Shown piece after piece: positions 1 through 64,000 of a stretch of DNA of 64,000 nucleotides. The notes beneath the pieces were generated by a model. It did not search any database and had not been told where the DNA came from. It worked only from the letters and a program-made list of their open reading frames with translations. The position numbers and the translations under genes are program-made. This DNA comes from Aporhodopirellula rubra (GTDB taxonomy: Bacteria; Planctomycetota; Planctomycetia; Pirellulales; Pirellulaceae). The DNA lies in the NCBI RefSeq assembly GCF_014192335.1, contig NZ_JACHXU010000001.1:310001-374000 (forward strand), read 5' to 3'. Each line of letters begins with the position of its first letter. Positions within the stretch are counted from its first letter, which is position 1.

Positions 1-2051
1 GGAATTGGCTGATCAGACTCGATCCGGCATTTCAGGGCACCTATTCGAGCCACTGTTTCTTGTTCAGCCCCGACCGAGACGAACCTGTCGGGATCGCGGT
101 CGGTACCGAAAATGTCAACAGTATTTTCGTCTACGGGTTTAGCGGTAACGTCCCCGCGAGTTCGGACGCCTTGGCTCCATCAATGGTTCGCTGGTTTCGC
201 GACCATACGGGAACCATCACTTCGTTGATTCCATCGATTGACGGTCGAACCCTGTTCAGCGGGTCGCACGACCAGACGATCAAAATGTGGCGTATCGCTG
301 GTTTGTTCTCCGGTGCAATGGATGGCGAATTTGAGCAAGCTTCGTTCTGGGGTTGCGATTTTGAAATCGTCAACGGTGACGTGGTTGTGCGGCGAGTCGA
401 TCCTGAGGGGATCGCGTTTGCGCGTTCATTGCGCGACGGCGACCGCATCACGCGGATCCAGGGTTACGACCGTCGGGATCTAAACACGATCCTCGACGCT
501 CAGGCCGGAACCGCATCAGCCAATGAGATTCTCCGAACGTTGGGTCAGGTTTCTGTGCTACGGCAGAATCTGATTTACGCGGAATCGATTGGTGCCGATG
601 GGCAAACCGAAACGAAACGATTCATCATTCGTCCGTCGTGGGAACCCTTTCTTACCGCGTTCGCGAACGAATTCGGCCAATGGGCGATCTGGCATCCTAG
701 CGGATTTTTTAACGCTTCGGCGGCTGAGGGCGGTGGACTATTTGAATGGATGATTCTTCGCGGCGCCGACCAACCTCCGCGAATGGTCGAAGGTGGCTTT
801 CTGGCGAAGGAGTTCGAACGCCCCGAAACGATTCAGAAATTGATTTCCGGAGTCAGCATTGTGGACGCGGTCGCCGGGGGGCCGCCAGTCGATGGGCACC
901 TCGCGAGTGTGATCGACTCAACCCCGGATGTTACGATTCTGTTACCCGAAATCGGACGAACCCTCTCGGCGGAAACACCGAACACGATCACGGCTCGCAT
1001 CGATTTTGGATCCGCGAACCCGCAGGCGTATGACATTCGGGCGAACATTGACGCGGTGCGTTTGCCCGATCCGAATATCGAACAGCTTCCCAACAATCAG
1101 ATTCTGTGTACGTGGAATGTCAGTTCATCCGGTCGACTCAATCAGATCGAAGTCATCGCGAAGGAACGAGGAGGGGCGTTGGCGAGTTTGTACGCTTCTG
1201 ACGTGGCGTACCGACGAGGCGATACGGATCCCGAGACGCCCTATCAATTGCATCTGCTCTCGCTCGCGTCTGAGAACTACAGCGGACCGTTGGCGAATCA
1301 ACGCAACGGATTCGGACGTTTGGAGTTTCCGATCGACGATGTCGACGCGATCATCAAGACTCTCCGTGACAAACAACTCGCCGGGCTAGGACGCTATAAG
1401 TTGGGGAACGTTCGCGAGCTTCACGACAACGAAATCACAACTCAATCAGTTGCCGATGAGATTCGTAATCTGAACGATCAATTGCGTGGTACCGGTGGCA
1501 GACAGATCCTGATCGTTTACCTTTCGGGACACGGGACCACCATTGACGGTGAATACCATTACGTGACTACGACGAGTCGATCGGCCGAGGAAGCCGAACT
1601 GCGACGCAGTTCATTGCCCTGGTCGTTGCTGGATAAAGCAGGAGAACCGGGAACGGAGGTCATCTACATGATCGACACGTGTCACAGTGGTTCGGTCGTC
1701 GATGCCAAAAGCAGTATTCGCGATCCGTTGCAAAGTGGCGGTGTGGTGATCGCGGCTGCGAGTGGACGTGAATCGGCGAAGGAACTCGCACCCTTAGAAC
1801 ATGGGTGCTTTACTTTTTCCGTTCTCGCCGCCCTCGACGGAGATGCCGATGGCGTTCACCAAAGTCGACGTGGATCGGCGGGCGAGGGGCAGGTTTCCCA
1901 GGGTGCCGATGGCGTCGTGGATCTCGAAGAACTCGCGACGTTCGTTCGTGATTTCGTAGGGCAACTGACCGCCGGAGAACAGAAGCCCACGGTCAGCCCG
2001 CTGCGTTTGGCGGAAACGTCGCGTTTGGAACTTGTTCGAACCGCGAAATAG
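1..2051 (+). CDS. WD40-PDZ-caspase-like protease (5' end outside window)
   Basis: The reading frame is open from the first bases of the window, so the N-terminus is missing. The visible part begins with the last blades of a WD40 propeller (GSHDQTIKMW near base 260). It then has a PDZ-like segment (GDVVVRRVDPEG...LRDGDRITRI, about bases 375-480). The C-terminal third is a caspase/metacaspase-like p20 fold: the catalytic His lies in YLSGHG (about base 1530) and the catalytic Cys in MIDTCHSGS (about base 1675). WD40 repeats fused to a C14-type peptidase are known in planctomycetes and cyanobacteria, where they are thought to sense protein partners and cleave targets; the target here is unknown. 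An internal TTG at base 60 is not the true start, because sequence upstream of it continues the same frame. Confidence 0.85.
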   Translation, partial: NWLIRLDPAFQGTYSSHCFLFSPDRDEPVGIAVGTENVNSIFVYGFSGNVPASSDALAPSMVRWFRDHTGTITSLIPSIDGRTLFSGSHDQTIKMWRIAGLFSGAMDGEFEQASFWGCDFEIVNGDVVVRRVDPEGIAFARSLRDGDRITRIQGYDRRDLNTILDAQAGTASANEILRTLGQVSVLRQNLIYAESIGADGQTETKRFIIRPSWEPFLTAFANEFGQWAIWHPSGFFNASAAEGGGLFEWMILRGADQPPRMVEGGFLAKEFERPETIQKLISGVSIVDAVAGGPPVDGHLASVIDSTPDVTILLPEIGRTLSAETPNTITARIDFGSANPQAYDIRANIDAVRLPDPNIEQLPNNQILCTWNVSSSGRLNQIEVIAKERGGALASLYASDVAYRRGDTDPETPYQLHLLSLASENYSGPLANQRNGFGRLEFPIDDVDAIIKTLRDKQLAGLGRYKLGNVRELHDNEITTQSVADEIRNLNDQLRGTGGRQILIVYLSGHGTTIDGEYHYVTTTSRSAEEAELRRSSLPWSLLDKAGEPGTEVIYMIDTCHSGSVVDAKSSIRDPLQSGGVVIAAASGRESAKELAPLEHGCFTFSVLAALDGDADGVHQSRRGSAGEGQVSQGADGVVDLEELATFVRDFVGQLTAGEQKPTVSPLRLAETSRLELVRTAK

Positions 2052-2141
2052 ATCGCCGGTTCATGGCGGACAATTGTTTGATGTCTATGTGTAGCATTGC
2101 TGTGTAATGCTGGGTTTGATGTTTCCACGATGATGTTCGGC

Positions 2142-2495
2142 TCACTGTTCTCTCATCGTTGCCGCGAGCCGATTGATTTCAACGCTGGCGATAAAGTGCG
2201 CGGCGACCGATCCCATCATGAAAAAGCACGCCGATTGGACGGACACGACGCCCATCAAAAATCCCACCAGCATGCTGGCGCCGGCAATGAGTGCGGATTG
2301 AAAGAGGTTGCGATGCGATATGGCCCGCTGTTCAACGAGCCTTAGATTTGAATCGTCGGTGAGGTGCGAACTCTTGGCAGCTTTCGACAAGAGCGATCTT
2401 CGGGCCCGTTTGGTCGAGCGAGATGGGCTTGTCGTGGTCACGATGACAGAGGGCGTTGACTCAAACGCTGACGAAGATGAGAGAATTGTCGACAT
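2142..2495 (-). CDS. Small predicted membrane protein, unknown function
   Basis: A 117-residue frame starts with ATG behind a GAGG motif about 8 bases upstream. The first 60 residues are Ser/Thr/Arg-rich and probably cytosolic. The second half carries two hydrophobic stretches (FQSALIAGASMLVGFLMGVV and ACFFMMGSVAAHFIASV) that read as a helical hairpin in the membrane. I do not recognise a family. Overlapping plus-strand frames in this stretch lack ribosome-binding sites and domain features, so this frame is the best candidate, but a spurious frame cannot be excluded. Confidence 0.5.
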   Translation of the reverse strand: MSTILSSSSAFESTPSVIVTTTSPSRSTKRARRSLLSKAAKSSHLTDDSNLRLVEQRAISHRNLFQSALIAGASMLVGFLMGVVSVQSACFFMMGSVAAHFIASVEINRLAATMREQ

Positions 2496-2722
2496 GTCGA
2501 AACCTCAATGTGGGTCCAAGGAACTACCTTTGAATTCGCCGTGTCTGCCAGCGGCACGCGGCGGGGACATGGAAGAAGGCATTTCGTTGGGGTGAGCTGT
2601 CAGGAAATGAGAAGAAAATTTTTCTCTCGAATTTCGTGCGGTAGTTTACGTGGTTTTGTGACGTGTACCGGTGCCGATCCTTTCTAACGTCCGTCGATGC
2701 CGGGCGGCGATGCGATCGAGAC

Positions 2723-2962
2723 TCACTCGGCGGTGTTCTCGTTTGAATCGGAACTCGAGCGATCGGGAGTGGCGTTGTCTACGGCCGACGTTGCGTCGTC
2801 GGATGACAAAAACGAACGTAGTTTGATCAGGAAGGCATCGTCGGGAACCTCCATCGCCAAACGTGCCGCGTCCGGGTTGGCTTCCAAAATTCCGTACAAC
2901 GTCAACGAATCCCGCTGGTCGTGTAATCCGAGTATTCCGTCGTGAAGGAGTGATTTATTCAT
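2723..2962 (-). CDS. Small protein translationally coupled to the ECF sigma factor
   Basis: This 79-residue protein starts MNKSLLHDGIL at an ATG inside the last codons of the sigma gene (shared bases ATGAATAA, 8-nt overlap). An in-frame upstream ATG would add 14 residues but lies deeper in the sigma gene. The protein has no transmembrane segment. Residues 1-50 look helical and the tail is Ser/Asp/Glu-rich (SSDDATSAVDN...NENTAE). I recognise no family. The position directly after a sigma factor suggests a role as cytosolic modulator or anti-sigma-like partner; this is inference from context only. Confidence 0.6.
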   Translation of the reverse strand: MNKSLLHDGILGLHDQRDSLTLYGILEANPDAARLAMEVPDDAFLIKLRSFLSSDDATSAVDNATPDRSSSDSNENTAE

Positions 2963-3578
2963 CAATGAGCCCCGCCGCTTCCTCTCGCATCCGACGGAGA
3001 ACACGCGATTTCGCCAGTAGCACCGAATTGAGCGAGATGTTTAATTCCGCGGCGACCTCGGCCGGCGGTCTTTTTTCGATCGCATACCGTTGAAATGCTG
3101 TCCAAGTTGTTTCCTTGAAGTCGGCACGAACGACCTTGACGATTCTTTTGAGGACCATTGCGTCGTGTTCTTCATCCCATTTCTTTGCCGCGATACTCGC
3201 TGGATTTGCCAGTTCATCGAGTTCCGCTTCCATCTCGATTCCGGGTGAGTCGGTTTGCTGGAACTTTTTCGATTTGCGAAGTGCGATGCGAAGCTGATTG
3301 ACCGTAATTCCACGCAGCCACGACCGAAACGAACCGGTTCGTTGTCTCCGAAATGCCGGTAGCTCTCGCATCAAGATTATGATCACCTCCTGAGTGATGT
3401 CGTCCGACTGCGATACCAACGCGGGATATCGATTGACGACGCTCGCCACGAAGGGGCGGTAGATCGAAAACAATTTCGCCCAATCGCTGTTTTCTCCATC
3501 GTTCGCAATGCGATCGAGCAGACTCACTGAGGTGGTTTCCAATATTCGGCTCAATCTGGTGGGAGGACGATACAACAC
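2955..3578 (-). CDS. ECF-type RNA polymerase sigma factor
   Basis: 207 residues. Region 2 is visible as WAKLFSIYRPFVASVVNRY followed by SDDITQEVIIILMRELPAF and the -10 recognition helix GSFRSWLRGITVNQLRIALRK. Region 4 is at residues about 145-200 (WTAFQRYAIEKRPPAEVAAELNIS...VLLAKSRVLRRMREE). Length and order fit the ECF family. This type in planctomycetes often sits beside its regulator; here a 79-residue gene is translationally coupled to its 3' end, and no kinase or FecR gene follows. The target promoters are unknown. Confidence 0.88.
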   Translation of the reverse strand: MLYRPPTRLSRILETTSVSLLDRIANDGENSDWAKLFSIYRPFVASVVNRYPALVSQSDDITQEVIIILMRELPAFRRQRTGSFRSWLRGITVNQLRIALRKSKKFQQTDSPGIEMEAELDELANPASIAAKKWDEEHDAMVLKRIVKVVRADFKETTWTAFQRYAIEKRPPAEVAAELNISLNSVLLAKSRVLRRMREEAAGLIDE

Positions 3579-4049
3579 GGGACGCCAATTTTAGCCGGTC
3601 TTGCACGACGAGTATCGATCGGGACAGGGAACGTTGAGACGCGAACATGCTTTCTATCAGAACTCATTTTCAAAGGGTGTCGCGTGGGCCTGCGCGAATC
3701 GGGCTACCGTGACTTCGGGCACGTCCTCTTTTGAAACACTGCAGTAGCGCGTTCTGTGCCTTTTTCGGCTCGAGGCATGTCCGCCATTTTGGTGGTCTCA
3801 ACAAGAAGGCGGTGACGCGGGATGTTCTGTCACGAAAATTGGGAGCGAATTCGAATCAGATCATTGAGATCACCCACTGCGGGAAAAGCCAAGGAAGGAA
3901 GACGAATGGGTCCGGCGTCCTGCTCTTGATTTTCGGCTCCGGGGTTGCGACGTGCTAGGATCTTGGCAAGAACACGGGGATTCGCTTCTCTATCTATTTC
4001 GGATGACGAGGACAGTTTCCGGCACATTACCGCACCGCGGGACGCATTC
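3579..4049. other. Intergenic region between divergent sigma factor and histidine kinase genes
   Basis: This 471-base stretch separates the minus-strand sigma gene from the plus-strand kinase gene and must contain both promoters. Short frames on either strand have no ribosome-binding site, no domain-like composition and no consistent start, so I do not call a gene. I see no convincing -35/-10 pair or repeat. Confidence 0.4.
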
Positions 4050-6242
4050 ATGACCCATCGAACTGACCAAACCGACGTCCGCGAGCGGTTACGTCGCCGT
4101 GGAACGTTTCAATGGTTTCACGCGATCGTCGTGTTGCTTTCGATTGGATTGACGTTGTTTGCGTGGAGCTATTCACGGCAGCAACTGGATTCGAAAATCC
4201 AAATCCAATTTGATCGTGAGTCCGATCGAATTGTCGGTTTGGTCCTCGAAAGGATGCAAAAGTACGAAGAGGCGTTGTTGGCGGCAGCGGCGTTTATGGA
4301 GGTTGATGAGCGGCCCATTGAGCGAGACCGGTGGAGGCATTACGTCGACCAAATTAACATTGCCGAACGTTACCCGGGCATCAATGGACTCGGAGTTGTC
4401 TTGGCGTTGCCTCGCGAGGAGCGAGACGAGTTTATTGCTCGGCAGCGTCGTATGCACCCGGATTTTGAAATCTATCCGGACCATGATGAAGCGACGTTGT
4501 GGCCGATCACTCAAGTCGTGCCGGAAGGACCCAATGCCGCGGCGCTCGGATTGGACATGGCCCACGAAACGAACCGCCGTGCCGCGGCGCACAAGGCACG
4601 CGATAGTGGGTTGAGCCAAGTGACGGGCCCGATCACGTTGGTTCAAGACGAACAACGAACTCCGGGTTTCTTGTTCTTTACCCCTTTCTATACGCTCGAT
4701 TTTGCGGGTGACACGAAACTGCAGGAAGTCGAAGAGCGTCGCGAGCGATTTCAAGGATTGGTGTACGCACCCTTCCTCGTGCGAAATTTGATGCGAGGCA
4801 CGATGGAGAAACAGAAACGCTCGCTCGGGTTACGGATTAAGGATGGCGGTGAAGTTCTTTTTGATGAGCACGTCGAATCGGCACCTGGGTACGATCCTAA
4901 TCCGATGCTGACTAAACAGGTGACTGTCCCCATTTTTGGACGGCTCTGGACCTTTGATATTTGGTCGGATTTATCTTTCCGACGCAATGCATCGTCGTCG
5001 CAACCGCAGACCATTTTATGGGCCGGCCTGCTGATCGACTCCTTGTTGATCGGGATGTTTTTGTCGATCTCTCGCGCCAGTCGCAAGTCGTTGAAAATGG
5101 CTGACGCGATGACCGAGAATTTGCAGAGCGTCTCGCTGGCAACGAACGCGAACCGAATCGGGATTTGGGATTTTGACCCGGTCACGGGGCGGTTGGATTG
5201 GGACGACGCGATGTTCGAACTCTATGGTTGCCAACGAGAGGATTTCAGTGGGGCGTTTGATGCGTGGAACGATTGTGTGCATCCCGACGATCGTGCGCAG
5301 GCCAACAAGGCGGTCGAGGATGCGCTGCGAGGTGACTCCGATCTCGACATCTTATTCCGAGTGATTCATCCCGATGGATCCATTCGATACTTGGGTGGGC
5401 AGGCGGTCGTGTTCCGCAACGAAGAGGGCGAGGCGATCCGGATGCTCGGTGCAAACACCGACCTGACCGAGCGAATGAAAATGCTCGATGAACGGAAGCA
5501 TCACCTTCGTGAGATTGCTCGCGCGAACGTTGAACTGCAACGCAGCAACGACGAACTCGCTCAATTCGCCTACGTGGCTTCCCACGATTTGCAGGCACCG
5601 CTGCGGCGGATCGTCTCGTTGTCACAGTTGCTGCATGAAGAACTCGATGATTCTCTTTCGGGCGACGCCGAGGTTTTTATGAATCAAATCGAATCGAGTG
5701 CTTTGAGCATGCGGGATCTGATTCTCGATCTATTGAGTTACTCACAAATCGAATCGGAAAAACGAAGCCTCGTTCGTTGTGACGTTAAGGAGATCGTCGA
5801 CTCGGCCATCGAAAATCTATCCGAGGTCATCGCGGAATGTGACGGCGTCGTGCAATGTGATGAATTACCAAGTGTACATGCGGATTCTAAGCAGTTAATG
5901 CAGTTGTTCCAAAACCTCATCGGCAATTCATTAAAGTATCGGGGCGATAAACCGCCTCGCGTACGGGTGTCGGGGAAGCAGTCGGCAATCGAGACCGAGT
6001 ACGTTGTCGCCGATAACGGAATCGGGATTGCGCCCGAGTATCGTGAACGAGTGTTCGGTGTGTTCAAACGTCTCCACGCCGAATCGACCTATCAGGGAAA
6101 TGGGATCGGGCTGGCAATCTGCAAAAGGATTGTTGATCGTTTGGGGGGGCGAATCTGGATCGATGATTCGGAATTCGGTGGGACTGCATTTCACATTTCA
6201 ATTCCAAATAATGTAGACTCCGACTCGCCACAGACTCGATGA
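4050..6242 (+). CDS. Membrane hybrid-sensor type histidine kinase: CHASE-PAS-HisKA-HATPase
   Basis: 730 residues from the ATG at 4050, chosen because a GGGA motif precedes it; the longer frame from 3945 adds residues without family character. Order: TM1 (about 22-42), a periplasmic CHASE domain (about 75-270, with YPGINGLGVVLALP), TM2 (about 320-343), a PAS fold with PAC tail (about 354-480), HisKA with phosphorylated His512 in SHDLQAPLR, and HATPase_c (N box QNLIGNSLKY, G1 DNGIGIAP, G2 GNGIGLAICKR). CHASE domains bind small extracellular ligands such as cytokinin-like molecules in some members; the ligand here is unknown. It has no receiver domain, and a single-domain response regulator follows 50 bases downstream, so the two likely form a phosphorelay. 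Confidence 0.92.
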   Translation: MTHRTDQTDVRERLRRRGTFQWFHAIVVLLSIGLTLFAWSYSRQQLDSKIQIQFDRESDRIVGLVLERMQKYEEALLAAAAFMEVDERPIERDRWRHYVDQINIAERYPGINGLGVVLALPREERDEFIARQRRMHPDFEIYPDHDEATLWPITQVVPEGPNAAALGLDMAHETNRRAAAHKARDSGLSQVTGPITLVQDEQRTPGFLFFTPFYTLDFAGDTKLQEVEERRERFQGLVYAPFLVRNLMRGTMEKQKRSLGLRIKDGGEVLFDEHVESAPGYDPNPMLTKQVTVPIFGRLWTFDIWSDLSFRRNASSSQPQTILWAGLLIDSLLIGMFLSISRASRKSLKMADAMTENLQSVSLATNANRIGIWDFDPVTGRLDWDDAMFELYGCQREDFSGAFDAWNDCVHPDDRAQANKAVEDALRGDSDLDILFRVIHPDGSIRYLGGQAVVFRNEEGEAIRMLGANTDLTERMKMLDERKHHLREIARANVELQRSNDELAQFAYVASHDLQAPLRRIVSLSQLLHEELDDSLSGDAEVFMNQIESSALSMRDLILDLLSYSQIESEKRSLVRCDVKEIVDSAIENLSEVIAECDGVVQCDELPSVHADSKQLMQLFQNLIGNSLKYRGDKPPRVRVSGKQSAIETEYVVADNGIGIAPEYRERVFGVFKRLHAESTYQGNGIGLAICKRIVDRLGGRIWIDDSEFGGTAFHISIPNNVDSDSPQTR

Positions 6243-6292
6243 AATGATGTCGGAATGATCGATCTAATGAGTAGCTTGCTTGGAAAACCTAG

Positions 6293-6697
6293 ATGAAAAA
6301 GCCGATTCAGTTGGTGATGTTGATCGACGACAGCAGTCTCGACAACATGATTCACACTCGCATTCTTAAGAAGTCAGGCTTGGTCGAGAACATCATCGCA
6401 TTTGAGTACGCCGACGAGGCGTTGGAGCATCTGCGGAAAGAGGATCACGGGGTCGATGTAATCTTTCTCGATCTCAATATGCCGCGAATGGATGGGTATG
6501 AGTTCCTTGAGCGTTATCATGCGCTGACTCAATTACAACGAGCGAAATCGCTGGTGATGATGTTGTCGACGTCGAGTCGTCCGGGTGACGCGGAACGAGC
6601 GAAGGAGTTTCCGCAGGTGATCGATTATCAATCCAAACCGCTCGAACTCGAAACGATTGAGAAAATCGCACGCACATACTTTGGCGGTGATTGCTAG
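6293..6697 (+). CDS. Single-domain response regulator (receiver only)
   Basis: 134 residues, entirely a CheY-like receiver domain. The acidic pocket is Asp12-Asp13 (MLIDDS), the phosphoacceptor is Asp60 in FLDLNMPRMDG, the switch residues are Ser92/Thr93 (MLSTSS), and Lys115 lies in YQSKPL. There is no output domain, so it works by protein contact or passes phosphate onward. It resembles the Rcp1-type regulators that accompany phytochrome-like or PAS kinases. It lies 50 bases behind the CHASE-PAS kinase and probably shares its mRNA. Confidence 0.92.
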   Translation: MKKPIQLVMLIDDSSLDNMIHTRILKKSGLVENIIAFEYADEALEHLRKEDHGVDVIFLDLNMPRMDGYEFLERYHALTQLQRAKSLVMMLSTSSRPGDAERAKEFPQVIDYQSKPLELETIEKIARTYFGGDC

Positions 6698-6766
6698 TGG
6701 ACACCGGTGCGAGGTTATCGCGCCATCACTGTTCAACGCGTCTTTATTTGAAGACTGGTTCGCCGA

Positions 6767-7741
6767 TCATTCGTTCGTCGCAGCGAGCGTGACCAGGACA
6801 CTGCGATGATCCGATCCACAATCTTCACCGATGGAGTATTCGGTGCACGTGAGGTCGTCGCTGATCAGAATGTGATCGATTAGTAATCCCAGGGCAAACC
6901 AGGGGCGTGCGAACCAGGTCGGATGAAATTCCCAGCGACCCGCTGCCCGTTTCAAGCCTGACGTTGTCAATAGATCGGTGAAATTCGCGTTCCATGGAGT
7001 GAGGTTGAAATCTCCCAATAGGACGGTTCCCCTGTTTTTATCCCTGGTGTTCCGAATGTGCTCGGAAAGCTGCGTGAGTTGTCGGTTGCGAGAGTGAAAG
7101 TTAGCCTGACCGATCGGCGGATACGGATGTGTCGCGATCAATCGAACGTCGCCTAGGTTTGCTTCGAGGCTGATCGGGGTGCCGGGCCAACGCAGGGTTT
7201 CGGTGGAGAGGATTGGTAAACGAGAGAGAATTCCGATTCCGAAATTATTGTCGTCGCGGTCGTGGAAAGTTTGGTACGGGTGGGTGGTTGCGAAGGTCGC
7301 CCGCAATCGTCTGGCGAGTTGGGGTGTTAGTTCGATGACCGCGATCACATCGGCATCGAGAGTTCGTAGTTCCTCAATGATCGCGTCGTGGTTTGCATTG
7401 AGTGCAAGGACGTTCGTTGTCACCACTCGGATCGATTTTTGGATCACGGCGTTTGTTGAATCGCCGGCGAGATGATTGACCGGTTGGGTCGTCGTCCCAA
7501 GGTTCATGCCGTTTAGGTTCAGCAGCAGCAAGAGCGAGAGAACCAACGTGATCCTCCATCGTCGTAACATTGCGGAAACCACGAGGATGCTGGCGACTGC
7601 GATTAGTCCTTGGATACGCAGGTTGGCCAGGGTATCGCAGATCCAGTGGACACGAGCGAAGAACGCCGCGACGGTTGCGAGCACAAGAATCACTGCGATC
7701 GCGGCGAGAACAACGTCGGCAAATTTGTTGAGGGAAGGCAT
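6767..7741 (-). CDS. Membrane-anchored endonuclease/exonuclease/phosphatase (EEP) family protein
   Basis: 324 residues. Three hydrophobic helices fill residues about 8-100 (DVVLAAIAVILVLATVAAFF; GLIAVASILVVSAML; ITLVLSLLLLLNLNG). The remainder is an EEP fold: TTNVLALN at its start, a glutamate in VIAVIELTPQ, GDFNLTPW with catalytic Asp/Asn, IDHILIS and the terminal GSDHRSV His. EEP proteins cleave phosphodiester bonds in nucleic acids, inositol phosphates or lipids; substrate cannot be told here. The membrane anchor suggests that the catalytic domain faces the periplasm. It is transcribed toward the response regulator gene and converges with it. Confidence 0.85.
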   Translation of the reverse strand: MPSLNKFADVVLAAIAVILVLATVAAFFARVHWICDTLANLRIQGLIAVASILVVSAMLRRWRITLVLSLLLLLNLNGMNLGTTTQPVNHLAGDSTNAVIQKSIRVVTTNVLALNANHDAIIEELRTLDADVIAVIELTPQLARRLRATFATTHPYQTFHDRDDNNFGIGILSRLPILSTETLRWPGTPISLEANLGDVRLIATHPYPPIGQANFHSRNRQLTQLSEHIRNTRDKNRGTVLLGDFNLTPWNANFTDLLTTSGLKRAAGRWEFHPTWFARPWFALGLLIDHILISDDLTCTEYSIGEDCGSDHRSVLVTLAATNE

Positions 7742-7877
7742 GGGGTTAGCGTAACGTTACGATGTTCATTCACCTACCCGATTTGCGCTCGCCCCACGGG
7801 CTGTGGATTCACCTCTATCGTGACTATCCGTTTCGTCGTCCGGGTGGCGGATGATGGTGGCAATTCGAACGCGCATG

Positions 7878-7913
7878 AAAAAAACGTCGGTCTCCATTGG
7901 GAAACCGACGTTT
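7878..7913 (-). terminator. Rho-independent terminator of the YTV-repeat gene
   Basis: Read on the minus strand, a 10-bp perfect stem (AAACGTCGGT pairing with ACCGACGTTT, loop of 12) runs straight into seven T residues. It lies about 50 bases after the stop codon of the YTV-repeat gene, which suits a highly expressed envelope protein. Confidence 0.88.
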
Positions 7914-7965
7914 CAATGTTTAATCGATTCGGTGGGCTGGAGGCCCGCCGAATGATTCATTCAGA

Positions 7966-9747
7966 TTAGCTTCCGCAACCACAGCCAGCGACAGGAGCGG
8001 CGACAGGTGCTGAACCGCATCCGCAACCGGCCGAGCCAGCAGCTCCGGCAGCCGATGCACCCGAGCAACCGCCCGAGACAGGAACTTCAACTGTTTGTGG
8101 GACCATGACGGTCTTGGTCACTTGAACTTCTTTTTGAACCTGAACAGGAACGCAGACGGTGTAGTCTTCGGTCTTGGCTTCGGTAACTTGTTCCATGACG
8201 GTTACTTCGTAAGGAACTTCTTCGCTAACGGTGTCAAACTCGGTGACGGTGTACTCGCGAGTCTTTTCTTCGGGCACCATGACGGTGATGGTGCGTTGAC
8301 GCGTTTCGGTCGTCATCGAAGTTTTAGGAACCATGCGGGTGCGTGTTTCAGCAACCATGGTTGTCACGTTCTTGTTGCGTGTGCGAGTTTCGGTTTGGCA
8401 GCTCGTTTTGTTGACAAGGCGTGTGCGTTGTTCAGTACGAGTCTTGCGAACTTGATACTCTTGAGTGCGTTGTTCTTGACGGCAACGACGAACGGCAATT
8501 TGACGCGTGCGAGCTTCCATGCGAGTGCGAGTCACAGGAACCATGCGGGTGCGTGTTTCGGTACGGCAACGGTTTACGTTGACCATGCGAGTGCGAGTTT
8601 CGCAACGGTACTTCGTGACCGAAACAGGACGCGTGCGAGTTTCGCTACGGCACTTGGTCACGTTGTATGTGTAAGGTTGCTCAACCTTCTGAGTGGTGTA
8701 GGTCGTGTAAGGAACTTGTTCGCAAACGACGTTAGGAACCCAAACCTTACGAGTGACGGTGGTGGTGCATCCGCCGCCACATCCGCCACAGCTGTCGCCG
8801 CAACCACATGAGCTGCTGCAGCCACCACATGAACCGCAACCGCCGCACGATGACGATCCGCAACCGCTAGCGGCAGGGACTTCTTCGGTGACGCACTGGT
8901 AGCTGCCCATGTCTTTGCTGACGGAGCGGTACTTGGTCACTGGGACGCGTTGGCACACGGTGCGAGTGCCGGTCATTGTTTCGGTGTAAGGAACGCTAAC
9001 GGTGTAGCTGACTTCGCTGGTTTCGGTGTAAGGAACGCGAACGGTGTACGATTGCGAGACCTGCTCGGTGTAAGGAACCTTGACCGAGTAGGTTTGTTCA
9101 ACGTTCTCGGTGTAAGGAACGCAAACGCTGTAGCTCTTTTCAACCATTTCGGTGTAAGGAACGTTCACGCTGTAAGTGCGAGTCGCCGTTTCGGTGTAAG
9201 GAACACAAACGGTGTAAGGCACTTCGACTTGAGTCGTGACAGGAACTTGAACCGAGTAGGTTTCTTGAACCACTTCGGTCTTAGGAACCATCACCGTGTA
9301 CGTTTCTTCGACTTCAGTCGTGACAGGAACTTGAACGGTGTAGTCTTGAGTTTGTTGCGTCGGGACCATGACGGTGTACGTTTCCGACTTGGTGACTTCG
9401 CGTGGAACTTGTTTGTTCACGGTGCGAGTGCGTGTTTCAGTGCGAGGAACACACTTCACGACGTTGTACGAACGCTGACGCGTTTCTTGCTTCATTTCCG
9501 TTACCGTAACCGTTTGGGTTTCGGTGACTTGTTGTGGAACCATGACGGTTTGAGTCGTCATGACGGGGCCACAACCGCCGTCTTGGACGATTGCAGGACC
9601 GGCGGATTCGCCAGCGAGCGTGTCGGAGCATCCGCCGCATGCGGGTGCAGGGGCTGGTGCGGCCGAACCGCAGCACTGGGCGTTGGCGACGGGACCGTAC
9701 GATACAGCAGTCAATGCGACTGCAAGGGTCAGAGACAATTTCTTCAC
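7966..9747 (-). CDS. YTV-repeat protein, probable cell-envelope structural protein
   Basis: 593 residues starting at GTG with AAGGA eight bases upstream. A signal peptide (about residues 1-23, ending PVANA) precedes a Cys-rich stretch. Residues about 120-270 are 14-residue repeats of the form Y(T/S)VxVPYTExxxxx, the YTV family known from Pirellula-type planctomycetes. A Cys/Gly module of CGGCGSCGGC type follows at about residues 290-325. A second block (about 365-495) repeats every 14 residues as E(T/Q)RTRxVxVxxxRx, and the protein ends with further GCGCGS motifs. Alternating beta-type repeats with Cys clusters suggest a fibrous, disulfide-cross-linked wall or surface protein; YTV proteins have been linked to the envelope in this group. 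Function is inferred, the family assignment is firm. Confidence 0.9.
   Translation of the reverse strand: MKKLSLTLAVALTAVSYGPVANAQCCGSAAPAPAPACGGCSDTLAGESAGPAIVQDGGCGPVMTTQTVMVPQQVTETQTVTVTEMKQETRQRSYNVVKCVPRTETRTRTVNKQVPREVTKSETYTVMVPTQQTQDYTVQVPVTTEVEETYTVMVPKTEVVQETYSVQVPVTTQVEVPYTVCVPYTETATRTYSVNVPYTEMVEKSYSVCVPYTENVEQTYSVKVPYTEQVSQSYTVRVPYTETSEVSYTVSVPYTETMTGTRTVCQRVPVTKYRSVSKDMGSYQCVTEEVPAASGCGSSSCGGCGSCGGCSSSCGCGDSCGGCGGGCTTTVTRKVWVPNVVCEQVPYTTYTTQKVEQPYTYNVTKCRSETRTRPVSVTKYRCETRTRMVNVNRCRTETRTRMVPVTRTRMEARTRQIAVRRCRQEQRTQEYQVRKTRTEQRTRLVNKTSCQTETRTRNKNVTTMVAETRTRMVPKTSMTTETRQRTITVMVPEEKTREYTVTEFDTVSEEVPYEVTVMEQVTEAKTEDYTVCVPVQVQKEVQVTKTVMVPQTVEVPVSGGCSGASAAGAAGSAGCGCGSAPVAAPVAGCGCGS
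8270..8650 (-). repeat. 42-bp tandem repeats coding for ETRTR-type 14-residue units
   Basis: Within the YTV gene, about nine degenerate 42-bp units encode the series starting ETRTRPVSVTK and ending near ETRQRTITVMV. Units are protein-level repeats with many silent and some replacing changes, so they are old rather than freshly amplified. Confidence 0.8.
8964..9390 (-). repeat. 42-bp tandem repeats coding for YTV-type 14-residue units
   Basis: Recurring blocks containing tcggtgtaaggaac on the plus strand encode the series of Y(T/S)VxVPYTE units. Five consecutive units (YSVNVPYTEM, YSVCVPYTEN, YSVKVPYTEQ, YTVRVPYTET, YTVSVPYTET) are exactly 14 codons apart; units nearer the N-terminus are 13-15 residues apart. 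Confidence 0.85.
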
Positions 9748-9940
9748 GAGGGTTTCCTTGGAGGGACAAACAGTCGGATCGTCTACTGACGTCCGAGCAA
9801 ACTAGAAGGTGTATCGAAAGCTAGTTTGGGGGGCATGTTTGTCCACTTCTGGCTCACAAGGAGGGCCGAAATACCGAAGGAGATCTCAAGTTTTTCCGCT
9901 GATGACGACTATGCGGATTGGGGGCGAGAAAACGCCCTTC

Positions 9941-11539
9941 TCAGCCGATCGCGGCGGCCAGTAGTTCGTGTTCGGTCCAACAATCGGTGTCGCGGAGGTC
10001 TGTCATTTCTCCGTTTGCGAACACACCGATGCGATCGCAAACGCCCAGCAGCTCAGGCAAATAGCTGCTGACGAGAATGATCGCCTTGCCCGTCGCGGCC
10101 AGTTCGCCGATTTGTCGGTAGATCACTTCTTTGCTGCCGATATCGATTCCCCGGGTGGGTTCATCGAGCAATAGAATCGCGCAGTCGTGATGGAGGAGCC
10201 TTGCTAACGCGATCTTCTGCTGGTTCCCGCCGGAAAGTTCGCCGATGGATTGGTAGGGTGAGGCGGCTTTGACGTCGAGCGTTTGCATCCACTGCTGAGT
10301 CGATTGAGACATCGCTGAGGACGAGAGCAGACCGCGTTTGCGGTACGTGTCCATGCGGGTGATCGTAAGGTTGTCGGTCAAACTGCGATCGAGAAACAGC
10401 CCCTCGTTCTTGCGGTCTTCGGAAACCAGTCCCATCGAGTCGCGTGTCCAACTGAGGTCGGGGCGTCGGCAGGCGGTTGGTTTTCCGGCGATCGAGACCA
10501 CGCCGCCGGTAAGAGTGTCGAGCCCGAAGATGGTCCGGAGGGTTTCGGTTCGACCGGCACCGATTAACCCGGCGATGCCTAGGATTTCGCCGCGGTGCAC
10601 TTCGAAGCTGACCGATTGGGGCCCGTCGGCGGATTGAATCTGTTTGACTTCGAGTGCGACGTCGCCGCGTGTGTGGGTGAACTTGGGATACAGGTCGGAC
10701 ATGTCTCGACCGACCATAGAACGGATGATCTCGTCCATTGGCGTTGGCGGTTCGTTGTCGGCAGCGTTCGGGTTGGACGCGTCCGATTGGGTTTGGGGTG
10801 ACGTGCCCGGCATGCGTCCTGTTGCCACCGTGCGGCCGTCACGAAGAACAGTGAACCGGTCCGCGATGCGTTCGCATTCTTCGAGGAAATGGCTGATGTA
10901 CAGAATGCTGACGCCGTCGTTGCTGAGGCGTTCGATTACGTCGAAGAGGCGTTCGGTGTCGACCTGAGTAAGACTGCTGGTTGGTTCATCCAGTATCAGC
11001 AGTTTTAGCGAACCGGACGAGTCATGGGATGATGTCACGACCGCTCTCGCGATTTCGACCATTTGTTGTTCGGCGATCGACAGTTCGCCAGCGGGACGAT
11101 CGAGCGAGAGATGGTCGCAGTTCAATTTTGCGAGGGCTTCGGACGCCCATCGCCGCTGCGTCTCTTGGTCGACCCATCCGATGCAGCGCGCGAGGTGCGC
11201 GAACACGGATCCGGTCGGCTGCGGCTCGCGACCGAGTGTGATGTTTTGACACACCGATAGATCCGGTGCGAGGTTGAGTTCTTGGTAGATCATCGCGATG
11301 CCGGCGGATTGCGAATCACGCGGTCCGGCGAAATGAAGGGGCTTTCCGTCAAACCGGATTTCCCCGGCATCCGGACGGTGAGCACCACTGAGGACCCGCA
11401 TCAACGTGCTCTTGCCTGCACCGTTTTCGCCGATAATCGCGTGGACTTCGCCGGGACGAACGCTCAGATCGACACCGTCGAGGGCGCGGGTGGCGCCGAA
11501 CGATTTGCGGATACCGTTGAGGGAGAGTCTGGGGATCAT
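9941..11539 (-). CDS. RbsA/MglA-type sugar ABC transporter ATPase (two nucleotide-binding domains)
   Basis: 532 residues with two ABC domains in tandem, the layout of carbohydrate-uptake class 2 ATPases (RbsA, MglA, XylG). Domain 1 has Walker A GENGAGKST (37-45), Q-loop MIYQELNL, signature LSIAEQQMVEIARAV and Walker B LLILDEPTSSL. Domain 2 has the degenerate Walker A GLIGAGRTE typical of the family, signature LSGGNQQKIALARLL and Walker B ILLLDEPTRGID. No permease or sugar-binding protein gene lies next to it, which is unusual; partners must be encoded elsewhere. A low-complexity insert (SPQTQSDASNPNAADNEP) sits between the domains. It diverges from an ArsR-type regulator gene, and the palindrome at 11568-11591 is 29 bases upstream of its start codon. 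Confidence 0.9.
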   Translation of the reverse strand: MIPRLSLNGIRKSFGATRALDGVDLSVRPGEVHAIIGENGAGKSTLMRVLSGAHRPDAGEIRFDGKPLHFAGPRDSQSAGIAMIYQELNLAPDLSVCQNITLGREPQPTGSVFAHLARCIGWVDQETQRRWASEALAKLNCDHLSLDRPAGELSIAEQQMVEIARAVVTSSHDSSGSLKLLILDEPTSSLTQVDTERLFDVIERLSNDGVSILYISHFLEECERIADRFTVLRDGRTVATGRMPGTSPQTQSDASNPNAADNEPPTPMDEIIRSMVGRDMSDLYPKFTHTRGDVALEVKQIQSADGPQSVSFEVHRGEILGIAGLIGAGRTETLRTIFGLDTLTGGVVSIAGKPTACRRPDLSWTRDSMGLVSEDRKNEGLFLDRSLTDNLTITRMDTYRKRGLLSSSAMSQSTQQWMQTLDVKAASPYQSIGELSGGNQQKIALARLLHHDCAILLLDEPTRGIDIGSKEVIYRQIGELAATGKAIILVSSYLPELLGVCDRIGVFANGEMTDLRDTDCWTEHELLAAAIG

Positions 11540-11567
11540 CTGAAAACCGATCGGAAAAACTCAATTG

Positions 11568-11591
11568 ACATATCGTGACCTTCCGATATGT
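11568..11591. promoter_or_regulatory. Perfect inverted repeat, probable operator of the ArsR-type repressor
   Basis: ACATATCG, an 8-base spacer (TGACCTTC) and CGATATGT form a perfect 8-8-8 dyad. It lies in the 116-base region between the divergent ABC ATPase and regulator genes. A TTGACA at 11565-11570 enters its left arm, and a TATGTT hexamer 16 bases further on ends its right arm, so a bound repressor would cover a plus-strand promoter. Dyads of this size are usual for dimeric ArsR-family proteins. Binding itself is inference. Confidence 0.65.
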
Positions 11592-11655
11592 TGACAAGCC
11601 GGGAGGATGTATTGTAAGAAAACCACTCCAATCCAAAAGTCACTCACGCTGAATC

Positions 11656-11982
11656 ATGAAAAAAGGTACTACGAAAACGACCGCCACGGCGAAGCCGAAA
11701 GGGAGCGTTCGGGAACTCGGCGATGCGGCCGAATGTCTCAAAACGCTCGCTCATCCGGTGCGTTTGCGGATGGTCCAATTGCTGTTGCATGGGCGTTACA
11801 CCGTTGGCGAGTTGGCCGCGGACTGTGAAGTACCTGACAATGTGGCCTCGGAGCATTTGCGTCTGCTGCAGCGGTGCGGTTTTTTTACCAGTGAACGCGA
11901 GGGGCGACGCGTATTCTACCAAGTCGCTGAACCGCACTTAGAAAAACTCATGGCGTGCATCGAAGGTCGCTTTTTGTCGTAA
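11656..11982 (+). CDS. ArsR-family winged-helix repressor, YgaV/BigR-like
   Basis: 108 residues. The core has the family pattern AECLKTLAHPVRLRMVQLLL, the helix-turn-helix TVGELAADCEVPDNVASEHLRLL and the wing SEREGRRVFYQV. It lacks the CxC metal site seen in ArsR/SmtB helix 3. Cysteines are at 27, 57, 74 and 101. Persulfide-sensing relatives (BigR, SqrR, YgaV) use a cysteine pair including one in the last helix, and Cys101 is placed for that role; the partner is uncertain. The two genes behind it are a YgaP-like rhodanese and a CoA-disulfide reductase-rhodanese fusion, which matches the ygaV-ygaP arrangement of Enterobacteria. It probably represses its own operon through the upstream dyad. 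Confidence 0.85.
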   Translation: MKKGTTKTTATAKPKGSVRELGDAAECLKTLAHPVRLRMVQLLLHGRYTVGELAADCEVPDNVASEHLRLLQRCGFFTSEREGRRVFYQVAEPHLEKLMACIEGRFLS

Positions 11983-12178
11983 GGGAGCCACATTCAATCG
12001 GTGATTGTTACGGCGCACGGAGCAGGAAACCGGACGCCGATTCGCTGGCCAAGTCGCTCGCGTGCGTGACGCTTTGTTTCGTGTGCCTCGCCGCTCGACA
12101 GTCGAACTGAAATTTCACCGCAACGCGTTCACATTTATTATCTCGTCATCTCACTATCTAACGATTTTAAGCGTTCCA

Positions 12179-12721
12179 ATGAAAACCATTTCCGTCCATG
12201 AACTTTCCCGTCAACATGCCGAACACGGTGTGAGTTTGATCGATGTCCGGATGCCTACCGAGTTTCGTGAGGTTCACGCGGAGTGTGCCCATAACGTTCC
12301 GTTGGACTCGTTGAATCCGGGCGATGCGTTCGAGAAGTTTGGGCAGAAGAATCGGCCGCTGTACGTGATTTGCAAAAGCGGTGGTCGGTCGGCGATGGCG
12401 TGCAAGCAATTTTCAGAAGCCGGTTACGATAACGTCGTAAGCGTTGACGGCGGGACCGAGGCGTGGGATCGAGCGGGATTGCCGGTCATCCGAGGGAAGA
12501 AGGCGGTCTCGTTGGAACGTCAGGTTCGGATCGTTGCGGGGGCGTTGGTTTTGGTCGGGGCTGTTTTGGCGATGGTGGTCAATCCGATGTACGCGGGGTT
12601 GTCGGCGTTCATCGGGGCGGGATTGATCTTCGCCGGCGTGACGGACACCTGTGGCATGGGCATGATGCTCGCGAGAATGCCGTGGAACCGTTGTCAAACG
12701 CACGCCTGTCAAGTGAAGTAG
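12179..12721 (+). CDS. ygaP: Membrane-anchored rhodanese, YgaP-like
   Basis: 180 residues from the ATG at 12179; a longer frame exists upstream but carries no family sequence. Residues 1-105 are a rhodanese domain with the catalytic Cys65 loop CKSGGRS. Two transmembrane helices follow (about 112-130 and 135-152) and the tail reads DTCGMGMMLARMPWNR, the signature of the DUF2892 domain. This is the full architecture of E. coli YgaP, which carries a persulfide on its catalytic Cys and transfers sulfane sulfur, possibly linked to export. It lies between a YgaV-like repressor and a CoA-disulfide reductase fusion, 36 bases before the latter, so the three are likely one operon for sulfide or persulfide handling. 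Confidence 0.88.
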   Translation: MKTISVHELSRQHAEHGVSLIDVRMPTEFREVHAECAHNVPLDSLNPGDAFEKFGQKNRPLYVICKSGGRSAMACKQFSEAGYDNVVSVDGGTEAWDRAGLPVIRGKKAVSLERQVRIVAGALVLVGAVLAMVVNPMYAGLSAFIGAGLIFAGVTDTCGMGMMLARMPWNRCQTHACQVK

Positions 12722-12757
12722 CGTTCGTTCTCCTTATTAACTCATTTTGGATTCGTC

Positions 12758-14449
12758 ATGAAGATTGTGATCATTGGGGCTGTTGCGGGTGGTGCGTCGG
12801 CGGCGGCGCGGGCACGAAGGTTGAGCGAAGATGCTGAAATCATTTTGCTCGAACGAGGGCCCGAACCTTCGTTTGCGAATTGTGGATTGCCGTATTACGT
12901 CGGTGGGAAGATTCAGTCTCGCGACAAACTGCTGGTTGCACCCGCTGAGCGACTTCGCCAGCGATACCGACTCGACGTTCGTACGCTCAGTGAAGTGACC
13001 CAGATCAATCGCGATGAGAAAACGGTAACCGTTCGCGATTTGCAAACGGGCAAAACCTACGATGAGTCTTACGACAAGTTGATCTACGCGACCGGTGCGG
13101 CCGCTTTCAAACCGCCGATTCCCGGGATCGACGGGGAGCGAATCATGAGTTTGCGAGATCTGCCCGATGCGGATCGATTGCTCGCTCAGGTCGTGATGAA
13201 GAGCGATTCGAGTCAGCCGCCGCGGCGTTGCGTGGTCGTCGGTGCGGGATTCATCGGGATCGAGGTTGTCGAAAACATGATCGAGCGAGGGATTGAAACC
13301 ACGCTCGTTGAACTGTCCGATCAGATCTTGCCACCGTGGGATCGCGAAATGATCGAACCGTTTCATTCGCTGCTGAGTGATCGGGGAGTGAAACTGCATT
13401 TGAGCGATTCGGCGGTGCGTTTTGAGGATGACGGCACCGAGCTCACCGTGCACCTGAAATCTGGCGCGGTCTTGCATGCCGACTTTGCTGTGGTGAGCAT
13501 CGGCGTGCGGCCCGAGAACACGCTCGCGTTGGAGGCTGGGTTGTTGTGTGGTGATCGCGGTGGTGTCGTCACCAACGAGCACATGCAGACCAGCGATTCG
13601 AACATTTACGCCGTCGGTGATGTTGCGGAGGTGCGTTGTTCGATCACCGGCGACACCACGCAAATCCCACTGGCCGGACCCGCGAACCGGCAGGGACGTA
13701 TTGCGGCCGACCATCTCTTCGGTCGAGATTCGAAATATCGTGGCACCCAGGGCACCGCGATCGTCGGCGTTTTCGGGCGCGCCGCGGCGATGACGGGACT
13801 GAGTGAAAAGGTGTTGCAGCGGATGCGGCGAGCCTACGAGAAGGTTTACGTGCACCCGGCGGATCACGCGGGCTACTATCCCGGCGCGACCGCGATGAGT
13901 TTGAAACTGCTCTTCGATCCTGAGAACGGCAAGATTCTCGGTGCCCAAGCCGTTGGGACTAACGGCGTGGACAAGCGGATCGATGTGATCGCGATGGCGA
14001 TTCAAGCCGAGATGACGGTTTACGATCTCGAAGAAGCGGAGCTGTGTTACGCCCCGCAATTTGGATCAGCAAAAGATCCCGTCAACATGGCGGGGTTTGT
14101 CGCCGCTGGTGTTCTGCGGGGTGACCAACCCGTCGTGCACGCGGCAGACGTCCTCGATGTGGCAACGGCGATTCCCGCCGATGAGAGTGTTTTCTTGCTC
14201 GATGTCCGGACTCCATCGGAGTTTTCCGCGGGCCATGTCGACGGCGCGGCGAATTATCCGCTTGAGCAGCTCCGCGAACATCTCCATGAGTTGCCGCGGG
14301 ATCGCGAGATATTTGTTTACTGCAAAGTCGGTCAACGAGGGTACATGGCGACGCGATTGCTCGCCCAAAAAGGATTCAACGTGAAGAATCTCAGCGGTGG
14401 TTACACCACGTATCGTCACGTCGAGATTCCCAGGCCGGTGCTCCAGTGA
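12758..14449 (+). CDS. CoA-disulfide reductase fused to a C-terminal rhodanese domain
   Basis: 563 residues. The FAD dinucleotide fold IIGAVAGGASAAARARRL opens the protein, and the active-site Cys42 is in FANCGLPYYVGG, the hallmark of CoA-disulfide reductases. The NAD-binding fold is VVVGAGFIGIEVVENM (about residues 160-175). FAD contact and dimer segments follow to about residue 445. A rhodanese domain fills 455-560 with catalytic Cys522 in VYCKVGQRG. Fusions of this type (CoADR-Rhd) reduce CoA disulfides, CoA persulfide or polysulfide with NAD(P)H and are thought to keep persulfide levels low. Its place behind the YgaV/YgaP pair supports that role. Confidence 0.92.
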   Translation: MKIVIIGAVAGGASAAARARRLSEDAEIILLERGPEPSFANCGLPYYVGGKIQSRDKLLVAPAERLRQRYRLDVRTLSEVTQINRDEKTVTVRDLQTGKTYDESYDKLIYATGAAAFKPPIPGIDGERIMSLRDLPDADRLLAQVVMKSDSSQPPRRCVVVGAGFIGIEVVENMIERGIETTLVELSDQILPPWDREMIEPFHSLLSDRGVKLHLSDSAVRFEDDGTELTVHLKSGAVLHADFAVVSIGVRPENTLALEAGLLCGDRGGVVTNEHMQTSDSNIYAVGDVAEVRCSITGDTTQIPLAGPANRQGRIAADHLFGRDSKYRGTQGTAIVGVFGRAAAMTGLSEKVLQRMRRAYEKVYVHPADHAGYYPGATAMSLKLLFDPENGKILGAQAVGTNGVDKRIDVIAMAIQAEMTVYDLEEAELCYAPQFGSAKDPVNMAGFVAAGVLRGDQPVVHAADVLDVATAIPADESVFLLDVRTPSEFSAGHVDGAANYPLEQLREHLHELPRDREIFVYCKVGQRGYMATRLLAQKGFNVKNLSGGYTTYRHVEIPRPVLQ

Positions 14450-14644
14450 GTTGCATCGGGCGGGGGGCTCGAGTCGTGTCCGTCACTTGATAGGGAACGA
14501 TTGGGGTAACGGTTCAAAGCACGACTCGGGGAGGAATGTGACACGGTCGCAGCCCCGTGGTCAGTGTTGGGGATGCAACGTATATTTTCCGGCTGCGTCA
14601 TTGAACCTCACTCCCCCCTGACCCGACCTGCGGGATTCGTCCTG

Positions 14645-15829
14645 ATGAAAATTCACGAGTATCAAGGAAAAGAACTCTTCCGCGCCGCTGGCGTCCCCGT
14701 GCTCGAGGGGCACATGGTGACAACGCCTGAAGAAGCAGAGGCTGCGTATGAGAAACTCGGCGGGAAAATCGCCGTCGTCAAAGCCCAGATTCATGCCGGC
14801 GGGCGTGGGAAAGGCAATATCATCGACAACCCGGACCAGAAGGGTGTCGTGTTGTGCAAATCTGCTGACGAGGCCAAGGCGGCCGCCGCAGGATTGCTCG
14901 GCAAGAAACTGGTCACGATTCAAACGGGCCCAGAAGGTCAAACGGTCGGGAAGGTCTTTGTCGAAGCCGGTTGCGATATCGCTCGCGAACTGTATCTCGG
15001 GATTGTCGTCGATCGCGTTACCTGCAAACCGGTTTTGATGGTCAGCACCGAGGGCGGTGTTGAGATCGAAAAGGTTGCCGAGGAAACTCCGGAACTGATC
15101 CACAAGGAAGCGTTCGATCCTGCGATCGGATTGGAAGCTTTCCAGGTTCGCAAGCTCTGCAAGAAGCTCGGCATTGAAGGGCCAGCGGCCAAGAGTGCGT
15201 TCAAATTCATGACCGCCATGTGCCGATTCTTCATCGATTATGATTGTGCCCTCGCCGAAGTTAACCCGTTGGTGATTACGGGATCGGGCGAGATGATCGC
15301 CCTGGACGCCAAGATCACCTTCGACGAGAACGCGATGTTCCGTCACACAGACCTCGAATCACTGCGTGACCTCAGCGAAGAAGAAGAGAGTGAGATTCGG
15401 GCAGGCAAGGCGGGGCTGAGCTACGTCAAACTCGAAGGTAACATCGCTTGCCTCGTCAACGGTGCTGGTTTGGCAATGTCGACGATGGACATTATCAAGT
15501 ATCACGGTGGCGAGCCTGCCAACTTCCTGGATGTCGGTGGCGGTGCCAACGCGGCTCAGGTTACCGAAGCGTTCCGGATCTTGTTGTCCGACAAAAACTG
15601 CAAAGGCGTGCTCGTGAACATCTTTGGCGGGATCGCACGTTGCACGACCATTGCCTCGGCGTTGATCGAAGCGAGCAAAGAGGTTGGGTTCACTGTCCCA
15701 CTCGTCGTGCGACTCGAAGGTACCGAAGTCGAAGAGGGCCGGAAGATGCTCGAAGAGAGCGATGTCGACGTGATCACGGCCGTCGACCTTACTGACGCGG
15801 CTAAGAAAATTGTCGCGGCAACCGCCTAG
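14645..15829 (+). CDS. sucC: Succinyl-CoA ligase [ADP-forming] beta subunit
   Basis: 394 residues from the ATG at 14645 ([19 protein letters not shown]), the conserved SucC beginning; a longer in-frame ATG at 14564 adds unrelated residues. The N-terminal part is an ATP-grasp fold ([34 protein letters not shown]). The C-terminal part is the CoA-ligase domain with [33 protein letters not shown] and [14 protein letters not shown]. With SucD it interconverts succinyl-CoA and succinate with nucleotide phosphorylation in the citric acid cycle. sucD follows after 131 bases. Confidence 0.97.
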
Positions 15830-15845
15830 GCTTTTCGTACGGTCA

Positions 15846-15868
15846 GCCGAGAGTCATTGATTCTCGGC
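15846..15868 (+). other. Stem-loop between sucC and sucD
   Basis: GCCGAGA pairs with TCTCGGC across a 9-base loop, 17 bases after the sucC stop codon. It has no proper T tract, so it looks more like an mRNA processing or stability element, or a partial attenuator, than a full terminator. Confidence 0.45.
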
Positions 15869-15960
15869 GGCTAGCTTTCACACCCATTCATCTCACTCCT
15901 CCTGTTGCGTGACAGTCAGAAACGCTGGTCGCGGGCAGCAAAAAGCTAAAAGCTATCCTC

Positions 15961-16836
15961 ATGAGTATTCTGGTCGATAAAAATACGAAAGTGATTTGCC
16001 AAGGAATCACGGGCAACGCTGGCAAATTCCACGCGATGGGTTGCCGCGATTACGGCACCCAACTCGTCGGCGGTGTGACCCCCGGCAAGGGCGGGCAGAA
16101 CGTCGAAGGCATGCCTGTTTTCGATACCGTTGAAGAAGCGGTACAGCAAACCGGTGCCGATGCGACGATGATTTTCGTCCCACCTCCGTTCACTGCCGAT
16201 GCCATTCTCGAAGCGGTTGACGCGGGAATTCGAATCATCGCGGCAATCACCGAAGGCGTGCCCGTCATCGACATGGTTCGCGTCTATGAAAAAGTGAAGG
16301 CGAGCAATTCGATTCTGATCGGTCCAAACTGTCCTGGTCTGATCACACCGGGTGAATGCAAGATCGGGATCATGCCCGGTTACATTCACACGCCCGGTAA
16401 GATTGGCGTGATGAGCCGCTCGGGAACGTTGACTTACGAAGCGGTTTGGCAGACCAGTAATTTGAAGTTGGGCCAAAGCACGTGCGTCGGTCTCGGCGGC
16501 GACCCCATCGTGGGAACGAACTACATCGACCTGTTCAAGCTGTATCAGGAAGACGATCAGACCGAAGCGATCTTGATGATCGGTGAAATCGGAGGCAGTG
16601 CCGAAGAGGAAGCCGCCGCATATGTCAAAGAGCACGTGACCAAACCGGTTGCCGCGTTTATCGCCGGTCGCACCGCACCTCCGGGCAAACGCATGGGCCA
16701 CGCAGGTGCGATCATCAGTGGCGGTAAAGGAACGGCGGAAGAAAAGGTCGCCGCTCTCGAAGACGCCGGAATCGTCGTCGCGCCGAGTCCCGCTGAAATG
16801 GGCGAAGCCGTCCTCAAGGCGATCAAGCAAGCCTAA
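15961..16836 (+). CDS. sucD: Succinyl-CoA ligase [ADP-forming] alpha subunit
   Basis: 291 residues beginning [18 protein letters not shown]. The CoA-binding Rossmann part has [21 protein letters not shown] and [11 protein letters not shown]. The phosphorylated His247 lies in [26 protein letters not shown] and [14 protein letters not shown] are also conserved. It pairs with SucC encoded 131 bases upstream. A strong terminator follows, so sucCD is a two-gene unit. Confidence 0.97.
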
Positions 16837-16857
16837 GGCGAGCTTCACGATACGCAG

Positions 16858-16881
16858 GGGCCGGTTCGCCGGCCCTTTCTT
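16858..16881 (+). terminator. Rho-independent terminator after sucD
   Basis: GGGCCGG and CCGGCCC form a 7-bp GC stem closed by a TTCG tetraloop and followed by TTTCTT, starting 22 bases after the sucD stop codon. Confidence 0.9.
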
Positions 16882-17110
16882 GGTCGAGAGATTTTCTCTC
16901 AGTGCCCTCGCGCTCAGTGGCTCTGCATTGCATGTCCACGTGCTCCGTGTCCATTGACTTAGTGACCGGATTTGGCACTCGTGCAGCGAAGCCCGTCACG
17001 GGTTTCGTCGGTGGCCACGGCAAATCGGCCGGCATGAGGCGGTGGTTTTGCCTCCAGGGAAGACGGAAGTTTTAGCGACGTCCGCTATAGGGAGGCGACG
17101 CCTTGGTTGG

Positions 17111-18991
17111 TCAGCTGCGGTGGATGACCATCACCGCGGTGTCGGCGTTCAGGTTGGGGTTGTCGTCCGCGTCGATGTGGCGAGATTGGCTGACGTCCCA
17201 ATAGATCTCTTGGTCGATTTTGACGTTCATCTGAATGAGTAGGTCGTGAACGTCTGCGATGGTGGGAAATCGTCGGTTCGGCGTGTCATGCCAATCGAAG
17301 TCGAATTCGCCGGGGGCCCGAGGCGAACGTCCCCGTGTGACGTAGTCCTCTCGCAGGGCTTTGTAAGCAAAGTTTGGAAAGCTGATGATCGCACGCTTCC
17401 CAACCCGCAGCATTTCGTCGAGCAAGGCGACGACGTTGTCGACCGCCTGCAAGGTTGCGTTGAGCACGACCACGTCAAACTGATCGTCGATGAATGCGGG
17501 CAGGCCGTTGTTGAGGTCGTAGTCGATGACATCGATCCCGCGCATTGCCGTCGCGAGGATGTTTTCTTGAGCGACTTCCACACCCATCAATCGCATGGGG
17601 ATTCCCGAGTGCTGGTCGCGAATCGCGGCGAGTAACTCGCCTGTGCCGCAGCCAAGGTCCAAAACGCTGTCGCCTGCCGGAATGAATCCGAGAATTGATT
17701 CTTCGGCAACCGTCAGTTGCACCGGGGTTTCGGAGTTAGCACGTTGGCTGGAGGTGTCCTGTGGTTTTTCGGATGATTGCCACAGTCGTTCTTGCACGAG
17801 CGGGCCGTAGGTCGCCATGTCGCGTGCGATGAGGAACGCATCGTGTCCCGCGTCGGTGGTGATTTCCGCGTAGGTAACTCGTTTGTCGAGCGCCGTCAGT
17901 GCGTTCACGATCTCGCGAGATTGTGCGGGCGGGAATAGCCAATCGCTGCTGAAACTGACTAGCAGGAAGTCGCACGTGCAGTCGTCGAATGTCTCCATCA
18001 ATCGCAGGCGGGTTCCGCCGAGGTCGAAGAGATCCATCGCCATCGAGAGCGTGATGTAGCTGTTCGCGTCAAACCGTGTCGTGAATTTTTGTCCCTGGTG
18101 GGCGAGGTACGAACCGATGCTGAATCGTTGTTCGAATTGCGATGCGATTTGGCGTGGATCGTGTCGATCGGGATCGAATTTCGCCTCCATCGCTTCGACG
18201 CTCAGGTACGTGATGTGTCCGAGCATGCGGGCGATGGCGAGTCCCGTATCGGGGCGTTTGGATGTGCCGTAGTATTGACCGCCTTGGAAGTGCGGGTCGG
18301 TCTGGATCGCGTTGCGTGCGATGACGTCGAACCCGAGTGCTTGGCTGGTCAGACGCGGTGAAGTCGCGATCGCAATGCAGGTGTCGGTGCAATCGGGATA
18401 CCGGGCGACCCACTGCAGGGCTTGATGGCCGCCGAGGGAACCGCCGACAATCGCTCGCCACTTACGGATCCCGAGATGGTCGGCGAGGCGTCGTTGGACC
18501 TCGACCATGTCCCCGATCGTGATGCGTGGAAAGTCCGCGCCGTAGGGGATTTGGGGCGTCGATTGTTCGGGTGTGGACTTGGCGTCGTTTGTGTTCCCGG
18601 TGTTACGCTCAGGCGGGATTTCGCGGAGGTCGCCGGGGCCTGTCGTTCCACGGCATCCGCCGAGGACATTGGGGCAGACGACAAAGAATCGGTTCGTGTC
18701 GATCGGGAGGCCGGGGCCGACCAAACCGTCCCACCATCCCGGTTGATCATCGGCATCGTGACGGGCCGCGTGCGAGTCACCGGAGACGGCGTGACAGACG
18801 AGCACGGCGTTGGAGGCGTCCGCGTTCAGGGTGCCCCAGGTCTCGTAGCAGCATCGGATTTTCGGCAGTTCACCGCCACGTTCGAGCGCCAGCGGTTCAT
18901 CGAACCAAACCGTTTGGGCGTGCGTGAGTGGTTGATCACTACGGATGTCATCGGTGCTAGAGCAATCGTTGGTGGTCGCCATGCCTTGCAT
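17111..18991 (-). CDS. metX: Homoserine O-acetyltransferase fused to MetW (MetX-MetW)
   Basis: 626 residues with two enzymes in one chain. Residues about 20-405 are an alpha/beta-hydrolase of the MetX type: oxyanion segment HAVSGDSHA, nucleophile Ser185 in GGSLGGHQALQW, Asp350 in SSDWLFPP and His383 in DAGHDAF. A Ser/Thr/Asn/Pro-rich insert at about 122-148 interrupts the usual GPGS...PYG(A/S)DFP segment. Residues about 425-622 are MetW, a SAM-binding-type fold with LDLGCGTGELL. MetX acetylates homoserine for methionine synthesis; MetW is encoded next to metX in many bacteria and assists the acetyltransferase reaction. Here the stop between them is absent. metY lies upstream on the same strand, 178 bases away. 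Alternative ATG at 18982 would shorten it by three residues. Confidence 0.93.
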   Translation of the reverse strand: MQGMATTNDCSSTDDIRSDQPLTHAQTVWFDEPLALERGGELPKIRCCYETWGTLNADASNAVLVCHAVSGDSHAARHDADDQPGWWDGLVGPGLPIDTNRFFVVCPNVLGGCRGTTGPGDLREIPPERNTGNTNDAKSTPEQSTPQIPYGADFPRITIGDMVEVQRRLADHLGIRKWRAIVGGSLGGHQALQWVARYPDCTDTCIAIATSPRLTSQALGFDVIARNAIQTDPHFQGGQYYGTSKRPDTGLAIARMLGHITYLSVEAMEAKFDPDRHDPRQIASQFEQRFSIGSYLAHQGQKFTTRFDANSYITLSMAMDLFDLGGTRLRLMETFDDCTCDFLLVSFSSDWLFPPAQSREIVNALTALDKRVTYAEITTDAGHDAFLIARDMATYGPLVQERLWQSSEKPQDTSSQRANSETPVQLTVAEESILGFIPAGDSVLDLGCGTGELLAAIRDQHSGIPMRLMGVEVAQENILATAMRGIDVIDYDLNNGLPAFIDDQFDVVVLNATLQAVDNVVALLDEMLRVGKRAIISFPNFAYKALREDYVTRGRSPRAPGEFDFDWHDTPNRRFPTIADVHDLLIQMNVKIDQEIYWDVSQSRHIDADDNPNLNADTAVMVIHRS

Positions 18992-19169
18992 TGGTAGTCG
19001 CTTCGACTCGGTTGGGCTCGAAGCGGTTCGTTCAAGCGTGGAGTGTTCGGCGGCAGCGAACGTGCGTTGCCGTAATTGGATCAGGTCTCGTTCATTTCGC
19101 GATCACGCGTCAGAGCCGAATCGACTACGACGCGTTGAGTTGAAAGGGACGAATCTGCTCGCGTTCCGG

Positions 19170-20489
19170 CTATGCGGACGCTGTCGCGAGGGCTTGTTTC
19201 AAGTCGTCGATGATGTCATCGGCGTCTTCGATCCCGACCGACATGCGAATGTACTCGGGGCTGACACCGGCGCGACGTTGCTCCTCGGCACTGAGTTGTT
19301 GGTGCGTGGTGCTGGCCGGGTGGATGACGAGTGTTTTGGCATCGCCGATGTTGGCCAAGTGCGAGCAGAGTTTGCAGGCGTTGATGAACTTTTTGCCCGC
19401 TTCCATTCCGCCCTTGATGCCGAAGCCGAGGATCGCGCCTTTGCCGTTGGGTAGGTACTTGGCCGCGTTGGCTTGGTGGGTGTGGTTGGGCAGTCCGGGG
19501 TAGTTCACCCATTCCACGGCGTCGTGCGATTCCAGGAACTCGGCAATCTTGAGAGCGTTTTCGCAGTGGCGTGGCATCCGCAGGTGGAGCGTTTCGATTC
19601 CCATCAGGAACAGGAATGCCGCGAACGGGCTCATCGCGGCACCGGTGTCGCGGAGCCAGTGGGTGCGGATGTGGATGTTGTAGGCGATGTTGCCCATTCC
19701 ACGCAGGTGCTCTTCGAAAACGGCACCATGATAGGAAGGCGACGGGGCGCAGAACTCAGGCCATTTCTCAGGCTGGTCCGCCCACTTGAAGTTACCGCTG
19801 TCGATGATCGCACCGCCGATGTGCACACCGTGGCCACCCAAGAATTTGGTCGTGCTGTAGATCACGATGTCGACACCGTGGTCGATCGGACGCAACAACA
19901 TCGGAGTCATCACGGTATTGTCGCAGAGAACCGGCAACGCACCGTGTGGCGCCGTGTGGGCGGCGTCGGTGATGGCCTTGAAGTCAGGCACATCGTTGCG
20001 AGGGTTTCCGATGCTCTCCATGTAGACCAGGCGAGTGTTCTCGTCGACGAGTCCGTGGATGTCTTCGGGTTTGTCCGGATCGAAGAAGCGAACTTCGATG
20101 CCGAGGTTTTTCAGCGTTTGGGTGAACAGGGTCCACGTTCCGCCATACAGCGATGTGCTGCTGACGATGTTTTGTCCGCTGTGCGCGATTGTCAAAATGG
20201 CTGCCGTGATGGCGGCTTGACCCGATGCAAAGCACAGGCCCGTGACGCCACCGTCCATCGCTGCGAGTCGTTTTTCCAGAACGTCCACGGTCGGGTTCAT
20301 CAGCCGGCTGTAGATGTTCCCGAATTCCGTTAGGCCGAACAGAGCCGCCGCGTGATCAGTGCTGTCAAATTGGTAGCTCGTCGTGGCGTAGATCGGTACC
20401 GCCCGCGACTTGGTCGTCGGGTCGGCAACCTGTCCGGCATGGAGAGCTTGGGTAGCGATGCGATGGTTAGCGGTTGCGTCTTCTGACAT
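19170..20489 (-). CDS. metY: O-acetylhomoserine sulfhydrylase (MetY)
   Basis: 439 residues of the Cys/Met-metabolism PLP family. The cofactor Lys215 is in YSTTKFLGGHG, PLP contacts include SGQAAITAAI and ESIGNPRNDVPDF, and substrate residues lie in YSRLMNPTVDVLE. The ~430-residue length and the GHGVHIGGAIIDSG segment favour MetY over the shorter cystathionine gamma-synthase. It would join sulfide to O-acetylhomoserine to give homocysteine, using the product of the MetX-MetW fusion encoded downstream. Confidence 0.94.
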   Translation of the reverse strand: MSEDATANHRIATQALHAGQVADPTTKSRAVPIYATTSYQFDSTDHAAALFGLTEFGNIYSRLMNPTVDVLEKRLAAMDGGVTGLCFASGQAAITAAILTIAHSGQNIVSSTSLYGGTWTLFTQTLKNLGIEVRFFDPDKPEDIHGLVDENTRLVYMESIGNPRNDVPDFKAITDAAHTAPHGALPVLCDNTVMTPMLLRPIDHGVDIVIYSTTKFLGGHGVHIGGAIIDSGNFKWADQPEKWPEFCAPSPSYHGAVFEEHLRGMGNIAYNIHIRTHWLRDTGAAMSPFAAFLFLMGIETLHLRMPRHCENALKIAEFLESHDAVEWVNYPGLPNHTHQANAAKYLPNGKGAILGFGIKGGMEAGKKFINACKLCSHLANIGDAKTLVIHPASTTHQQLSAEEQRRAGVSPEYIRMSVGIEDADDIIDDLKQALATASA

Positions 20490-20892
20490 CGTTTGTTCGC
20501 AGGGTTATATGGGGAGAAAGGAGAGGCACGGAATCGGATTCGCAGACGATTCGCCGTCGAGTGTCCATGGAGCCGATCCCAAGAATCGAGCATTTTGGTC
20601 GATCTTGGCATCGAAAACGAGGGGCAAACTAGCAGATTTGCCTCCTTGATGGGATAGGCCCGCAGTCCCAGGCCCGGGCTTTCGCAAAGACGAGGGCCTG
20701 ACGCCTAAGCTGGCGTCCCGACCAAGCATTGGATCGAGCCGTCCGGTGCGGGGGCGGAGCCCGGGTGTTGGCCCGGGATGGATCGACGAAGGACGGCTTT
20801 CGCGGTTCGGCTCCTACTGTCGTCAGGGTAGCGTTTGCCCTAGATTGCTACCCAAATGAAACTCGCGATCATGCTTTTCCTGGACCGATCCG
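20490..20892. other. Divergent metY/upp intergenic region with a large stem-loop
   Basis: 403 bases without a gene, containing the promoters and leaders of metY (minus) and upp (plus). AGCCGTCC at 20737-20744 can pair with GGACGGCT at 20791-20798, and CCCGGG at about 20760-20765 with CCCGGG at 20772-20777 inside it, giving a nested GC-rich structure. I could not match either leader to a known SAM or other riboswitch by eye. Confidence 0.45.
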
Positions 20893-21534
20893 ATGACGCC
20901 CAACCAAGTCTTCATTCTCGACCACCCGCTGGTCTCTCACCACTTGGCGGCTCTCCGCAGTCGTGACACTCGGCCGAGTGAGTTTCGTGCCGGTGTGGCG
21001 CGATTGGCGATGTTGATCGGTGTGCATGCTACCGAGGACATCCCACTCAAAGAGGTCGAGATTGAGACGCCGATCACGACGACCACGTGCGAACGTTTGG
21101 ATGCGGAAATCGGAATTGTGCCGGTCCTACGTGCCGGGCTCGGGATGGTCGACCCGCTGCTGGAGCTGATTCCGGACGCCTCGGTGTGGCACCTCGGTTT
21201 GTATCGCAACGAAGAAACCGCGGAGCCTGTTGGGTACTATGATAAGTTGCCTCGCAGCAACGCGTCCGACGTTGCCCTCGTGCTCGATCCGATGTTGGCG
21301 ACCGGTGGCAGTATCGAGTTGGTCGTTCGGCGATTGCAGCGTTGGGGCGTTTCCGACATTCGCGTCTTGAGCATCATCGCCGCTCAACCGGGGCTCGATC
21401 GCGTCGCGAGGGATTTCCCGGACGTTAAGATTTACGTGGCTGCGGTCGACCCGTCGCTAAACGAGAACGCCTTCATCGTTCCTGGATTGGGTGATGCGGG
21501 AGATCGAATCTTCGACACGCCGCAAACGGACTAA
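20893..21534 (+). CDS. upp: Uracil phosphoribosyltransferase
   Basis: 213 residues, close to the usual 208. The family start VFILDHPLVSHHLAALRS is present. IVPVLRAGLGMVDPLLELIP, the YYDKLP loop, the PRPP-binding loop VLDPMLATGGS (about 135-145) and the C-terminal uracil-binding GLGDAGDRIFDT are all intact. It makes UMP from uracil and PRPP in pyrimidine salvage. A Ser/Thr kinase gene follows after 18 bases and probably shares its transcript. Confidence 0.96.
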   Translation: MTPNQVFILDHPLVSHHLAALRSRDTRPSEFRAGVARLAMLIGVHATEDIPLKEVEIETPITTTTCERLDAEIGIVPVLRAGLGMVDPLLELIPDASVWHLGLYRNEETAEPVGYYDKLPRSNASDVALVLDPMLATGGSIELVVRRLQRWGVSDIRVLSIIAAQPGLDRVARDFPDVKIYVAAVDPSLNENAFIVPGLGDAGDRIFDTPQTD

Positions 21535-21552
21535 TCCGAGCGATCTGTTTTT

Positions 21553-23307
21553 ATGAAAACGCCTGACACGGACCGAGACGAACACGAACAGCGTCTCGCC
21601 GATGTTCTGGCGGAGATGACCGACCGGGTCTGCGGAGGTGAGATCGCGGATTTGGAAACGGTCTGTCGTCAGCATCCCGAACTCGCATCGGATTTGCGGC
21701 ATCTGTGGGGCGCGGTGCTCGTGACAGATACAGCCGGTGCCGTACGTGACGAAACACCCGGTCGGCGAACGCCAGTGATTGGTCCGTCTAAGTCGTCGTC
21801 GCCAATTTCTCCTACCGATGAAACGCTATCGAGTTCGGACGGTGAATTCGTCGATGGGGATCGGTTGGACGAGGACGATCCATCGTTGCCGTCGCGTGGA
21901 ATGCGGTTGCCGACGACGATCGGTGATTATGACCTGATCGAGGAGATCGGCCGTGGCGGTATGGGCGTCGTGTTCCGTGCCCGACAACGATCGCTCGACC
22001 GTGAAGTCGCGATCAAGATGATCTTGCGTGGGCGATTAGCCAGCGACGCGGACTTGCAACGTTTTCTCGCCGAGGCGTCCGCGACCGCTTCGTTGGAACA
22101 TCCCGGAATCGTTCCCGTCTACGAAGTCGGTAACGTCGACGGGCGGCCGTTCTTCAGCATGAAGTTGATTGAAGGCGAAACACTGGCACAGAAGGTTGCC
22201 GAAGGCCCGATGAACGCACGAGAAGCGTGCGAGATGATCATCGCGGTCGCCGAAGCCGTCGCGGTTGCTCATGCGGCGGGGATTTTGCACCGGGATATCA
22301 AGCCGAGCAATATTCTGTTTGGTCGCCAAGGTTATCCCATGCTGACCGATTTCGGTTTGGCCAAACACATCGGCACCAAAGCGGATCTAACCCGCAGCGG
22401 CATGTTGGTCGGCACGCCGGCGTACATGTCTCCCGAACAGGCCTCGGGTAGTCGGCGCGATGTCGGTGTGGCCAGCGACGTGTATTCGCTCGGTTGTGTT
22501 TTGTACTACGCGTTGACGGGGCGGGCGCCGTTTGTCGGTGACTCGGCGATGGAGCTCGTGATGCAGGTGATCGAGCAAGACCCGACTCCGCCGCGTGCGC
22601 TGCGGCCGGGATTGGATCGTGATTTGGAAATGGTCGTCACGCGTTGTCTGCAGAAACCCGCCGACTTGCGTTACCAAACGACCGACGAATTGATTAAGGA
22701 TTTAAAAGCCTACTTAGCCGACGAGCGAGTCTCCGCTCGCAGCGGGCATTTTAACCAAGTCGTTGCTCGGATGTTTCGTGACACCCATCATGCCGCCGTC
22801 CTTGAAAAGTGGGGGCTGTTGTGGATGTGGCATTCGTTGGTGCTGTTGGTGGCGAGTCTCTTAACGTGGCAGATGTCATTGGCGGGAATCGAACGTCGAT
22901 CGATCTACGTCGGCGTGTGGGTGCTCGGTGTGGGGGCTTGGGCAGCCGTGTTTTGGAAGCTGCGTCAACGAATGGGGCCAGTCACTTTTATCGAGCGGCA
23001 GGTCGCGCACGTGTGGGGGTCGAGCATGATCGCGATCGCGATGCTGTTTCCGCTGGAGTGGTGGTTGGACCTTGAGGTGCTCAGTCTCGCGCCGATGCTC
23101 GGCGTGATCAGTGGCATGGTCTTTATTGTGAAGGCTGGCATGCTAACCGGCGCGTTTTATCTGCAGGCGATCTCGCTGCTCACGGCCAGCGTCGCGATGG
23201 CGGTCTTCCCGCGGCACGCGCACCTGATCTTCGGAATCGTTGCCGCAGGGTGCTTCTTCTTTCCCGGATTGAAGTACAAGCGACAACGCAGCGTTACCGA
23301 AGACTGA
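21553..23307 (+). CDS. Membrane Ser/Thr protein kinase
   Basis: 584 residues. The first ~65 are the helical leader common in planctomycete kinases (LETVCRQHPELASDLRHLWG). After an acidic linker the kinase domain runs from about 120 to 395: glycine loop IGRGGMGVVF, Lys in VAIKMI, catalytic HRDIKPSN (246-253), DFG in LTDFGLAKH and SPEQASG. The C-terminal ~170 residues hold about five or six hydrophobic helices, so the kinase domain is cytosolic and tethered at its C-terminus. The signal and substrate are unknown. It lies 18 bases behind upp. Confidence 0.92.
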   Translation: MKTPDTDRDEHEQRLADVLAEMTDRVCGGEIADLETVCRQHPELASDLRHLWGAVLVTDTAGAVRDETPGRRTPVIGPSKSSSPISPTDETLSSSDGEFVDGDRLDEDDPSLPSRGMRLPTTIGDYDLIEEIGRGGMGVVFRARQRSLDREVAIKMILRGRLASDADLQRFLAEASATASLEHPGIVPVYEVGNVDGRPFFSMKLIEGETLAQKVAEGPMNAREACEMIIAVAEAVAVAHAAGILHRDIKPSNILFGRQGYPMLTDFGLAKHIGTKADLTRSGMLVGTPAYMSPEQASGSRRDVGVASDVYSLGCVLYYALTGRAPFVGDSAMELVMQVIEQDPTPPRALRPGLDRDLEMVVTRCLQKPADLRYQTTDELIKDLKAYLADERVSARSGHFNQVVARMFRDTHHAAVLEKWGLLWMWHSLVLLVASLLTWQMSLAGIERRSIYVGVWVLGVGAWAAVFWKLRQRMGPVTFIERQVAHVWGSSMIAIAMLFPLEWWLDLEVLSLAPMLGVISGMVFIVKAGMLTGAFYLQAISLLTASVAMAVFPRHAHLIFGIVAAGCFFFPGLKYKRQRSVTED

Positions 23308-23580
23308 GCCGTTGGTCTGCATCGGCTAACGTGCGCCATCTATGCCAGCGAAGCACGAACGGAGTGCATTGCCTCGTCCTGGAATGTTGGGGGGGCGTGG
23401 CCAAAAGTGTTTTTGCTTGGCCTTTTGTTCATGTTCACAAGCAGGGCCAGTCTTTTGGCGTAAAAAATAAAAAATATGGTCTAGTGTAAAGGTTTGGACC
23501 CTTGGGTTCGCTTAATGAAGGCAGGGGAGCTATTTCCATTGTCTCCTCTAAGTCAATCTTTTCATCATAGGAGTCCAACC

Positions 23581-24789
23581 TTGTCTCAACTTCCTCGTTC
23601 GCCATACCGGCCCCGCGGTTTTACCCTCGTCGAGTTACTCGTCGTCATTGCCATCATCGGCGTACTCGTCGGTCTGCTACTTCCTGCTGTGCAGGCTGCT
23701 CGTGAAGCGGCACGCCGGATGAGCTGCAGCAACAATTTCAAGCAAATCGGACTTGGTATTCACAATTACCATTCCGCATACAACAAGATGCCCAAACACG
23801 GCACAGGCCCCCAAGCTGTTCGAGCGATTGGCAGCAACTGGCCTCAGGAACGTGATTTTCAACATGAACGGTTGAGTGCTCAGGTTGGGCTTTTGCCTTT
23901 CGTGGAACAACAAGCTTTGTGGGAGCAAATCAGCAACCCCCTCATCGTCACCAGCGGTGGCACGACCGAAACTTACCCAGCTTGGGGGGCGGTTCCTTGG
24001 GGTGTTGTTGCCCAAACAAACAATTACTCCACTGACTGGACGCCGTGCTTTACCGATGTGAACACCTTTCGGTGCCCCAGTGACCCAGGGTTCGGCTTGC
24101 CGCTTGGTGGGCGAAGCAACTACGGCGTTTGTTATGGGGACGCGATCGATTACATGAGTTTTGGTCCCTACACGAACTGGGCCCGCAACGTTCGGGCAGA
24201 CGCTGAGTACAACGCGTCCGCTCGCGGCTGTTTTGGTATTTACACTCAAACCGCGTTCCGTGACGTTTTGGACGGATTGTCGAACACCATTTGCATGGGC
24301 GAGAACAACACGGACTTGGGTGACGAGCACATCACAACTTCGCCGCGTCACGGTGGCAATGTCGAAAACAATCCGACCAACTGCTCAGGTCAAATCGAGG
24401 TCAGTCGCCCCACGTTTTGGCGAACGAGTCCCCACAACAACAATTTCGTCGAGACAAAGCGTGGTTCCTGCTGGGCGGGCGTGACGATGGGCTGGACGAT
24501 GTGCAACACAATCCTTCCACCTAATCGGGAAGTTTGTAGTACCGGCCAAAACACCGCTGGAGGCGGTACTTGGACCGTCAGCAGTCGTCACCAAGGTGGT
24601 GCCCACGTCTTGATGGCCGATGGGGCAGTCAGGTTTATCACCGATTCGATCGAGGCAGGTGACAGCAAAGTGGGGCCTGTCTCATTTGGTCAATCAGGGG
24701 TTCGTGCTCCAGGATCGGCGAGCCCATACGGGCTTTGGGGATCGCTCGGAACCCGTGCTTCCAAAGAAGTGATCGACGAAGAGTTCTAA
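23581..24789 (+). CDS. DUF1559 prepilin-like protein (copy 1)
   Basis: 402 residues. I chose the TTG at 23581 because AGGAG stands 8 bases before it; the frame extends to an ATG at 23494 but that region has no protein character. The N-terminus is a type IV prepilin signal: short basic leader, cleavage after Gly13 before [22 protein letters not shown], then the DUF1559 hallmark [14 protein letters not shown]. The C-terminus has SRHQGGAHVLMADGAVRFITDSI and [19 protein letters not shown], shared with the other two copies here. The family is greatly expanded in planctomycetes; members are thought to be pseudopilins or surface fibres, with no settled function. A terminator and a small lipoprotein gene follow. 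Confidence 0.93.
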   Translation: MSQLPRSPYRPRGFTLVELLVVIAIIGVLVGLLLPAVQAAREAARRMSCSNNFKQIGLGIHNYHSAYNKMPKHGTGPQAVRAIGSNWPQERDFQHERLSAQVGLLPFVEQQALWEQISNPLIVTSGGTTETYPAWGAVPWGVVAQTNNYSTDWTPCFTDVNTFRCPSDPGFGLPLGGRSNYGVCYGDAIDYMSFGPYTNWARNVRADAEYNASARGCFGIYTQTAFRDVLDGLSNTICMGENNTDLGDEHITTSPRHGGNVENNPTNCSGQIEVSRPTFWRTSPHNNNFVETKRGSCWAGVTMGWTMCNTILPPNREVCSTGQNTAGGGTWTVSSRHQGGAHVLMADGAVRFITDSIEAGDSKVGPVSFGQSGVRAPGSASPYGLWGSLGTRASKEVIDEEF

Positions 24790-24812
24790 AGATCTCTTCG
24801 TGCTTCCCGCTC

Positions 24813-24840
24813 GCCGCACCGCTTTGCGGTGCGGCATTTT
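24813..24840 (+). terminator. Terminator after DUF1559 copy 1
   Basis: GCCGCACCG and CGGTGCGGC form a perfect 9-bp stem with loop CTTTG, followed by ATTTT, 23 bases after the stop codon. Confidence 0.85.
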
Positions 24841-25028
24841 CGAGCCTTCGTTCTAGAGCATTTCGATTTTTGGTTGTAGCCACCGTTGCCCGACGGTGGA
24901 CCAGGTTCGGGTGAACGTAGCTACGTTTGAAAACCTACGTCATCTACAAAAACGCTCTATTGGGCTTTCGTTCTGGTGGTTCGCGAAATAGATGCGAATC
25001 ACTTCGCCGCTACGTCTTTCATGAATTT

Positions 25029-25235
25029 ATGTTGTTGAGAAATCTAATGTTGCTCCGTTGTTTGATCTGTGTGTGCCTTTTTACTCCTTTTGTTGTGGGG
25101 TGTTCGGGCAACTCAGAGACTCGTGTGATCGATACATCCGAACGTCGTAGGTTGACTCCTGAAGAAAAACAAGCGCGGATGGGCGCGATGGACAACGAGG
25201 CGACTGATGTAGTTGCGCCCGACGAAACAGAATAA
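25029..25235 (+). CDS. Small lipoprotein accompanying DUF1559 copy 1
   Basis: 68 residues from the ATG at 25029; an ATG at 25047 gives a tighter lipoprotein signal (MLLRCLICVCLFTPFVVGC) and may be the true start. No strong ribosome-binding site precedes either. The lipobox is FVVGC, after which the mature part is about 40 charged residues (RRLTPEEKQARMGAMDNEA...DETE). I recognise no family. Two more tiny lipoprotein genes sit beside the other DUF1559 genes in this window, which suggests partnership, for instance as assembly factor or anchor. A terminator lies between this gene and the DUF1559 gene. Confidence 0.65.
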   Translation: MLLRNLMLLRCLICVCLFTPFVVGCSGNSETRVIDTSERRRLTPEEKQARMGAMDNEATDVVAPDETE

Positions 25236-25632
25236 CACCACGACAGGTACATTCGGTTTGCATGAGCTGCGTTTCTCGCTGTCGAGCGAACCCGTTTATT
25301 GAATTTCGCCGCATGGTTAACGCTGCGGCAGGCTGAGCTTTGCATTGAGTTGGACGCCTGTTCTGCAAAGTCGTTTTGTTCTCGTTGTCGGTGAGATCAA
25401 AATGTGGCCGAACGCTTCGGGATCTGCGGACTAGGCCTCCGGCCGCGGAGCATTCGGCCACATTCGTTCGGGCTACTGGAGTTAACCGTGGGTTTGAACG
25501 AGGCGAGGCTGAGGATGCAACCGGTCTGACGAGCAAGGCTGACGTTCCGAAAGCAAGTCGTTGGATTGACGTCTGTGCCATTCGAGCCTGCCTCTTTTTC
25601 GATCCGAGGCCAAGCCGACAGATGTATCCGGC
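25236..25632. other. Intergenic region with a long inverted repeat
   Basis: About 400 bases between a plus-strand lipoprotein gene and the 3' end of the minus-strand GH97 gene. I see no coding frame worth calling. It contains the inverted repeat at 25401-25464 and could act as a two-way transcription barrier. Confidence 0.4.
25401..25464. repeat. 12-bp perfect inverted repeat with an internal hairpin
   Basis: AATGTGGCCGAA at 25401-25412 pairs with TTCGGCCACATT at 25453-25464. The 40-base loop contains a smaller stem (CTCCG-GCCG-CGGAG). There is no T tract. It lies between converging genes. Confidence 0.6.
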
Positions 25633-27561
25633 TCACAGATCTCGTGGAGTCAGCACGATGGCTTGGCCTCCGTTGGATGCCATGTCGGCCGTCAAGATGG
25701 ACTTCGAGGTCACCTCTTTCCGCATGACGTCCACTTTCGTTTCAGCGGTGCCATCGGGGGCTTTGTCCGAACAGATTAACGCTTCGTAGGTGAGTCTTGG
25801 ATCGAGAAAGTCGAGTGGGATTTCCAATTGCCGACGTTCTCCCGCATTCATGCTGCCGACTAACCATCGATCATTCGGTGTTCCAGCGTCGGCTCGGCGA
25901 GCGATGGTAATGTAGCTGCCCATTTCGCCGTTGATGACTTTGGTGTCATCCCACGTCGTCGACAATTCTTTGAAGACCTCGAGTTCGGGTTCGCTTCGAT
26001 ACATTTCGGGCCTGTCGTACCAAAACAGATGCTGCAGCGGGCTGAAGTAAACGATCGAAGCGGCCAATTGATGAGCACGCGTCGTTTGAATTCGACCGTT
26101 GTAGTAGCAAACCGTGTAGTCACCAGGGCCGCAGAGAAAACGGATGAAGGGAAGCGTTACGTTGTGCTTCGCGGTCGGCATCTGTTCATTGCCGCCAATT
26201 CCTTCTTGCGTCAACAAGTTGGGGTACGTGCGGCTCCATCCGGTCGGCAGATAGTGGTCATGGATGTTGACCATGATTTCGTGGTCCGCACACTTCTTCA
26301 CGGATTCATGAACCCATTGGGTCCATTTTTGATCGCCAACTCGTACAAACCCAAACTTGATACCGGCAATTCCCCATTCCTTGAACAAGGGCAGCAGCGT
26401 ATCGAGTTGTGTTTCGAGATGGCGACGGTTGACGTACAGAATCACTCCCACGTTTCGCTCGCGACCGTAGGCAACGACCTCCTTCAAGTCCAAGGGACCG
26501 TCGTATCGCTTCGGGTCAACTGTCACGGTCGTTGCGTCTGACTCTTCTGAGAATTCGGAGCCATACCAACCCGCATCCAGCAAAATGTGTTGCATGTTCA
26601 GTTTGACAGCGACATCGATCGCGGCTTTGGAACCGCGTGTTGAAAGTGTCGAACGAAAGACTTTTCCTGGGCGGATCCAGGAAGGATCTTCAATCTCGCA
26701 AGGGTCGTTTAAGTTCAGCACGAGATCATTTTTCTCGATCAGCGAACTCGCAGAATCCGCCATTATCAGGTAACGCCACGGTGTCTTGTATGGTGCATTC
26801 GCAACGACCGAGCTCCCTAAGACCGGACGAATCGTGAGCTCATGTTCTGAATCTCGAGCAAGCTCCATTCGAGAAAAGTCGACCAGTCGAGCTTCGCCGA
26901 TCGCCAGTTGTGGTCCGTCTTCGACTTCCACCACCATCGGCCGTCCGCGAGTCCCTTCAAGCTCGGAAAGATGAATGTGATCGTACTCGCCTTCCACCTT
27001 TTGCGAGCTCCAGCACATGTGGTCAGCGGTGAAGCGAAACCGCGTGCTCTCGTCGGCGATTTCGAACGAATCCACGCCCTCTTGTTCGGGAATGATGTAG
27101 CAAAACGCAATCCCTGAATCATAGGCACGAAACTCAATGTCAAGTTGACGTGGCGATGAGTTATCTTGCTTTGATGTCGACGAAGACCTCTTCAAGTGAA
27201 CGGTCAAGGAATTGTATTCGTCCTTGATCGTGCTGCGTTCGCCTACCAGAGGTTTCCAGCTACTTCGTCGCGAGTCGCTCGATGAGCCTGAAAGTTGAAG
27301 TCCTTGGTCAAGCTGAACGCCGTCTTGGAACGTCAGTCCCAAAGCGGACGGGGCGGTGACCCGTTTGCCTCGGTAAAAAACGGAATACTGCGGTTCACCT
27401 TGTTCGGTGATTGAAAATTCCACGCTTGCCACACCGCCGGGCGAAACTGCGGTCAGTGGCGGCGCACTCGCGTCGGACGCGTTTGCCAAACCGTGCTGAA
27501 TCAGTAGCCCACACGCTAAGGAAAGAAGAGAAAGCCCGATTTGTCTTTGCTGTCGTAACAT
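25633..27561 (-). CDS. Glycoside hydrolase family 97 protein (SusB-like alpha-glucosidase)
   Basis: 642 residues from the ATG at 27561, chosen because it gives a normal signal peptide (about residues 1-28, ending LANA); 30 extra upstream residues are possible. The N-terminal beta-sandwich (to about residue 290) starts SPGGVASVEFSITEQGEPQYSV. The barrel follows with HILLDAGWYG, AGIKFGFVRVGDQKW and VNIHDHYLPTGWSRTYPN and LLTQEGIGGNEQ. A glycine where retaining GH97 enzymes have an aspartate nucleophile (IKFGF) points to the inverting, SusB-like group. It should hydrolyse alpha-glucosidic bonds outside the cytoplasm. It follows the FecR/LamG and sigma genes on the same strand, which suggests ECF-controlled expression. 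Confidence 0.9.
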   Translation of the reverse strand: MLRQQRQIGLSLLSLACGLLIQHGLANASDASAPPLTAVSPGGVASVEFSITEQGEPQYSVFYRGKRVTAPSALGLTFQDGVQLDQGLQLSGSSSDSRRSSWKPLVGERSTIKDEYNSLTVHLKRSSSTSKQDNSSPRQLDIEFRAYDSGIAFCYIIPEQEGVDSFEIADESTRFRFTADHMCWSSQKVEGEYDHIHLSELEGTRGRPMVVEVEDGPQLAIGEARLVDFSRMELARDSEHELTIRPVLGSSVVANAPYKTPWRYLIMADSASSLIEKNDLVLNLNDPCEIEDPSWIRPGKVFRSTLSTRGSKAAIDVAVKLNMQHILLDAGWYGSEFSEESDATTVTVDPKRYDGPLDLKEVVAYGRERNVGVILYVNRRHLETQLDTLLPLFKEWGIAGIKFGFVRVGDQKWTQWVHESVKKCADHEIMVNIHDHYLPTGWSRTYPNLLTQEGIGGNEQMPTAKHNVTLPFIRFLCGPGDYTVCYYNGRIQTTRAHQLAASIVYFSPLQHLFWYDRPEMYRSEPELEVFKELSTTWDDTKVINGEMGSYITIARRADAGTPNDRWLVGSMNAGERRQLEIPLDFLDPRLTYEALICSDKAPDGTAETKVDVMRKEVTSKSILTADMASNGGQAIVLTPRDL

Positions 27562-27738
27562 GGAAATAGTTGTTTCGAATAAAATGAAATTAGCCGCGTT
27601 GTCTAACGACACCGCATAAGAGGTTGGTGTTTGCGATGCCGATTCTTGCATCGGTATCTGGTTGAATCAGCGAGTGCATCGCTGCGAACCGAAATAAGCA
27701 CTGCGTCGGAGTTGGCAGAAACATCGTTGCCTACGGGG

Positions 27739-30300
27739 TCACTTCGCGGTCACGCGAAGTGTATCCATGGTGCCGGACTCGTTCGTATCTACAAATTCGA
27801 ATGACCAAACGTCCGAGTCGACGGTTGGTGCGAACTGAAGACCCTCATCGTTGAGGTCTCCTTTCCAGGTCATCACATCCCAAGATCCGGGCTGTGACTC
27901 ACCAAGGAATTCAACGTTCAATAGCGAGCCAGCGCAGAACGTGACATTCGCGCCGTCGCTGCCATCGCCATCAGCTTCATTGATTCGGATAGGAGTGATT
28001 CCCCCGTCGTCGATTCTCACGTCCAGCATAGAACCAGAACTTTGGTACCACTCACCGTCTTTGCTTCCAAACGATCCGATCGCAATCGCGTCCGCCTGGG
28101 AGCCAATCACTTGAAACACTCCTTGTCCTTCGCTTCGTCCGAGGATCACTCCCTGGCGAGTCGTTAATGTTCCATTGGATATGGAGAAGACACCTTCACC
28201 ATCGTTTTCACCAACGCTCAGGCTGTATCGCTTTTCCAGTGGCGCTCGTGAAAGCAAAAGTCGTCCGCCTTGCAGCAAGTAGTGACCTTCGGACCCGTCG
28301 TCCAGACCAATCTGCAATGTGTTGATTCGAACGTCACCATCACGGTGGATTAGTTTGCCTTCGCCGCCTGATGCCCCGACTCGTGACATGAAAGTGGGGT
28401 TGCGATCGACGTTCAGAACGCCTCCTTCGACGATCAAGTCACCAACTTGGCCGGAGAAGTTGCCTACGTGAATGGCACCGTAATTTGCTTTCGCGTAAGC
28501 CCTATATCTTGCTCGCTCATCTCCTGGGCGATTGATGTATAGGTCATCGCCCGGGTTGGGTGAGATTCCGCCCGACCAATTGTTTGCATCTTCCCAGTCA
28601 CCGTCACGTCCATTGTTGGTCCAATAGGAGCGCCCGAGGTTGTGAAACGCTTGGACTTCATGTGGGGCTAACTCGCGGTCAAAGAGCATGAATTCGTCGA
28701 TTCGACCGCACAGATTACTTGCCCGCGTGTCGGCTTCCATGACGGTTGGGCTGCCGTTGCCGATTTGCAAGTCGCTCAGATCCAACTCGCCTGTTGATGA
28801 ATCGATACTAGTCCTGTCCCACTGGGTGTCGACGCTCTTTCCGTCAACGAACTGTTGCAATTGCCCCTTACTGGAATTCCAGATAAAGGCGAGTTGGATC
28901 CATGTGCCCATTTGCTCGCCACGCAGGATTGGTGGCGTGGAAAATTCGAGTGGTAAAGATGTGTTTGAATCGCCATTTCGACGCCACACGAGCCGGGCTA
29001 AGCTTGAATTTTCGAGGTCAGTTTCGATAGACCAATGCAATCCACGAGGCAGCAAACTGCGTGACGTCAGAATCGGCGTCGTGCCTCCTTTGAGTGCATC
29101 CACTCGGATTTTGACCATGCAGGTCACTTTCTCGTGCTGTCCTTCGACGGACAATAGAATCCGATCGAACACGCTCTTGAAATCCAATGCATGCTTGCCT
29201 TTCCATCGCCCGTCCGTCCAATCACAACCGATGATCGTTCCGTGCGAGTTTTCGGTAGCGGCTTTAGCTCGGTTGGGAAGAATCAGTTCGTTAGCTTGCG
29301 TTGCTGGCTCGCGAACGAAATCGTAGTAGACCAGGCAGCTTGGGTCTTGCATGATTTCCGATCGACGATGGTGCCACAATCGGCGATAGACCTCATCGAA
29401 GCTATTCGCGATTGATTGGGTTCGTGACTTAGAATTCGTAAGGCGATCGGATACTTCAATGTCTCGATAGTTGCCTGGGCTCTCCACCTCGACTGACTCG
29501 CCTTTGCTGAGTCGTCTCGTGGTGGCGCTGACCAAACCACTCGCGCCGGCGTCCGACGGCGAAACTAAGTCCACCTCTCCTTCAATAACGTGGATTCGAG
29601 CGTCGTCATTGACATCGACCTGCATCGAAAAGGCGGTTCCCAAATCGACCACATCGACGGACTCTGTTCGAACGAGGAAACCTTGTGCAGGTGGGGGAAC
29701 ATTCACCGTGAGTTGGCCTTCTCGACAGCGGATTTCCATGTCGTCTACAAGGTCCAAATCGGCTGGCCCTTCGACAACAACGACCGCGCCGCGGTTGGTC
29801 TGAAATTCAATCAAACCACTTTTAAGAGTCAGGCGTCCTGCCCCGAGTGAGTCGCCGACTCGACGGGCCGTTCCGCGATCTCCCCATTGGGCATCGATGG
29901 AATTGCGTAAAAAGGCAACCCACGGTTTTCGGGGGCTGAGGTTTGGATCGTCCTCGCGTGAGTTATCTGAATTTTCGGAGGTGATGTTCGGATTGATTGC
30001 CTTGCCAGAGTCGCTGGACGCGGTTTTTCGTGTCGTTCCCATCTGCGACTGGTTAAGAGTGATCGCCCAATGAATGCCCACGGACAGCAACAGACACGCG
30101 GCGATCGCAGCAACCGTGAACAGCCACCGACGACCACGATTCCGAGATGCGTCCACCGCAGGTTCGGCCATTTGGTCGTCATCACTGCGGTTTGGAACGG
30201 GCTCGCTTCCCAATCGCTCTTGTTTATGTTGACGCAGCAATCCATGCAGCCTCGCTCGTTTCCAGAACTCAGCTCTCGCCTCTTCAGACGTCTGGATCAT
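27739..30300 (-). CDS. FecR-domain / LamG-like membrane protein (anti-sigma type), N-terminus frameshifted
   Basis: 853 residues from an internal ATG at 30300. Order: cytosolic helical segment, TM helix about 58-80 (LFTVAAIAACLLLSVGIHWA), FecR domain about 135-255 (VVVVEGPADLDLV...VVDLGTAFSM...HVIEGEVDLVSP), a LamG-like jelly-roll about 345-560 (FVDGKSVDTQWDR; GRIDEFMLFDRELAPHEV), then beta-helix-like repeats (WEDANNWSGGISPNPGDD). FecR proteins transmit a surface signal to an ECF sigma factor; the sigma gene is immediately upstream. The natural N-terminus is missing from this frame: the 28 residues encoded at 30301-30383 complete the usual sigma-contact helix but are in another frame (see the separate entry). 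LamG domains often bind carbohydrates, which fits the GH97 gene behind it. Confidence 0.85.
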   Translation of the reverse strand: MIQTSEEARAEFWKRARLHGLLRQHKQERLGSEPVPNRSDDDQMAEPAVDASRNRGRRWLFTVAAIAACLLLSVGIHWAITLNQSQMGTTRKTASSDSGKAINPNITSENSDNSREDDPNLSPRKPWVAFLRNSIDAQWGDRGTARRVGDSLGAGRLTLKSGLIEFQTNRGAVVVVEGPADLDLVDDMEIRCREGQLTVNVPPPAQGFLVRTESVDVVDLGTAFSMQVDVNDDARIHVIEGEVDLVSPSDAGASGLVSATTRRLSKGESVEVESPGNYRDIEVSDRLTNSKSRTQSIANSFDEVYRRLWHHRRSEIMQDPSCLVYYDFVREPATQANELILPNRAKAATENSHGTIIGCDWTDGRWKGKHALDFKSVFDRILLSVEGQHEKVTCMVKIRVDALKGGTTPILTSRSLLPRGLHWSIETDLENSSLARLVWRRNGDSNTSLPLEFSTPPILRGEQMGTWIQLAFIWNSSKGQLQQFVDGKSVDTQWDRTSIDSSTGELDLSDLQIGNGSPTVMEADTRASNLCGRIDEFMLFDRELAPHEVQAFHNLGRSYWTNNGRDGDWEDANNWSGGISPNPGDDLYINRPGDERARYRAYAKANYGAIHVGNFSGQVGDLIVEGGVLNVDRNPTFMSRVGASGGEGKLIHRDGDVRINTLQIGLDDGSEGHYLLQGGRLLLSRAPLEKRYSLSVGENDGEGVFSISNGTLTTRQGVILGRSEGQGVFQVIGSQADAIAIGSFGSKDGEWYQSSGSMLDVRIDDGGITPIRINEADGDGSDGANVTFCAGSLLNVEFLGESQPGSWDVMTWKGDLNDEGLQFAPTVDSDVWSFEFVDTNESGTMDTLRVTAK

Positions 30301-30383
30301 CTGGTCGAGTTCGAGATTGGTGGATTCAGTGAGTCCTTGATCGAAATAAAGATCAAGTAATTTTTGAGACGTTTGAGGTCCAT
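30301..30383 (-). other. Displaced start of the FecR gene: one-base frameshift in an A5 tract
   Basis: An ATG at 30383-30381 overlaps the sigma stop codon (TGATG) and has a good Shine-Dalgarno (AAAGGGGTGA). Its frame reads MDLKRLK and then, after an AAAAA run at 30365-30361, continues only to a stop at about 30299-30297. In the frame of the large FecR protein the same stretch reads LLDLYFDQGLTESTNLELDQ, the typical N-terminal helix of this family, but that frame has no start codon before a stop. One extra A (A6) would join both into a normal start. The stop of the short frame overlaps the internal ATG as ATGA, so reinitiation is possible too. Confidence 0.75.
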
Positions 30384-30934
30384 CAGGTTGTCACCCCTTT
30401 CGAGCGGAGACCTTCGTCAATGCACTTCGCCAACAGTGAACGTGCTCGCGAGAGAGCGACGTACACCGAGTCGACCGTCCATCCCATGACCGTTGCGATT
30501 TCGGCTGCAGGATGCTCGCGGGCGTAACGCAATTCGATTGCTTGCCGCGACTTCGGCGACAATCTTGTTAAACAGTCTTGCAACGCTTCCATGCGTTCTT
30601 CTTGCTGGTCGTCCAATAGATTTGGATCTGCGGCGAGGAGGGATTCGATTGAGGCGATGGAGAGCTGTTCAGTGGTTTTTCCGGAACGCCTACGATCCTC
30701 GAGCACCTTGTACCGAGCGATCTGGTACACCCAAGACATGAAGTCGGTCCCAAATTCAAATTGGTCGGATTTCACGGAAACGGTCAGGAACGTTTCCTGC
30801 AATATGTCATCGGCCCGCGCGAAGTCCGGTTGCATGCTGAGGATGATCCCTCGAATACGCGAAGAGTGCTTCAAAAATAACGCAGCGACTTCCGCTTCGT
30901 GGGTTCGCGTTCGGCTGATTGTTGGGTCCGTCAT
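30383..30934 (-). CDS. ECF sigma factor of the Rhodopirellula/Verrucomicrobium type
   Basis: 183 residues. Region 2: ALFLKHSSRIRGIILSMQ, DFARADDILQETFLTVSVK and FMSWVYQIARYKVLEDRRRS. Region 4: RLSPKSRQAIELRYAREHP and AAEIATVMGWTVDSVYVALSRARSLLAKCI. This matches the sigma subfamily that is paired with FecR/LamG genes in planctomycetes and verrucomicrobia. Its stop codon overlaps the start of the FecR gene (TGATG), so the two are translationally coupled. It probably drives its own operon and the GH97 gene, and perhaps the flanking DUF1559 genes. Confidence 0.92.
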   Translation of the reverse strand: MTDPTISRTRTHEAEVAALFLKHSSRIRGIILSMQPDFARADDILQETFLTVSVKSDQFEFGTDFMSWVYQIARYKVLEDRRRSGKTTEQLSIASIESLLAADPNLLDDQQEERMEALQDCLTRLSPKSRQAIELRYAREHPAAEIATVMGWTVDSVYVALSRARSLLAKCIDEGLRSKGVTT

Positions 30935-31371
30935 GAAGGCGCCAGGTGAAATGCGCTGAGGAATTGGACAAACACATCCGTAGTGTTATGCGGGTAGATA
31001 ATGAAACCTTAGCAGGTTGCCCCCTGTTTTTCGGGCGTCCTGTTTGCGATCGGCGACGGCGCGTTTGTCGGTCGTTTTGAAAAGCGATGTGGCGTATTGA
31101 TGGAGTGTCACTGTTGCCGAGGACGAGTTTGAGGAATGGGGGAAAATTCATCGCTAATTTCTGCTAAGAACGCGATCACGCACCGCATTTCTCTATACGC
31201 CAGTTGTTTTGCTCAGGATTTTCTTCGTCATTGCCCCGCAATCATTCGAGGAAGCATTGGAAATAACTGACCGGCTGATCACCGGTGAGACGAGCGTCCT
31301 GGCGTGAATTGGGATGTTGATACAGCAACATCAAACGCTCTTTTAATCCACCGTTTTTTGGAAAAATCACC
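30935..31371. other. Divergent promoter region between sigma factor and DUF1559 copy 2
   Basis: 437 bases between the minus-strand sigma gene and a plus-strand DUF1559 gene. It must hold promoters in both directions. A short dyad, ACCGG-N7-CCGGT, lies at 31270-31286 about 85 bases before the DUF1559 start. I see no coding frame to call. Confidence 0.4.
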
Positions 31372-32595
31372 ATGAATCAAAATCAGAGGAATCGGGGTTT
31401 CACCCTGGTCGAGTTACTTGTTGTGATCGCAATCATTGGGGTGTTGGTTGGGCTGCTGCTACCCGCCGTTCAGGCCGCTCGCGAGGCAGCACGACGGATG
31501 AGTTGCAGTAACAATTTCAAGCAAATTGGCTTGGCGATGCATAACTATCATTCCGCGTACGATCGCCTTCCGGTGGTTAACGGTGGTAGCCAGAGCGTCA
31601 CTGTGCCAGTGAACACTCGGAACAGTCCTGAGTACTATCGCGGAGTGACGGCCAACAACCGACTATTGCTGAACTGGCTCGTTCCGCTGACGCCTTTTTT
31701 CGAACAACAGGCCATTTGGGAACAAGTGTCGAATCCTTATCAGACACCCAACGGGATCGTTCCGAGCATGGGCCCCTCGCCCATTATGGATCTCGCCGCT
31801 CATGCCAGCGACGAGTATCCACCGTGGTTGACTGACATCCCGTCACTCCGTTGCCCGAGTGATCCAGGTGTTGGACTCCCTTCGCAAGGCCGCACGAACT
31901 ACGGATGGTGTGGTGGCGACAGTGTTCACCACGGCGATCTCGGTGCCATCACTGATTACGGGGATGATGTTAGCACCGGTGAGCGGCAAAACGCACGTGC
32001 GTCGCAGCGTGGCATGTTCATTCCGCGTCAACAAACTCGGTTCCGCGATGTGCTTGATGGGCTGTCCAACACGATCGCGGCCGGTGAGATTGTTACTGAT
32101 CTAGGCGATGGTGATAAACGCACCTCTTTCAACACTAGTATCGGAAACAATCGCGACGGAAGGTATTTCTCGCCTGCCGACCGGGCAAATCAGTGTGAAA
32201 GGTTGTACGTCGACGCGGAGCGTCCGCAGTTTTGGCAAACCGGAACGTTCGATACCAATGCCGAACGAAAACGTGGCTATCGTTGGGCAGTGGGATGCAT
32301 TGCCTACAGCGGCATGAACACGATCCTGCCTCCCAACCGCGGGCAGTGCATGGCGAGTGACAACTTTGGTTCGGGGGTTTGCCCTCCCGGTAGCCGTCAC
32401 CAGGGCGGATGCCATGTCTTGATGGGAGATGGAGCGATTCGGTTTGTCACCGATTCCATCGAAGCGGGGAATTCCGGTAGCAAGTTGGTAACCAATCGTG
32501 GTGACGGACTGCCTCCCGGATCGCAAAGCCCCTTTGGGCTCTGGGGAAGTCTCGGAACTCGGGCTTCGAAAGAAGTCATCGACTCCGAATTCTAG
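31372..32595 (+). CDS. DUF1559 prepilin-like protein (copy 2)
   Basis: 407 residues from an ATG preceded by GGAAAAA. The leader is only nine residues (MNQNQRNRG) before [22 protein letters not shown], then [22 protein letters not shown]. The C-terminal half carries [57 protein letters not shown] and the terminal [19 protein letters not shown]. It is closely alike to copy 1 at both ends and more divergent in the middle. It diverges from the ECF/FecR/GH97 operon. A small lipoprotein gene follows 354 bases downstream. Confidence 0.93.
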
Positions 32596-32606
32596 TTCCC
32601 CTCCCG

Positions 32607-32639
32607 ACCGCTCGCTCGGGCATTTCGCCTGAGCGGTTT
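32607..32639 (+). terminator. Probable terminator after DUF1559 copy 2
   Basis: ACCGCTC (from 32607) pairs with GAGCGGT (to 32637) across a 17-base loop and is followed by TT and a T-containing stretch, 12 bases after the stop codon. Weaker than the terminator after copy 1. Confidence 0.5.
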
Positions 32640-32697
32640 CGGTTGGTGGTTTGTCAACGTTTTAGTTTCGCATGTGACTAGGCGGATGGCGCAGTCT

Positions 32698-32719
32698 CGC
32701 TTCGCCGTAAGGCGAAGCG
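32698..32719. other. Perfect 9-bp hairpin with GTAA tetraloop
   Basis: CGCTTCGCC, GTAA and GGCGAAGCG form a perfect stem with a stable GNRA loop, about 230 bases before the small lipoprotein gene. No T tract follows. It may be an mRNA stability element or a dispersed repeat. Confidence 0.55.
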
Positions 32720-32949
32720 TGCGAAAGCGGCCTATTGGTCTTGTCATAACTCTCGTTTCCATCGCGTTATGAAAAGCCCGACTCGCAAGTGAGCGGATCG
32801 CGAAATCCGTTGCTGACGCGGCGGGCTAGCAAGGCGATAGCGTGAATGCCTTTCGGACGAGGTTCGCACGTTTTTACTCTTATTTACTCTGAGCCGATTG
32901 CCTGTAGGGCAAACGGCTCGCTTCTTTTGCTAATAGGAACACTCATATC

Positions 32950-33114
32950 ATGTTAAGTCGTTGTTGCTCCCTTCCTCTTTTGCTTACCCTTCTTTGCGTT
33001 GCCGCGTTTGCCGGTTGCGAAAAGAAGCCGCAAACCATCAAGGGCGACGAAGTCAATGACTACCTCGCCGATCATCCAGAGCTCATCGAAGCGTCTGAAA
33101 ATCGGGACTATTGA
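32950..33114 (+). CDS. Tiny lipoprotein accompanying DUF1559 copy 2
   Basis: 54 residues, ATG to TGA, easily missed because of its size. The signal MLSRCCSLPLLLTLLCVAAFAGC ends in lipobox FAGC. The mature part is 32 charged residues (EKKPQTIKGDEVNDYLADHPELIEASENRDY without gaps is the whole tail; key parts are the basic start EKKPQ and the acidic end DHPELIEASE). Codon use matches neighbouring genes. No family is recognised. Like the small lipoproteins at 25029 and 58626 it accompanies a DUF1559 gene, which is the main reason to believe it is real. Confidence 0.7.
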   Translation: MLSRCCSLPLLLTLLCVAAFAGCEKKPQTIKGDEVNDYLADHPELIEASENRDY

Positions 33115-33369
33115 TGCCATCTGGGTTTGCGTTTTTGCAGACTTGTTCGTGGCTAGTAGCAAGAAACGAGACACATTTGAAAGTCGCTTGGCCAGTTCAG
33201 CCTGTTTGTGACATCAAATGAAAACGCGTCTCGCAGGTCGTTCATTCTCGTTGGGATTGAACCACCGAGACGCGCCCCGTGGGGCGACCGGTAATTGCGG
33301 GGTCGTGCCGTCTCGGGGGCTTCAGGACGGGCGGCTGGTACAATTCTTCGCCGGGCAATCGCGACTCGG

Positions 33370-34266
33370 CTAAGTGTTCCATTGGTAGCTGGCTTGACGC
33401 ACGAAGCCTTTGATTTTGATCGTGCCATCCGGCTGAATGTCCAAGACAGAGTAGCCGTTGCTTTCTGGTCCAGAGCCTTCGACCATGGCGGCCAAAGTGC
33501 AGTAGTGAATTCCGCCAATCTCTTTGAGGTCATTTTGGTGGCTGTGCCCTTGGAAGACAGCCAGGACATCTCCTGACTCTTCGAAGGCCTTTCGCACCTC
33601 GGCATTGTTCTTGACGCCATGGTGGTTGCTAACATCGAGACGTTGATGGGCGAACACGACCGTTGGTTTGCTGTTGGACTGCAAATCGCCCCGTAACCAT
33701 TCCAGTTCCTCCGCGGAAACGTTCGCATCGGTCCAGTGAAAGTTCCGCCGGCCGTACGGTTCTCCATCGCTGCGGAAACACGAGTCCAAGGCGATGAAGT
33801 GGATGCCCTCGCGATCGAAAGAATAGTACGAGTGTTCCTTTTCAACGCCCGCGAGAAACTCTTGCTTTGTTAGAGTGTCGACGCAGTGATTGCCAAGGAC
33901 ATAGTGTCGCTCGTCGCAGATCGCCGCGAATTTTGTATTGATGGTTTTGAGGTATTGCTGCTCAACCTCAACGGAGTCAGCGGCGTCAATCAGATCGCCG
34001 AGTTCGACAAGGAAGTCCGGTTCGTCGTTGGTGAATTGCTGGCGGGCGGTTTCCAATTTGTCGATCGACTCACGGTAGTGGCGTGTCCCCGCGGGAGACT
34101 TGTCCGCGTAGTGCAGGTCAGTGACCAACCCGACGCGCACCGCTCTGGCCGAATCGTCTGCGAACGCTTTCTGTGACATCAACAGTGATGGTGTCATCGC
34201 AGTCGCTGCCAGCACCAAGGAGCCGTCACGGAGCAAGGCTCTTCGTCCAGTGTTATGGGAATCCAC
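33370..34266 (-). CDS. Secreted calcineurin-like metallophosphoesterase
   Basis: 298 residues from a GTG start. The N-terminus RRALLRDGSLVLAATAM resembles a twin-arginine or general signal peptide. The metal ligands are all visible: Asp and His in VTDLHYAD, Asp in GDLID, Asn-His in VLGNHC, His in VFAHQR and GHSHQND. The GNHC form, with Cys for the usual Asp/Glu, is a minor variant. Homologues act on phosphomonoesters, phosphodiesters or nucleotide-sugar pyrophosphates; the substrate cannot be assigned. It stands alone on the minus strand. Confidence 0.87.
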   Translation of the reverse strand: MDSHNTGRRALLRDGSLVLAATAMTPSLLMSQKAFADDSARAVRVGLVTDLHYADKSPAGTRHYRESIDKLETARQQFTNDEPDFLVELGDLIDAADSVEVEQQYLKTINTKFAAICDERHYVLGNHCVDTLTKQEFLAGVEKEHSYYSFDREGIHFIALDSCFRSDGEPYGRRNFHWTDANVSAEELEWLRGDLQSNSKPTVVFAHQRLDVSNHHGVKNNAEVRKAFEESGDVLAVFQGHSHQNDLKEIGGIHYCTLAAMVEGSGPESNGYSVLDIQPDGTIKIKGFVRQASYQWNT

Positions 34267-34675
34267 AGTGTCGGTTCCATACGAAATGGGGCTGATGTGA
34301 TGGTCTTTTATGATTCTTTGTTTTCAATCTACCGATTCGGGCTCTGCGGGAAAGGGAAGTCAGTCCTCTCAAACGGATCAAATCTGAAATCGTCTTGGAT
34401 GTCGAAGATTGGATGAAGAACAGGTGGTCAAATCATTCAGAAGTCACTCGCCGCCGGGCATGCTGGACCGGCCGCAATTGACTCTTCCCTGTCGTGGACC
34501 AATGGGCTGGTGTCGGGGGATGCCTGATTCGCTGCGACGTGAATCGTAAACGCTCGATGAACCGACAAGGTCTGTTGGGTGTCGGGGTGGAGAGATGAGG
34601 ACGGGTTGCGGCAACTTCGTTGCCTTGCGACTCTGACGCCACTCCGCCCGATTTTTTGTCCACCTGAGTCCTTTC
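34267..34675. other. Intergenic region, no feature seen
   Basis: 409 bases between the divergent phosphoesterase and EamA transporter genes. Frames on the minus strand here have no start signal or domain character. I see no repeat or clear promoter. Confidence 0.4.
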
Positions 34676-35635
34676 GTGAACACGGATTCCACCGCTACTG
34701 ATTTCGCGTCCACGCCTGACTCGGTCCCCGTGCAGTTTTCATGGGGAGTGACGTTGGCGATTGTGGGCACGTTTCTGTTTGCGTTGAAGTCGATCTTTAT
34801 CAAGCTGGCTTTTGCCGCGGGGGCGGACGCCACGTTGTTGTTGGCCATACGGATGGTGTTGGCTCTTCCGTTTTATGTTGTTGTGTTCGCAACGCTCTTG
34901 TGGCGGAAGCGAACGGGGGGCGCGAATTCTGCCTCGCCCGCCTTCCCGATGCCGATCGTGGTTCGGTCTTTGTTGTTGGGGTTCTTGGGGTATTATCTCG
35001 CGTCGTACCTGGATTTGTCGGGCTTGGAGTTTATCTCTGCCCAACTCGAACGGTTGACCTTGTTCACGTATCCGGCGATGGTTGCCGCGTTGGCATGGAT
35101 GTTTCTGGGCGAACAAGTCAACGCGAGAATTTTGATCGCGATCGGTTTGTCGTACGCGGGTGTTTGGTTGATGTACGGGCAAGAGCGAACGTTCATGCCT
35201 GATGCGAATACGGGCAAAGGTGTGTTCTTGGTATTCCTGGCGGCGCTCAGCTATTCGCTGTATGTGTTGTTCGCCAAGCCGGTAATGCAAAAAATCGGCA
35301 GTCGTGAATTCACCAGTTTGGCGATGATCGGATCCACGTTCTTTGTGGCCGTTCATTTTCTCTGCACACACTCGGTCCGAGACTTTTTTGAGGCTGCGCC
35401 GGTCGTTTACGTCTATGGGCTGGTGTTGGCGTTCGTTTGCACCGTGATCCCGAGCTTCATGATCAACGAAGCGATCCTGAAGATCGGCGCCACTCGAACG
35501 ACCGTGATCGGTTCCGTCGGCCCCGTGCTGACCATGTTGCTCGCGGTGGTGATCCTCGGCGAGCCTTCGTCTTGGCAGCACATCGTCGGCATGGCAATCG
35601 CCATCATCGGGGTGAGTTTGGTCGCGAAGAAGTGA
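34676..35635 (+). CDS. EamA-family (DMT superfamily) transporter
   Basis: 319 residues from a GTG start with ten hydrophobic helices in two similar halves. Typical marks are SIFIKLAFAAGADATLLLAIRM in the first EamA repeat, LERLTLFTYPAMVAALAWMFLGE at its end, and GATRTTVIGSVGPVLTMLLAVVILGE followed by HIVGMAIAIIGVSLV in the second. The family exports amino acids, nucleobases or other metabolites. Substrate unknown. It is not clearly part of an operon. Confidence 0.9.
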   Translation: MNTDSTATDFASTPDSVPVQFSWGVTLAIVGTFLFALKSIFIKLAFAAGADATLLLAIRMVLALPFYVVVFATLLWRKRTGGANSASPAFPMPIVVRSLLLGFLGYYLASYLDLSGLEFISAQLERLTLFTYPAMVAALAWMFLGEQVNARILIAIGLSYAGVWLMYGQERTFMPDANTGKGVFLVFLAALSYSLYVLFAKPVMQKIGSREFTSLAMIGSTFFVAVHFLCTHSVRDFFEAAPVVYVYGLVLAFVCTVIPSFMINEAILKIGATRTTVIGSVGPVLTMLLAVVILGEPSSWQHIVGMAIAIIGVSLVAKK

Positions 35636-35884
35636 TTCGGTGAGCCGCACCGTGGTTTGGGGAAATGCAATCGCGGGGGACGCTGCTTTCGATCGCGTTT
35701 GTTTGCCATCTGAGGACGGGAGATCGCAGCATTCGCCGGCCGGATGAATCACGGCAACGTGAAACTGCCAGAATCAAGGCCGGAATGGAGCTTGTCTTGG
35801 GCGGGCTTGGTTTGCTACGCCAGGGAGGATCGATGGTTCTGCCATCAGTCACCGTCGAGTGAATTCCTCTCTGGATTGAAAGTC

Positions 35885-36775
35885 ATGATTCTCTGCCGCG
35901 CGAACATTACGTACCCCGGTCTCTTGATCGGTGGGATCCTGATCGGTTCGACGTGGGTGATGGCGAATACGGCGTCAGCGCAACAGAAATGGGACGCTTA
36001 TTTTCCTCAACCGGTGCATGTGGCGCATGTTGGCGGGTTGAGCGAATTGGGGAGCGAGGAGCGAACGGATGATCGTGCGAAGGAGGATGCAATCTCCTCA
36101 AAAACATCTTCTCGCCGCAACGCGGCACAGCGAAACTCACCGACACTAGCGAGACCGATGGATGGTTCAATCGATCGGGCTTCGCACGTCGAGCCTGCCT
36201 CGTCCGTGCTCCAGTCGATCGATCAAGACGGGCGATGGGTAGAAATGCCGCAATCGGATTGGGAGCCGGATGCGAGATGGACGGCCGTTCCTGGGAATGC
36301 CGTGACGACGCCCTACGTGCCCGCTCCGCCGCATCGAGTGATTCAGTCGCCGCGTCCAGCACCGCAGCCAACGCCCGGGCACACGACAGCGGTCGTCCCG
36401 AGCACGCATCACGCCCAAGGCCAGACTTGGCTGGGTTATCAAGAAACGCCGGGGCAAACAAGCGTCGGCTACCAGAACCATTCTCCTACCGGTGTGAGTG
36501 GGTCAGCGTCCGGTGCGGTGCCGGGTCTGCATCATCATTTGCCAGACATGCCAGGTGTGGAGAACGATCCGCACAGCGTCGGACCCGGGCATCTCGGGAT
36601 GGGCACCCATTGGTTAAAAACGCGTCCGCAACCGCGGCAGACGATCCCCGGCGCGACGGTCGCTCCGAGTTGGAAAACGCCGTATTCGTATGGCTATTTC
36701 GGCTCCGAAGGCAAACGCCACTGGACGCGACAACACGGATATCGTGACCGCTATCTGCAATGGACGTTGCGTTAA
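35885..36775 (+). CDS. Secreted Pro/Gln/His-rich protein of unknown function
   Basis: 296 residues from the ATG at 35885; the longer frame from 35744 lacks a signal peptide. Residues 1-33 form a signal peptide (GLLIGGILIGSTWVMANTASA). The mature protein is low in hydrophobic residues and rich in Pro, Gln, His and Gly, with short repeated phrases (QTWLGYQETPGQ / QTSVGYQNHSP). The end has aromatic and basic residues (YGYFGSEGKRHWTRQHGYRD). No domain recognised. It is probably extracytoplasmic and largely disordered. Confidence 0.7.
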   Translation: MILCRANITYPGLLIGGILIGSTWVMANTASAQQKWDAYFPQPVHVAHVGGLSELGSEERTDDRAKEDAISSKTSSRRNAAQRNSPTLARPMDGSIDRASHVEPASSVLQSIDQDGRWVEMPQSDWEPDARWTAVPGNAVTTPYVPAPPHRVIQSPRPAPQPTPGHTTAVVPSTHHAQGQTWLGYQETPGQTSVGYQNHSPTGVSGSASGAVPGLHHHLPDMPGVENDPHSVGPGHLGMGTHWLKTRPQPRQTIPGATVAPSWKTPYSYGYFGSEGKRHWTRQHGYRDRYLQWTLR

Positions 36776-36855
36776 ACGGTTCGCGGGGAGAAACTAGACG
36801 GTCTGAATGAAATACCGTTGACGTCCGATCTCCCCATTCACGCGAAGCCAGTCCG

Positions 36856-37791
36856 TTGTCCGATCGACCCTCTGCTCCCTCACCTTCTGAATCACGCCCT
36901 TCTGGTCCTCCGGCAGGCGGTCCGCCCGCTTCCGGTGGACGTCCTGGTGGTCCACCACCCGGTGTGCGCCCGCAAGCATCGTTGCCCGAACCGTCGGTGA
37001 TTCCGGAGCACGGTTGGCACGTTGGTCACTACTTCTATCGCTTCCGTCGCGATTGCCTCGATGCTCCGTTAAGTGCTGAGTTGTGTGAGCAGTTTTGTGC
37101 GGCGTTGGCTCCGGGCGATGAGGACATGCCAAAGCGATTGGCGTCGTATTGGATCAGTGGGCATGACGCTGACTTCGGGTTTGTTGTGATGGATCCCGAT
37201 CCGGCGAAAGTGGAAGGCGTTCATCAAGCTTTGTTGGCACCCGGAATTGGCCGCTGGATCGAACCGGCGTGGTCGTTCATCTCGGTGAGCGAAGTCAGCG
37301 AATACGTTCCCACGGTGGAGGCGTATCGTGCTCGATTGATCCGCGAGGGAGCCACGCCAGACACTCCCGAACTCGACGCAAAGGTTACCGCCTATGAACG
37401 CCGGTTGCCGATGATGAACCGTAACCGGTTGGAACCAGAGTTTCCCGAATGGCCGTCGGCGTGTTTCTATCCGATGAATAAGAGTCGGGTGCCGGGTGCG
37501 AACTGGTTCACCGAACCGTTCAGCCATCGCAACCAAATGATGGCCGAACACGCGCAGAGCGGGATGGCGTTCGCGGGCAAAGTGAGCCAGTTGATCTCTG
37601 TCGGCGTCGGTTTGGACGATTGGGAGTGGATGGTCACCCTTTGGGGACGCAACCCTCAGTACCTCAAGGACATCGTGTACAAGATGCGTTTCGACGAAGC
37701 GAGCGCGAAGTACGGAGAATTCGGTCCGTTTTACGTCGGATACCGGGCCAATGGCGACGAAATCCTGAAGCACTGCCGGATGAAGGGCTAG
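36856..37791 (+). CDS. chdC: Coproheme decarboxylase / chlorite dismutase family (ChdC, HemQ)
   Basis: 311 residues from a TTG start, the first possible start in this frame. Residues 1-45 are a Pro/Gly/Ser linker not usual for the family. The ferredoxin-like fold follows. Tyr205 in CFYPMNKSR matches the catalytic Tyr of Firmicute HemQ, and His232 in MAEHAQSG is the likely haem ligand. The second half ends SVGVGLDDWEWMVTLWGRN, IVYKMRFDEASAKYGEFGPFYVG, diagnostic of the family. The Tyr and the lack of the chlorite-dismutase distal Arg context favour the decarboxylase that turns coproheme into haem b. No other haem gene is adjacent. Confidence 0.88.
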   Translation: MSDRPSAPSPSESRPSGPPAGGPPASGGRPGGPPPGVRPQASLPEPSVIPEHGWHVGHYFYRFRRDCLDAPLSAELCEQFCAALAPGDEDMPKRLASYWISGHDADFGFVVMDPDPAKVEGVHQALLAPGIGRWIEPAWSFISVSEVSEYVPTVEAYRARLIREGATPDTPELDAKVTAYERRLPMMNRNRLEPEFPEWPSACFYPMNKSRVPGANWFTEPFSHRNQMMAEHAQSGMAFAGKVSQLISVGVGLDDWEWMVTLWGRNPQYLKDIVYKMRFDEASAKYGEFGPFYVGYRANGDEILKHCRMKG

Positions 37792-37830
37792 TCACGATGG
37801 CGTGTTGAACGCCGCCACGCAAGGCCAGAA

Positions 37831-38670
37831 TTAAGGTGCCAGTAACAACACCGCGAGATCGTCCGGCTTGCCGGGCGAATCCGGAGTCGTGAGATTCATC
37901 CGGTCGCTCGCTAAGCGGATCAACGCGTTCATCCGCTGCAAAGGTTGGCCGACTCGGGCGAGTTGCGAGATCTCGCTCAGGTGCAAGTTATCAAACAACC
38001 CGTCGCTGGCAACGAGCACCGTGTCACGCGGCGTGAGCGTGATCGCGGGGCCGATTTCGATGTGCATGAATCGCGAGCCGACCAGGTTCGAGACAATGTG
38101 TCGCTCGTCATGATGCATCGCGTCTTCTTCGGCGAGCATGCCTGACTCGATCGCGTAACCGACCGGTGAGTGCGATGTCGATTTCCATTTGACCGTGCCA
38201 CGTCCGCCGACAAAGATCGCCATCGAGTCACCGACTTGGTAACCACGTGCGATGCGGTTTTGAATCTCGACGACGCAGATCGTGGTCGCGGCGCCGGTTC
38301 CCATGTCGAGGATTTCCTCGTTGGCTTTCTCGATACCGTCGAGGATTGCGGGACGCAGGTCGTCGGATGAACCGTGGGTTGCGAGGCTTTCGGCTAGGCA
38401 CTGAACCGCGATTGCGGACGCCTTGTATCCGACAGGGGCTCCGCCGACGCCGTCGGCAACCGCCAAAACGAGTCCGCCGCCGGGCGTTTGCACGACCACG
38501 GCACTGTCGTCGTTAGGTTCTTCTTTTCCGGGACAGGTTCGCGAGAACGCGACCACGCTTCCCTGTTCACCACGATGCAGCACGGGCGTTTCCATCTCGC
38601 TCTCGAGGTAGAAAGTCGTTGATGCGTCGAGGATGGTGGTCATGGAATCGGGAACCCGGAGGTCGACCAT
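37831..38670 (-). CDS. PP2C-type Ser/Thr protein phosphatase
   Basis: 279 residues. Metal-binding motifs: Asp pair in NDDSAVVV, VADGVGG, GAATTICVVEI, QVGDSMAIF, VASDGLFDNL and KPDDLAVLLL. It is soluble, with no signal peptide. ATG at 38643 is an alternative start. It lies 43 bases downstream of a Ser/Thr kinase gene on the same strand, so the two probably make a reversible phosphorylation pair. Confidence 0.9.
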   Translation of the reverse strand: MVDLRVPDSMTTILDASTTFYLESEMETPVLHRGEQGSVVAFSRTCPGKEEPNDDSAVVVQTPGGGLVLAVADGVGGAPVGYKASAIAVQCLAESLATHGSSDDLRPAILDGIEKANEEILDMGTGAATTICVVEIQNRIARGYQVGDSMAIFVGGRGTVKWKSTSHSPVGYAIESGMLAEEDAMHHDERHIVSNLVGSRFMHIEIGPAITLTPRDTVLVASDGLFDNLHLSEISQLARVGQPLQRMNALIRLASDRMNLTTPDSPGKPDDLAVLLLAP

Positions 38671-38713
38671 AATGGAAGCGGATTGGTACGAAAGGTGAAT
38701 GCGACGGTAAAGT

Positions 38714-39562
38714 TTACGCCGTTTTCCGGTTGCGTTTGGCGAATCGAGTCGCTTTTAAGCGTGATTTCTCCCACGCCGCTTCCATTTTATCCGCATCGGC
38801 GAACCGGTCACGTGGTTTGATCGAAACGGATTTGCGGATAATCGCAATCAGGTCGGGATGAACGCGTTTCCGCATCGAGGCGGAGCCCGGAAATGGCCAT
38901 TCGAACGGGTATTCTGGCCATTTTCCCGAAAACATTCGGTACGCGATTAATCCAAGGGAAAACACATCACTTCGTTTTGACGGTTTGCCCATCGCCTGTT
39001 CCGGGGCCATGTAACCAAGTGTCCCCGTCCCGGAGCCCTTGATCGTTCGTTGGGCGGCCTTCGCGATTCCGAAATCACCCAAACGCAAGTGATCGGTGTC
39101 AAAGAGCATCACGTTCTCAGGTTTGATATCGCAATGAATCACGCCTTGCCCGTGTGCGTAGGAAACCGCACTGAGCAGTTGGCCCGTGAAATCAAACGCG
39201 GTGTCAAACCCCATCCGGTTTTTCAGCCGATCGTCGAGCGTTCGTGACGCTAGCGGTGTGACGATGACAAATCGACCGTCGATAAAGCTCGCGTCGCGGA
39301 TCGCCAAAATGTTGGGGTGTTCCAGCCCCATGGTCAATTTGGCTTCGCGTCGAAACTCATTGATCAACTCATCGGACACCCATTGAGCGTTCGGGATCTT
39401 CAACGCGACTTTGATCGATAGCAGCGTATCCGTCGCCGCGTAGACGTCCGCAAACCCGCCCTGCCCGATCCGTCGATCGAGACGATATTTTCCCAGGCGT
39501 CCATTGACCCGAAGCGGAGCCAGCGTGCCTGTGTGTGATGATGTGTGAGACGATTTGGCCAT
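38714..39562 (-). CDS. Cytosolic Ser/Thr protein kinase, non-RD type
   Basis: 282 residues from the ATG at 39562, placed five bases behind AGG; a GTG two codons upstream is possible. Glycine loop IGQGGFADVY, Lys in VALKIP, catalytic loop VIHCDIKPENVML with Cys in place of the usual Arg, DFG in LGDFGIAKA, activation segment end GYMAPEQAMG. There is no C-terminal sensor or TM region, so it is a bare kinase domain with a basic tail. Lack of the HRD arginine implies that activation-loop phosphorylation is not needed in the usual way. A PP2C gene follows, likely in the same operon. Confidence 0.92.
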   Translation of the reverse strand: MAKSSHTSSHTGTLAPLRVNGRLGKYRLDRRIGQGGFADVYAATDTLLSIKVALKIPNAQWVSDELINEFRREAKLTMGLEHPNILAIRDASFIDGRFVIVTPLASRTLDDRLKNRMGFDTAFDFTGQLLSAVSYAHGQGVIHCDIKPENVMLFDTDHLRLGDFGIAKAAQRTIKGSGTGTLGYMAPEQAMGKPSKRSDVFSLGLIAYRMFSGKWPEYPFEWPFPGSASMRKRVHPDLIAIIRKSVSIKPRDRFADADKMEAAWEKSRLKATRFAKRNRKTA

Positions 39563-39659
39563 GTTCACCTGAGCGGCGGGATACGCTGTGCGTTCTTTCG
39601 TTGGAACCTTTGCGTGTGACCCGTTGAACGTAGCATATGCTTAAGATCGAAACACCGGG

Positions 39660-40994
39660 TTAAGTGTCCGATCCGTGCATTGACGTATCGTAGGAAGAGC
39701 TAAACGCCATCGGAAACGGAAGGATGATTGGACTGTCACCCAACGAAGCGTCGTCATCACGATGCTCTTCGTCACGCTCATCGGAGTGTTGGGTCGGGAT
39801 GGGAAGTCGTTCTCGGAATTTCGAATCAAACGCCTCTTCGAACGATAGTGTTTGAACGAGCGGACGACCGAGTCGTTTTCTCGCGAATTGTTTGCCGAGG
39901 AATACCAGATCGTCGATTTTCGCCCGGCATCGACCTTGCAACGTGGGGGCCGACACGGAGGCATGGATCGATGGAATCGGGTGCGCGTTCAGTCGGCGTT
40001 TGTACTCTTCGTCGCCACGCATGTAGTCGACTCCCGTCGAGCCTTGGTCGTGGGCATACTTCAGGATCCAGGTGTTGAGCAGGGAGCCTGGTTTGATGTT
40101 TGCGAATTCATAGTCGACCCCGGTGCTGTAACAGTACAAACGCCCGTCATCACCGGCGAAATGCAGCTGCGTGGCGATGATCTTTTTGGCTCCTGTGTCG
40201 GGATCCGTGTGCACCAGCGACGGCAAAAACAGGCGGCCGTGTGGGAGTGCCTCGAGCGCCGACGCGAGGACAAATTCTTTCATGCCCTGAACCGCGTAGG
40301 ATCCCGATTCGCCCTGGGATTGCCAATGACGTTGATGGAGTTCAACGAGTTTCTCGATCGTTTTGGTCACGGAGGCTTCATCATCGGCGATCCGAATCGA
40401 CAGGTCGCTCGCCGGGTGTTCGGGGCCGGCCTCACCGACCCGAATGATGGTGGCGCGGTGACGCCGTCGGGCCCGTCGCGAACTCGTTTCCACGAACGTG
40501 TCCCAGTCATCACGACAGGGGAGGAACCAAATGTTCATTCGAGAGGTCAGGCAGATCTTCGCGTCGCGCCGTTCGAATTCCTGCAGCAGGCTTTGCATGC
40601 CGGGATCACCTCCGACGATTCCGTCGAACATCAACCGATCCCAACCGAGTTGTGTGTCCGATGCCTGCGCGATCAAGAAGTCCACAATCGCTTCGGTCAC
40701 GACCGCCAAATTTTCTGGACGCGCAAGGACCGAGACGTGATCGGTGCACACATTGCCACCGGCGATCGTTTGCCAACCGCGGCGACCGCAGCGTTGTAGC
40801 GGCATGATTCCGCAGACGTTACCGTGTTCGTCCAAAACAGTGACGAACAAGAGTTCATGCTGGTCGCCGAATTGGCGGCACCAGGACAACAACCATGATG
40901 ATTGCCTAAACGGGATGCCGCTGGATAAGGCGTCCCACTGCAGCGAGTGTTCGAAAAGACTTTCAGCGTGCCGGTAGGCGATGATGGTATTCAT
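39660..40994 (-). CDS. CelD/BcsL-type GNAT acetyltransferase (FemAB-like)
   Basis: 444 residues, ATG preceded by AGGA at 7 bases. Visible family segments: FRQSSWLLSWCRQFG, RRARRRHRATI, ELHQRHWQSQGESG, ATQLHFAGDDGRLYCYSTGVDYEF and NIKPGSLLNTWILKYAHDQGSTGVDYMRGDEEYKRRL, which is the GNAT_6 core. Such proteins are found in exopolysaccharide and cell-surface gene sets and probably transfer acyl or aminoacyl groups to glycans or peptides. About 45 residues at the C-terminus are acidic and likely disordered. No polysaccharide genes adjoin it here. Confidence 0.82.
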   Translation of the reverse strand: MNTIIAYRHAESLFEHSLQWDALSSGIPFRQSSWLLSWCRQFGDQHELLFVTVLDEHGNVCGIMPLQRCGRRGWQTIAGGNVCTDHVSVLARPENLAVVTEAIVDFLIAQASDTQLGWDRLMFDGIVGGDPGMQSLLQEFERRDAKICLTSRMNIWFLPCRDDWDTFVETSSRRARRRHRATIIRVGEAGPEHPASDLSIRIADDEASVTKTIEKLVELHQRHWQSQGESGSYAVQGMKEFVLASALEALPHGRLFLPSLVHTDPDTGAKKIIATQLHFAGDDGRLYCYSTGVDYEFANIKPGSLLNTWILKYAHDQGSTGVDYMRGDEEYKRRLNAHPIPSIHASVSAPTLQGRCRAKIDDLVFLGKQFARKRLGRPLVQTLSFEEAFDSKFRERLPIPTQHSDERDEEHRDDDASLGDSPIILPFPMAFSSSYDTSMHGSDT

Positions 40995-41120
40995 GCGAAA
41001 TCCTAGGACAGGTAACTCATGCGAGGCTTCGCCGGGGGGAAGGTTTGTTTACAATCGTGAGCATCGCGGTCGACCGGATCGCCATAAACCTTAAAACCCC
41101 ACCTATCGAGATTCGCCGAA

Positions 41121-42518
41121 ATGATAGTTTTAGTTTTGACACGAAAGCTGTCCTTCTGTTTCGCATGTGCATCTGCTGTGTTGACAATCGGCGGCGTTTC
41201 TTCGCTGTATGCGGAATCGCCCGTGACCGTTTCCACTCAGCAAACGGCTGAATCCGGCGAAGAATCCTGGTCTCGATTTCATGGTCCAAACGGAATTGGT
41301 AAATCGAGTCATGGGGAATTGCCTGAATCGTGGACCGCGGATGAGTACACGTGGACGGCGTCTCTCCATGGCACCGACGTCGGTTCGCCAGCGGTAACGG
41401 GGACACAGGTGTTTGTTCTTGATTCGAGTGGCCGTAGTGCGACGCCCGGAGCATCGGGGGCGATCGATCTGGTCGCGATCGATTTGGAATCGGGGAAGGA
41501 GCAATGGCGTCGCAGTCATCCGGTGGCGGATACCAAACGACACACACGTAATTCGCCTGCGTCAACCACACCCGCGGTAGCCGGCGACCGCGTTTACATT
41601 GCCTATGGCGATGCCGACGGTGCTTACCTGTATGCGTATTCTCTCAAAGGAGCGCCGCTGTGGCAGCGTCAGCTCGGATCTTGGTCGGGCGTGCACGGGT
41701 TCGGGACCAGCCCGATGGTGGTCGGCTCGCAGGTGATTTTGTTTAACTCGCAACAGTCCGACGAGTTGGCGCCGTGGCAAGTGAAGGGGGCCAGCCGAAT
41801 GATGGCATTTGATGCCGCGACGGGCGAAGACCTTTGGAACACACCGCTGCGAACGACGCGTCCGTGCTACGGGGTGCCCGCAGTCTATCAACCGCCGAAC
41901 GAGAATCCGCCAGCGTCTAACGATGTGCCCCTGCAGCTCGTCGCCGCTAACAAGGGCAACGGGATGTTCGGGTTGGATGCCAACACGGGTGAGATGCTCT
42001 GGTCGTTAGATGTGTTTAACAAACGTTGTTGTGCGTCCCCTTTGTTGGTAGGCGATATCGCGATCGCGAGTTGCGGCAGCGGCGGAGGCGGAAACGTTTT
42101 GTCGGCGGTGCGTATTCCCAAACGTCCAGGTGAATCACCCAAAGAACTCTTCCGCGTGACCAGCGCGGCACCCTACGTGCCGTCTTCGGTAGCCAAAGAC
42201 GGTTTGTTATTCACCGTGTCGGACAGTGGAATCGCGAGTTGTTTCGATCTCAACGACCAGGGACGCAAACGATGGAGCCAACGGTTGGGTGGGAACTTCG
42301 GAGCGTCGCCGATCATCGTCGGTGAACAGCTCTTGTTCATTTCGCTCGACGGAACGGCGCACGTAACACGTGCCAGTGGCGCCAAAGAGCGAGTCAGCAG
42401 CTTCGAGTTGGGCGGGAGGGTTGGTGCCACACCCGCTGTTTCGTCGTCGTATTTGGTTCTGCGAGTCGGCGGGAAATTGCATTGCCTTCGTATCACCGGG
42501 CGAGGATCGCAAGGCTAA
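41121..42518 (+). CDS. Secreted PQQ-type beta-propeller protein
   Basis: 465 residues. A signal peptide covers about residues 1-32. The rest is a propeller of PQQ-like repeats: GTDVGSPAVTGTQVFVLDSSGR, VAIDLESGKEQWRR, AFDAATGEDLWNT, GLDANTGEMLWSLD, CFDLNDQGRKRWSQRLGG and the ending GATPAVSSSYLVLRVGGKLHCLR. The first repeat starts with WSRFHGPNGIGKS, as in many planctomycete relatives. It lacks enzymatic marks of quinoprotein dehydrogenases, so a BamB-like scaffold role in the periplasm is more likely. Confidence 0.88.
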   Translation: MIVLVLTRKLSFCFACASAVLTIGGVSSLYAESPVTVSTQQTAESGEESWSRFHGPNGIGKSSHGELPESWTADEYTWTASLHGTDVGSPAVTGTQVFVLDSSGRSATPGASGAIDLVAIDLESGKEQWRRSHPVADTKRHTRNSPASTTPAVAGDRVYIAYGDADGAYLYAYSLKGAPLWQRQLGSWSGVHGFGTSPMVVGSQVILFNSQQSDELAPWQVKGASRMMAFDAATGEDLWNTPLRTTRPCYGVPAVYQPPNENPPASNDVPLQLVAANKGNGMFGLDANTGEMLWSLDVFNKRCCASPLLVGDIAIASCGSGGGGNVLSAVRIPKRPGESPKELFRVTSAAPYVPSSVAKDGLLFTVSDSGIASCFDLNDQGRKRWSQRLGGNFGASPIIVGEQLLFISLDGTAHVTRASGAKERVSSFELGGRVGATPAVSSSYLVLRVGGKLHCLRITGRGSQG

Positions 42519-42691
42519 ATGCGAATTTAATTGGCTGCGTGAATCGTTACGCGTGAGGGGGAGGCTGCGAAAATTGCTGCTGAAAAACGAAGTTTGGTTT
42601 GGACTATACTCCAACCCGTCGACGGCAAGCCTGATCGAGCTGCCGTTGATCTCATCGCGAAGCTTCTCTCCTCTCTCTTCTGCATCAAGCC

Positions 42692-43774
42692 ATGAATTCG
42701 ACCACTCAGCGTTTCGGCGTTTGTAAAAAACTGCTTCTGTCCGCCTTCCTTTTTGTCGGCTGCGGGCAATACGCGCAAGCGAATGATGACGCCGAAGAGG
42801 CAGCGAAGGAGGTAACCGAAGAGGTTGTCGCCGAGGATGATAAGGCAACGGACGATGGGGCCGAGAAAGCTGAAGTTGAGGAAGTCATGGAGAAGGAGGC
42901 TGCCTCTCAAGAAGACGTTGCAGAGAAGGCTGAATCGAAGGACGAAGCGGACGAGGGTGCTGAAGATGAAGATAAGCAGCCCAAGACGTTCGCCGAACGA
43001 ATGGAAGCCTTGAAAGCGGACGCGTCGAAGAAGCTTTCCGAGGTTGCCGACACCGCCAAGTCAAAAGTGGCCGAGGCAAAAGAGGTTGCTGGTGTCGCGG
43101 TAGCGGACGCGAAGGCGGAAGCCGGCAAGGCAGCGGACGCAGCAAAGGAAGCTGCCGCATCAGCCGGTGAACAAGTCACGGCGATGAAGGAGGAGGCGGT
43201 CAAAAAGATCGCCGACGTTGCCAAACAAGCCGAATCGAAAGCGGTTGTTGCGAAAGAGGTCGCCGGTGTGGTTGTTGCGGACGCGACGGCGGAAGCCGGT
43301 AAAGCAGCGGACGCGGCGAAGGAAGTTGCCGCAACAGCCGGTGAACAAGTCACGGCGATGAAGGAGGAAGCGGTCAAGACGATCGCCGATGTCGCCGAGC
43401 AAGCTGAAACGAAAGCGGTAGAGGCAAAAGAGATTGCCGAAGAAGCGATTGGGGACGTGCGGACTGAGTCGGCCAAAGTTGCCGATCGAGTCAAAAGGCC
43501 GGCGTGGGTGGGAGCGAAGATGGAGTCGAGTTCGCTTGTGATCCTCTCGATGGTCCCCTTTTCACCGGCGGCGGTGTCAGAGTTGAAAATCGGTGACCAG
43601 GTGATTTCGATCAATGGCAAACAGGTTCACACGATTCAGGACGTCAAGGAACGTCTGTCGGCTACCGGAGCCGGTGAGAAGATGCGTCTCGTCATCAGCC
43701 GCGGCGGCGTTTCAAGGAGTATCTCTTTGACGCTCGGCAGTATGGAAGACAAGCGGGCGGTCACTTCTCGCTAG
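42692..43774 (+). CDS. Envelope protein with LEA-like helical repeats and a PDZ domain
   Basis: 360 residues. The signal peptide has a possible lipobox (LFVGCG, about residues 21-26). An acidic segment (residues 30-100) is followed by an Ala/Glu/Lys-rich helical region with a 58-residue repeat of the AKEVAGVAVADAKAEAGKA type in two full copies and a third partial one. The last ~95 residues are a PDZ domain (AWVGAKMESSS; SPAAVSELKIGDQVISINGKQV). The helices could span the periplasm or bind a surface, placing the PDZ domain for protein-tail recognition. No protease domain is present. Confidence 0.85.
   Translation: MNSTTQRFGVCKKLLLSAFLFVGCGQYAQANDDAEEAAKEVTEEVVAEDDKATDDGAEKAEVEEVMEKEAASQEDVAEKAESKDEADEGAEDEDKQPKTFAERMEALKADASKKLSEVADTAKSKVAEAKEVAGVAVADAKAEAGKAADAAKEAAASAGEQVTAMKEEAVKKIADVAKQAESKAVVAKEVAGVVVADATAEAGKAADAAKEVAATAGEQVTAMKEEAVKTIADVAEQAETKAVEAKEIAEEAIGDVRTESAKVADRVKRPAWVGAKMESSSLVILSMVPFSPAAVSELKIGDQVISINGKQVHTIQDVKERLSATGAGEKMRLVISRGGVSRSISLTLGSMEDKRAVTSR
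43078..43490 (+). repeat. 174-bp tandem repeat coding for the helical region
   Basis: The phrase AAAGAGGT/AAAGAGAT starting the AKEVAGV / AKEVAGV / AKEIAEE units recurs at 43081, 43255 and 43429, exactly 174 bases (58 codons) apart. Units 1 and 2 are highly similar at DNA level; unit 3 diverges after about 20 codons. Confidence 0.85.
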
Positions 43775-43790
43775 TGCGGCGGCGAGAAGT
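43763..43790. other. 9-bp stem-loop spanning the stop codon of the PDZ gene
   Basis: ACTTCTCGC at 43763-43771 pairs perfectly with GCGAGAAGT at 43782-43790; the TAG stop lies in the loop. There is no T tract. Confidence 0.5.
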
Positions 43791-44155
43791 TCGCGTATCG
43801 CGATTCCTGAAGGTGTCCCGGTCTCGGCTGACTTCGGTCGGGCAGTTTATCAGTCGGGCGGTTTTTCGCCGTGAAATTTCGCAGAAATGGGCGAGCAAGA
43901 GCGACGGGAGGAGCGTTCACTGCCACGCAGGTTCGCCTCTTGTCGCGGCCGACGGTGGGGCGCCGACCACGACTCAAGTGCAACCTGGCTTCGCTAGCAA
44001 AGATGAATCTGCCAAACCGTTCTCATCGGCACGCCCCTTGAGATGCCGATAAGGTCGCATGCGTGCCGCTAGGCGATTCTACCGGCACGCATGTCTACCT
44101 TAGGGCTTTTTTGTTCGGGGGGCAAGTGTATTTATGAAAAATGAAGCACTGCGGT
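43791..44155. other. Structured region between converging genes
   Basis: About 365 bases between the plus-strand PDZ gene and the minus-strand WYL gene, with no gene called. It holds the strong hairpin at 44058-44093 and, just before it, a shorter CGGCA...TGCCG stem. A TTTTTT run at 44107-44112 follows on the plus strand, so it may end transcription of the PDZ gene. Confidence 0.5.
44058..44112 (+). terminator. Long hairpin with trailing T run, possible terminator
   Basis: CATGCGTGCCG at 44058-44068 pairs perfectly with CGGCACGCATG at 44083-44093 (11 bp, 14-base loop). A T-rich run ending TTTTTT comes 13 bases later, further than usual, so termination is likely but not certain. Confidence 0.5.
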
Positions 44156-44509
44156 TTATTGTCGTGCGGTCTGCGGATCGAGAGGCAGGATCTCGACGGG
44201 CATGATCACGTCTTCGCTGCGGATCAAACGAAAGTTGTCGCAGCGGTTGAGGTAGAACTGGCGCGGTTCTTCGCGGCAGAGGCAAAGTCCGAGGAATCGA
44301 TCTTGGGAGGCAAACCGGATCGGGCTGACGGTCCGTCGGGTGCGATTGCCTTTGCTGTCAGAGTATTCGAACTCAACGACCCACTCATCGGCGTCCAACA
44401 TGGCGGTTCGCAGCATTTGCATGGGCGAAATGGTGGAGCGTTTGCGGGGGGCGGTGACGGCGACCGAGGCGGGAGCGACGGGGTCGAGATAAAGCGTGGC
44501 GGTCGACAT
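44156..44509 (-). CDS. Small stand-alone WYL-domain protein
   Basis: 117 residues from the ATG at 44509 (MSTATLYLDPVAPASVAV); an ATG further upstream at 44605 would add 32 residues of doubtful coding value. Residues about 45-110 read as a WYL core: VVEFEYSDSKGNRTRRTVSP, RFLGLCLCREEPRQFYLNRC. WYL domains bind nucleic acid or nucleotides and are normally attached to a helix-turn-helix; none is visible here. It could be an accessory ligand-binding subunit. Family assignment is by pattern and moderately sure. Confidence 0.65.
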   Translation of the reverse strand: MSTATLYLDPVAPASVAVTAPRKRSTISPMQMLRTAMLDADEWVVEFEYSDSKGNRTRRTVSPIRFASQDRFLGLCLCREEPRQFYLNRCDNFRLIRSEDVIMPVEILPLDPQTARQ

Positions 44510-44891
44510 GATTTTTGAGTTGGGTAAGCGTTGGGATCGAGGGGAGAAATGATCCACTCCTGGGATACCGGAATCATCGGCGACCCCGGTGACACGTTTG
44601 GTCACTCATGCTGATTTTGCGACGAAACACGGTTCTTTTGCGGGATTCACGTCGCCGTGGGCGGCGATGCATGGATTATCCAGGGGTCGGTTTTTCATGT
44701 GATTGAGCTGCGTCCTTGTAGCTCGAATGACGGTGACTTTTTGCCGGAACGATCTCGACAACCTGGTGGTTGGTTGGGCTATGATCGGCCGGGTGGCGAG
44801 GCGAACGGATCCGCAGTGCGTGTGAACGCGAGGCTCTCGCCTGACCGAACCCATTCCATTCCATTCCTGTTCTTCTGCGGGAGACGATCGT
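44510..44891. other. Intergenic region, no feature seen
   Basis: 382 bases between the divergent WYL gene and the next plus-strand gene. It must contain promoters both ways. Frames running through it have no start signal or family character. Confidence 0.4.
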
Positions 44892-45968
44892 TTGCGATTC
44901 CCGCTATTGCCAAGTCGATTTTTCGCGATCGTGTTTGGGTGGCTCGCGTTGAGCGTCGTTTGTGTCGGCAACGTGTCCGCTCAGTCGTTGGTTCCGCCCC
45001 CACTCATTCTGAATGCGCCGCGGAACTCAGAACCGTCGGCCAACTTCGACACACGGGGCCCGGCTGCGGCGCGAGCCCGTGTCTCGGCGAGCGACCGTAT
45101 TCCTGAGGAGCGTGTGGTCAGAAACCCCGCGGCTAGCGATCCAGTTTCGTTGGCCGAGACGGTAACCGCGGGCGTGTCGATGACACCGGAGCAGACTCGT
45201 CAGTCGGTGCAGTGGTTGGCCGACCAATTGCTGATGCACGTGCCCCGCCGGATCGATGGCGATGACGATTGGGGTGAAACCAAAAAAGTTTGGGCCGGTG
45301 TGAAAGTCCGCCGAGACGGATGGGAGCTGAAAACCCATCGTCGGTGGAAAGAGCTGCGGCATGGACGTTGGGTCCGGTATGAAATCAAGTTGCCTCCCAA
45401 TTCACCTGCGAGTTCGCTTTCGCATTCGGATGAGGCACCGGGGCCGTTGCAAGGTCTCGGTTCGGTTGTTCATGCCAACGTTCAGCCCGTTAGCGACACC
45501 ATTCAAATTCACAGTGTTACGTCGGTGACATCGGAAGATGGTTTTCGGCGGTGGCATGTTGATGCGTCGGTGTACACGCCTGCGGACTTTGCCGTCCGAG
45601 TGGAGCGATGGAATTTGGGGACGCAGTGGTACAGCATCGAGATTGTGGGCGACATGCGTTTGCGGATGCGAACGGAGTTAACGATGGCGATGGAGGCCGA
45701 TTTTTCGGAAGTGCCGCCCGCGATGCAACTGGACGTGCAGATTGAAAAGGCATCGTTGAACGTGGTCCGTTTCGAGGTCGACCGGATCAGCAAGCTCGGA
45801 GGCGATGTCGCCGAAGAGATCGGCGATTTGGCCGAGAAGACCATCGGCAAGTCGTGGGTTCGTAAGGAGAACGCGAGGCTCGTCAGACGATTGAACGAGG
45901 CGATCGCTGATAATCGCGATTCTCTGCGGTGGTCGATGGCCGGTTGGCTTGGTCAATTGGGGCAATGA
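44892..45968 (+). CDS. Secreted protein of unknown function
   Basis: 358 residues from a TTG preceded by GGGAG. The signal peptide covers about residues 1-31 (FAIVFGWLALSVVCVGNVSAQ). Residues about 95-355 look globular: WAGVKVRRDGWELKTHRRWKELRHGRW, then a beta-rich segment and a C-terminal helical segment (GDVAEEIGDLAEKTIGKSWVRKENARLVRRLNEAI). I recognise no family. The next gene starts within its stop codon (ATGA), so the two are translated together. Confidence 0.72.
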   Translation: MRFPLLPSRFFAIVFGWLALSVVCVGNVSAQSLVPPPLILNAPRNSEPSANFDTRGPAAARARVSASDRIPEERVVRNPAASDPVSLAETVTAGVSMTPEQTRQSVQWLADQLLMHVPRRIDGDDDWGETKKVWAGVKVRRDGWELKTHRRWKELRHGRWVRYEIKLPPNSPASSLSHSDEAPGPLQGLGSVVHANVQPVSDTIQIHSVTSVTSEDGFRRWHVDASVYTPADFAVRVERWNLGTQWYSIEIVGDMRLRMRTELTMAMEADFSEVPPAMQLDVQIEKASLNVVRFEVDRISKLGGDVAEEIGDLAEKTIGKSWVRKENARLVRRLNEAIADNRDSLRWSMAGWLGQLGQ

Positions 45969-46657
45969 ACTTTCTTTGTCACGCGTTGCCTCATCTCGTC
46001 TCGTCGTCACTCGAGTCATCGATCCAGGCGGTTTGCACCGGCGTCCCTGATTTTCTGTCGGTGATCGATCGAAAGATCCGTGCGCGGGGACGTGCGGCTG
46101 AGCCTTTTCTGGATTCGGAAGATCCGGTCATGCGTGCCGTCGCACGGGGCATCACTGCACATATTTCCGATGACCGTTGGTTCCACGGCGGCGTGACGTT
46201 CGCTCGCATGAATTTGGAGTTTGCGGTCGAGTTGCGAGACCGATTGCCGGGCGATTCTGGGTTCCGTCCCTCTTTCGTTGGCCACATCCTGATCGAGATG
46301 TTGTTGGATTCCAATTACGTGATTCATCAACGGGGGTGGGCCGATCTCTATTACGATTTGTTTGACGAAGTGCCGATGGATGCGATCGCGGATTGTGTGA
46401 ATCGAATTTCGGGCAAGCCGACCGAAAAGATTCCTTCCACTTTGCGGCGATTCGCCGACACCCGGTTTCTCTATGACTATGCCGACGACACGTTGTTGTT
46501 GATGCGACTCAATCAGGTGATGTCGCGGGTTGGATTGGCGGCGTTGCCTGAGGAGGTGCGGCGGTGGTTGCCGGAGGCTCGCGCCGAAGTGCTGCGTAAT
46601 CACGAGCGTTTGCTCAGCTATCCGGGGCAATCGACGCCCTACCCGCCGCTAGGGTAA
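45965..46657 (+). CDS. AcpH/HD-like protein of unknown substrate
   Basis: 230 residues from the ATG overlapping the stop of the preceding gene by four bases. The N-terminus MNFLCHALPHL and the later segments GVPDFLSV, ARGITAHISDDRWFHGG and FVGHILIEMLLDSNYV recall acyl-carrier-protein phosphodiesterase (AcpH) and its HD-like metal site, although overall similarity looks weak. If related, it would be a metal-dependent hydrolase. It is coupled to a secreted protein but itself lacks a signal peptide. Confidence 0.6.
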   Translation: MNFLCHALPHLVSSSLESSIQAVCTGVPDFLSVIDRKIRARGRAAEPFLDSEDPVMRAVARGITAHISDDRWFHGGVTFARMNLEFAVELRDRLPGDSGFRPSFVGHILIEMLLDSNYVIHQRGWADLYYDLFDEVPMDAIADCVNRISGKPTEKIPSTLRRFADTRFLYDYADDTLLLMRLNQVMSRVGLAALPEEVRRWLPEARAEVLRNHERLLSYPGQSTPYPPLG

Positions 46658-46717
46658 ACTTCTGCACCAGAAGTGTACGTGTCCCGTTTTCCCGTTGAGT
46701 TAGGTGAAAAGAATCCG

Positions 46718-47572
46718 ATGAAGTATGGCATGAATCTGTTGTTGTGGTCCGGTGAAGTGACCGCAGAGATGCTGCCGGTTTGCGATCAGCTCAAACAGGC
46801 CGGTTTCGATGGCGTCGAATTGCCGATGTTCAATCTGGACCTGGACTACGCCGAATTAGGCAAGCAACTCGATTCGCTCGGATTGGGCCGAACCGCGGTC
46901 ACGATTCGGAACGAAGAGGACAACCCGATTTCATGCGACCCCGCGATCCGGAAATTGGGTGTTCAACGCAACAAGCAGACCCTCGATTGCTGTGCCGCCG
47001 CGGGCGTCGAAACGCTCGTCGGTCCTTACCATTCGGCGATCGGTTTGTTCAGTGGAAACGGACCGACTGAGGACGAGTGGAAGTGGGGCGTGGAAAGCAT
47101 GCGGGAGATGGCAGAGTATGCCGGAAAGGTTGGTGTGCGGTTGGGCGTTGAAGCCTTGAACCGGTTCGAATGCTATTTCTTGAACACTCATGGCGACTCG
47201 ACGCGATTCGTTCGTGAAGTCGATCATCCCGCCTGTGGGATCATGTACGACACGTTCCACAGCAACATCGAAGAAAAGAGCATCACTGACGCGGTCAACG
47301 CCGCCGGCGACAAGTTGTTCCACATTCACATCAGCGAAAATGACCGCAGCACACCAGGCACCGGTGGGATCAATTGGCAGGAAAACTTCGACGCGATCGT
47401 CGGATCCGGCTACGACGGATGGTTGGTGATTGAGGCCTTCGGGTTGGCGTTGCCCGAAATTGCCGCGGCGACCAAGATTTGGCGTCGTATGTTCACCGAC
47501 GAAATCACCCTCGCCAAAGAGGGGCTCGCGTTCATGAAATCCGAAGTCGAAAAGCGCAAAGCGAACGCGTAG
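46718..47572 (+). CDS. Sugar phosphate isomerase/epimerase family (ketose 3-epimerase-like)
   Basis: 284 residues from the ATG at 46718 (MKYGMNLLLWSGEVT). The AP-endonuclease-2-type TIM barrel shows metal ligands Glu in LGVEALNRFE, Asp/His in MYDTFHSNIE, His in HIHISENDR and Glu in LVIEAFG. The NRFECYFLNT and STPGTGGINW segments match D-tagatose/D-psicose 3-epimerase relatives, so a keto-sugar epimerase is likely; the substrate is unknown. An upstream in-frame start at 46673 would add 15 residues without family character. Confidence 0.87.
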   Translation: MKYGMNLLLWSGEVTAEMLPVCDQLKQAGFDGVELPMFNLDLDYAELGKQLDSLGLGRTAVTIRNEEDNPISCDPAIRKLGVQRNKQTLDCCAAAGVETLVGPYHSAIGLFSGNGPTEDEWKWGVESMREMAEYAGKVGVRLGVEALNRFECYFLNTHGDSTRFVREVDHPACGIMYDTFHSNIEEKSITDAVNAAGDKLFHIHISENDRSTPGTGGINWQENFDAIVGSGYDGWLVIEAFGLALPEIAAATKIWRRMFTDEITLAKEGLAFMKSEVEKRKANA

Positions 47573-47697
47573 GCGGGGTGGCGAGTTGACCCACTCCCCC
47601 TAACCTCCTCTCGACGTTTCTGCTGCCTGCCTGCTAAGGTGTTGCCTCCGATTTGAGGACGTTTCCTCATTTTTCGTCCGCCTAGCAGGCATTCGTC

Positions 47698-48774
47698 GTG
47701 ATTCTGATTCTAAAAAACGGTGCAACTGACGAGCAAATCGATCACGTCATTCGACGGGTCGAGGCGATGGGCCTGCAATCGCATCTCAGCCGTGGCACGT
47801 TCCGCACGATTGTCGGGCTGATCGGTGAGGAATCAGACATCAACAAAGAGGCTCTGCTGACTCTGCAGGGTGTTGCTCAGGTGATTCCCGTTCTCCCTCC
47901 ATACAAGCTCGCGTCTCGCGAAGCTCATCCCGAATCGAGCGTGATTGACGTCTCCGGTGTGAAAATCGGCGGCGGGAATTTGGGGATGATCGCGGGACCG
48001 TGCAGTGTCGAGGACCGCGACCGGATGATGCGGATCGCTGAGAGCGTCTGTGAATCAGGGGCAAACGTGTTTCGCGGCGGTGCTTACAAGCCGCGAACCA
48101 GCCCGTACGCGTTCCAGGGACTCGGTGAAGCCGGATTACAGATCCTCCGTGAAGTCGGCGACCGTTTCGGCGTCCCCGTGGTAACCGAGGTTACCGACCC
48201 TCGTAACGTCGAGCTCGTTTCGCAGTATGCCGACATGTTGCAGGTCGGAGCGCGGAACATGCAGAACTTCGTGTTGCTGACCGAGGTCGGCCGGAGTCGA
48301 CGCCCGGTGCTGCTCAAACGAGGCATGAGTGCCACGATCGCGGATCTGCTGATGAGTGCGGAATACATTCTGTCCGAAGGCAATTCGAACGTTGTTCTGT
48401 GCGAGCGGGGAGTCAAGGGTTTTGACCCTTCGACGCGGAATCTGTTCGATGTCGCCGCCGTGCCCGTGGTCCAAGGGTTGACGCACCTGCCGATCATCGT
48501 CGATCCTTCGCACGCGACCGGGCGGCCTGATTTGATTCCGCCATGTGCATTGGCGGGGCTCGCGGCCGGGGCCGATGGCGTCCATATCGAAGTGCATGAT
48601 TGCCCCGAAGAGGCAAAGAGCGATGGGCCGCAGGCATTGTTGCCGGAACAATACAAACAAATTTCGCACCAAATGCGATTGATGGCCGACCTGCTCGGCA
48701 AGACCATTTCCCCGTTGGCGAAGACCGCCGGCGGACCCACTCCACCCAAACCACCCTCCGAGGCTCTCGCGTGA
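47698..48774 (+). CDS. aroF: 3-deoxy-7-phosphoheptulonate (DAHP) synthase, type I-beta
   Basis: 358 residues from GTG. Residues 1-75 are the ferredoxin-like regulatory domain of type I-beta enzymes ([22 protein letters not shown]). The barrel has [59 protein letters not shown]-type core ([11 protein letters not shown]), [19 protein letters not shown] and [11 protein letters not shown]. It starts the shikimate route by joining phosphoenolpyruvate to erythrose 4-phosphate. The tpiA start overlaps its stop codon (GTGA), so the two are coupled. Confidence 0.95.
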
Positions 48775-49535
48775 CTCGTCGTATCTTGATCGCCGGAAAC
48801 TGGAAAATGAACACGCGATCGGCTGATGCCGCTTCGCTCGCCAAAGGCATCGTCGACGCCGTGGGCAAATCGCCCGCTGTCGAAATCGCCCTTTGCCCAC
48901 CTTCGGTTTACCTCGCCTCGGTTTCAGAAGTGACCGCGGGTACCCCCGTCGAACTCGGGGCACAGAACCTCTACGCCGCCGATGACGGAGCCTTCACCGG
49001 TGAAGTCAACGCCGCCATGTTGACCGACGTCGGTTGCCAATTCGTGATCCTCGGACACAGCGAACGGCGGCAATTGATGGGCGAAACCGACGCCTGCGTG
49101 AGCAAGAAACTGCACGCCGCTTTGGCCGGAAACCTGATCCCGATCGTTTGCGTCGGCGAAACGCTCGAACAGCGCGAAACGAACGAAACCGAAGCCGTCA
49201 TCGAATCCCAAATTCGCGGTTCGCTCGAGGGTCTCGACGAAGCCCGTGCGGCGGGCATCGTGATTGCCTACGAACCTGTTTGGGCGATCGGCACCGGGAA
49301 AGTGGCGTCCAAGGAACAAGCGGAGGCGGTCCACGCCTTTATCCGCGATTTACTTGGTAAAATGTTTACGCCCGGCGTGGCGGAACAAATCCGGATTCAG
49401 TACGGTGGCAGCGTGAAGCCCGGCAATGCAGCCGAATTGCTCTCACAACCGAACATTGATGGAGCCCTCGTCGGCGGTGCCAGCCTCAAGGTTGAGGATT
49501 TTGTCGGCATCATTACCGCGGCGCCCGCCTCCTAG
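48771..49535 (+). CDS. tpiA: Triosephosphate isomerase
   Basis: 254 residues from GTG at 48771, which overlaps the stop of the DAHP synthase gene by four bases; the long frame upstream is not part of it. Lys12 in AGNWKMN, catalytic His96 in ILGHSERR, catalytic Glu168 in [11 protein letters not shown] and the phosphate-binding [13 protein letters not shown] and VGGASLK are intact. It interconverts dihydroxyacetone phosphate and glyceraldehyde 3-phosphate. Being made together with DAHP synthase links glycolysis with aromatic synthesis only by expression. Confidence 0.97.
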
Positions 49536-49617
49536 AGTTGCGGAAGTCACTCAGGCTTTTGCACCCACTCCCAACGAACCTTTCACGCATTTGGTTCCTA
49601 AAACGGACTGAACAACC

Positions 49618-50157
49618 ATGACGATTTCCCTTCACCTCACTCAATTTTTTCCGCTGGCTAACTTTGGCAGCATGGTCTTGGGGATGCTAATGGCATTCCT
49701 CGCTGTGTTTTTGATCATGTTGATCTTGTTGCAACGTGGCCGCGGTGGTGGACTCAGCGGTGCCCTCGGTGGTGCCGGTGGCCAGAGTGCATTCGGCAGC
49801 AAGGCGGGCGATACGTTTACTGTGTTGACGATCTCGTTGGCCGGTGTCTGGATTTTCGTTTGTGCGTTCGCGATGTGGTCGCTCGGCATGCACGCTCCGG
49901 CGGTTGCCGATTTGATCGAACCGGAAGTGAGTGCGGGCCCTGGATCTGACGACGCCGAAGACATCGCCAGTGGTTTGGTTATCCCGACCACTGAGGGTGA
50001 AGAAGATTCCAGCGATAACGGTGATTTGGTGCCCGCGGGTGCCGAAGCCGAATCGACGGGTGACGAAGAGGAAGCTGCAGCCGACGAAAGCGAATCGGAG
50101 CCCGCAGCCGATGCATCCTCGGAAGAGGAATCGACCGACGAAGAGAAAACCGAGTAA
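49618..50157 (+). CDS. secG: Preprotein translocase subunit SecG with an acidic tail
   Basis: 179 residues; SecG is commonly 70-120. The core has TM1 (SMVLGMLMAFLAVFLIMLILLQ), the conserved QRGRGGGLSGALGGAGGQSAFGSKAGD cytosolic loop region, and TM2 (VLTISLAGVWIFVCAFAMW). The last ~80 residues are strongly acidic and Ser-rich (DDAEDIA, GDEEEAAADESESE) and unlike standard SecG. The gene lies between tpiA and yicC, as often seen in bacteria. Confidence 0.92.
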   Translation: MTISLHLTQFFPLANFGSMVLGMLMAFLAVFLIMLILLQRGRGGGLSGALGGAGGQSAFGSKAGDTFTVLTISLAGVWIFVCAFAMWSLGMHAPAVADLIEPEVSAGPGSDDAEDIASGLVIPTTEGEEDSSDNGDLVPAGAEAESTGDEEEAAADESESEPAADASSEEESTDEEKTE

Positions 50158-50205
50158 CCACTCTCTTTCGACGCCACCTCAGAATTCACACGATCGCCGA
50201 ACTTC

Positions 50206-51165
50206 ATGACTGACGACCTTTACCCGCATTTGCGAAGCATGACCGGGCAAGGACGCAGCGAAGTTTCCGGCGAGCACGGAAATCTGGTTGTTGAGTTGCG
50301 TTCGGTCAATCACCGCGGGCTGAAGCTCGTTCTGCGGACCAATGACGCCCTCAACGCATTCGAAGGCGTGATCACCGAATCGGTTCGCGGACAAATCGAA
50401 CGTGGGACGGTCACGATTCACGCGACGCTCAAGCCCCCGCCAGGCCAGGGGCTGCCTCGGGTCAACCAAGCCGCTGTGGCGGCCTATGCCAGCGGTCTCG
50501 CCGAAGCCGCACAAGGGCTCTCTGTCCCCACGCAAATCGATCTGAGCGGTCTGTTGGCCCTGCCAGGCGTGCTCTCCACCGAATCGGTCGCGGACGAAAG
50601 CGACGCGGTGATCGAGCGGCGGCGTCAATTCGTCGCCGAAGGTGTGGTGGCGGCCGTCGAACGTTTCAACCACATGCGACATCACGAAGCCGTCGCAATG
50701 GCGCGCGTGTTGCAATCTGTTTTGGCGACGATTCGTGAGCGTGCGGGCATGATTCAGGAACTCGCGCCGGGGGTGATCGGCCGTTATCGCGATCGTCTGC
50801 TCGAGAAAATTCAAAAACTACTCGCCGAACATCACCTCCCCGTTGAACCGGTGGACGTGATTCGCGAGGTTCAGTTGTTCGCCGACCGCAGCGACATCAG
50901 TGAGGAGTTGACCCGCTTGGCGAGCCATCTGGAACTGTTCAGTGGTGTTTTGGAGGGGACCCACACCGCTGACGCAAAATCGGATGCTCGTGGAGAAATC
51001 GCGAACGAAGCGGTCGGTCGTAAGCTAGATTTTATTATTCAAGAGATGTTTCGCGAAACCAATACGATCGGCAGCAAGGCGGGCAACGCCCGGATTGCCG
51101 AGCACATTGTGGAAATCAAATGTGCGATCGAACGGATGCGAGAACTCGTGCAGAATTTGGAGTGA
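50206..51165 (+). CDS. yicC: YicC-family endoribonuclease
   Basis: 319 residues, slightly above the usual ~290. SMTGQGRSEVSGEHGNLVVELRSVNHRGLKL at the start and DVIREVQLFADRSDISEELTRLASHL, GRKLDFIIQEMFRETNTIGSKAGN, VEIKCAIERMRELVQNLE at the end are the YicC and DUF1732 signatures. Relatives cut RNA and influence sRNA decay. The order yicC-gmk-rpoZ is conserved in many bacteria. Confidence 0.95.
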   Translation: MTDDLYPHLRSMTGQGRSEVSGEHGNLVVELRSVNHRGLKLVLRTNDALNAFEGVITESVRGQIERGTVTIHATLKPPPGQGLPRVNQAAVAAYASGLAEAAQGLSVPTQIDLSGLLALPGVLSTESVADESDAVIERRRQFVAEGVVAAVERFNHMRHHEAVAMARVLQSVLATIRERAGMIQELAPGVIGRYRDRLLEKIQKLLAEHHLPVEPVDVIREVQLFADRSDISEELTRLASHLELFSGVLEGTHTADAKSDARGEIANEAVGRKLDFIIQEMFRETNTIGSKAGNARIAEHIVEIKCAIERMRELVQNLE

Positions 51166-51173
51166 TTACCGAC

Positions 51174-51827
51174 ATGGCACTAACAACCGATTCCGAACCC
51201 GTGAGCACTCCGGCATCCCCGAACGATTCGGCTGTCCAAAAAGGCCAGTTGGTGATTGTCTCTGGACCGAGCGGTTCGGGGAAATCCACGGTGACGAAGC
51301 GACTCCGCGAAGTTTGCACGTTACCTCTGGCACCGTCCGTTTCGGCAACAACCCGAGCGCCGCGCGATGGTGAAATCGAAGGCGTGGACTACTTTTTCCT
51401 CTCCGACGACGAATTTCAACGTCGACGGCAGGCGGGGGAATTCCTCGAAGCGAAGCAGGTTTTCAGCCTCGGACACTGGTACGGAACGCTCGCCGACCAA
51501 GTTGCCACTGGCCTAAACGCAGGAAAGTGGGTAATTTTAGAGATTGACGTGCAGGGCGCCTTGGCGGTTTTAGAGGATCCTCGCTACGCCCCCATCACCA
51601 TTTTCATCCATCCCGGCAGCATGACCGAACTGGAGCGAAGGCTTCGGGACCGCGGTACCGAGACGGAAGTGGCGATCCAGGCACGACTCAAGACCGCAGC
51701 CCGCGAAATGGAATCGCGTGACGTCTACCAACATCAAGTCATCAATGAGACCGTCGACCAAGCGGTCGATGATATCTGCCACATTTTGCAAATTCACAAG
51801 GAATCCACTTCGTGCTCGAAGAACTAA
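51174..51827 (+). CDS. gmk: Guanylate kinase
   Basis: 217 residues from ATG at 51174, nine bases after the yicC stop. The P-loop GPSGSGKST is at 31-39 after a ~22-residue Ser/Thr-rich leader. GMP-binding segments are [27 protein letters not shown] and [26 protein letters not shown], the lid [11 protein letters not shown] and the YQHQVINE end are typical. It phosphorylates GMP to GDP. rpoZ begins inside its 3' end, 16 bases before its last base. Confidence 0.96.
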
Positions 51828-52084
51828 AAGAAGAAGAGATCGTCAACAAAGTCGGCGGGCGATTCAAGCTGAGTACGCTGATTCAAAAACGATTGGTCCA
51901 ACTCAACCAAGGTTCCCGCGCGCTGGTGAACATCGACACCCACGATAAGATGTCGATCGTGTTGCAGGAAATCGTCCAGAATAAGATCTTCCTCAACCTC
52001 GATAACGAAGTCGAAACGGCCGACGATTTGGATACGATCGTTGCCGCAGCGGAAGCTCCCGAGTTGGACGCATCGGACCTCTAA
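51812..52084 (+). CDS. rpoZ: RNA polymerase omega subunit
   Basis: 90 residues from GTG overlapping gmk by 16 bases. The motif [25 protein letters not shown] is the omega core, corresponding to the region contacting the beta-prime subunit. The C-terminal third is acidic. Location directly after gmk is the usual one. A very strong terminator follows 67 bases later. Confidence 0.92.
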
Positions 52085-52150
52085 AGATCCGGTTTTGATC
52101 CGCCCCTTGCATCGTGCGTCGAAATTCCGCGATGCAGATTGAACATCGCA

Positions 52151-52184
52151 ATGCGACTGGCTCACGAGCCGGTCGCATTTTTTT
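52151..52184 (+). terminator. Strong rho-independent terminator of the secG-yicC-gmk-rpoZ run
   Basis: ATGCGACTGGCTC pairs with GAGCCGGTCGCAT (13 bp with one T-G pair, 2-base nominal loop) and leads into seven T residues. Confidence 0.93.
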
Positions 52185-52241
52185 GCGCTGTCGCTCTCCT
52201 GATCACGGTGTCTCGCTGGCGAGATAATGCGATCGACGGTG

Positions 52242-52991
52242 TTAACTGAGAATCAGTTTGACGCCCGTTGCTAACATCACGGCGACGAGAAAGAAGAACA
52301 CGAATCGGCTGCCGCGTTCAATTGCCAGTTTCGCACCGACGACGCCACCGGCGATGTTGCCTGCCGCCATCACGAGTCCGGGAACCCAGTCGATCATGCC
52401 GTGGACTGCAAACACGATTGCAGCGGCTAAGGTGACGACTAACCCGATGCTGTTCTTGATCGCATTGGATGAAACGAGTTTGGAATCGGTGAAATAGCTC
52501 ATCGCCAAGAGCAACAAGATTCCCATCCCGGCTTGAATGAATCCGACGTAGACGCCGATCGCAAAGAAGACCGGAGATCGCCAGATCGCCGGATAAGTCG
52601 GATGGTCACCGGACTCAAGGAAACGTTTCGGGTTGGCAATCAACAGGATCGCCATCGCTAAAAAGAGAAACCCGAAGGCGCGTTCGAAAGCGTCGCCAGG
52701 CAAGTAGACCGCGAGGAGAGCACCGAAGGGGACACCCAGTAATGTTGGGATGGCGAGTCGGATCGTCGCCTTGGAATCCAGGTGTCCGTGTTTCCGAAAC
52801 GTCAGGACGGCCGATCCGGTCGAGCAGAGAATCGCGACCCGATTGGTCGCGTTGGCAGTCTTGGGGTCGAGTCCGAACAGCATCAGCGCGGGTAGCGTCA
52901 GAAACGAACCGCCGCCGGCCACTGTGTTGACGATGCCCGCGAGAAACCCCGCGACTACGAGCGAGCCGTAGAGGAAAATCTGCCAGATCAA
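52242..52991 (-). CDS. TSUP (TauE/SafE) family membrane permease
   Basis: 249 residues from TTG. About eight hydrophobic helices with the family phrases GFLAGIVNTVAGGGSFLTLPALMLFGLDPKTANATN near the start and GVYVGFIQAGMGILLLLAMSYF in the middle, GNIAGGVVGAKLAIERGS near the end. TSUP proteins move sulfite, sulfoacetate, thiosulfate or other organic anions. Substrate unknown, though the window has other sulfur genes. It lies 14 bases after deoC on the same strand. Confidence 0.88.
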   Translation of the reverse strand: MIWQIFLYGSLVVAGFLAGIVNTVAGGGSFLTLPALMLFGLDPKTANATNRVAILCSTGSAVLTFRKHGHLDSKATIRLAIPTLLGVPFGALLAVYLPGDAFERAFGFLFLAMAILLIANPKRFLESGDHPTYPAIWRSPVFFAIGVYVGFIQAGMGILLLLAMSYFTDSKLVSSNAIKNSIGLVVTLAAAIVFAVHGMIDWVPGLVMAAGNIAGGVVGAKLAIERGSRFVFFFLVAVMLATGVKLILS

Positions 52992-53005
52992 AAGAGTCTC
53001 AGTTT

Positions 53006-53734
53006 TTAGTAGCTCGAGTCGGCAGGCGATGCGGTCGCGATTGAGATTGCAGGCAGACCGAGTTCTTCACGGAGTGGATCCAGGATCGCTTGGGTTCGGC
53101 TGGCACCGCAGCGGGTCACGCCGAGTTCTCGCACTGCACGGAGGCCTTCGAGGTCGCGAACACCGCCAGCGGCTTTGATTTGCACGTGCTCGGCGGAGTG
53201 CTTTCGCATCAAACGCAGGTCCTCATGAGTCGCGCCGCTGCTGCCGAAACCGGTCGACGTTTTGACCCAGTCGGCATTCAGTTCGGAGCAGATCTCGCAG
53301 AGACGAATCTTTTGTTCGTCGTTGAGATAACAGTTCTCGAAGATCACTTTGACTTTTTGGCCCGCCTCATGGGCGACTTCGATGACGGCGGCAATGTCGC
53401 TGCGGACGTAGTCCCATTTACCGCTAACGACGCTGCTGATGTTGACGACCATGTCGAGTTCTTCGCATCCGTCGGCAATCGCCTTCAACGCTTCGGCACG
53501 TTTGACTTCGGTCGTGTTAGCACCATGAGGGAAACCGATCACGGTTGACGTTTTGACGGTGCTGCCGGCGAGCATCTCGGCCAATCGGGGAACATAGAAC
53601 GGCATGATGCAAACGCTCGCGACGTCATAGGCCAGTGCCATCTTCACACCTGCCTCGATCTCTTTGCTCGTCATGTTCGGTGTGAGCAACGCATGATCGA
53701 TCATCTTGGCGAAGTCGTTGTATTGCTGGCTCAT
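53006..53734 (-). CDS. deoC: Deoxyribose-phosphate aldolase
   Basis: 242 residues. MIDHALLTPNMTSKEIEAG at the start, VIGFPHGANTTEVKRAEA, Asp94 in EELDMVVNIS, the Schiff-base Lys158 in DWVKTSTGFG and the C-terminal IKAAGGVRDLEGLRAV are all intact. It cleaves deoxyribose 5-phosphate into acetaldehyde and glyceraldehyde 3-phosphate in nucleoside breakdown. It heads a likely two-gene unit with the TSUP permease. Confidence 0.95.
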   Translation of the reverse strand: MSQQYNDFAKMIDHALLTPNMTSKEIEAGVKMALAYDVASVCIMPFYVPRLAEMLAGSTVKTSTVIGFPHGANTTEVKRAEALKAIADGCEELDMVVNISSVVSGKWDYVRSDIAAVIEVAHEAGQKVKVIFENCYLNDEQKIRLCEICSELNADWVKTSTGFGSSGATHEDLRLMRKHSAEHVQIKAAGGVRDLEGLRAVRELGVTRCGASRTQAILDPLREELGLPAISIATASPADSSY

Positions 53735-53900
53735 GCTGGGGTCGCGGTGTTCAGGGGGGAAGGTTGATCAGAGAAGAGGTTGTCGGAAGCGAGCCGACAT
53801 GGGGGCGTACGAAAGGTCGGCGATTCTAACAGGCGAGGTTCCTAGCCGCCATATTGCACGCATCCGGTTCGCGTCTGCGACTCGTTGGATCGACAGGTGG

Positions 53901-54848
53901 TTACGAGCATTCGCGAATGCTGACGCAGCGTTGTCGTGCGACAACGATGTGATCGAGAACTGAGATTCCGATCAGTTTGCCGGCTTCGGTGAGTCGTTCG
54001 GTGACCGAGTGGTCCTCGCGGCTCGGCGTCGGATCGCCCGATGGATGGTTATGCACCAACAGCACCGCGGACGCGGCGTCGCGAATGGCGGGACGAAACA
54101 CTTCACGCGGGTGAACGAGCGAGGCGTCGAGTGTGCCGATGGTGATCCGGTGCGACCGAATCGGTTTGTGTTTGGTGTCGAGCGTGACGATATGGAATTC
54201 TTCCTGCACGGCGTCTCCGGCGAGGTACGCGAATTTTTCGGCACAGTACTGAGTCGCCTCCAGTGTGCTGGTGATTTTGTGGATCACGACGGGGCGTTCC
54301 CGGAGAGCTTCGGTGGCCCGTTTGCCGAGTTCGAGTGCGGCGAGTATTTGGCAGTAGCTCGCTTTTGTCACCGCAGGGGTGATCTCTCTGAGTTCCGGCA
54401 GCCCGGCGTCGCGGAGTCGATCGAGTTCATCGTGGAAGCGGTTGGCGAGTTTTTGAGCGCCCGTTACTGCGGACTCGCCAACGACTCCGACGCGAATCAG
54501 GATCGCAAGAAGATCGGCATCCGATAGCGAGGCGGCACCGAGACGCATGAGTCGCTCACGTGGACGTTCTTGTTCCGGAGTCTCCTTGACTTGGTCGCCG
54601 TGAATGCGTCGATCGATCCATTGATTGACCAATCCGACGGGATCGCCTGCGGCCCACTCGTACAGGATTTCGTCATCCTCGCGAACGGTTTCCAAAACCC
54701 CGGCTCGGACGACTTCGTTGATCGTTCGGGTGACGAAACTGGCCGTTTCTTCGTCAACGAGGTCAGACATTTCGCTCCGTCGAAACCGCGATCGCTGCGT
54801 CAGCGGGTAGAGCACGCCCTGGTAACGCTTGCGTCGTTGTTCACTCAT
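53901..54848 (-). CDS. radC: RadC-family JAB/MPN protein with an extra N-terminal region
   Basis: 315 residues from the ATG at 54848 (MSEQRRKRYQGVLYPL); an ATG 17 codons upstream is possible. Residues about 100-170 form the RadC helix-hairpin-helix part (RERLMRLGAASLSDADLLAILIRVG). The JAMM metal site is in LLVHNHPSGDPTPSREDHSVTERL, followed by ISVLDHIVV. The first ~95 residues (TASFVTRTINEVVRAGVLETV) look like a small helical, perhaps winged-helix, domain not found in standard RadC (~220-230 residues). The role of RadC in repair is unsettled. Confidence 0.9.
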   Translation of the reverse strand: MSEQRRKRYQGVLYPLTQRSRFRRSEMSDLVDEETASFVTRTINEVVRAGVLETVREDDEILYEWAAGDPVGLVNQWIDRRIHGDQVKETPEQERPRERLMRLGAASLSDADLLAILIRVGVVGESAVTGAQKLANRFHDELDRLRDAGLPELREITPAVTKASYCQILAALELGKRATEALRERPVVIHKITSTLEATQYCAEKFAYLAGDAVQEEFHIVTLDTKHKPIRSHRITIGTLDASLVHPREVFRPAIRDAASAVLLVHNHPSGDPTPSREDHSVTERLTEAGKLIGISVLDHIVVARQRCVSIRECS

Positions 54849-54951
54849 TGGCGGCGGTTCTCGATTCGAGGTCGGCGGGTTGTCGGATCGCTCGAGCACC
54901 GGAGAATGTGCTCAACGATCTACCCAAATGCGTTTCACGAGGTCCCGTTCG

Positions 54952-55290
54952 ATGCCGAGCATTTTCAGTAAAATCATTGCCCGAGAGATCCCCGCAGACA
55001 TCGTATACGAAGACGACGACTGTTTGGCGTTTCGGGATATCTCGCCTAAGGCCCCCGTTCACATTTTGGTGATTCCCAAACGAGAGATCGTTTCGTTGGC
55101 GGATCTGAGTGCGGACGATGAGGCGGTGATGGGGCGTTGTGTGGTCGTGGCGTCGAAGGTCGCGGCCGAGGAGGGCCTTTCGGGTGGATACCGTTTGGTC
55201 GTCAATTGTGGCGACGATGGTGGCCAAGAGGTGCCGCATGTGCATTTTCATTTGCTAGGCGGTCGTAAAATGACTTGGCCCCCCGGCTGA
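54952..55290 (+). CDS. HIT-family nucleotide hydrolase (HinT-like)
   Basis: 112 residues from the ATG at 54952, chosen for GAGG nine bases upstream and the family start MPSIFSKIIAREIPADIVYE. DDDCLAFRDISPKAPVHILVIPK follows, and the HIT triad is His96, His98, His100 in VPHVHFHLLGGR. Full length for Hint proteins, which hydrolyse nucleoside phosphoramidates. It diverges from radC. Confidence 0.94.
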   Translation: MPSIFSKIIAREIPADIVYEDDDCLAFRDISPKAPVHILVIPKREIVSLADLSADDEAVMGRCVVVASKVAAEEGLSGGYRLVVNCGDDGGQEVPHVHFHLLGGRKMTWPPG

Positions 55291-55551
55291 TCGTTTTGAG
55301 CAGTGGGCTCGCCGTGAGTGCAAGTGCTGCGTGGGGCGATATGGATTGCTAGGGCAGAACCAAGTATGGGGCGGTGCGCACTCTAGATGGGCCGGATTCG
55401 ACGTGAAACGGTTTTGGTAAAGTTTGCGGGCTGAGCGGACGATAACGATTGTGTGGCCGAGTTCTCACGCGTGAGATTCGGCTGTTTGTCGTGGTCTCGC
55501 GTTGTCGAGTCTGTGACCCAAAATCCGCCCATGTGAACACGGACGTTTGCG

Positions 55552-56184
55552 ATGAACTACGCCGCTCAATCCCTTTTGCTCGTTTTCGGTTTGACCCTGT
55601 CGGTCGGTTGTTGTGGACCGATGTGGACCCCTGGTTGCGGCACCGGTTGTGCCGGTGGATGTGCCACCGCATGTAGCGATGGTTGCGGATCATGCGGCGG
55701 TTGCGGCGAGCTGTACATCGATCCTTGGATCAACGATCCGGCTGATTGCTGTGACCCGTGTGATTCATGTGGCAACTACAACGGGCAATCGTGCGGCAAA
55801 TGCCGTCCCGTCTTTGCCGGCGTGAAGAGCCTTTGGGGCTATCGTTGTGACGACGGGTGTGGTGCCGGTTGTGATGGTGCCTGCGGTGGCGGATGCGACG
55901 GCGGTTGCGATTCGGGTTGTGGTTGCGACGGCGGTGTTTACGGATCAGGCGTCGGACATCCTGGCGGAGTGGTCAGTGGGTATGTCAACGGCGGTGACAT
56001 GGAATATGACGTTCGCGATGGAGAGACCATTGTCGAGTCAAGTATCACGAACAATCCACCGACCGCGTCTTCGAGCAACCCTCGCATCATCTCACAACCT
56101 CGCGTGACACGACGTCCGAGCAATGCTCGGCAAATCTTCCAACCTCGCCGAGTTGACGAGACACGATCGGCTTTGGCGTACTGA
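55552..56184 (+). CDS. Secreted Cys/Gly-rich protein
   Basis: 210 residues. The signal (about 1-19, LLLVFGLTLSVGC) could be a lipoprotein signal with Cys20. The next ~115 residues hold more than twenty cysteines in CG, CGGC, CDGGC and CDSGC patterns. The last ~75 residues lack Cys and are Ser/Asn/Arg-rich. No catalytic domain is seen. Such proteins may bind metal or form disulfide networks in the envelope; similar CGGC modules occur in the YTV-repeat protein of this window. Function unknown. Confidence 0.78.
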   Translation: MNYAAQSLLLVFGLTLSVGCCGPMWTPGCGTGCAGGCATACSDGCGSCGGCGELYIDPWINDPADCCDPCDSCGNYNGQSCGKCRPVFAGVKSLWGYRCDDGCGAGCDGACGGGCDGGCDSGCGCDGGVYGSGVGHPGGVVSGYVNGGDMEYDVRDGETIVESSITNNPPTASSSNPRIISQPRVTRRPSNARQIFQPRRVDETRSALAY

Positions 56185-56327
56185 GCAACGATCGGCGATC
56201 GTTGTCGCGTAGCAGAACGCCGGTTCTCGGACGCAAATCACAAACGTGATCTGAGCAGCACGACAAACTGGATCGCTCGTTGTGAAGCAATCCGTTCGTC
56301 TCTGATGCTGAATCCGATATCGGCGAC

Positions 56328-58313
56328 CTATCCTTGCACGGTCGTGTTGGATTGGTCCATCTGCAGATGCACCATGTCTTGATAGCGCCCACCGAGTGCG
56401 AGCAATTCGGCGTGAGTGCCGGTTTCGATCACTTCGCCGTCTTCGAGCATGACGATCAAATCGGCGCCGATGATCGTGCTCAATCGGTGCGCGATCACCA
56501 ACGCGGTTCGGTCTTCGAGCAACTCTGACAGGCTCTCCTGAATCAGTCCCTCGCTCTCGCTGTCGAGATTGCTGGTGGCTTCGTCGAGTATCAAAATTTG
56601 TGGATTAGCCAGGATCGCTCGTGCGATCGCGAGTCGCTGGCGTTGCCCGCCTGAGAGCTTTACGCCACGTTCGCCGATCAATGTGTCGTACCCGTGTTCC
56701 AGTTTTTCGATGAACTCGTGGGCTGCTGCCGCAGAGGCCGCTGCAATCACATCGGTACGGCTCGCCCGAGGTCGAGCGTAAGCGATGTTCTCGTGAATCG
56801 ATCCGTCGAACAAAAAGACATCTTGTTCGACAATGCCGAGTAAGGAACGGTAGCTCGAGAGTTGGATGTCGCGAAGGTCAACGTCGTTGTAGAGAATGGC
56901 TCCTTCGGTGGGATCGTAGAAGCGAGCGATCAAGTTGGTTAGCGTGGTTTTACCCGCACCACTGCGTCCGACCAATGCAACGGTTTGGCCAGGTGCGATC
57001 TCGATCGAAACGTCCTTCAACACTCGCGTTTCGCTGCCGGGGTAAGCGAACGAAACGTTACGCAACGAGAGCGATCCGCCGCCGACGTGGGACCGCAAAC
57101 GAGTTGCACCCTCGCGGCTGGGCAGTTCCTCTTCGACGTCGAGTACGTCGAGGATTCGATCCAATCCGGCGAGGTTGTTTTGGAACATGACCGCACTGCC
57201 TGCGATCGTTGCCAGAGGATCAAGCAACATTGTTAGGTAGACGAGAAACATCATCAGGTCACCGAGGGTGAGTTCGCCCTGTGTGATTTGGTAACCGCCG
57301 TAAAGCAACAATCCTGTCGAGGCGAGTGGAATGACGACTTCCCAGATGGTCTCGATGATCCGCATCCACCACCACGTGAAAAGTTGTTGGCGGACGAGGA
57401 AGTCTCCTTCGCGAACGTAACGCGATGACTCCGTGCGGGCACGCGAGAACGTCCGCACGACTCGAATGCCGCCAAACGTTTCGGTTGCTCCGCTGTCGAT
57501 CCGTTGACGTTGTTTGCGAACGTCGCGAAAGAGTGGTCGGATGCGATTGATGTAGGTGCGATGGGTGATCCAGACGACCGGCAAGAGGATCAATCCGCCG
57601 AGCATCAGTTTCCAGTCGACGAACATCAAGATCACTAGCGATCCGGCAAACTGCACGATCGCACGCCATGGGTTGTACAGCATGCTGAAGATGAGATCGG
57701 CCACACCACCGGCGTCCTCACGGATCAGGCTCGCGACGCCGCCACTCTTCATCGAGTAGACGTGATGCAGCGGTAAGCGAACGGCGTGCTCGAAAACTTC
57801 TCGGCGGATCGAAACTTGGGCTTTGTTGACGGACTTTGTGGCCAGCCAACGTCCAACGAGATTGACTGCCGTGCCGATTGCGGTCAGGACCGTCACAACG
57901 ACCGCGATCGCAACGAGTGTCCGCATCGGCGAAGTAACGGGGTCGCCGAGCACCCATACCACACCCGGCAATTCAACTAGCCATGCCGGAAGTGGTGACG
58001 GTGGTTGCGTCAGCACCGAGTCGATCGCGAGCTTGGTTCCCAGTGGTGGGATCAACCGCAACGCGATCCCAAACGTCAGGAATGATAACGCTGCCAGAAT
58101 GCTGCCGCGGTGCGAGGCAATCAATCCCCAGAACGCCTTAAATAGTTCGAAGAAGGAACGCTCGCGGTCGCCGATTTTCTTGCGGCTGCGGTTCGATCGC
58201 GACTCATCAACGTCAGAATGAGCGGCATGGGGACCCGTTTGGACGCCGCTGTGACGTTGGCGAACGGAAGAACGATAGTTATCGAATCGACGACGACTCG
58301 GAAGGATGGTCAT
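56328..58313 (-). CDS. ABC exporter, fused membrane and ATPase domains (MsbA/lipid A type fold)
   Basis: 661 residues from the ATG at 58313; the frame extends 39 residues further up without family character. About 65 hydrophilic residues precede six transmembrane helices (about 75-380; FRDVRKQRQRIDSGATETFGGIRVVRTFSR marks the coupling region). The ATPase has Walker A GRSGAGKTTL, Q-loop IVEQDVFLFDGSI, signature LSGGQRQRLAIARAI, Walker B ILILDEATSNLD and the switch His in VIAHRLST. It is a half-transporter that should dimerise; substrate could be lipid, peptide or drug. Confidence 0.92.
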   Translation of the reverse strand: MTILPSRRRFDNYRSSVRQRHSGVQTGPHAAHSDVDESRSNRSRKKIGDRERSFFELFKAFWGLIASHRGSILAALSFLTFGIALRLIPPLGTKLAIDSVLTQPPSPLPAWLVELPGVVWVLGDPVTSPMRTLVAIAVVVTVLTAIGTAVNLVGRWLATKSVNKAQVSIRREVFEHAVRLPLHHVYSMKSGGVASLIREDAGGVADLIFSMLYNPWRAIVQFAGSLVILMFVDWKLMLGGLILLPVVWITHRTYINRIRPLFRDVRKQRQRIDSGATETFGGIRVVRTFSRARTESSRYVREGDFLVRQQLFTWWWMRIIETIWEVVIPLASTGLLLYGGYQITQGELTLGDLMMFLVYLTMLLDPLATIAGSAVMFQNNLAGLDRILDVLDVEEELPSREGATRLRSHVGGGSLSLRNVSFAYPGSETRVLKDVSIEIAPGQTVALVGRSGAGKTTLTNLIARFYDPTEGAILYNDVDLRDIQLSSYRSLLGIVEQDVFLFDGSIHENIAYARPRASRTDVIAAASAAAAHEFIEKLEHGYDTLIGERGVKLSGGQRQRLAIARAILANPQILILDEATSNLDSESEGLIQESLSELLEDRTALVIAHRLSTIIGADLIVMLEDGEVIETGTHAELLALGGRYQDMVHLQMDQSNTTVQG

Positions 58314-58625
58314 AAAAAACGATGGCGGCAAGAAAAGAAAAAACGCAGGCACGGAGCCGGTCGGCAGTGCACTATCCCGGTTCGTCCAGCCACGATGGCC
58401 GATGGCGGTTGCTCGTCCGAACGATGTCATCCTAACGCGGCGTTAACAATTGCAACACGTTGGCAACCGACAAACCGCGTGGTCTGAGGGAAGGTAAGTA
58501 AATAATTCCGACCGGAATCGGCGTGTAGCGGCTTTGTTCGTCATTGGTATCAAAAATTAACTTGATCCTGTCAAAAGGCTGCCATACAACAGTTCAGCTA
58601 CTTCCTCGCTATCCCGGGAATTGAA

Positions 58626-58829
58626 GTGAATAAGTTACTGTCCGAACGAGCCTTGTTTGCGTTTACGCTGATTTCATTCGCTCTGCCGCTGATGTTGTCA
58701 GGTTCTGGGTGCGGCCGTCAGGGAGGAGTTGTGGGCGAGACCGACGAATACAGTTACGAGGAGGTCGCCGCTCAGATTCGTGCTGAAGACGAAGCCTCCG
58801 AAGCCGAAAGGGAGCTCCGGGACCAATGA
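58626..58829 (+). CDS. Small lipoprotein coupled to DUF1559 copy 3
   Basis: 67 residues from GTG. A signal segment ends in lipobox SGSGC (about residue 29). The mature part of about 38 residues is strongly acidic (GETDEYSYEEVAAQIRAEDE). Its stop overlaps the start of the DUF1559 gene by four bases (ATGA), so both are translated from one mRNA. It differs in sequence from the two other small lipoproteins but shares size, signal type and an acidic tail. Confidence 0.78.
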   Translation: MNKLLSERALFAFTLISFALPLMLSGSGCGRQGGVVGETDEYSYEEVAAQIRAEDEASEAERELRDQ

Positions 58830-60085
58830 ATCAATCATCCAATCGCCGTTACCGTTTGGGATTCACACTCGTCGAACTGTTGGTCGTGATCGCGATCATC
58901 GGCGTTTTAGTTGGGCTTCTTTTGCCCGCCGTTCAAGCCGCCCGGGAGGCGGCCCGTCGGATGAGTTGTGGCAACAATGTCAAGCAACTCGGTTTGGCGT
59001 TACACAACTACCATTCCGCGTTCGGCCAAATGCCGATGCATGGTACCGGCCCCACCAATGAAACGAGCCGTTCAACATCGGCCGCTGAGAAAAGTGACGG
59101 CACCGGATTCACCCGGTTGGAATTGTCTTACCTCGTCGGACTGTTGCCGTTCTTCGAACAACAGGCTCTCTGGGAGCAAGTCAGTAACCCGATGGTCGAA
59201 TCCGATGGCGACCTGTGGCCTGCATTCGGCCCGCGACCTTTGGTGCTCGAGTATCCGCCTTGGTTGACAGAGATTCCTACACTGCGTTGTCCGAGTGATC
59301 CCGGAGTCGGGTTGCCGGCACTCGGCCGTACCAATTATGCGGCGTGTACAGGCGATGGATTCTATGATGCCGAAAACGGGGCGACCGTTTGGACGGGTTC
59401 CTCCACTAACGGACGATGGCTCTACAACTCGGATCAACAAGCCATGGAACGCACGCGGTGCGGGATGCGTGGTGCGTTCGTTCCGCGACTGTCGATGCGG
59501 TTCCGTGATTTGACCGATGGGTTGTCAAACACCATCGCAATCGGCGAAATCATGACGGGACTCAATGACGAAGACATTCGTAGCGTCGGCACGAGTGCCC
59601 CGTCGAAAAAGTCGGGCAGCAAATCGGCCGCTCAATCGGTTGCCGATAATCCGAACCAATGCGAAGACCTGGGGTTCGTTGATTTCTCGCGTCCCTCGTT
59701 TTGGGACTCGAGCGTCGTGACAACTTACTCAGCCGTTTCGCAACGTGGCTTCCGTTGGGCAGCGTTTCATACGCTGCAATCACAGTTCAACACGATCCTT
59801 TCTCCGAACTCGACGATCTGTTTGGTTGGCGGTGCTGATACCTATGGGGTCGCACCTCCGAGCAGTCGTCATATCGGTGGCGTCCATGTCTTGATGGGAG
59901 ATGGTGCGGTGAAATTCATCACGGATTCCATCGATGCCGGTGATCCGAATGTGCCTTGCGTGTACTGCGATATGCTGTCCGGCGGTGCCAACAGCACGAC
60001 CGTCGCGGGATCGCGTAGCCCGTACGGTCTCTGGGGAGCGTTAGGCACACGGGCATCGCGAGAAGTGATTGACGCTGAATTCTAA
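58826..60085 (+). CDS. DUF1559 prepilin-like protein (copy 3)
   Basis: 419 residues. Leader of 12 residues (MNQSSNRRYRLG) then [22 protein letters not shown] and [79 protein letters not shown] and the end GLWGALGTRASREVIDAEF match the two other copies. It is directly coupled to an upstream small lipoprotein gene, the tightest of three such pairings here. Confidence 0.93.
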   Translation: MNQSSNRRYRLGFTLVELLVVIAIIGVLVGLLLPAVQAAREAARRMSCGNNVKQLGLALHNYHSAFGQMPMHGTGPTNETSRSTSAAEKSDGTGFTRLELSYLVGLLPFFEQQALWEQVSNPMVESDGDLWPAFGPRPLVLEYPPWLTEIPTLRCPSDPGVGLPALGRTNYAACTGDGFYDAENGATVWTGSSTNGRWLYNSDQQAMERTRCGMRGAFVPRLSMRFRDLTDGLSNTIAIGEIMTGLNDEDIRSVGTSAPSKKSGSKSAAQSVADNPNQCEDLGFVDFSRPSFWDSSVVTTYSAVSQRGFRWAAFHTLQSQFNTILSPNSTICLVGGADTYGVAPPSSRHIGGVHVLMGDGAVKFITDSIDAGDPNVPCVYCDMLSGGANSTTVAGSRSPYGLWGALGTRASREVIDAEF

Positions 60086-60394
60086 ATTCTTGAGCAGCGT
60101 GACATGTGTCTGCATCGCCCGATCCGAGGCGGTCGCGGAATCTCTTAATCGATCCGTGCGAGAATCGGTTCTCTCGAATCGATAGGTTTGCACTCAGTGG
60201 CAGCGAAACCGGGCGTGAACCGGTTGGTTGGTAGACGCGCCAGGGAGCGAAAGACGTCGGGGGCCGAGTCGGTTGTGTTACCGCCGGTAAAATTCGGAGG
60301 TACAGTTACCCCGACTGCGCCCCGAGGACTAAAATGACAGGCTGCGCACCTGCTCTCCCCTCCTTCTTTTCCCGCCTTCGGATATCCCCATCCC
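60086..60394 (+). other. Intergenic region before the PVC-type dehydrogenase gene
   Basis: 309 bases with no gene called. An imperfect stem around CGAGAA-TCGG-TTCTC lies near 60160-60177. A minus-strand frame here has no start signal and reads as a shadow. The promoter of the large downstream gene should be within it. Confidence 0.4.
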
Positions 60395-63300
60395 ATGATG
60401 ACGCGAATCTCACGATTCAGTGTCGTTGCGACGTTGTTTGCAACCTTCGGCACATCCAGTTTCTTGTTGGCAATCGAGCCCGTTGCCTCCGAGTCTTCAG
60501 TGACAAATCGTTCTGACGCGGCGGCGTCTGTTTATCCGATTGAACCAAACCAGAGGATCGCCGCGGTTGGTAATTCGTTAGCCGAACGCATGAATCTGTT
60601 CGGAAATTTTGAGACGCGACTTCACCTGCGAAATCTTGCCGAGAAGGTTCGCTTTCGCAATTTCGGATGGCCTGCCGACGAAGTGAACATTCGCCAGCGA
60701 CCGAGCAGCTATACGAATATTGACGATCCGCTGCTGGTCTATTCGCCGAATCTCTACCTTTGTTTTTACGGTTTCAATGAGTCGTTTGGCGGAGACGATC
60801 CCGCGACCGTGGATGCTTTTGTGGCGAACTATCGGGCCTGGATTTCGGAACTCGGTTCTACTTATACCGCCGAAGGCGATGCCGCGAGATTCGTGCTCGT
60901 GAGTCCGACGGCGTTTGAGTCGTCGGGTAATCCGCTTCACCCGGATGCAAAACAACGCAATGCGAGTTTGCAGGTCTACCGTGACGCGATCGAAAAACTC
61001 GCCCAAGAAGACGGACACCGATTCGTCGACCTGTTCACGCCGACCGTGGGGCCGTTTTCAAAATCCAGTGGATTGCAGTACACGATCAACGGCGTGCACC
61101 TCAACGAGGCGGGGGATCGGTTGTTTGCCAAAACGCTCGACGAGTCGTTGTTCGGTGATGAACAGTCGGTTCTCGAGGTAGATCCGCGATACGAAACGGT
61201 TCGCCATTGGGTGAACGATAAATCGTGGCTGCATCAGCAAGACTATCGGATGCTCAACGGTTGGTATGTCTACGGAGGTCGTCGCACTTGGGACACCGAA
61301 ACGTTTCCAACGGAGTACCGGAAAATTCGAGCGATGGTCGATGTGCGCGACCAATACATCTGGGATCTCGCTGCGGGCCGGCCTGTGGCTGATGAACCGG
61401 ATGATTCGAATACCGGCAGCGTGGTCGTCCCTGAGACCATGTTCGGAACACGCGACGAGAGGTTTCGCGAGATGCGCGAACCGGATGAACTCGTCTATCC
61501 GACGCCCGAAGAGTCGATTGAAATGATGAAGGTTCCCGAGGACTTTCGTGTCGAGTTGTTCGCATCCGAAAGAGAGTTTCCTGAACTCGCCAACCCTAAC
61601 CAGATCGCATTTGATGCCAAGGGTCGGCTGTGGGTATCGTGCATGCCGAATTATCCGCAGTGGCAACCGGGCGCCAAACGTCCGGACGATCGCTTGTTGA
61701 TTCTCGAGGATACCGATGGCGATGGACGTGCCGATAAGTCGACGACCTTCTACGACAAACTGATTTGCCCGACCGGGTTTGAGTTTTTCGATGGCGGTGT
61801 TCTCGTTGTTGATGAACCTCGGATTCTGTTCCTCAAGGACACCGATGGCGATGACCGGGCCGACGAAGTGGTTCAGCTCGTCGACGGGATTGCGACCGAC
61901 GACACGCACCACGCGATGGGAGCGTGGGAGTATTCGCATGGCGGTCTGCTGTACATGCTCGAAGGAATTTCTCTTTCAACCACCTTGGAAACTCCATGGG
62001 GGGCGTTCCGCAATCGGAATCGCGGTGGCGCCTACGTTTACGACCCGTTAAAGATGCAGTTTCGCCACTTCGTAACACCGGGTTACGGCAACCCGTGGTG
62101 TTTGGTGTTTGACGAGTGGGGCAACGCGATGATCGGTGATGGCACCAACGCGAAACAACACTGGGCGTCGCCGCTCTCGGGAAAGGAAGTTGAGACCCGC
62201 AAAACGTTGCAACCCGTCTTCGACAACGAGGGCATGCGTCCGGCGGTGGGCAATGAGTTCTTGCTGTCACGGCACCTGCCCGAATCCATGCAGGGGCAGT
62301 TTATTTACGCCTGTGTGATCAACATGCATGGGATGCCGCGATTTAGCCTGCGTGACGAAGAAGGCACGGCAGGCATGACGGGCGAACGGATCGATGATTT
62401 GTTGTCGTCTACTGACATGATGTTCCGCCCTGTCGATCCAAAGATCGGCCCCGATGGCGCGATCTGGTTCGGTGATTGGTGCAACGCCTTGATCGGTCAC
62501 ATGCAGTATTCGCAGCGTGATCCGAATCGAGATCATTCCCACGGGCGCGTCTTCCGAATGGTTTACACGAAGAAACCGTTGCTCGACGTCATCGATTTAG
62601 GAACGCAAACGGTTGCGGAGTTGCTCGATCTGCTGCTAGTTCCCGAGTTGCGAACACGCTACCGAGTCCGTCGCGAAATCCGAGAACGATCCAAAGAGGA
62701 TGTTTTTGCCGCGGTGCGAGAATGGATCGACGATACCGATGATCCACTGCGACTGTGTGAGGCGATGTGGATTCAGGAGAGTTTTCGGGGCGTGGATCCC
62801 GGCTTGATCGAACGCATCATGCGGTCCGATGGATTCCATGCTCGTGCCGCTGCAGTGCATGTTGTTTCCAATGAACTAGATCGAATCGGCAACGCGCAGC
62901 AGATCTTGACTGCGGCGGTGTCGGATCCTCATCCGCGGGTGCGACTTGAAGCAGTTCGTGGATTGAGTTTCTTCGGTAATGAAGATGCGATGGTGGCGGC
63001 GTTGTCGGTGACCGAATCTCCGATGGATTATTGGATCGAGTACACGCTCGAGCATACGCTTCACGCGTTCGAGCCGATTTGGTCGGGACGGACTCAGGAC
63101 GATGATTTTTTGACCTCCGCGTCGGAATCGCAGAAGGCCTATTTCGGCCGGTATCTGAAGATGACCGGGCCAGGGGCCGCCGCGGTTGTGCCGTTGGAAA
63201 TTGCCGATGATGGAGATGCCGATCCGGCAAAACGGGAAGCCGCAATCCGTGAACTCGCCCGAGTTGGCGGGGGGGATGACAAGCGGGGTGAAGGCGTGTT

Positions 63301-64000
63301 CAAACAAGTGTGTTCGGCGTGTCATCAAGTCGGCGATCTTGGTAAACCGTTTGGTCCTAATTTGTCTGATATCGGTTCGCGTTTCGACGCGGAAAAGATC
63401 ATTCGTTCGATTCTGATGCCTAACGATGAAATCTCAAAAGGCTACGAGACGGTGTTGCTGCTCGACTATGACGGGATCGCCCACACCGGTTTTATCTTGA
63501 AAGAGGACGACGAAAGTATCACGCTCGGAATCGCCAACGGAAAAGAAGAGACGTTGCTGAAAGACGATATCGAATTGCGAAAAGAGATGAATGCGAGTTC
63601 GATGCCCGAGGGGCTTATTAAGACGATCGCACCAATCGAATTTCTCGATTTGTTGACTTATCTGCGTGAGCAAAAAGATGTTCGGCGTGTGACGCAGAGG
63701 GGCAGCAGTCGTCGGCAACAATGGGTGCGAGCGGAGTATCGCGAGGCGCCTCCTTTACGAACCTACGGCGGAACCACCGAAATCTCGCAAGACGCGTGGT
63801 TGATGTTGGGACGCCATTTCCGCGATTCGAATTGGAACGACGAGGCACACCTGTTTCTTTCACCGATCGCACGAACGCAAATGGATTTTGCGTTTCATTC
63901 CGATCACGACGTTTCGCGTCCCTATGTGACGATCCGGTTGTCCGACGTGAAGGAGATTGATCACATGTGGATCCGCAATCGTCTCGGCGGACAGTTCGAC
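60395..64000 (+). CDS. SGNH hydrolase / PVC-type dehydrogenase / CxxCH haem protein (3' end outside window)
   Basis: The frame stays open to the window end: 1202 residues from ATG at 60395 (ATG at 60398 also possible). A signal peptide covers about 1-27. Residues about 45-260 resemble an SGNH hydrolase (IAAVGNSLAERM; INGVHLNEAGDRLF with the late His). A beta-propeller of the planctomycete membrane-bound dehydrogenase type runs about 375-730 (DFRVELFASEREFPELANPNQIAFDAKGRLWVS; EDTDGDGRADK). HEAT-like helices fill 740-900. A single cytochrome-c site Cys973-Ser-Ala-Cys-His starts the PVC haem-binding domain (KQVCSACHQVGDLGKPFGPNLSDIG). A further beta domain begins near 1110. Such proteins are secreted and numerous in this phylum; substrates are unknown. 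Confidence 0.9.
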   Translation, partial: MMTRISRFSVVATLFATFGTSSFLLAIEPVASESSVTNRSDAAASVYPIEPNQRIAAVGNSLAERMNLFGNFETRLHLRNLAEKVRFRNFGWPADEVNIRQRPSSYTNIDDPLLVYSPNLYLCFYGFNESFGGDDPATVDAFVANYRAWISELGSTYTAEGDAARFVLVSPTAFESSGNPLHPDAKQRNASLQVYRDAIEKLAQEDGHRFVDLFTPTVGPFSKSSGLQYTINGVHLNEAGDRLFAKTLDESLFGDEQSVLEVDPRYETVRHWVNDKSWLHQQDYRMLNGWYVYGGRRTWDTETFPTEYRKIRAMVDVRDQYIWDLAAGRPVADEPDDSNTGSVVVPETMFGTRDERFREMREPDELVYPTPEESIEMMKVPEDFRVELFASEREFPELANPNQIAFDAKGRLWVSCMPNYPQWQPGAKRPDDRLLILEDTDGDGRADKSTTFYDKLICPTGFEFFDGGVLVVDEPRILFLKDTDGDDRADEVVQLVDGIATDDTHHAMGAWEYSHGGLLYMLEGISLSTTLETPWGAFRNRNRGGAYVYDPLKMQFRHFVTPGYGNPWCLVFDEWGNAMIGDGTNAKQHWASPLSGKEVETRKTLQPVFDNEGMRPAVGNEFLLSRHLPESMQGQFIYACVINMHGMPRFSLRDEEGTAGMTGERIDDLLSSTDMMFRPVDPKIGPDGAIWFGDWCNALIGHMQYSQRDPNRDHSHGRVFRMVYTKKPLLDVIDLGTQTVAELLDLLLVPELRTRYRVRREIRERSKEDVFAAVREWIDDTDDPLRLCEAMWIQESFRGVDPGLIERIMRSDGFHARAAAVHVVSNELDRIGNAQQILTAAVSDPHPRVRLEAVRGLSFFGNEDAMVAALSVTESPMDYWIEYTLEHTLHAFEPIWSGRTQDDDFLTSASESQKAYFGRYLKMTGPGAAAVVPLEIADDGDADPAKREAAIRELARVGGGDDKRGEGVFKQVCSACHQVGDLGKPFGPNLSDIGSRFDAEKIIRSILMPNDEISKGYETVLLLDYDGIAHTGFILKEDDESITLGIANGKEETLLKDDIELRKEMNASSMPEGLIKTIAPIEFLDLLTYLREQKDVRRVTQRGSSRRQQWVRAEYREAPPLRTYGGTTEISQDAWLMLGRHFRDSNWNDEAHLFLSPIARTQMDFAFHSDHDVSRPYVTIRLSDVKEIDHMWIRNRLGGQFD

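What the first reader, a model, noticed from the sequence alone, without database searches (positions are those of the whole stretch)
23581..33114. ECF sigma / FecR-LamG / GH97 operon bracketed by two DUF1559-lipoprotein pairs
Sigma, FecR-LamG and a secreted GH97 glucosidase run on the minus strand. On both sides plus-strand DUF1559 genes are each followed by a tiny lipoprotein gene. The set has a sensor with a possible glycan-binding fold, a regulator, an enzyme and two possible surface fibres with lipoproteins. This could be a carbohydrate capture-and-cleave system unlike the SusCD type: no SusC/SusD-like gene is present.
Basis: partly seen in the sequence, partly recalled or inferred. Interest (0 to 1): 0.72.

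Follow-up and report, generated by a model that had tools for sequence, protein, structure and literature searches.

The report
Sigma-factor switch drives a pilin-like protein
In this planctomycete a sigma factor held by a membrane sensor sits back to back with a gene for a pilin-like protein and its partner lipoprotein, and both sides carry the same private promoter, so the cell probably switches on this protein together with a sugar-cleaving enzyme; similar gene pairs recur many times in the genome.

Summary
The genes described are there, but only part of the block is a unit. The conserved unit is lipoprotein-B, DUF1559-B, sigma, FecR-LamG and GH97, kept in four genomes of two genera. The other DUF1559/lipoprotein pair (A) is present in two of the four.

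The 437-bp region between sigma and DUF1559-B holds two back-to-back copies of CTGCTAAG-N17-CAT, one facing each gene. Both are kept in all four genomes, and sister modules carry variants. No copy precedes DUF1559-A or GH97. Control of DUF1559-B by this sigma is therefore likely, of DUF1559-A unsupported.

The pairing is common: 19 of 29 sigmas of this family here, and 9 of 15 in another genus, have a DUF1559 gene within 3 kb, against 1 of 34 and 3 of 22 other sigma hits; some relatives show little. DUF1559 genes are followed by a tiny lipoprotein gene in 41 of 71 cases, other long genes in 4 of 515.

Carbohydrate capture is possible but untested: the DUF1559 globular domain matches no solved fold, and GH97 has Gly at the retaining-nucleophile position.

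The parts
30383..30934 (-). ECF sigma factor, family TIGR02989 (gvs1)
   Evidence: 132 bits, cut-off 124.55; its stop overlaps the ATG that starts FecR in relatives
27739..30300 (-). FecR-LamG membrane anti-sigma/sensor (role inferred): N-terminal part, one predicted TM helix, FecR, ConA-like LamG, C-terminal beta-rich domain; annotated start lies downstream of a one-base shift
27742..28626 (-). C-terminal ~295-aa beta-rich domain of FecR-LamG, shared (44% identity) with the enzyme encoded downstream of the sister FecR in locus L049
25633..27651 (-). GH97 family protein with signal peptide (likely start at the internal Met near 27561, inferred); Gly at the retaining-nucleophile position
30988..31015 (-). 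candidate sigma promoter facing the sigma operon: CTGCTAAG-N17-CAT
31161..31188 (+). candidate sigma promoter facing DUF1559-B: CTGCTAAG-N17-CAT
31372..32595 (+). DUF1559-B, prepilin-type protein with H-X9-DG; 93/90/70% identical in G008/G025/G012
32612..32636 (+). 10-pair hairpin between DUF1559-B and lipoprotein B (possible partial terminator)
   Evidence: consensus scan only; 19 such sites found in the region, 12.2 expected
32950..33114 (+). small lipoprotein B (54 aa; ...GDEVNDYLADHPELIEAS...)
23581..24789 (+). DUF1559-A (TTG start; 91% identical in G008; absent from the G025 and G012 blocks); no shared promoter motif: neighbour, not shown to belong
25047..25235 (+). small lipoprotein A (...VIDTSERRRLTPEEK...), partner of DUF1559-A

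Best explanation
The block is a membrane-signalling module. FecR-LamG holds the ECF sigma factor at the inner membrane and senses something in the periplasm through its lectin-like LamG and beta-rich domains (inferred). When released, the sigma factor binds CTGCTAAG-N17-CAT and transcribes in both directions: leftwards its own operon (sigma, FecR-LamG, secreted GH97), rightwards the pilin-like DUF1559-B with its partner lipoprotein. The two-faced promoter rests on sequence comparison alone. DUF1559-B is then processed as a prepilin and works in the envelope with its lipoprotein, most likely in handling the same substrate that GH97 attacks (inferred). DUF1559-A and its lipoprotein are an independent neighbour of the same general kind.
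For: Synteny of lipoB-DUF1559B-sigma-FecR-GH97 in four genomes, two genera. The motif on both faces in all four; 2 hits in the window with up to 1 mismatch, 0.21 expected, 1 of 100 shuffles with 2 or more. TAAG-Nx-CAT over 71 upstream regions: 12 hits at x=17, 0-3 at every other spacing from 8 to 29 and in the reversed control (8 of the 12 are the loci from which the motif was read). The poorly alignable G000 and G012 intergenic regions share four 8-mers (about what chance gives), three of them from the two motif copies. Sister modules with the same FecR type show variants, e.g. TTGTTAAG-N17-CAT, on both faces (L049, L079, L081, L100). Genome-wide: 12 of 29 family sigmas have a divergent DUF1559 within 1 kb, 0 of 34 other sigma hits (Fisher p 2e-5, binomial p 5e-16). 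Sigma and FecR diverge together (r 0.46, p 2e-4, n 16), and DUF1559 and lipoprotein do (r 0.29, p 2e-4, n 23).
Against: No expression data. Sigma and DUF1559 paralogues do not significantly diverge together (r 0.29, p 0.09, n 19) and FecR and DUF1559 not at all (r -0.05, p 0.72, n 16), so no protein contact between sensor and DUF1559 is indicated. A generic single-locus test for a word shared by the two faces does not single out this locus (score 14; null 14 or more in 86 of 800; 3 of 33 non-cognate comparisons equal it): the case rests on conservation between genomes. In the test, 41 pairs were scored; one reached 16 (L057, null 0 of 800), two 15 (null 4 of 800). Two good matrix hits (15.5 and 15.0) lie before DUF1559 genes of this genome with no such sigma within 4 kb (L046, L066), so the motif may be less private than stated or these are chance. 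Pairing is rare in some relatives (G002 0 of 10, G199 1 of 8). The FecR frame here carries a one-base shift near its start. The matrix was scored on the sites that built it.
Confidence: 0.7

Rival explanations
1. Full carbohydrate capture-and-cleave system: both DUF1559 proteins are fibres that bind a glycan, lipoproteins anchor them, GH97 cleaves, all four units under one sigma.
For: GH97 and a lectin-like sensor in the sigma operon. Gold-labelled dextran was seen on pili-like fibres of other planctomycetes (PMC5394234, passages read). No SusD in the genome.
Against: DUF1559-A is missing from two of four orthologous blocks and has no motif. The DUF1559 domain has no fold match. In sister and paralogous modules sulfatases, PSCyt/PSD1 proteins, DUF1501, PhoD and others lie near FecR, so glycan cleavage is not general.
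Confidence: 0.2
2. Chance neighbours: DUF1559 genes are so many (about 105) that some lie next to sigma operons; the repeated motif is a fortuitous inverted repeat.
For: DUF1559 is a very large paralogous family; some relatives show little or no pairing (G002 0 of 10); a generic single-locus word test does not single out this locus.
Against: 12 of 29 divergent neighbours within 1 kb, binomial p 5e-16; motif copies kept in orientation and 17-bp spacing in a genome whose flanks hardly align.
Confidence: 0.06
3. DUF1559-B is itself part of the signal path: the pilin-like protein, not a TonB receptor, feeds the state of the outside to FecR-LamG, as FecA does for FecR (FecA role recalled).
For: Position next to sigma/FecR in many modules; no TonB-dependent receptor among the block and seven neighbours scanned.
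Against: No co-divergence of FecR and DUF1559 (r -0.05), which a direct contact would predict.
Confidence: 0.12

Closest known systems
FecI/FecR/FecA cell-surface signalling and the SusC/SusD systems with ECF sigma/FecR control of Bacteroidetes (definitions recalled)
   Same: ECF sigma plus FecR-domain regulator, with genes for an envelope component and an enzyme next door
   Different: Sigma is TIGR02989; the FecR carries LamG and a C-terminal beta domain; no TonB receptor among scanned neighbours, no SusD in the genome; the envelope component is a pilin-like DUF1559 with a tiny lipoprotein, under a shared divergent promoter
Planctomycete ECF sigma/PSCyt-PSD1 gene sets (Rhodopirellula baltica; Studholme et al. 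as cited in PMC2754498, passages read)
   Same: sigma factor predicted to control a neighbouring planctomycete-specific protein
   Different: that passage links the sigma to a DUF1549/DUF1553 protein, not to DUF1559; no promoter in the passages read. The same paper treats DUF1559 as a solute-binding family: of 74 genes, 9 rose in the first hour of cold and salt shock and 16 fell in heat shock
Expanded DUF1559/SBP_bac_10 prepilin family (PMC8567305 section 18, PMC10632474; passages read)
   Same: N_methyl plus DUF1559; PMC8567305 says the genes are often flanked by genes with type I or II signal peptides
   Different: no sigma link, no defined lipoprotein family or co-divergence in the passages read

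Membership tests
TIGR02989 ECF sigma (gvs1) | whole-protein score over the curated cut-off | tested here: met
   132 vs 124.55 bits
DUF1559 prepilin-type protein (PF07596) | DUF1559 domain, prepilin N-terminus, H-X9-DG C-terminus | tested here: met
   both proteins
Type IV pilus/pseudopilus subunit | prepilin motif and long N-terminal helix | tested here: met
   (helix 12-63)
Type IV pilus/pseudopilus subunit | pilin-like globular fold | tested here: not met
   Foldseek best hit 1oqw E 2.0; none at E<=0.001
Type IV pilus/pseudopilus subunit | assembly into a fibre | not testable with these tools
   needs microscopy or purification
FecIR cell-surface signalling system | FecR-domain anti-sigma next to the ECF sigma | tested here: met
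   co-divergence
FecIR cell-surface signalling system | TonB-dependent receptor with N-terminal signalling domain in the locus | tested here: not met
   no such Pfam hit among the block and the seven neighbours scanned; the rest of the genome was not searched for one
SusC/SusD polysaccharide utilisation locus | SusD-like lipoprotein (PF07980) | tested here: not met
   0 matches in the genome; of 14 control genomes it rings in Bacteroides ihuae
SusC/SusD polysaccharide utilisation locus | SusC-like TonB receptor | not tested
GH97 | N-terminal, catalytic and C-terminal GH97 domains | tested here: met
GH97 retaining alpha-galactosidase subgroup | Asp nucleophile (KVDF in 3a24) | tested here: not met
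   KFGF in the window protein and its three orthologues
GH97 inverting alpha-glucosidase subgroup (SusB type) | the two acidic base residues (positions recalled: HHET and NAHE) | tested here: inconclusive
   first is YVNR here, second is HD

The most novel reading that the evidence does not exclude
Planctomycetes use a modular counterpart of FecIR/SusCD systems: each sigma/FecR-LamG pair has a private two-faced promoter that co-induces an enzyme cassette and a pilin-like DUF1559 protein with a matched lipoprotein, the pilin-lipoprotein pair standing in for the outer-membrane receptor. About two thirds of the TIGR02989 sigmas in this genome (19 of 29) would be such modules, which would give one of the largest planctomycete protein families a job.
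Probability: 0.3. Interest if true: 0.85.

Novelty: new variant of a known kind. Interest (0 to 1): 0.6.

Why it matters
DUF1559 proteins are the largest paralogue group of Planctopirus limnophila (68 members, function unknown, two of them essential; PMC10632474, passage read). A defined sigma factor with a candidate promoter in front of one of them, in a gene arrangement repeated across the genome, gives a direct handle: which signal turns each one on, and what it is made together with. It also offers a candidate answer to how cells without SusD-type systems handle polymers.

Tried and rejected
Rejected: DUF1559-A as part of the regulon (no motif, absent in two of four orthologous blocks). 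Rejected: fold evidence for glycan binding by DUF1559 (galectin rows are insignificant, E 2.8 or worse, TM about 0.05). Rejected: sigma/DUF1559 co-divergence across paralogues (p 0.09). Led nowhere: a general promoter motif for all TIGR02989 sigmas (the gapped-word counts show clearly only the subgroup's own motif); single-locus tests of private promoter pairs are too weak, this locus included. The toxin and sialidase rows reflect the common ConA-like jelly-roll fold and are not read as function.

Searches fetched loci for all 29 family sigmas, but not every DUF1559 gene of the genome: one search examined 71 DUF1559 genes from 8 genomes, 50 of them from this genome's roughly 105. For one search, 39 DUF1559/lipoprotein pairs were kept after removing ORFs that looked spurious or lay over 400 bases away. 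DUF1559 rows for G002, G018 and G025 were cut at E 1e-15; sigma rows at 1e-28, in G025 at 1e-8. One search also listed family sigmas of G023, G031, G041 and G042 (6, 16, 9 and 29); I did not examine their neighbours.
Full report
What is there. The window lies in an 8.55-Mb planctomycete draft genome of 75 contigs. On the minus strand run an ECF sigma factor of family TIGR02989 (30383-30934), a FecR-LamG protein (27739-30300) and a GH97 protein with a signal peptide (25633-27651). On the plus strand lie DUF1559-A (23581-24789) with a small lipoprotein (25047-25235), and DUF1559-B (31372-32595) with a small lipoprotein (32950-33114). Of seven neighbours scanned, hits include a Ser/Thr kinase, a uracil phosphoribosyltransferase, a metallophosphoesterase and an EamA transporter.

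Which part is a unit. The FecR type found here, with a long C-terminal beta-rich domain, was found at E<=1e-100 in 9 of 241 genomes of the family. The closest loci are in G008 (Aporhodopirellula aestuarii by the contigs), G025 (another genus) and G012 (Rhodopirellula sallentina). All three have lipoprotein-DUF1559-B divergent from sigma-FecR-GH97. In G008, G025 and G012, DUF1559-B is 93, 90 and 70% identical, GH97 83, 81 and 55%, FecR 77, 75 and 45%. The A pair is present only in G008 (DUF1559-A 91% identical); in G025 and G012 other genes follow GH97. So the conserved unit is the B side.

The shared promoter. Between sigma and DUF1559-B are two copies of CTGCTAAG-N17-CAT, one on each strand, each facing its gene (31015-30988 minus, 31161-31188 plus). 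With up to one mismatch there are no others in the window (2 found, 0.21 expected, 1 of 100 shuffles with 2 or more). A slightly shorter form has 6 exact matches in the whole genome and its reversed control 14, so the other four are at the chance level. Both copies are present in G008, G025 and G012. The G000 and G012 intergenic regions (437 and 597 bases) share four 8-mers, about what chance gives, but three of the four belong to the two motif copies, in the right places and orientations; G000 and the more distant G199 share no such motif word. Over 71 regions upstream of sigma or DUF1559 genes, TAAG-Nx-CAT occurs 12 times at x=17 and 0-3 times at every other spacing from 8 to 29; the reversed control gives 0-3. 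Eight of the 12 are the four orthologous loci from which the motif was first read; the other four are in the sister subgroup.

A matrix scan extends this (it includes the training sites). At a score of 10 or more: sigma-upstream regions 11 of 76 (reversed control 3), DUF1559 near a sigma 10 of 40 (control 2), other DUF1559 4 of 33 (control 1). Of the 12 loci of this FecR type with an upstream region, 10 have a sigma-facing site (L049, L062, L075, L076, L077, L079, L081, L097, L099, L100), with base changes such as TTGTTAAG or TTGTTCAG; L078 is not among the 45 best listed, and in L080 sigma follows DUF1559 and its lipoprotein on the same strand. Of 11 DUF1559 genes within 3 kb of these sigmas, 9 score 11.6 or more, L080 scores 9.6 (its control 8.8), and the second gene of L049 is not listed. 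DUF1559-A is not listed for either genome. Against a strictly private motif, two DUF1559 genes of this genome with no such sigma within 4 kb score 15.5 and 15.0 (L046 at 3034, L066 at 12023). A generic word-sharing test on single loci does not single out this locus, so the case rests on conservation between genomes.

How general it is. In the genome 12 of 29 TIGR02989 sigmas (over 100 bits) have a DUF1559 divergently upstream within 1 kb and 19 of 29 have one within 3 kb in any arrangement; of 34 weaker sigma hits none has one within 2 kb and one within 3 kb. Binomial p 5e-16 and 2e-13; Fisher p 2e-5 for the divergent class. In G025 it is 9 of 15 against 3 of 22. Elsewhere it is less: G191 5 of 17, G018 3 of 8, G190 2 of 7, G199 1 of 8, G002 0 of 10. 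The pairing is thus an expansion of some lineages. Twenty proteins near FecR genes, not all in the same operon, include sulfatases, DUF1501, PSCyt1/PSCyt2/PSD1, PSD2-5, PhoD, an FAD oxidoreductase with GDSL lipase, and others; two had no hit.

The lipoprotein. With a strict lipobox test, 41 of 71 DUF1559 genes from eight genomes have a small lipoprotein ORF within 700 bases downstream on the same strand and 10 more have one upstream; the opposite strand gives 6 of 71, and 4 of 515 other long genes have one. By eye at least one of the 41 (L058) rests on a spurious ORF, and L045 and L118 show ORFs shared by two DUF1559 genes. Divergence of DUF1559 and its lipoprotein is correlated (r 0.29, p 2e-4, 23 pairs of this genome; r 0.73 for 39 pairs of all genomes, which includes orthologues). 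PMC8567305 (passages read) already notes that such genes are often flanked by genes with type I or II signal peptides.

Proteins. AlphaFold2 gives DUF1559-B a confident model (pLDDT 89) with a pilin-like helix 12-63 and a globular part without a significant PDB match; profile search finds only pilin and pseudopilin N-termini. FecR-LamG (pLDDT 76) matches ConA-like jelly-roll domains of many proteins, glycan-binding and other. Its C-terminal 295 aa have no NCBIfam or PDB sequence match and recur, 44% identical, at the C-terminus of the enzyme encoded downstream of the sister FecR. GH97 aligns without gaps over 122 aa to the retaining alpha-galactosidase 3a24, but has Gly where 3a24 has the Asp of KVDF; the three orthologues and four of five paralogues of this genome share the Gly, one paralogue has Asp. 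Substrate and mechanism cannot be named.

What works against the reading. Sigma and DUF1559 paralogues do not significantly diverge together (p 0.09) and FecR and DUF1559 not at all (p 0.72), whereas sigma and FecR do (p 2e-4). For other modules a private shared promoter is visible from one genome only at L057 (TTGTCCCGA-N16-CCTTGGC on both faces, null 0 of 800) and weakly at L044 and L117 (15; null 4 of 800), of 41 pairs scored. The FecR start in this genome is shifted by one base relative to relatives, which may be an assembly error or a real defect of the anti-sigma N-terminus.

Literature. Four papers of the held library mention DUF1559; three of them were searched for the word (PMC4807772 was not opened), and a fifth, which uses the name SBP_bac_10, was found and searched. 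In the passages read none links DUF1559 to a sigma factor or promoter. The listings of searches show no such title; the ECF classification papers were not opened. Boedeker et al. (PMC5394234, passages) report gold-labelled dextran on pili-like fibres and only speculate on uptake; PMC11131199 (passages) says such mechanisms were shown only for some species. Absence from this open-access library is not proof of absence.

Verdict. The block is real and better explained as one instance of a recurrent sigma/FecR-LamG module that drives a pilin-like DUF1559 protein from a two-faced promoter. Carbohydrate capture is a fair but untested idea; the A side does not belong on present evidence. On checking I lowered confidence from 0.72 to 0.70 and interest from 0.62 to 0.60 because of the two matrix hits elsewhere and the single-locus test.

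Noticed in passing
window 30301-30382 (minus strand): FecR start: relatives begin about 34 aa earlier; here the ATG overlapping the sigma stop is out of frame with the rest by one base, at a run of A. Sequencing error or real defect of the anti-sigma N-terminus.
   Followed up: partly
window 25633-27651: GH97 with Gly at the retaining-nucleophile position and HD where SusB-type enzymes have HE; same in its three orthologues.
   Followed up: partly
window 27742-28626; L049:3634-6666; L082; L083: The anti-sigma sensor and the FAD/GDSL enzyme of sister operons share a C-terminal ~295-aa beta-rich domain (44% identity) with no match in NCBIfam or PDB sequences.
   Followed up: partly
41 of 71 DUF1559 genes, 8 genomes: A set of 45-75-aa lipoproteins (types GDEIxxYLxEHPE and VIDTSxRxRLTPEE) accompanies DUF1559 genes; the two of the window have no Pfam hit.
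   Followed up: partly
L057 (G000:C5, sigma at 344774): Another two-faced pair with a different sequence: TTGTCCCGA-N16-CCTTGGC upstream of both sigma and DUF1559, 16 of 16 matched positions.
   Followed up: no
L046 at 3034 and L066 at 12023 (G000): Good matches to the promoter matrix (15.5 and 15.0) before DUF1559 genes with no family sigma within 4 kb: further regulon members or chance.
   Followed up: no
window 32612-32636: 10-pair hairpin between DUF1559-B and its lipoprotein, possibly setting their relative amounts.
   Followed up: no
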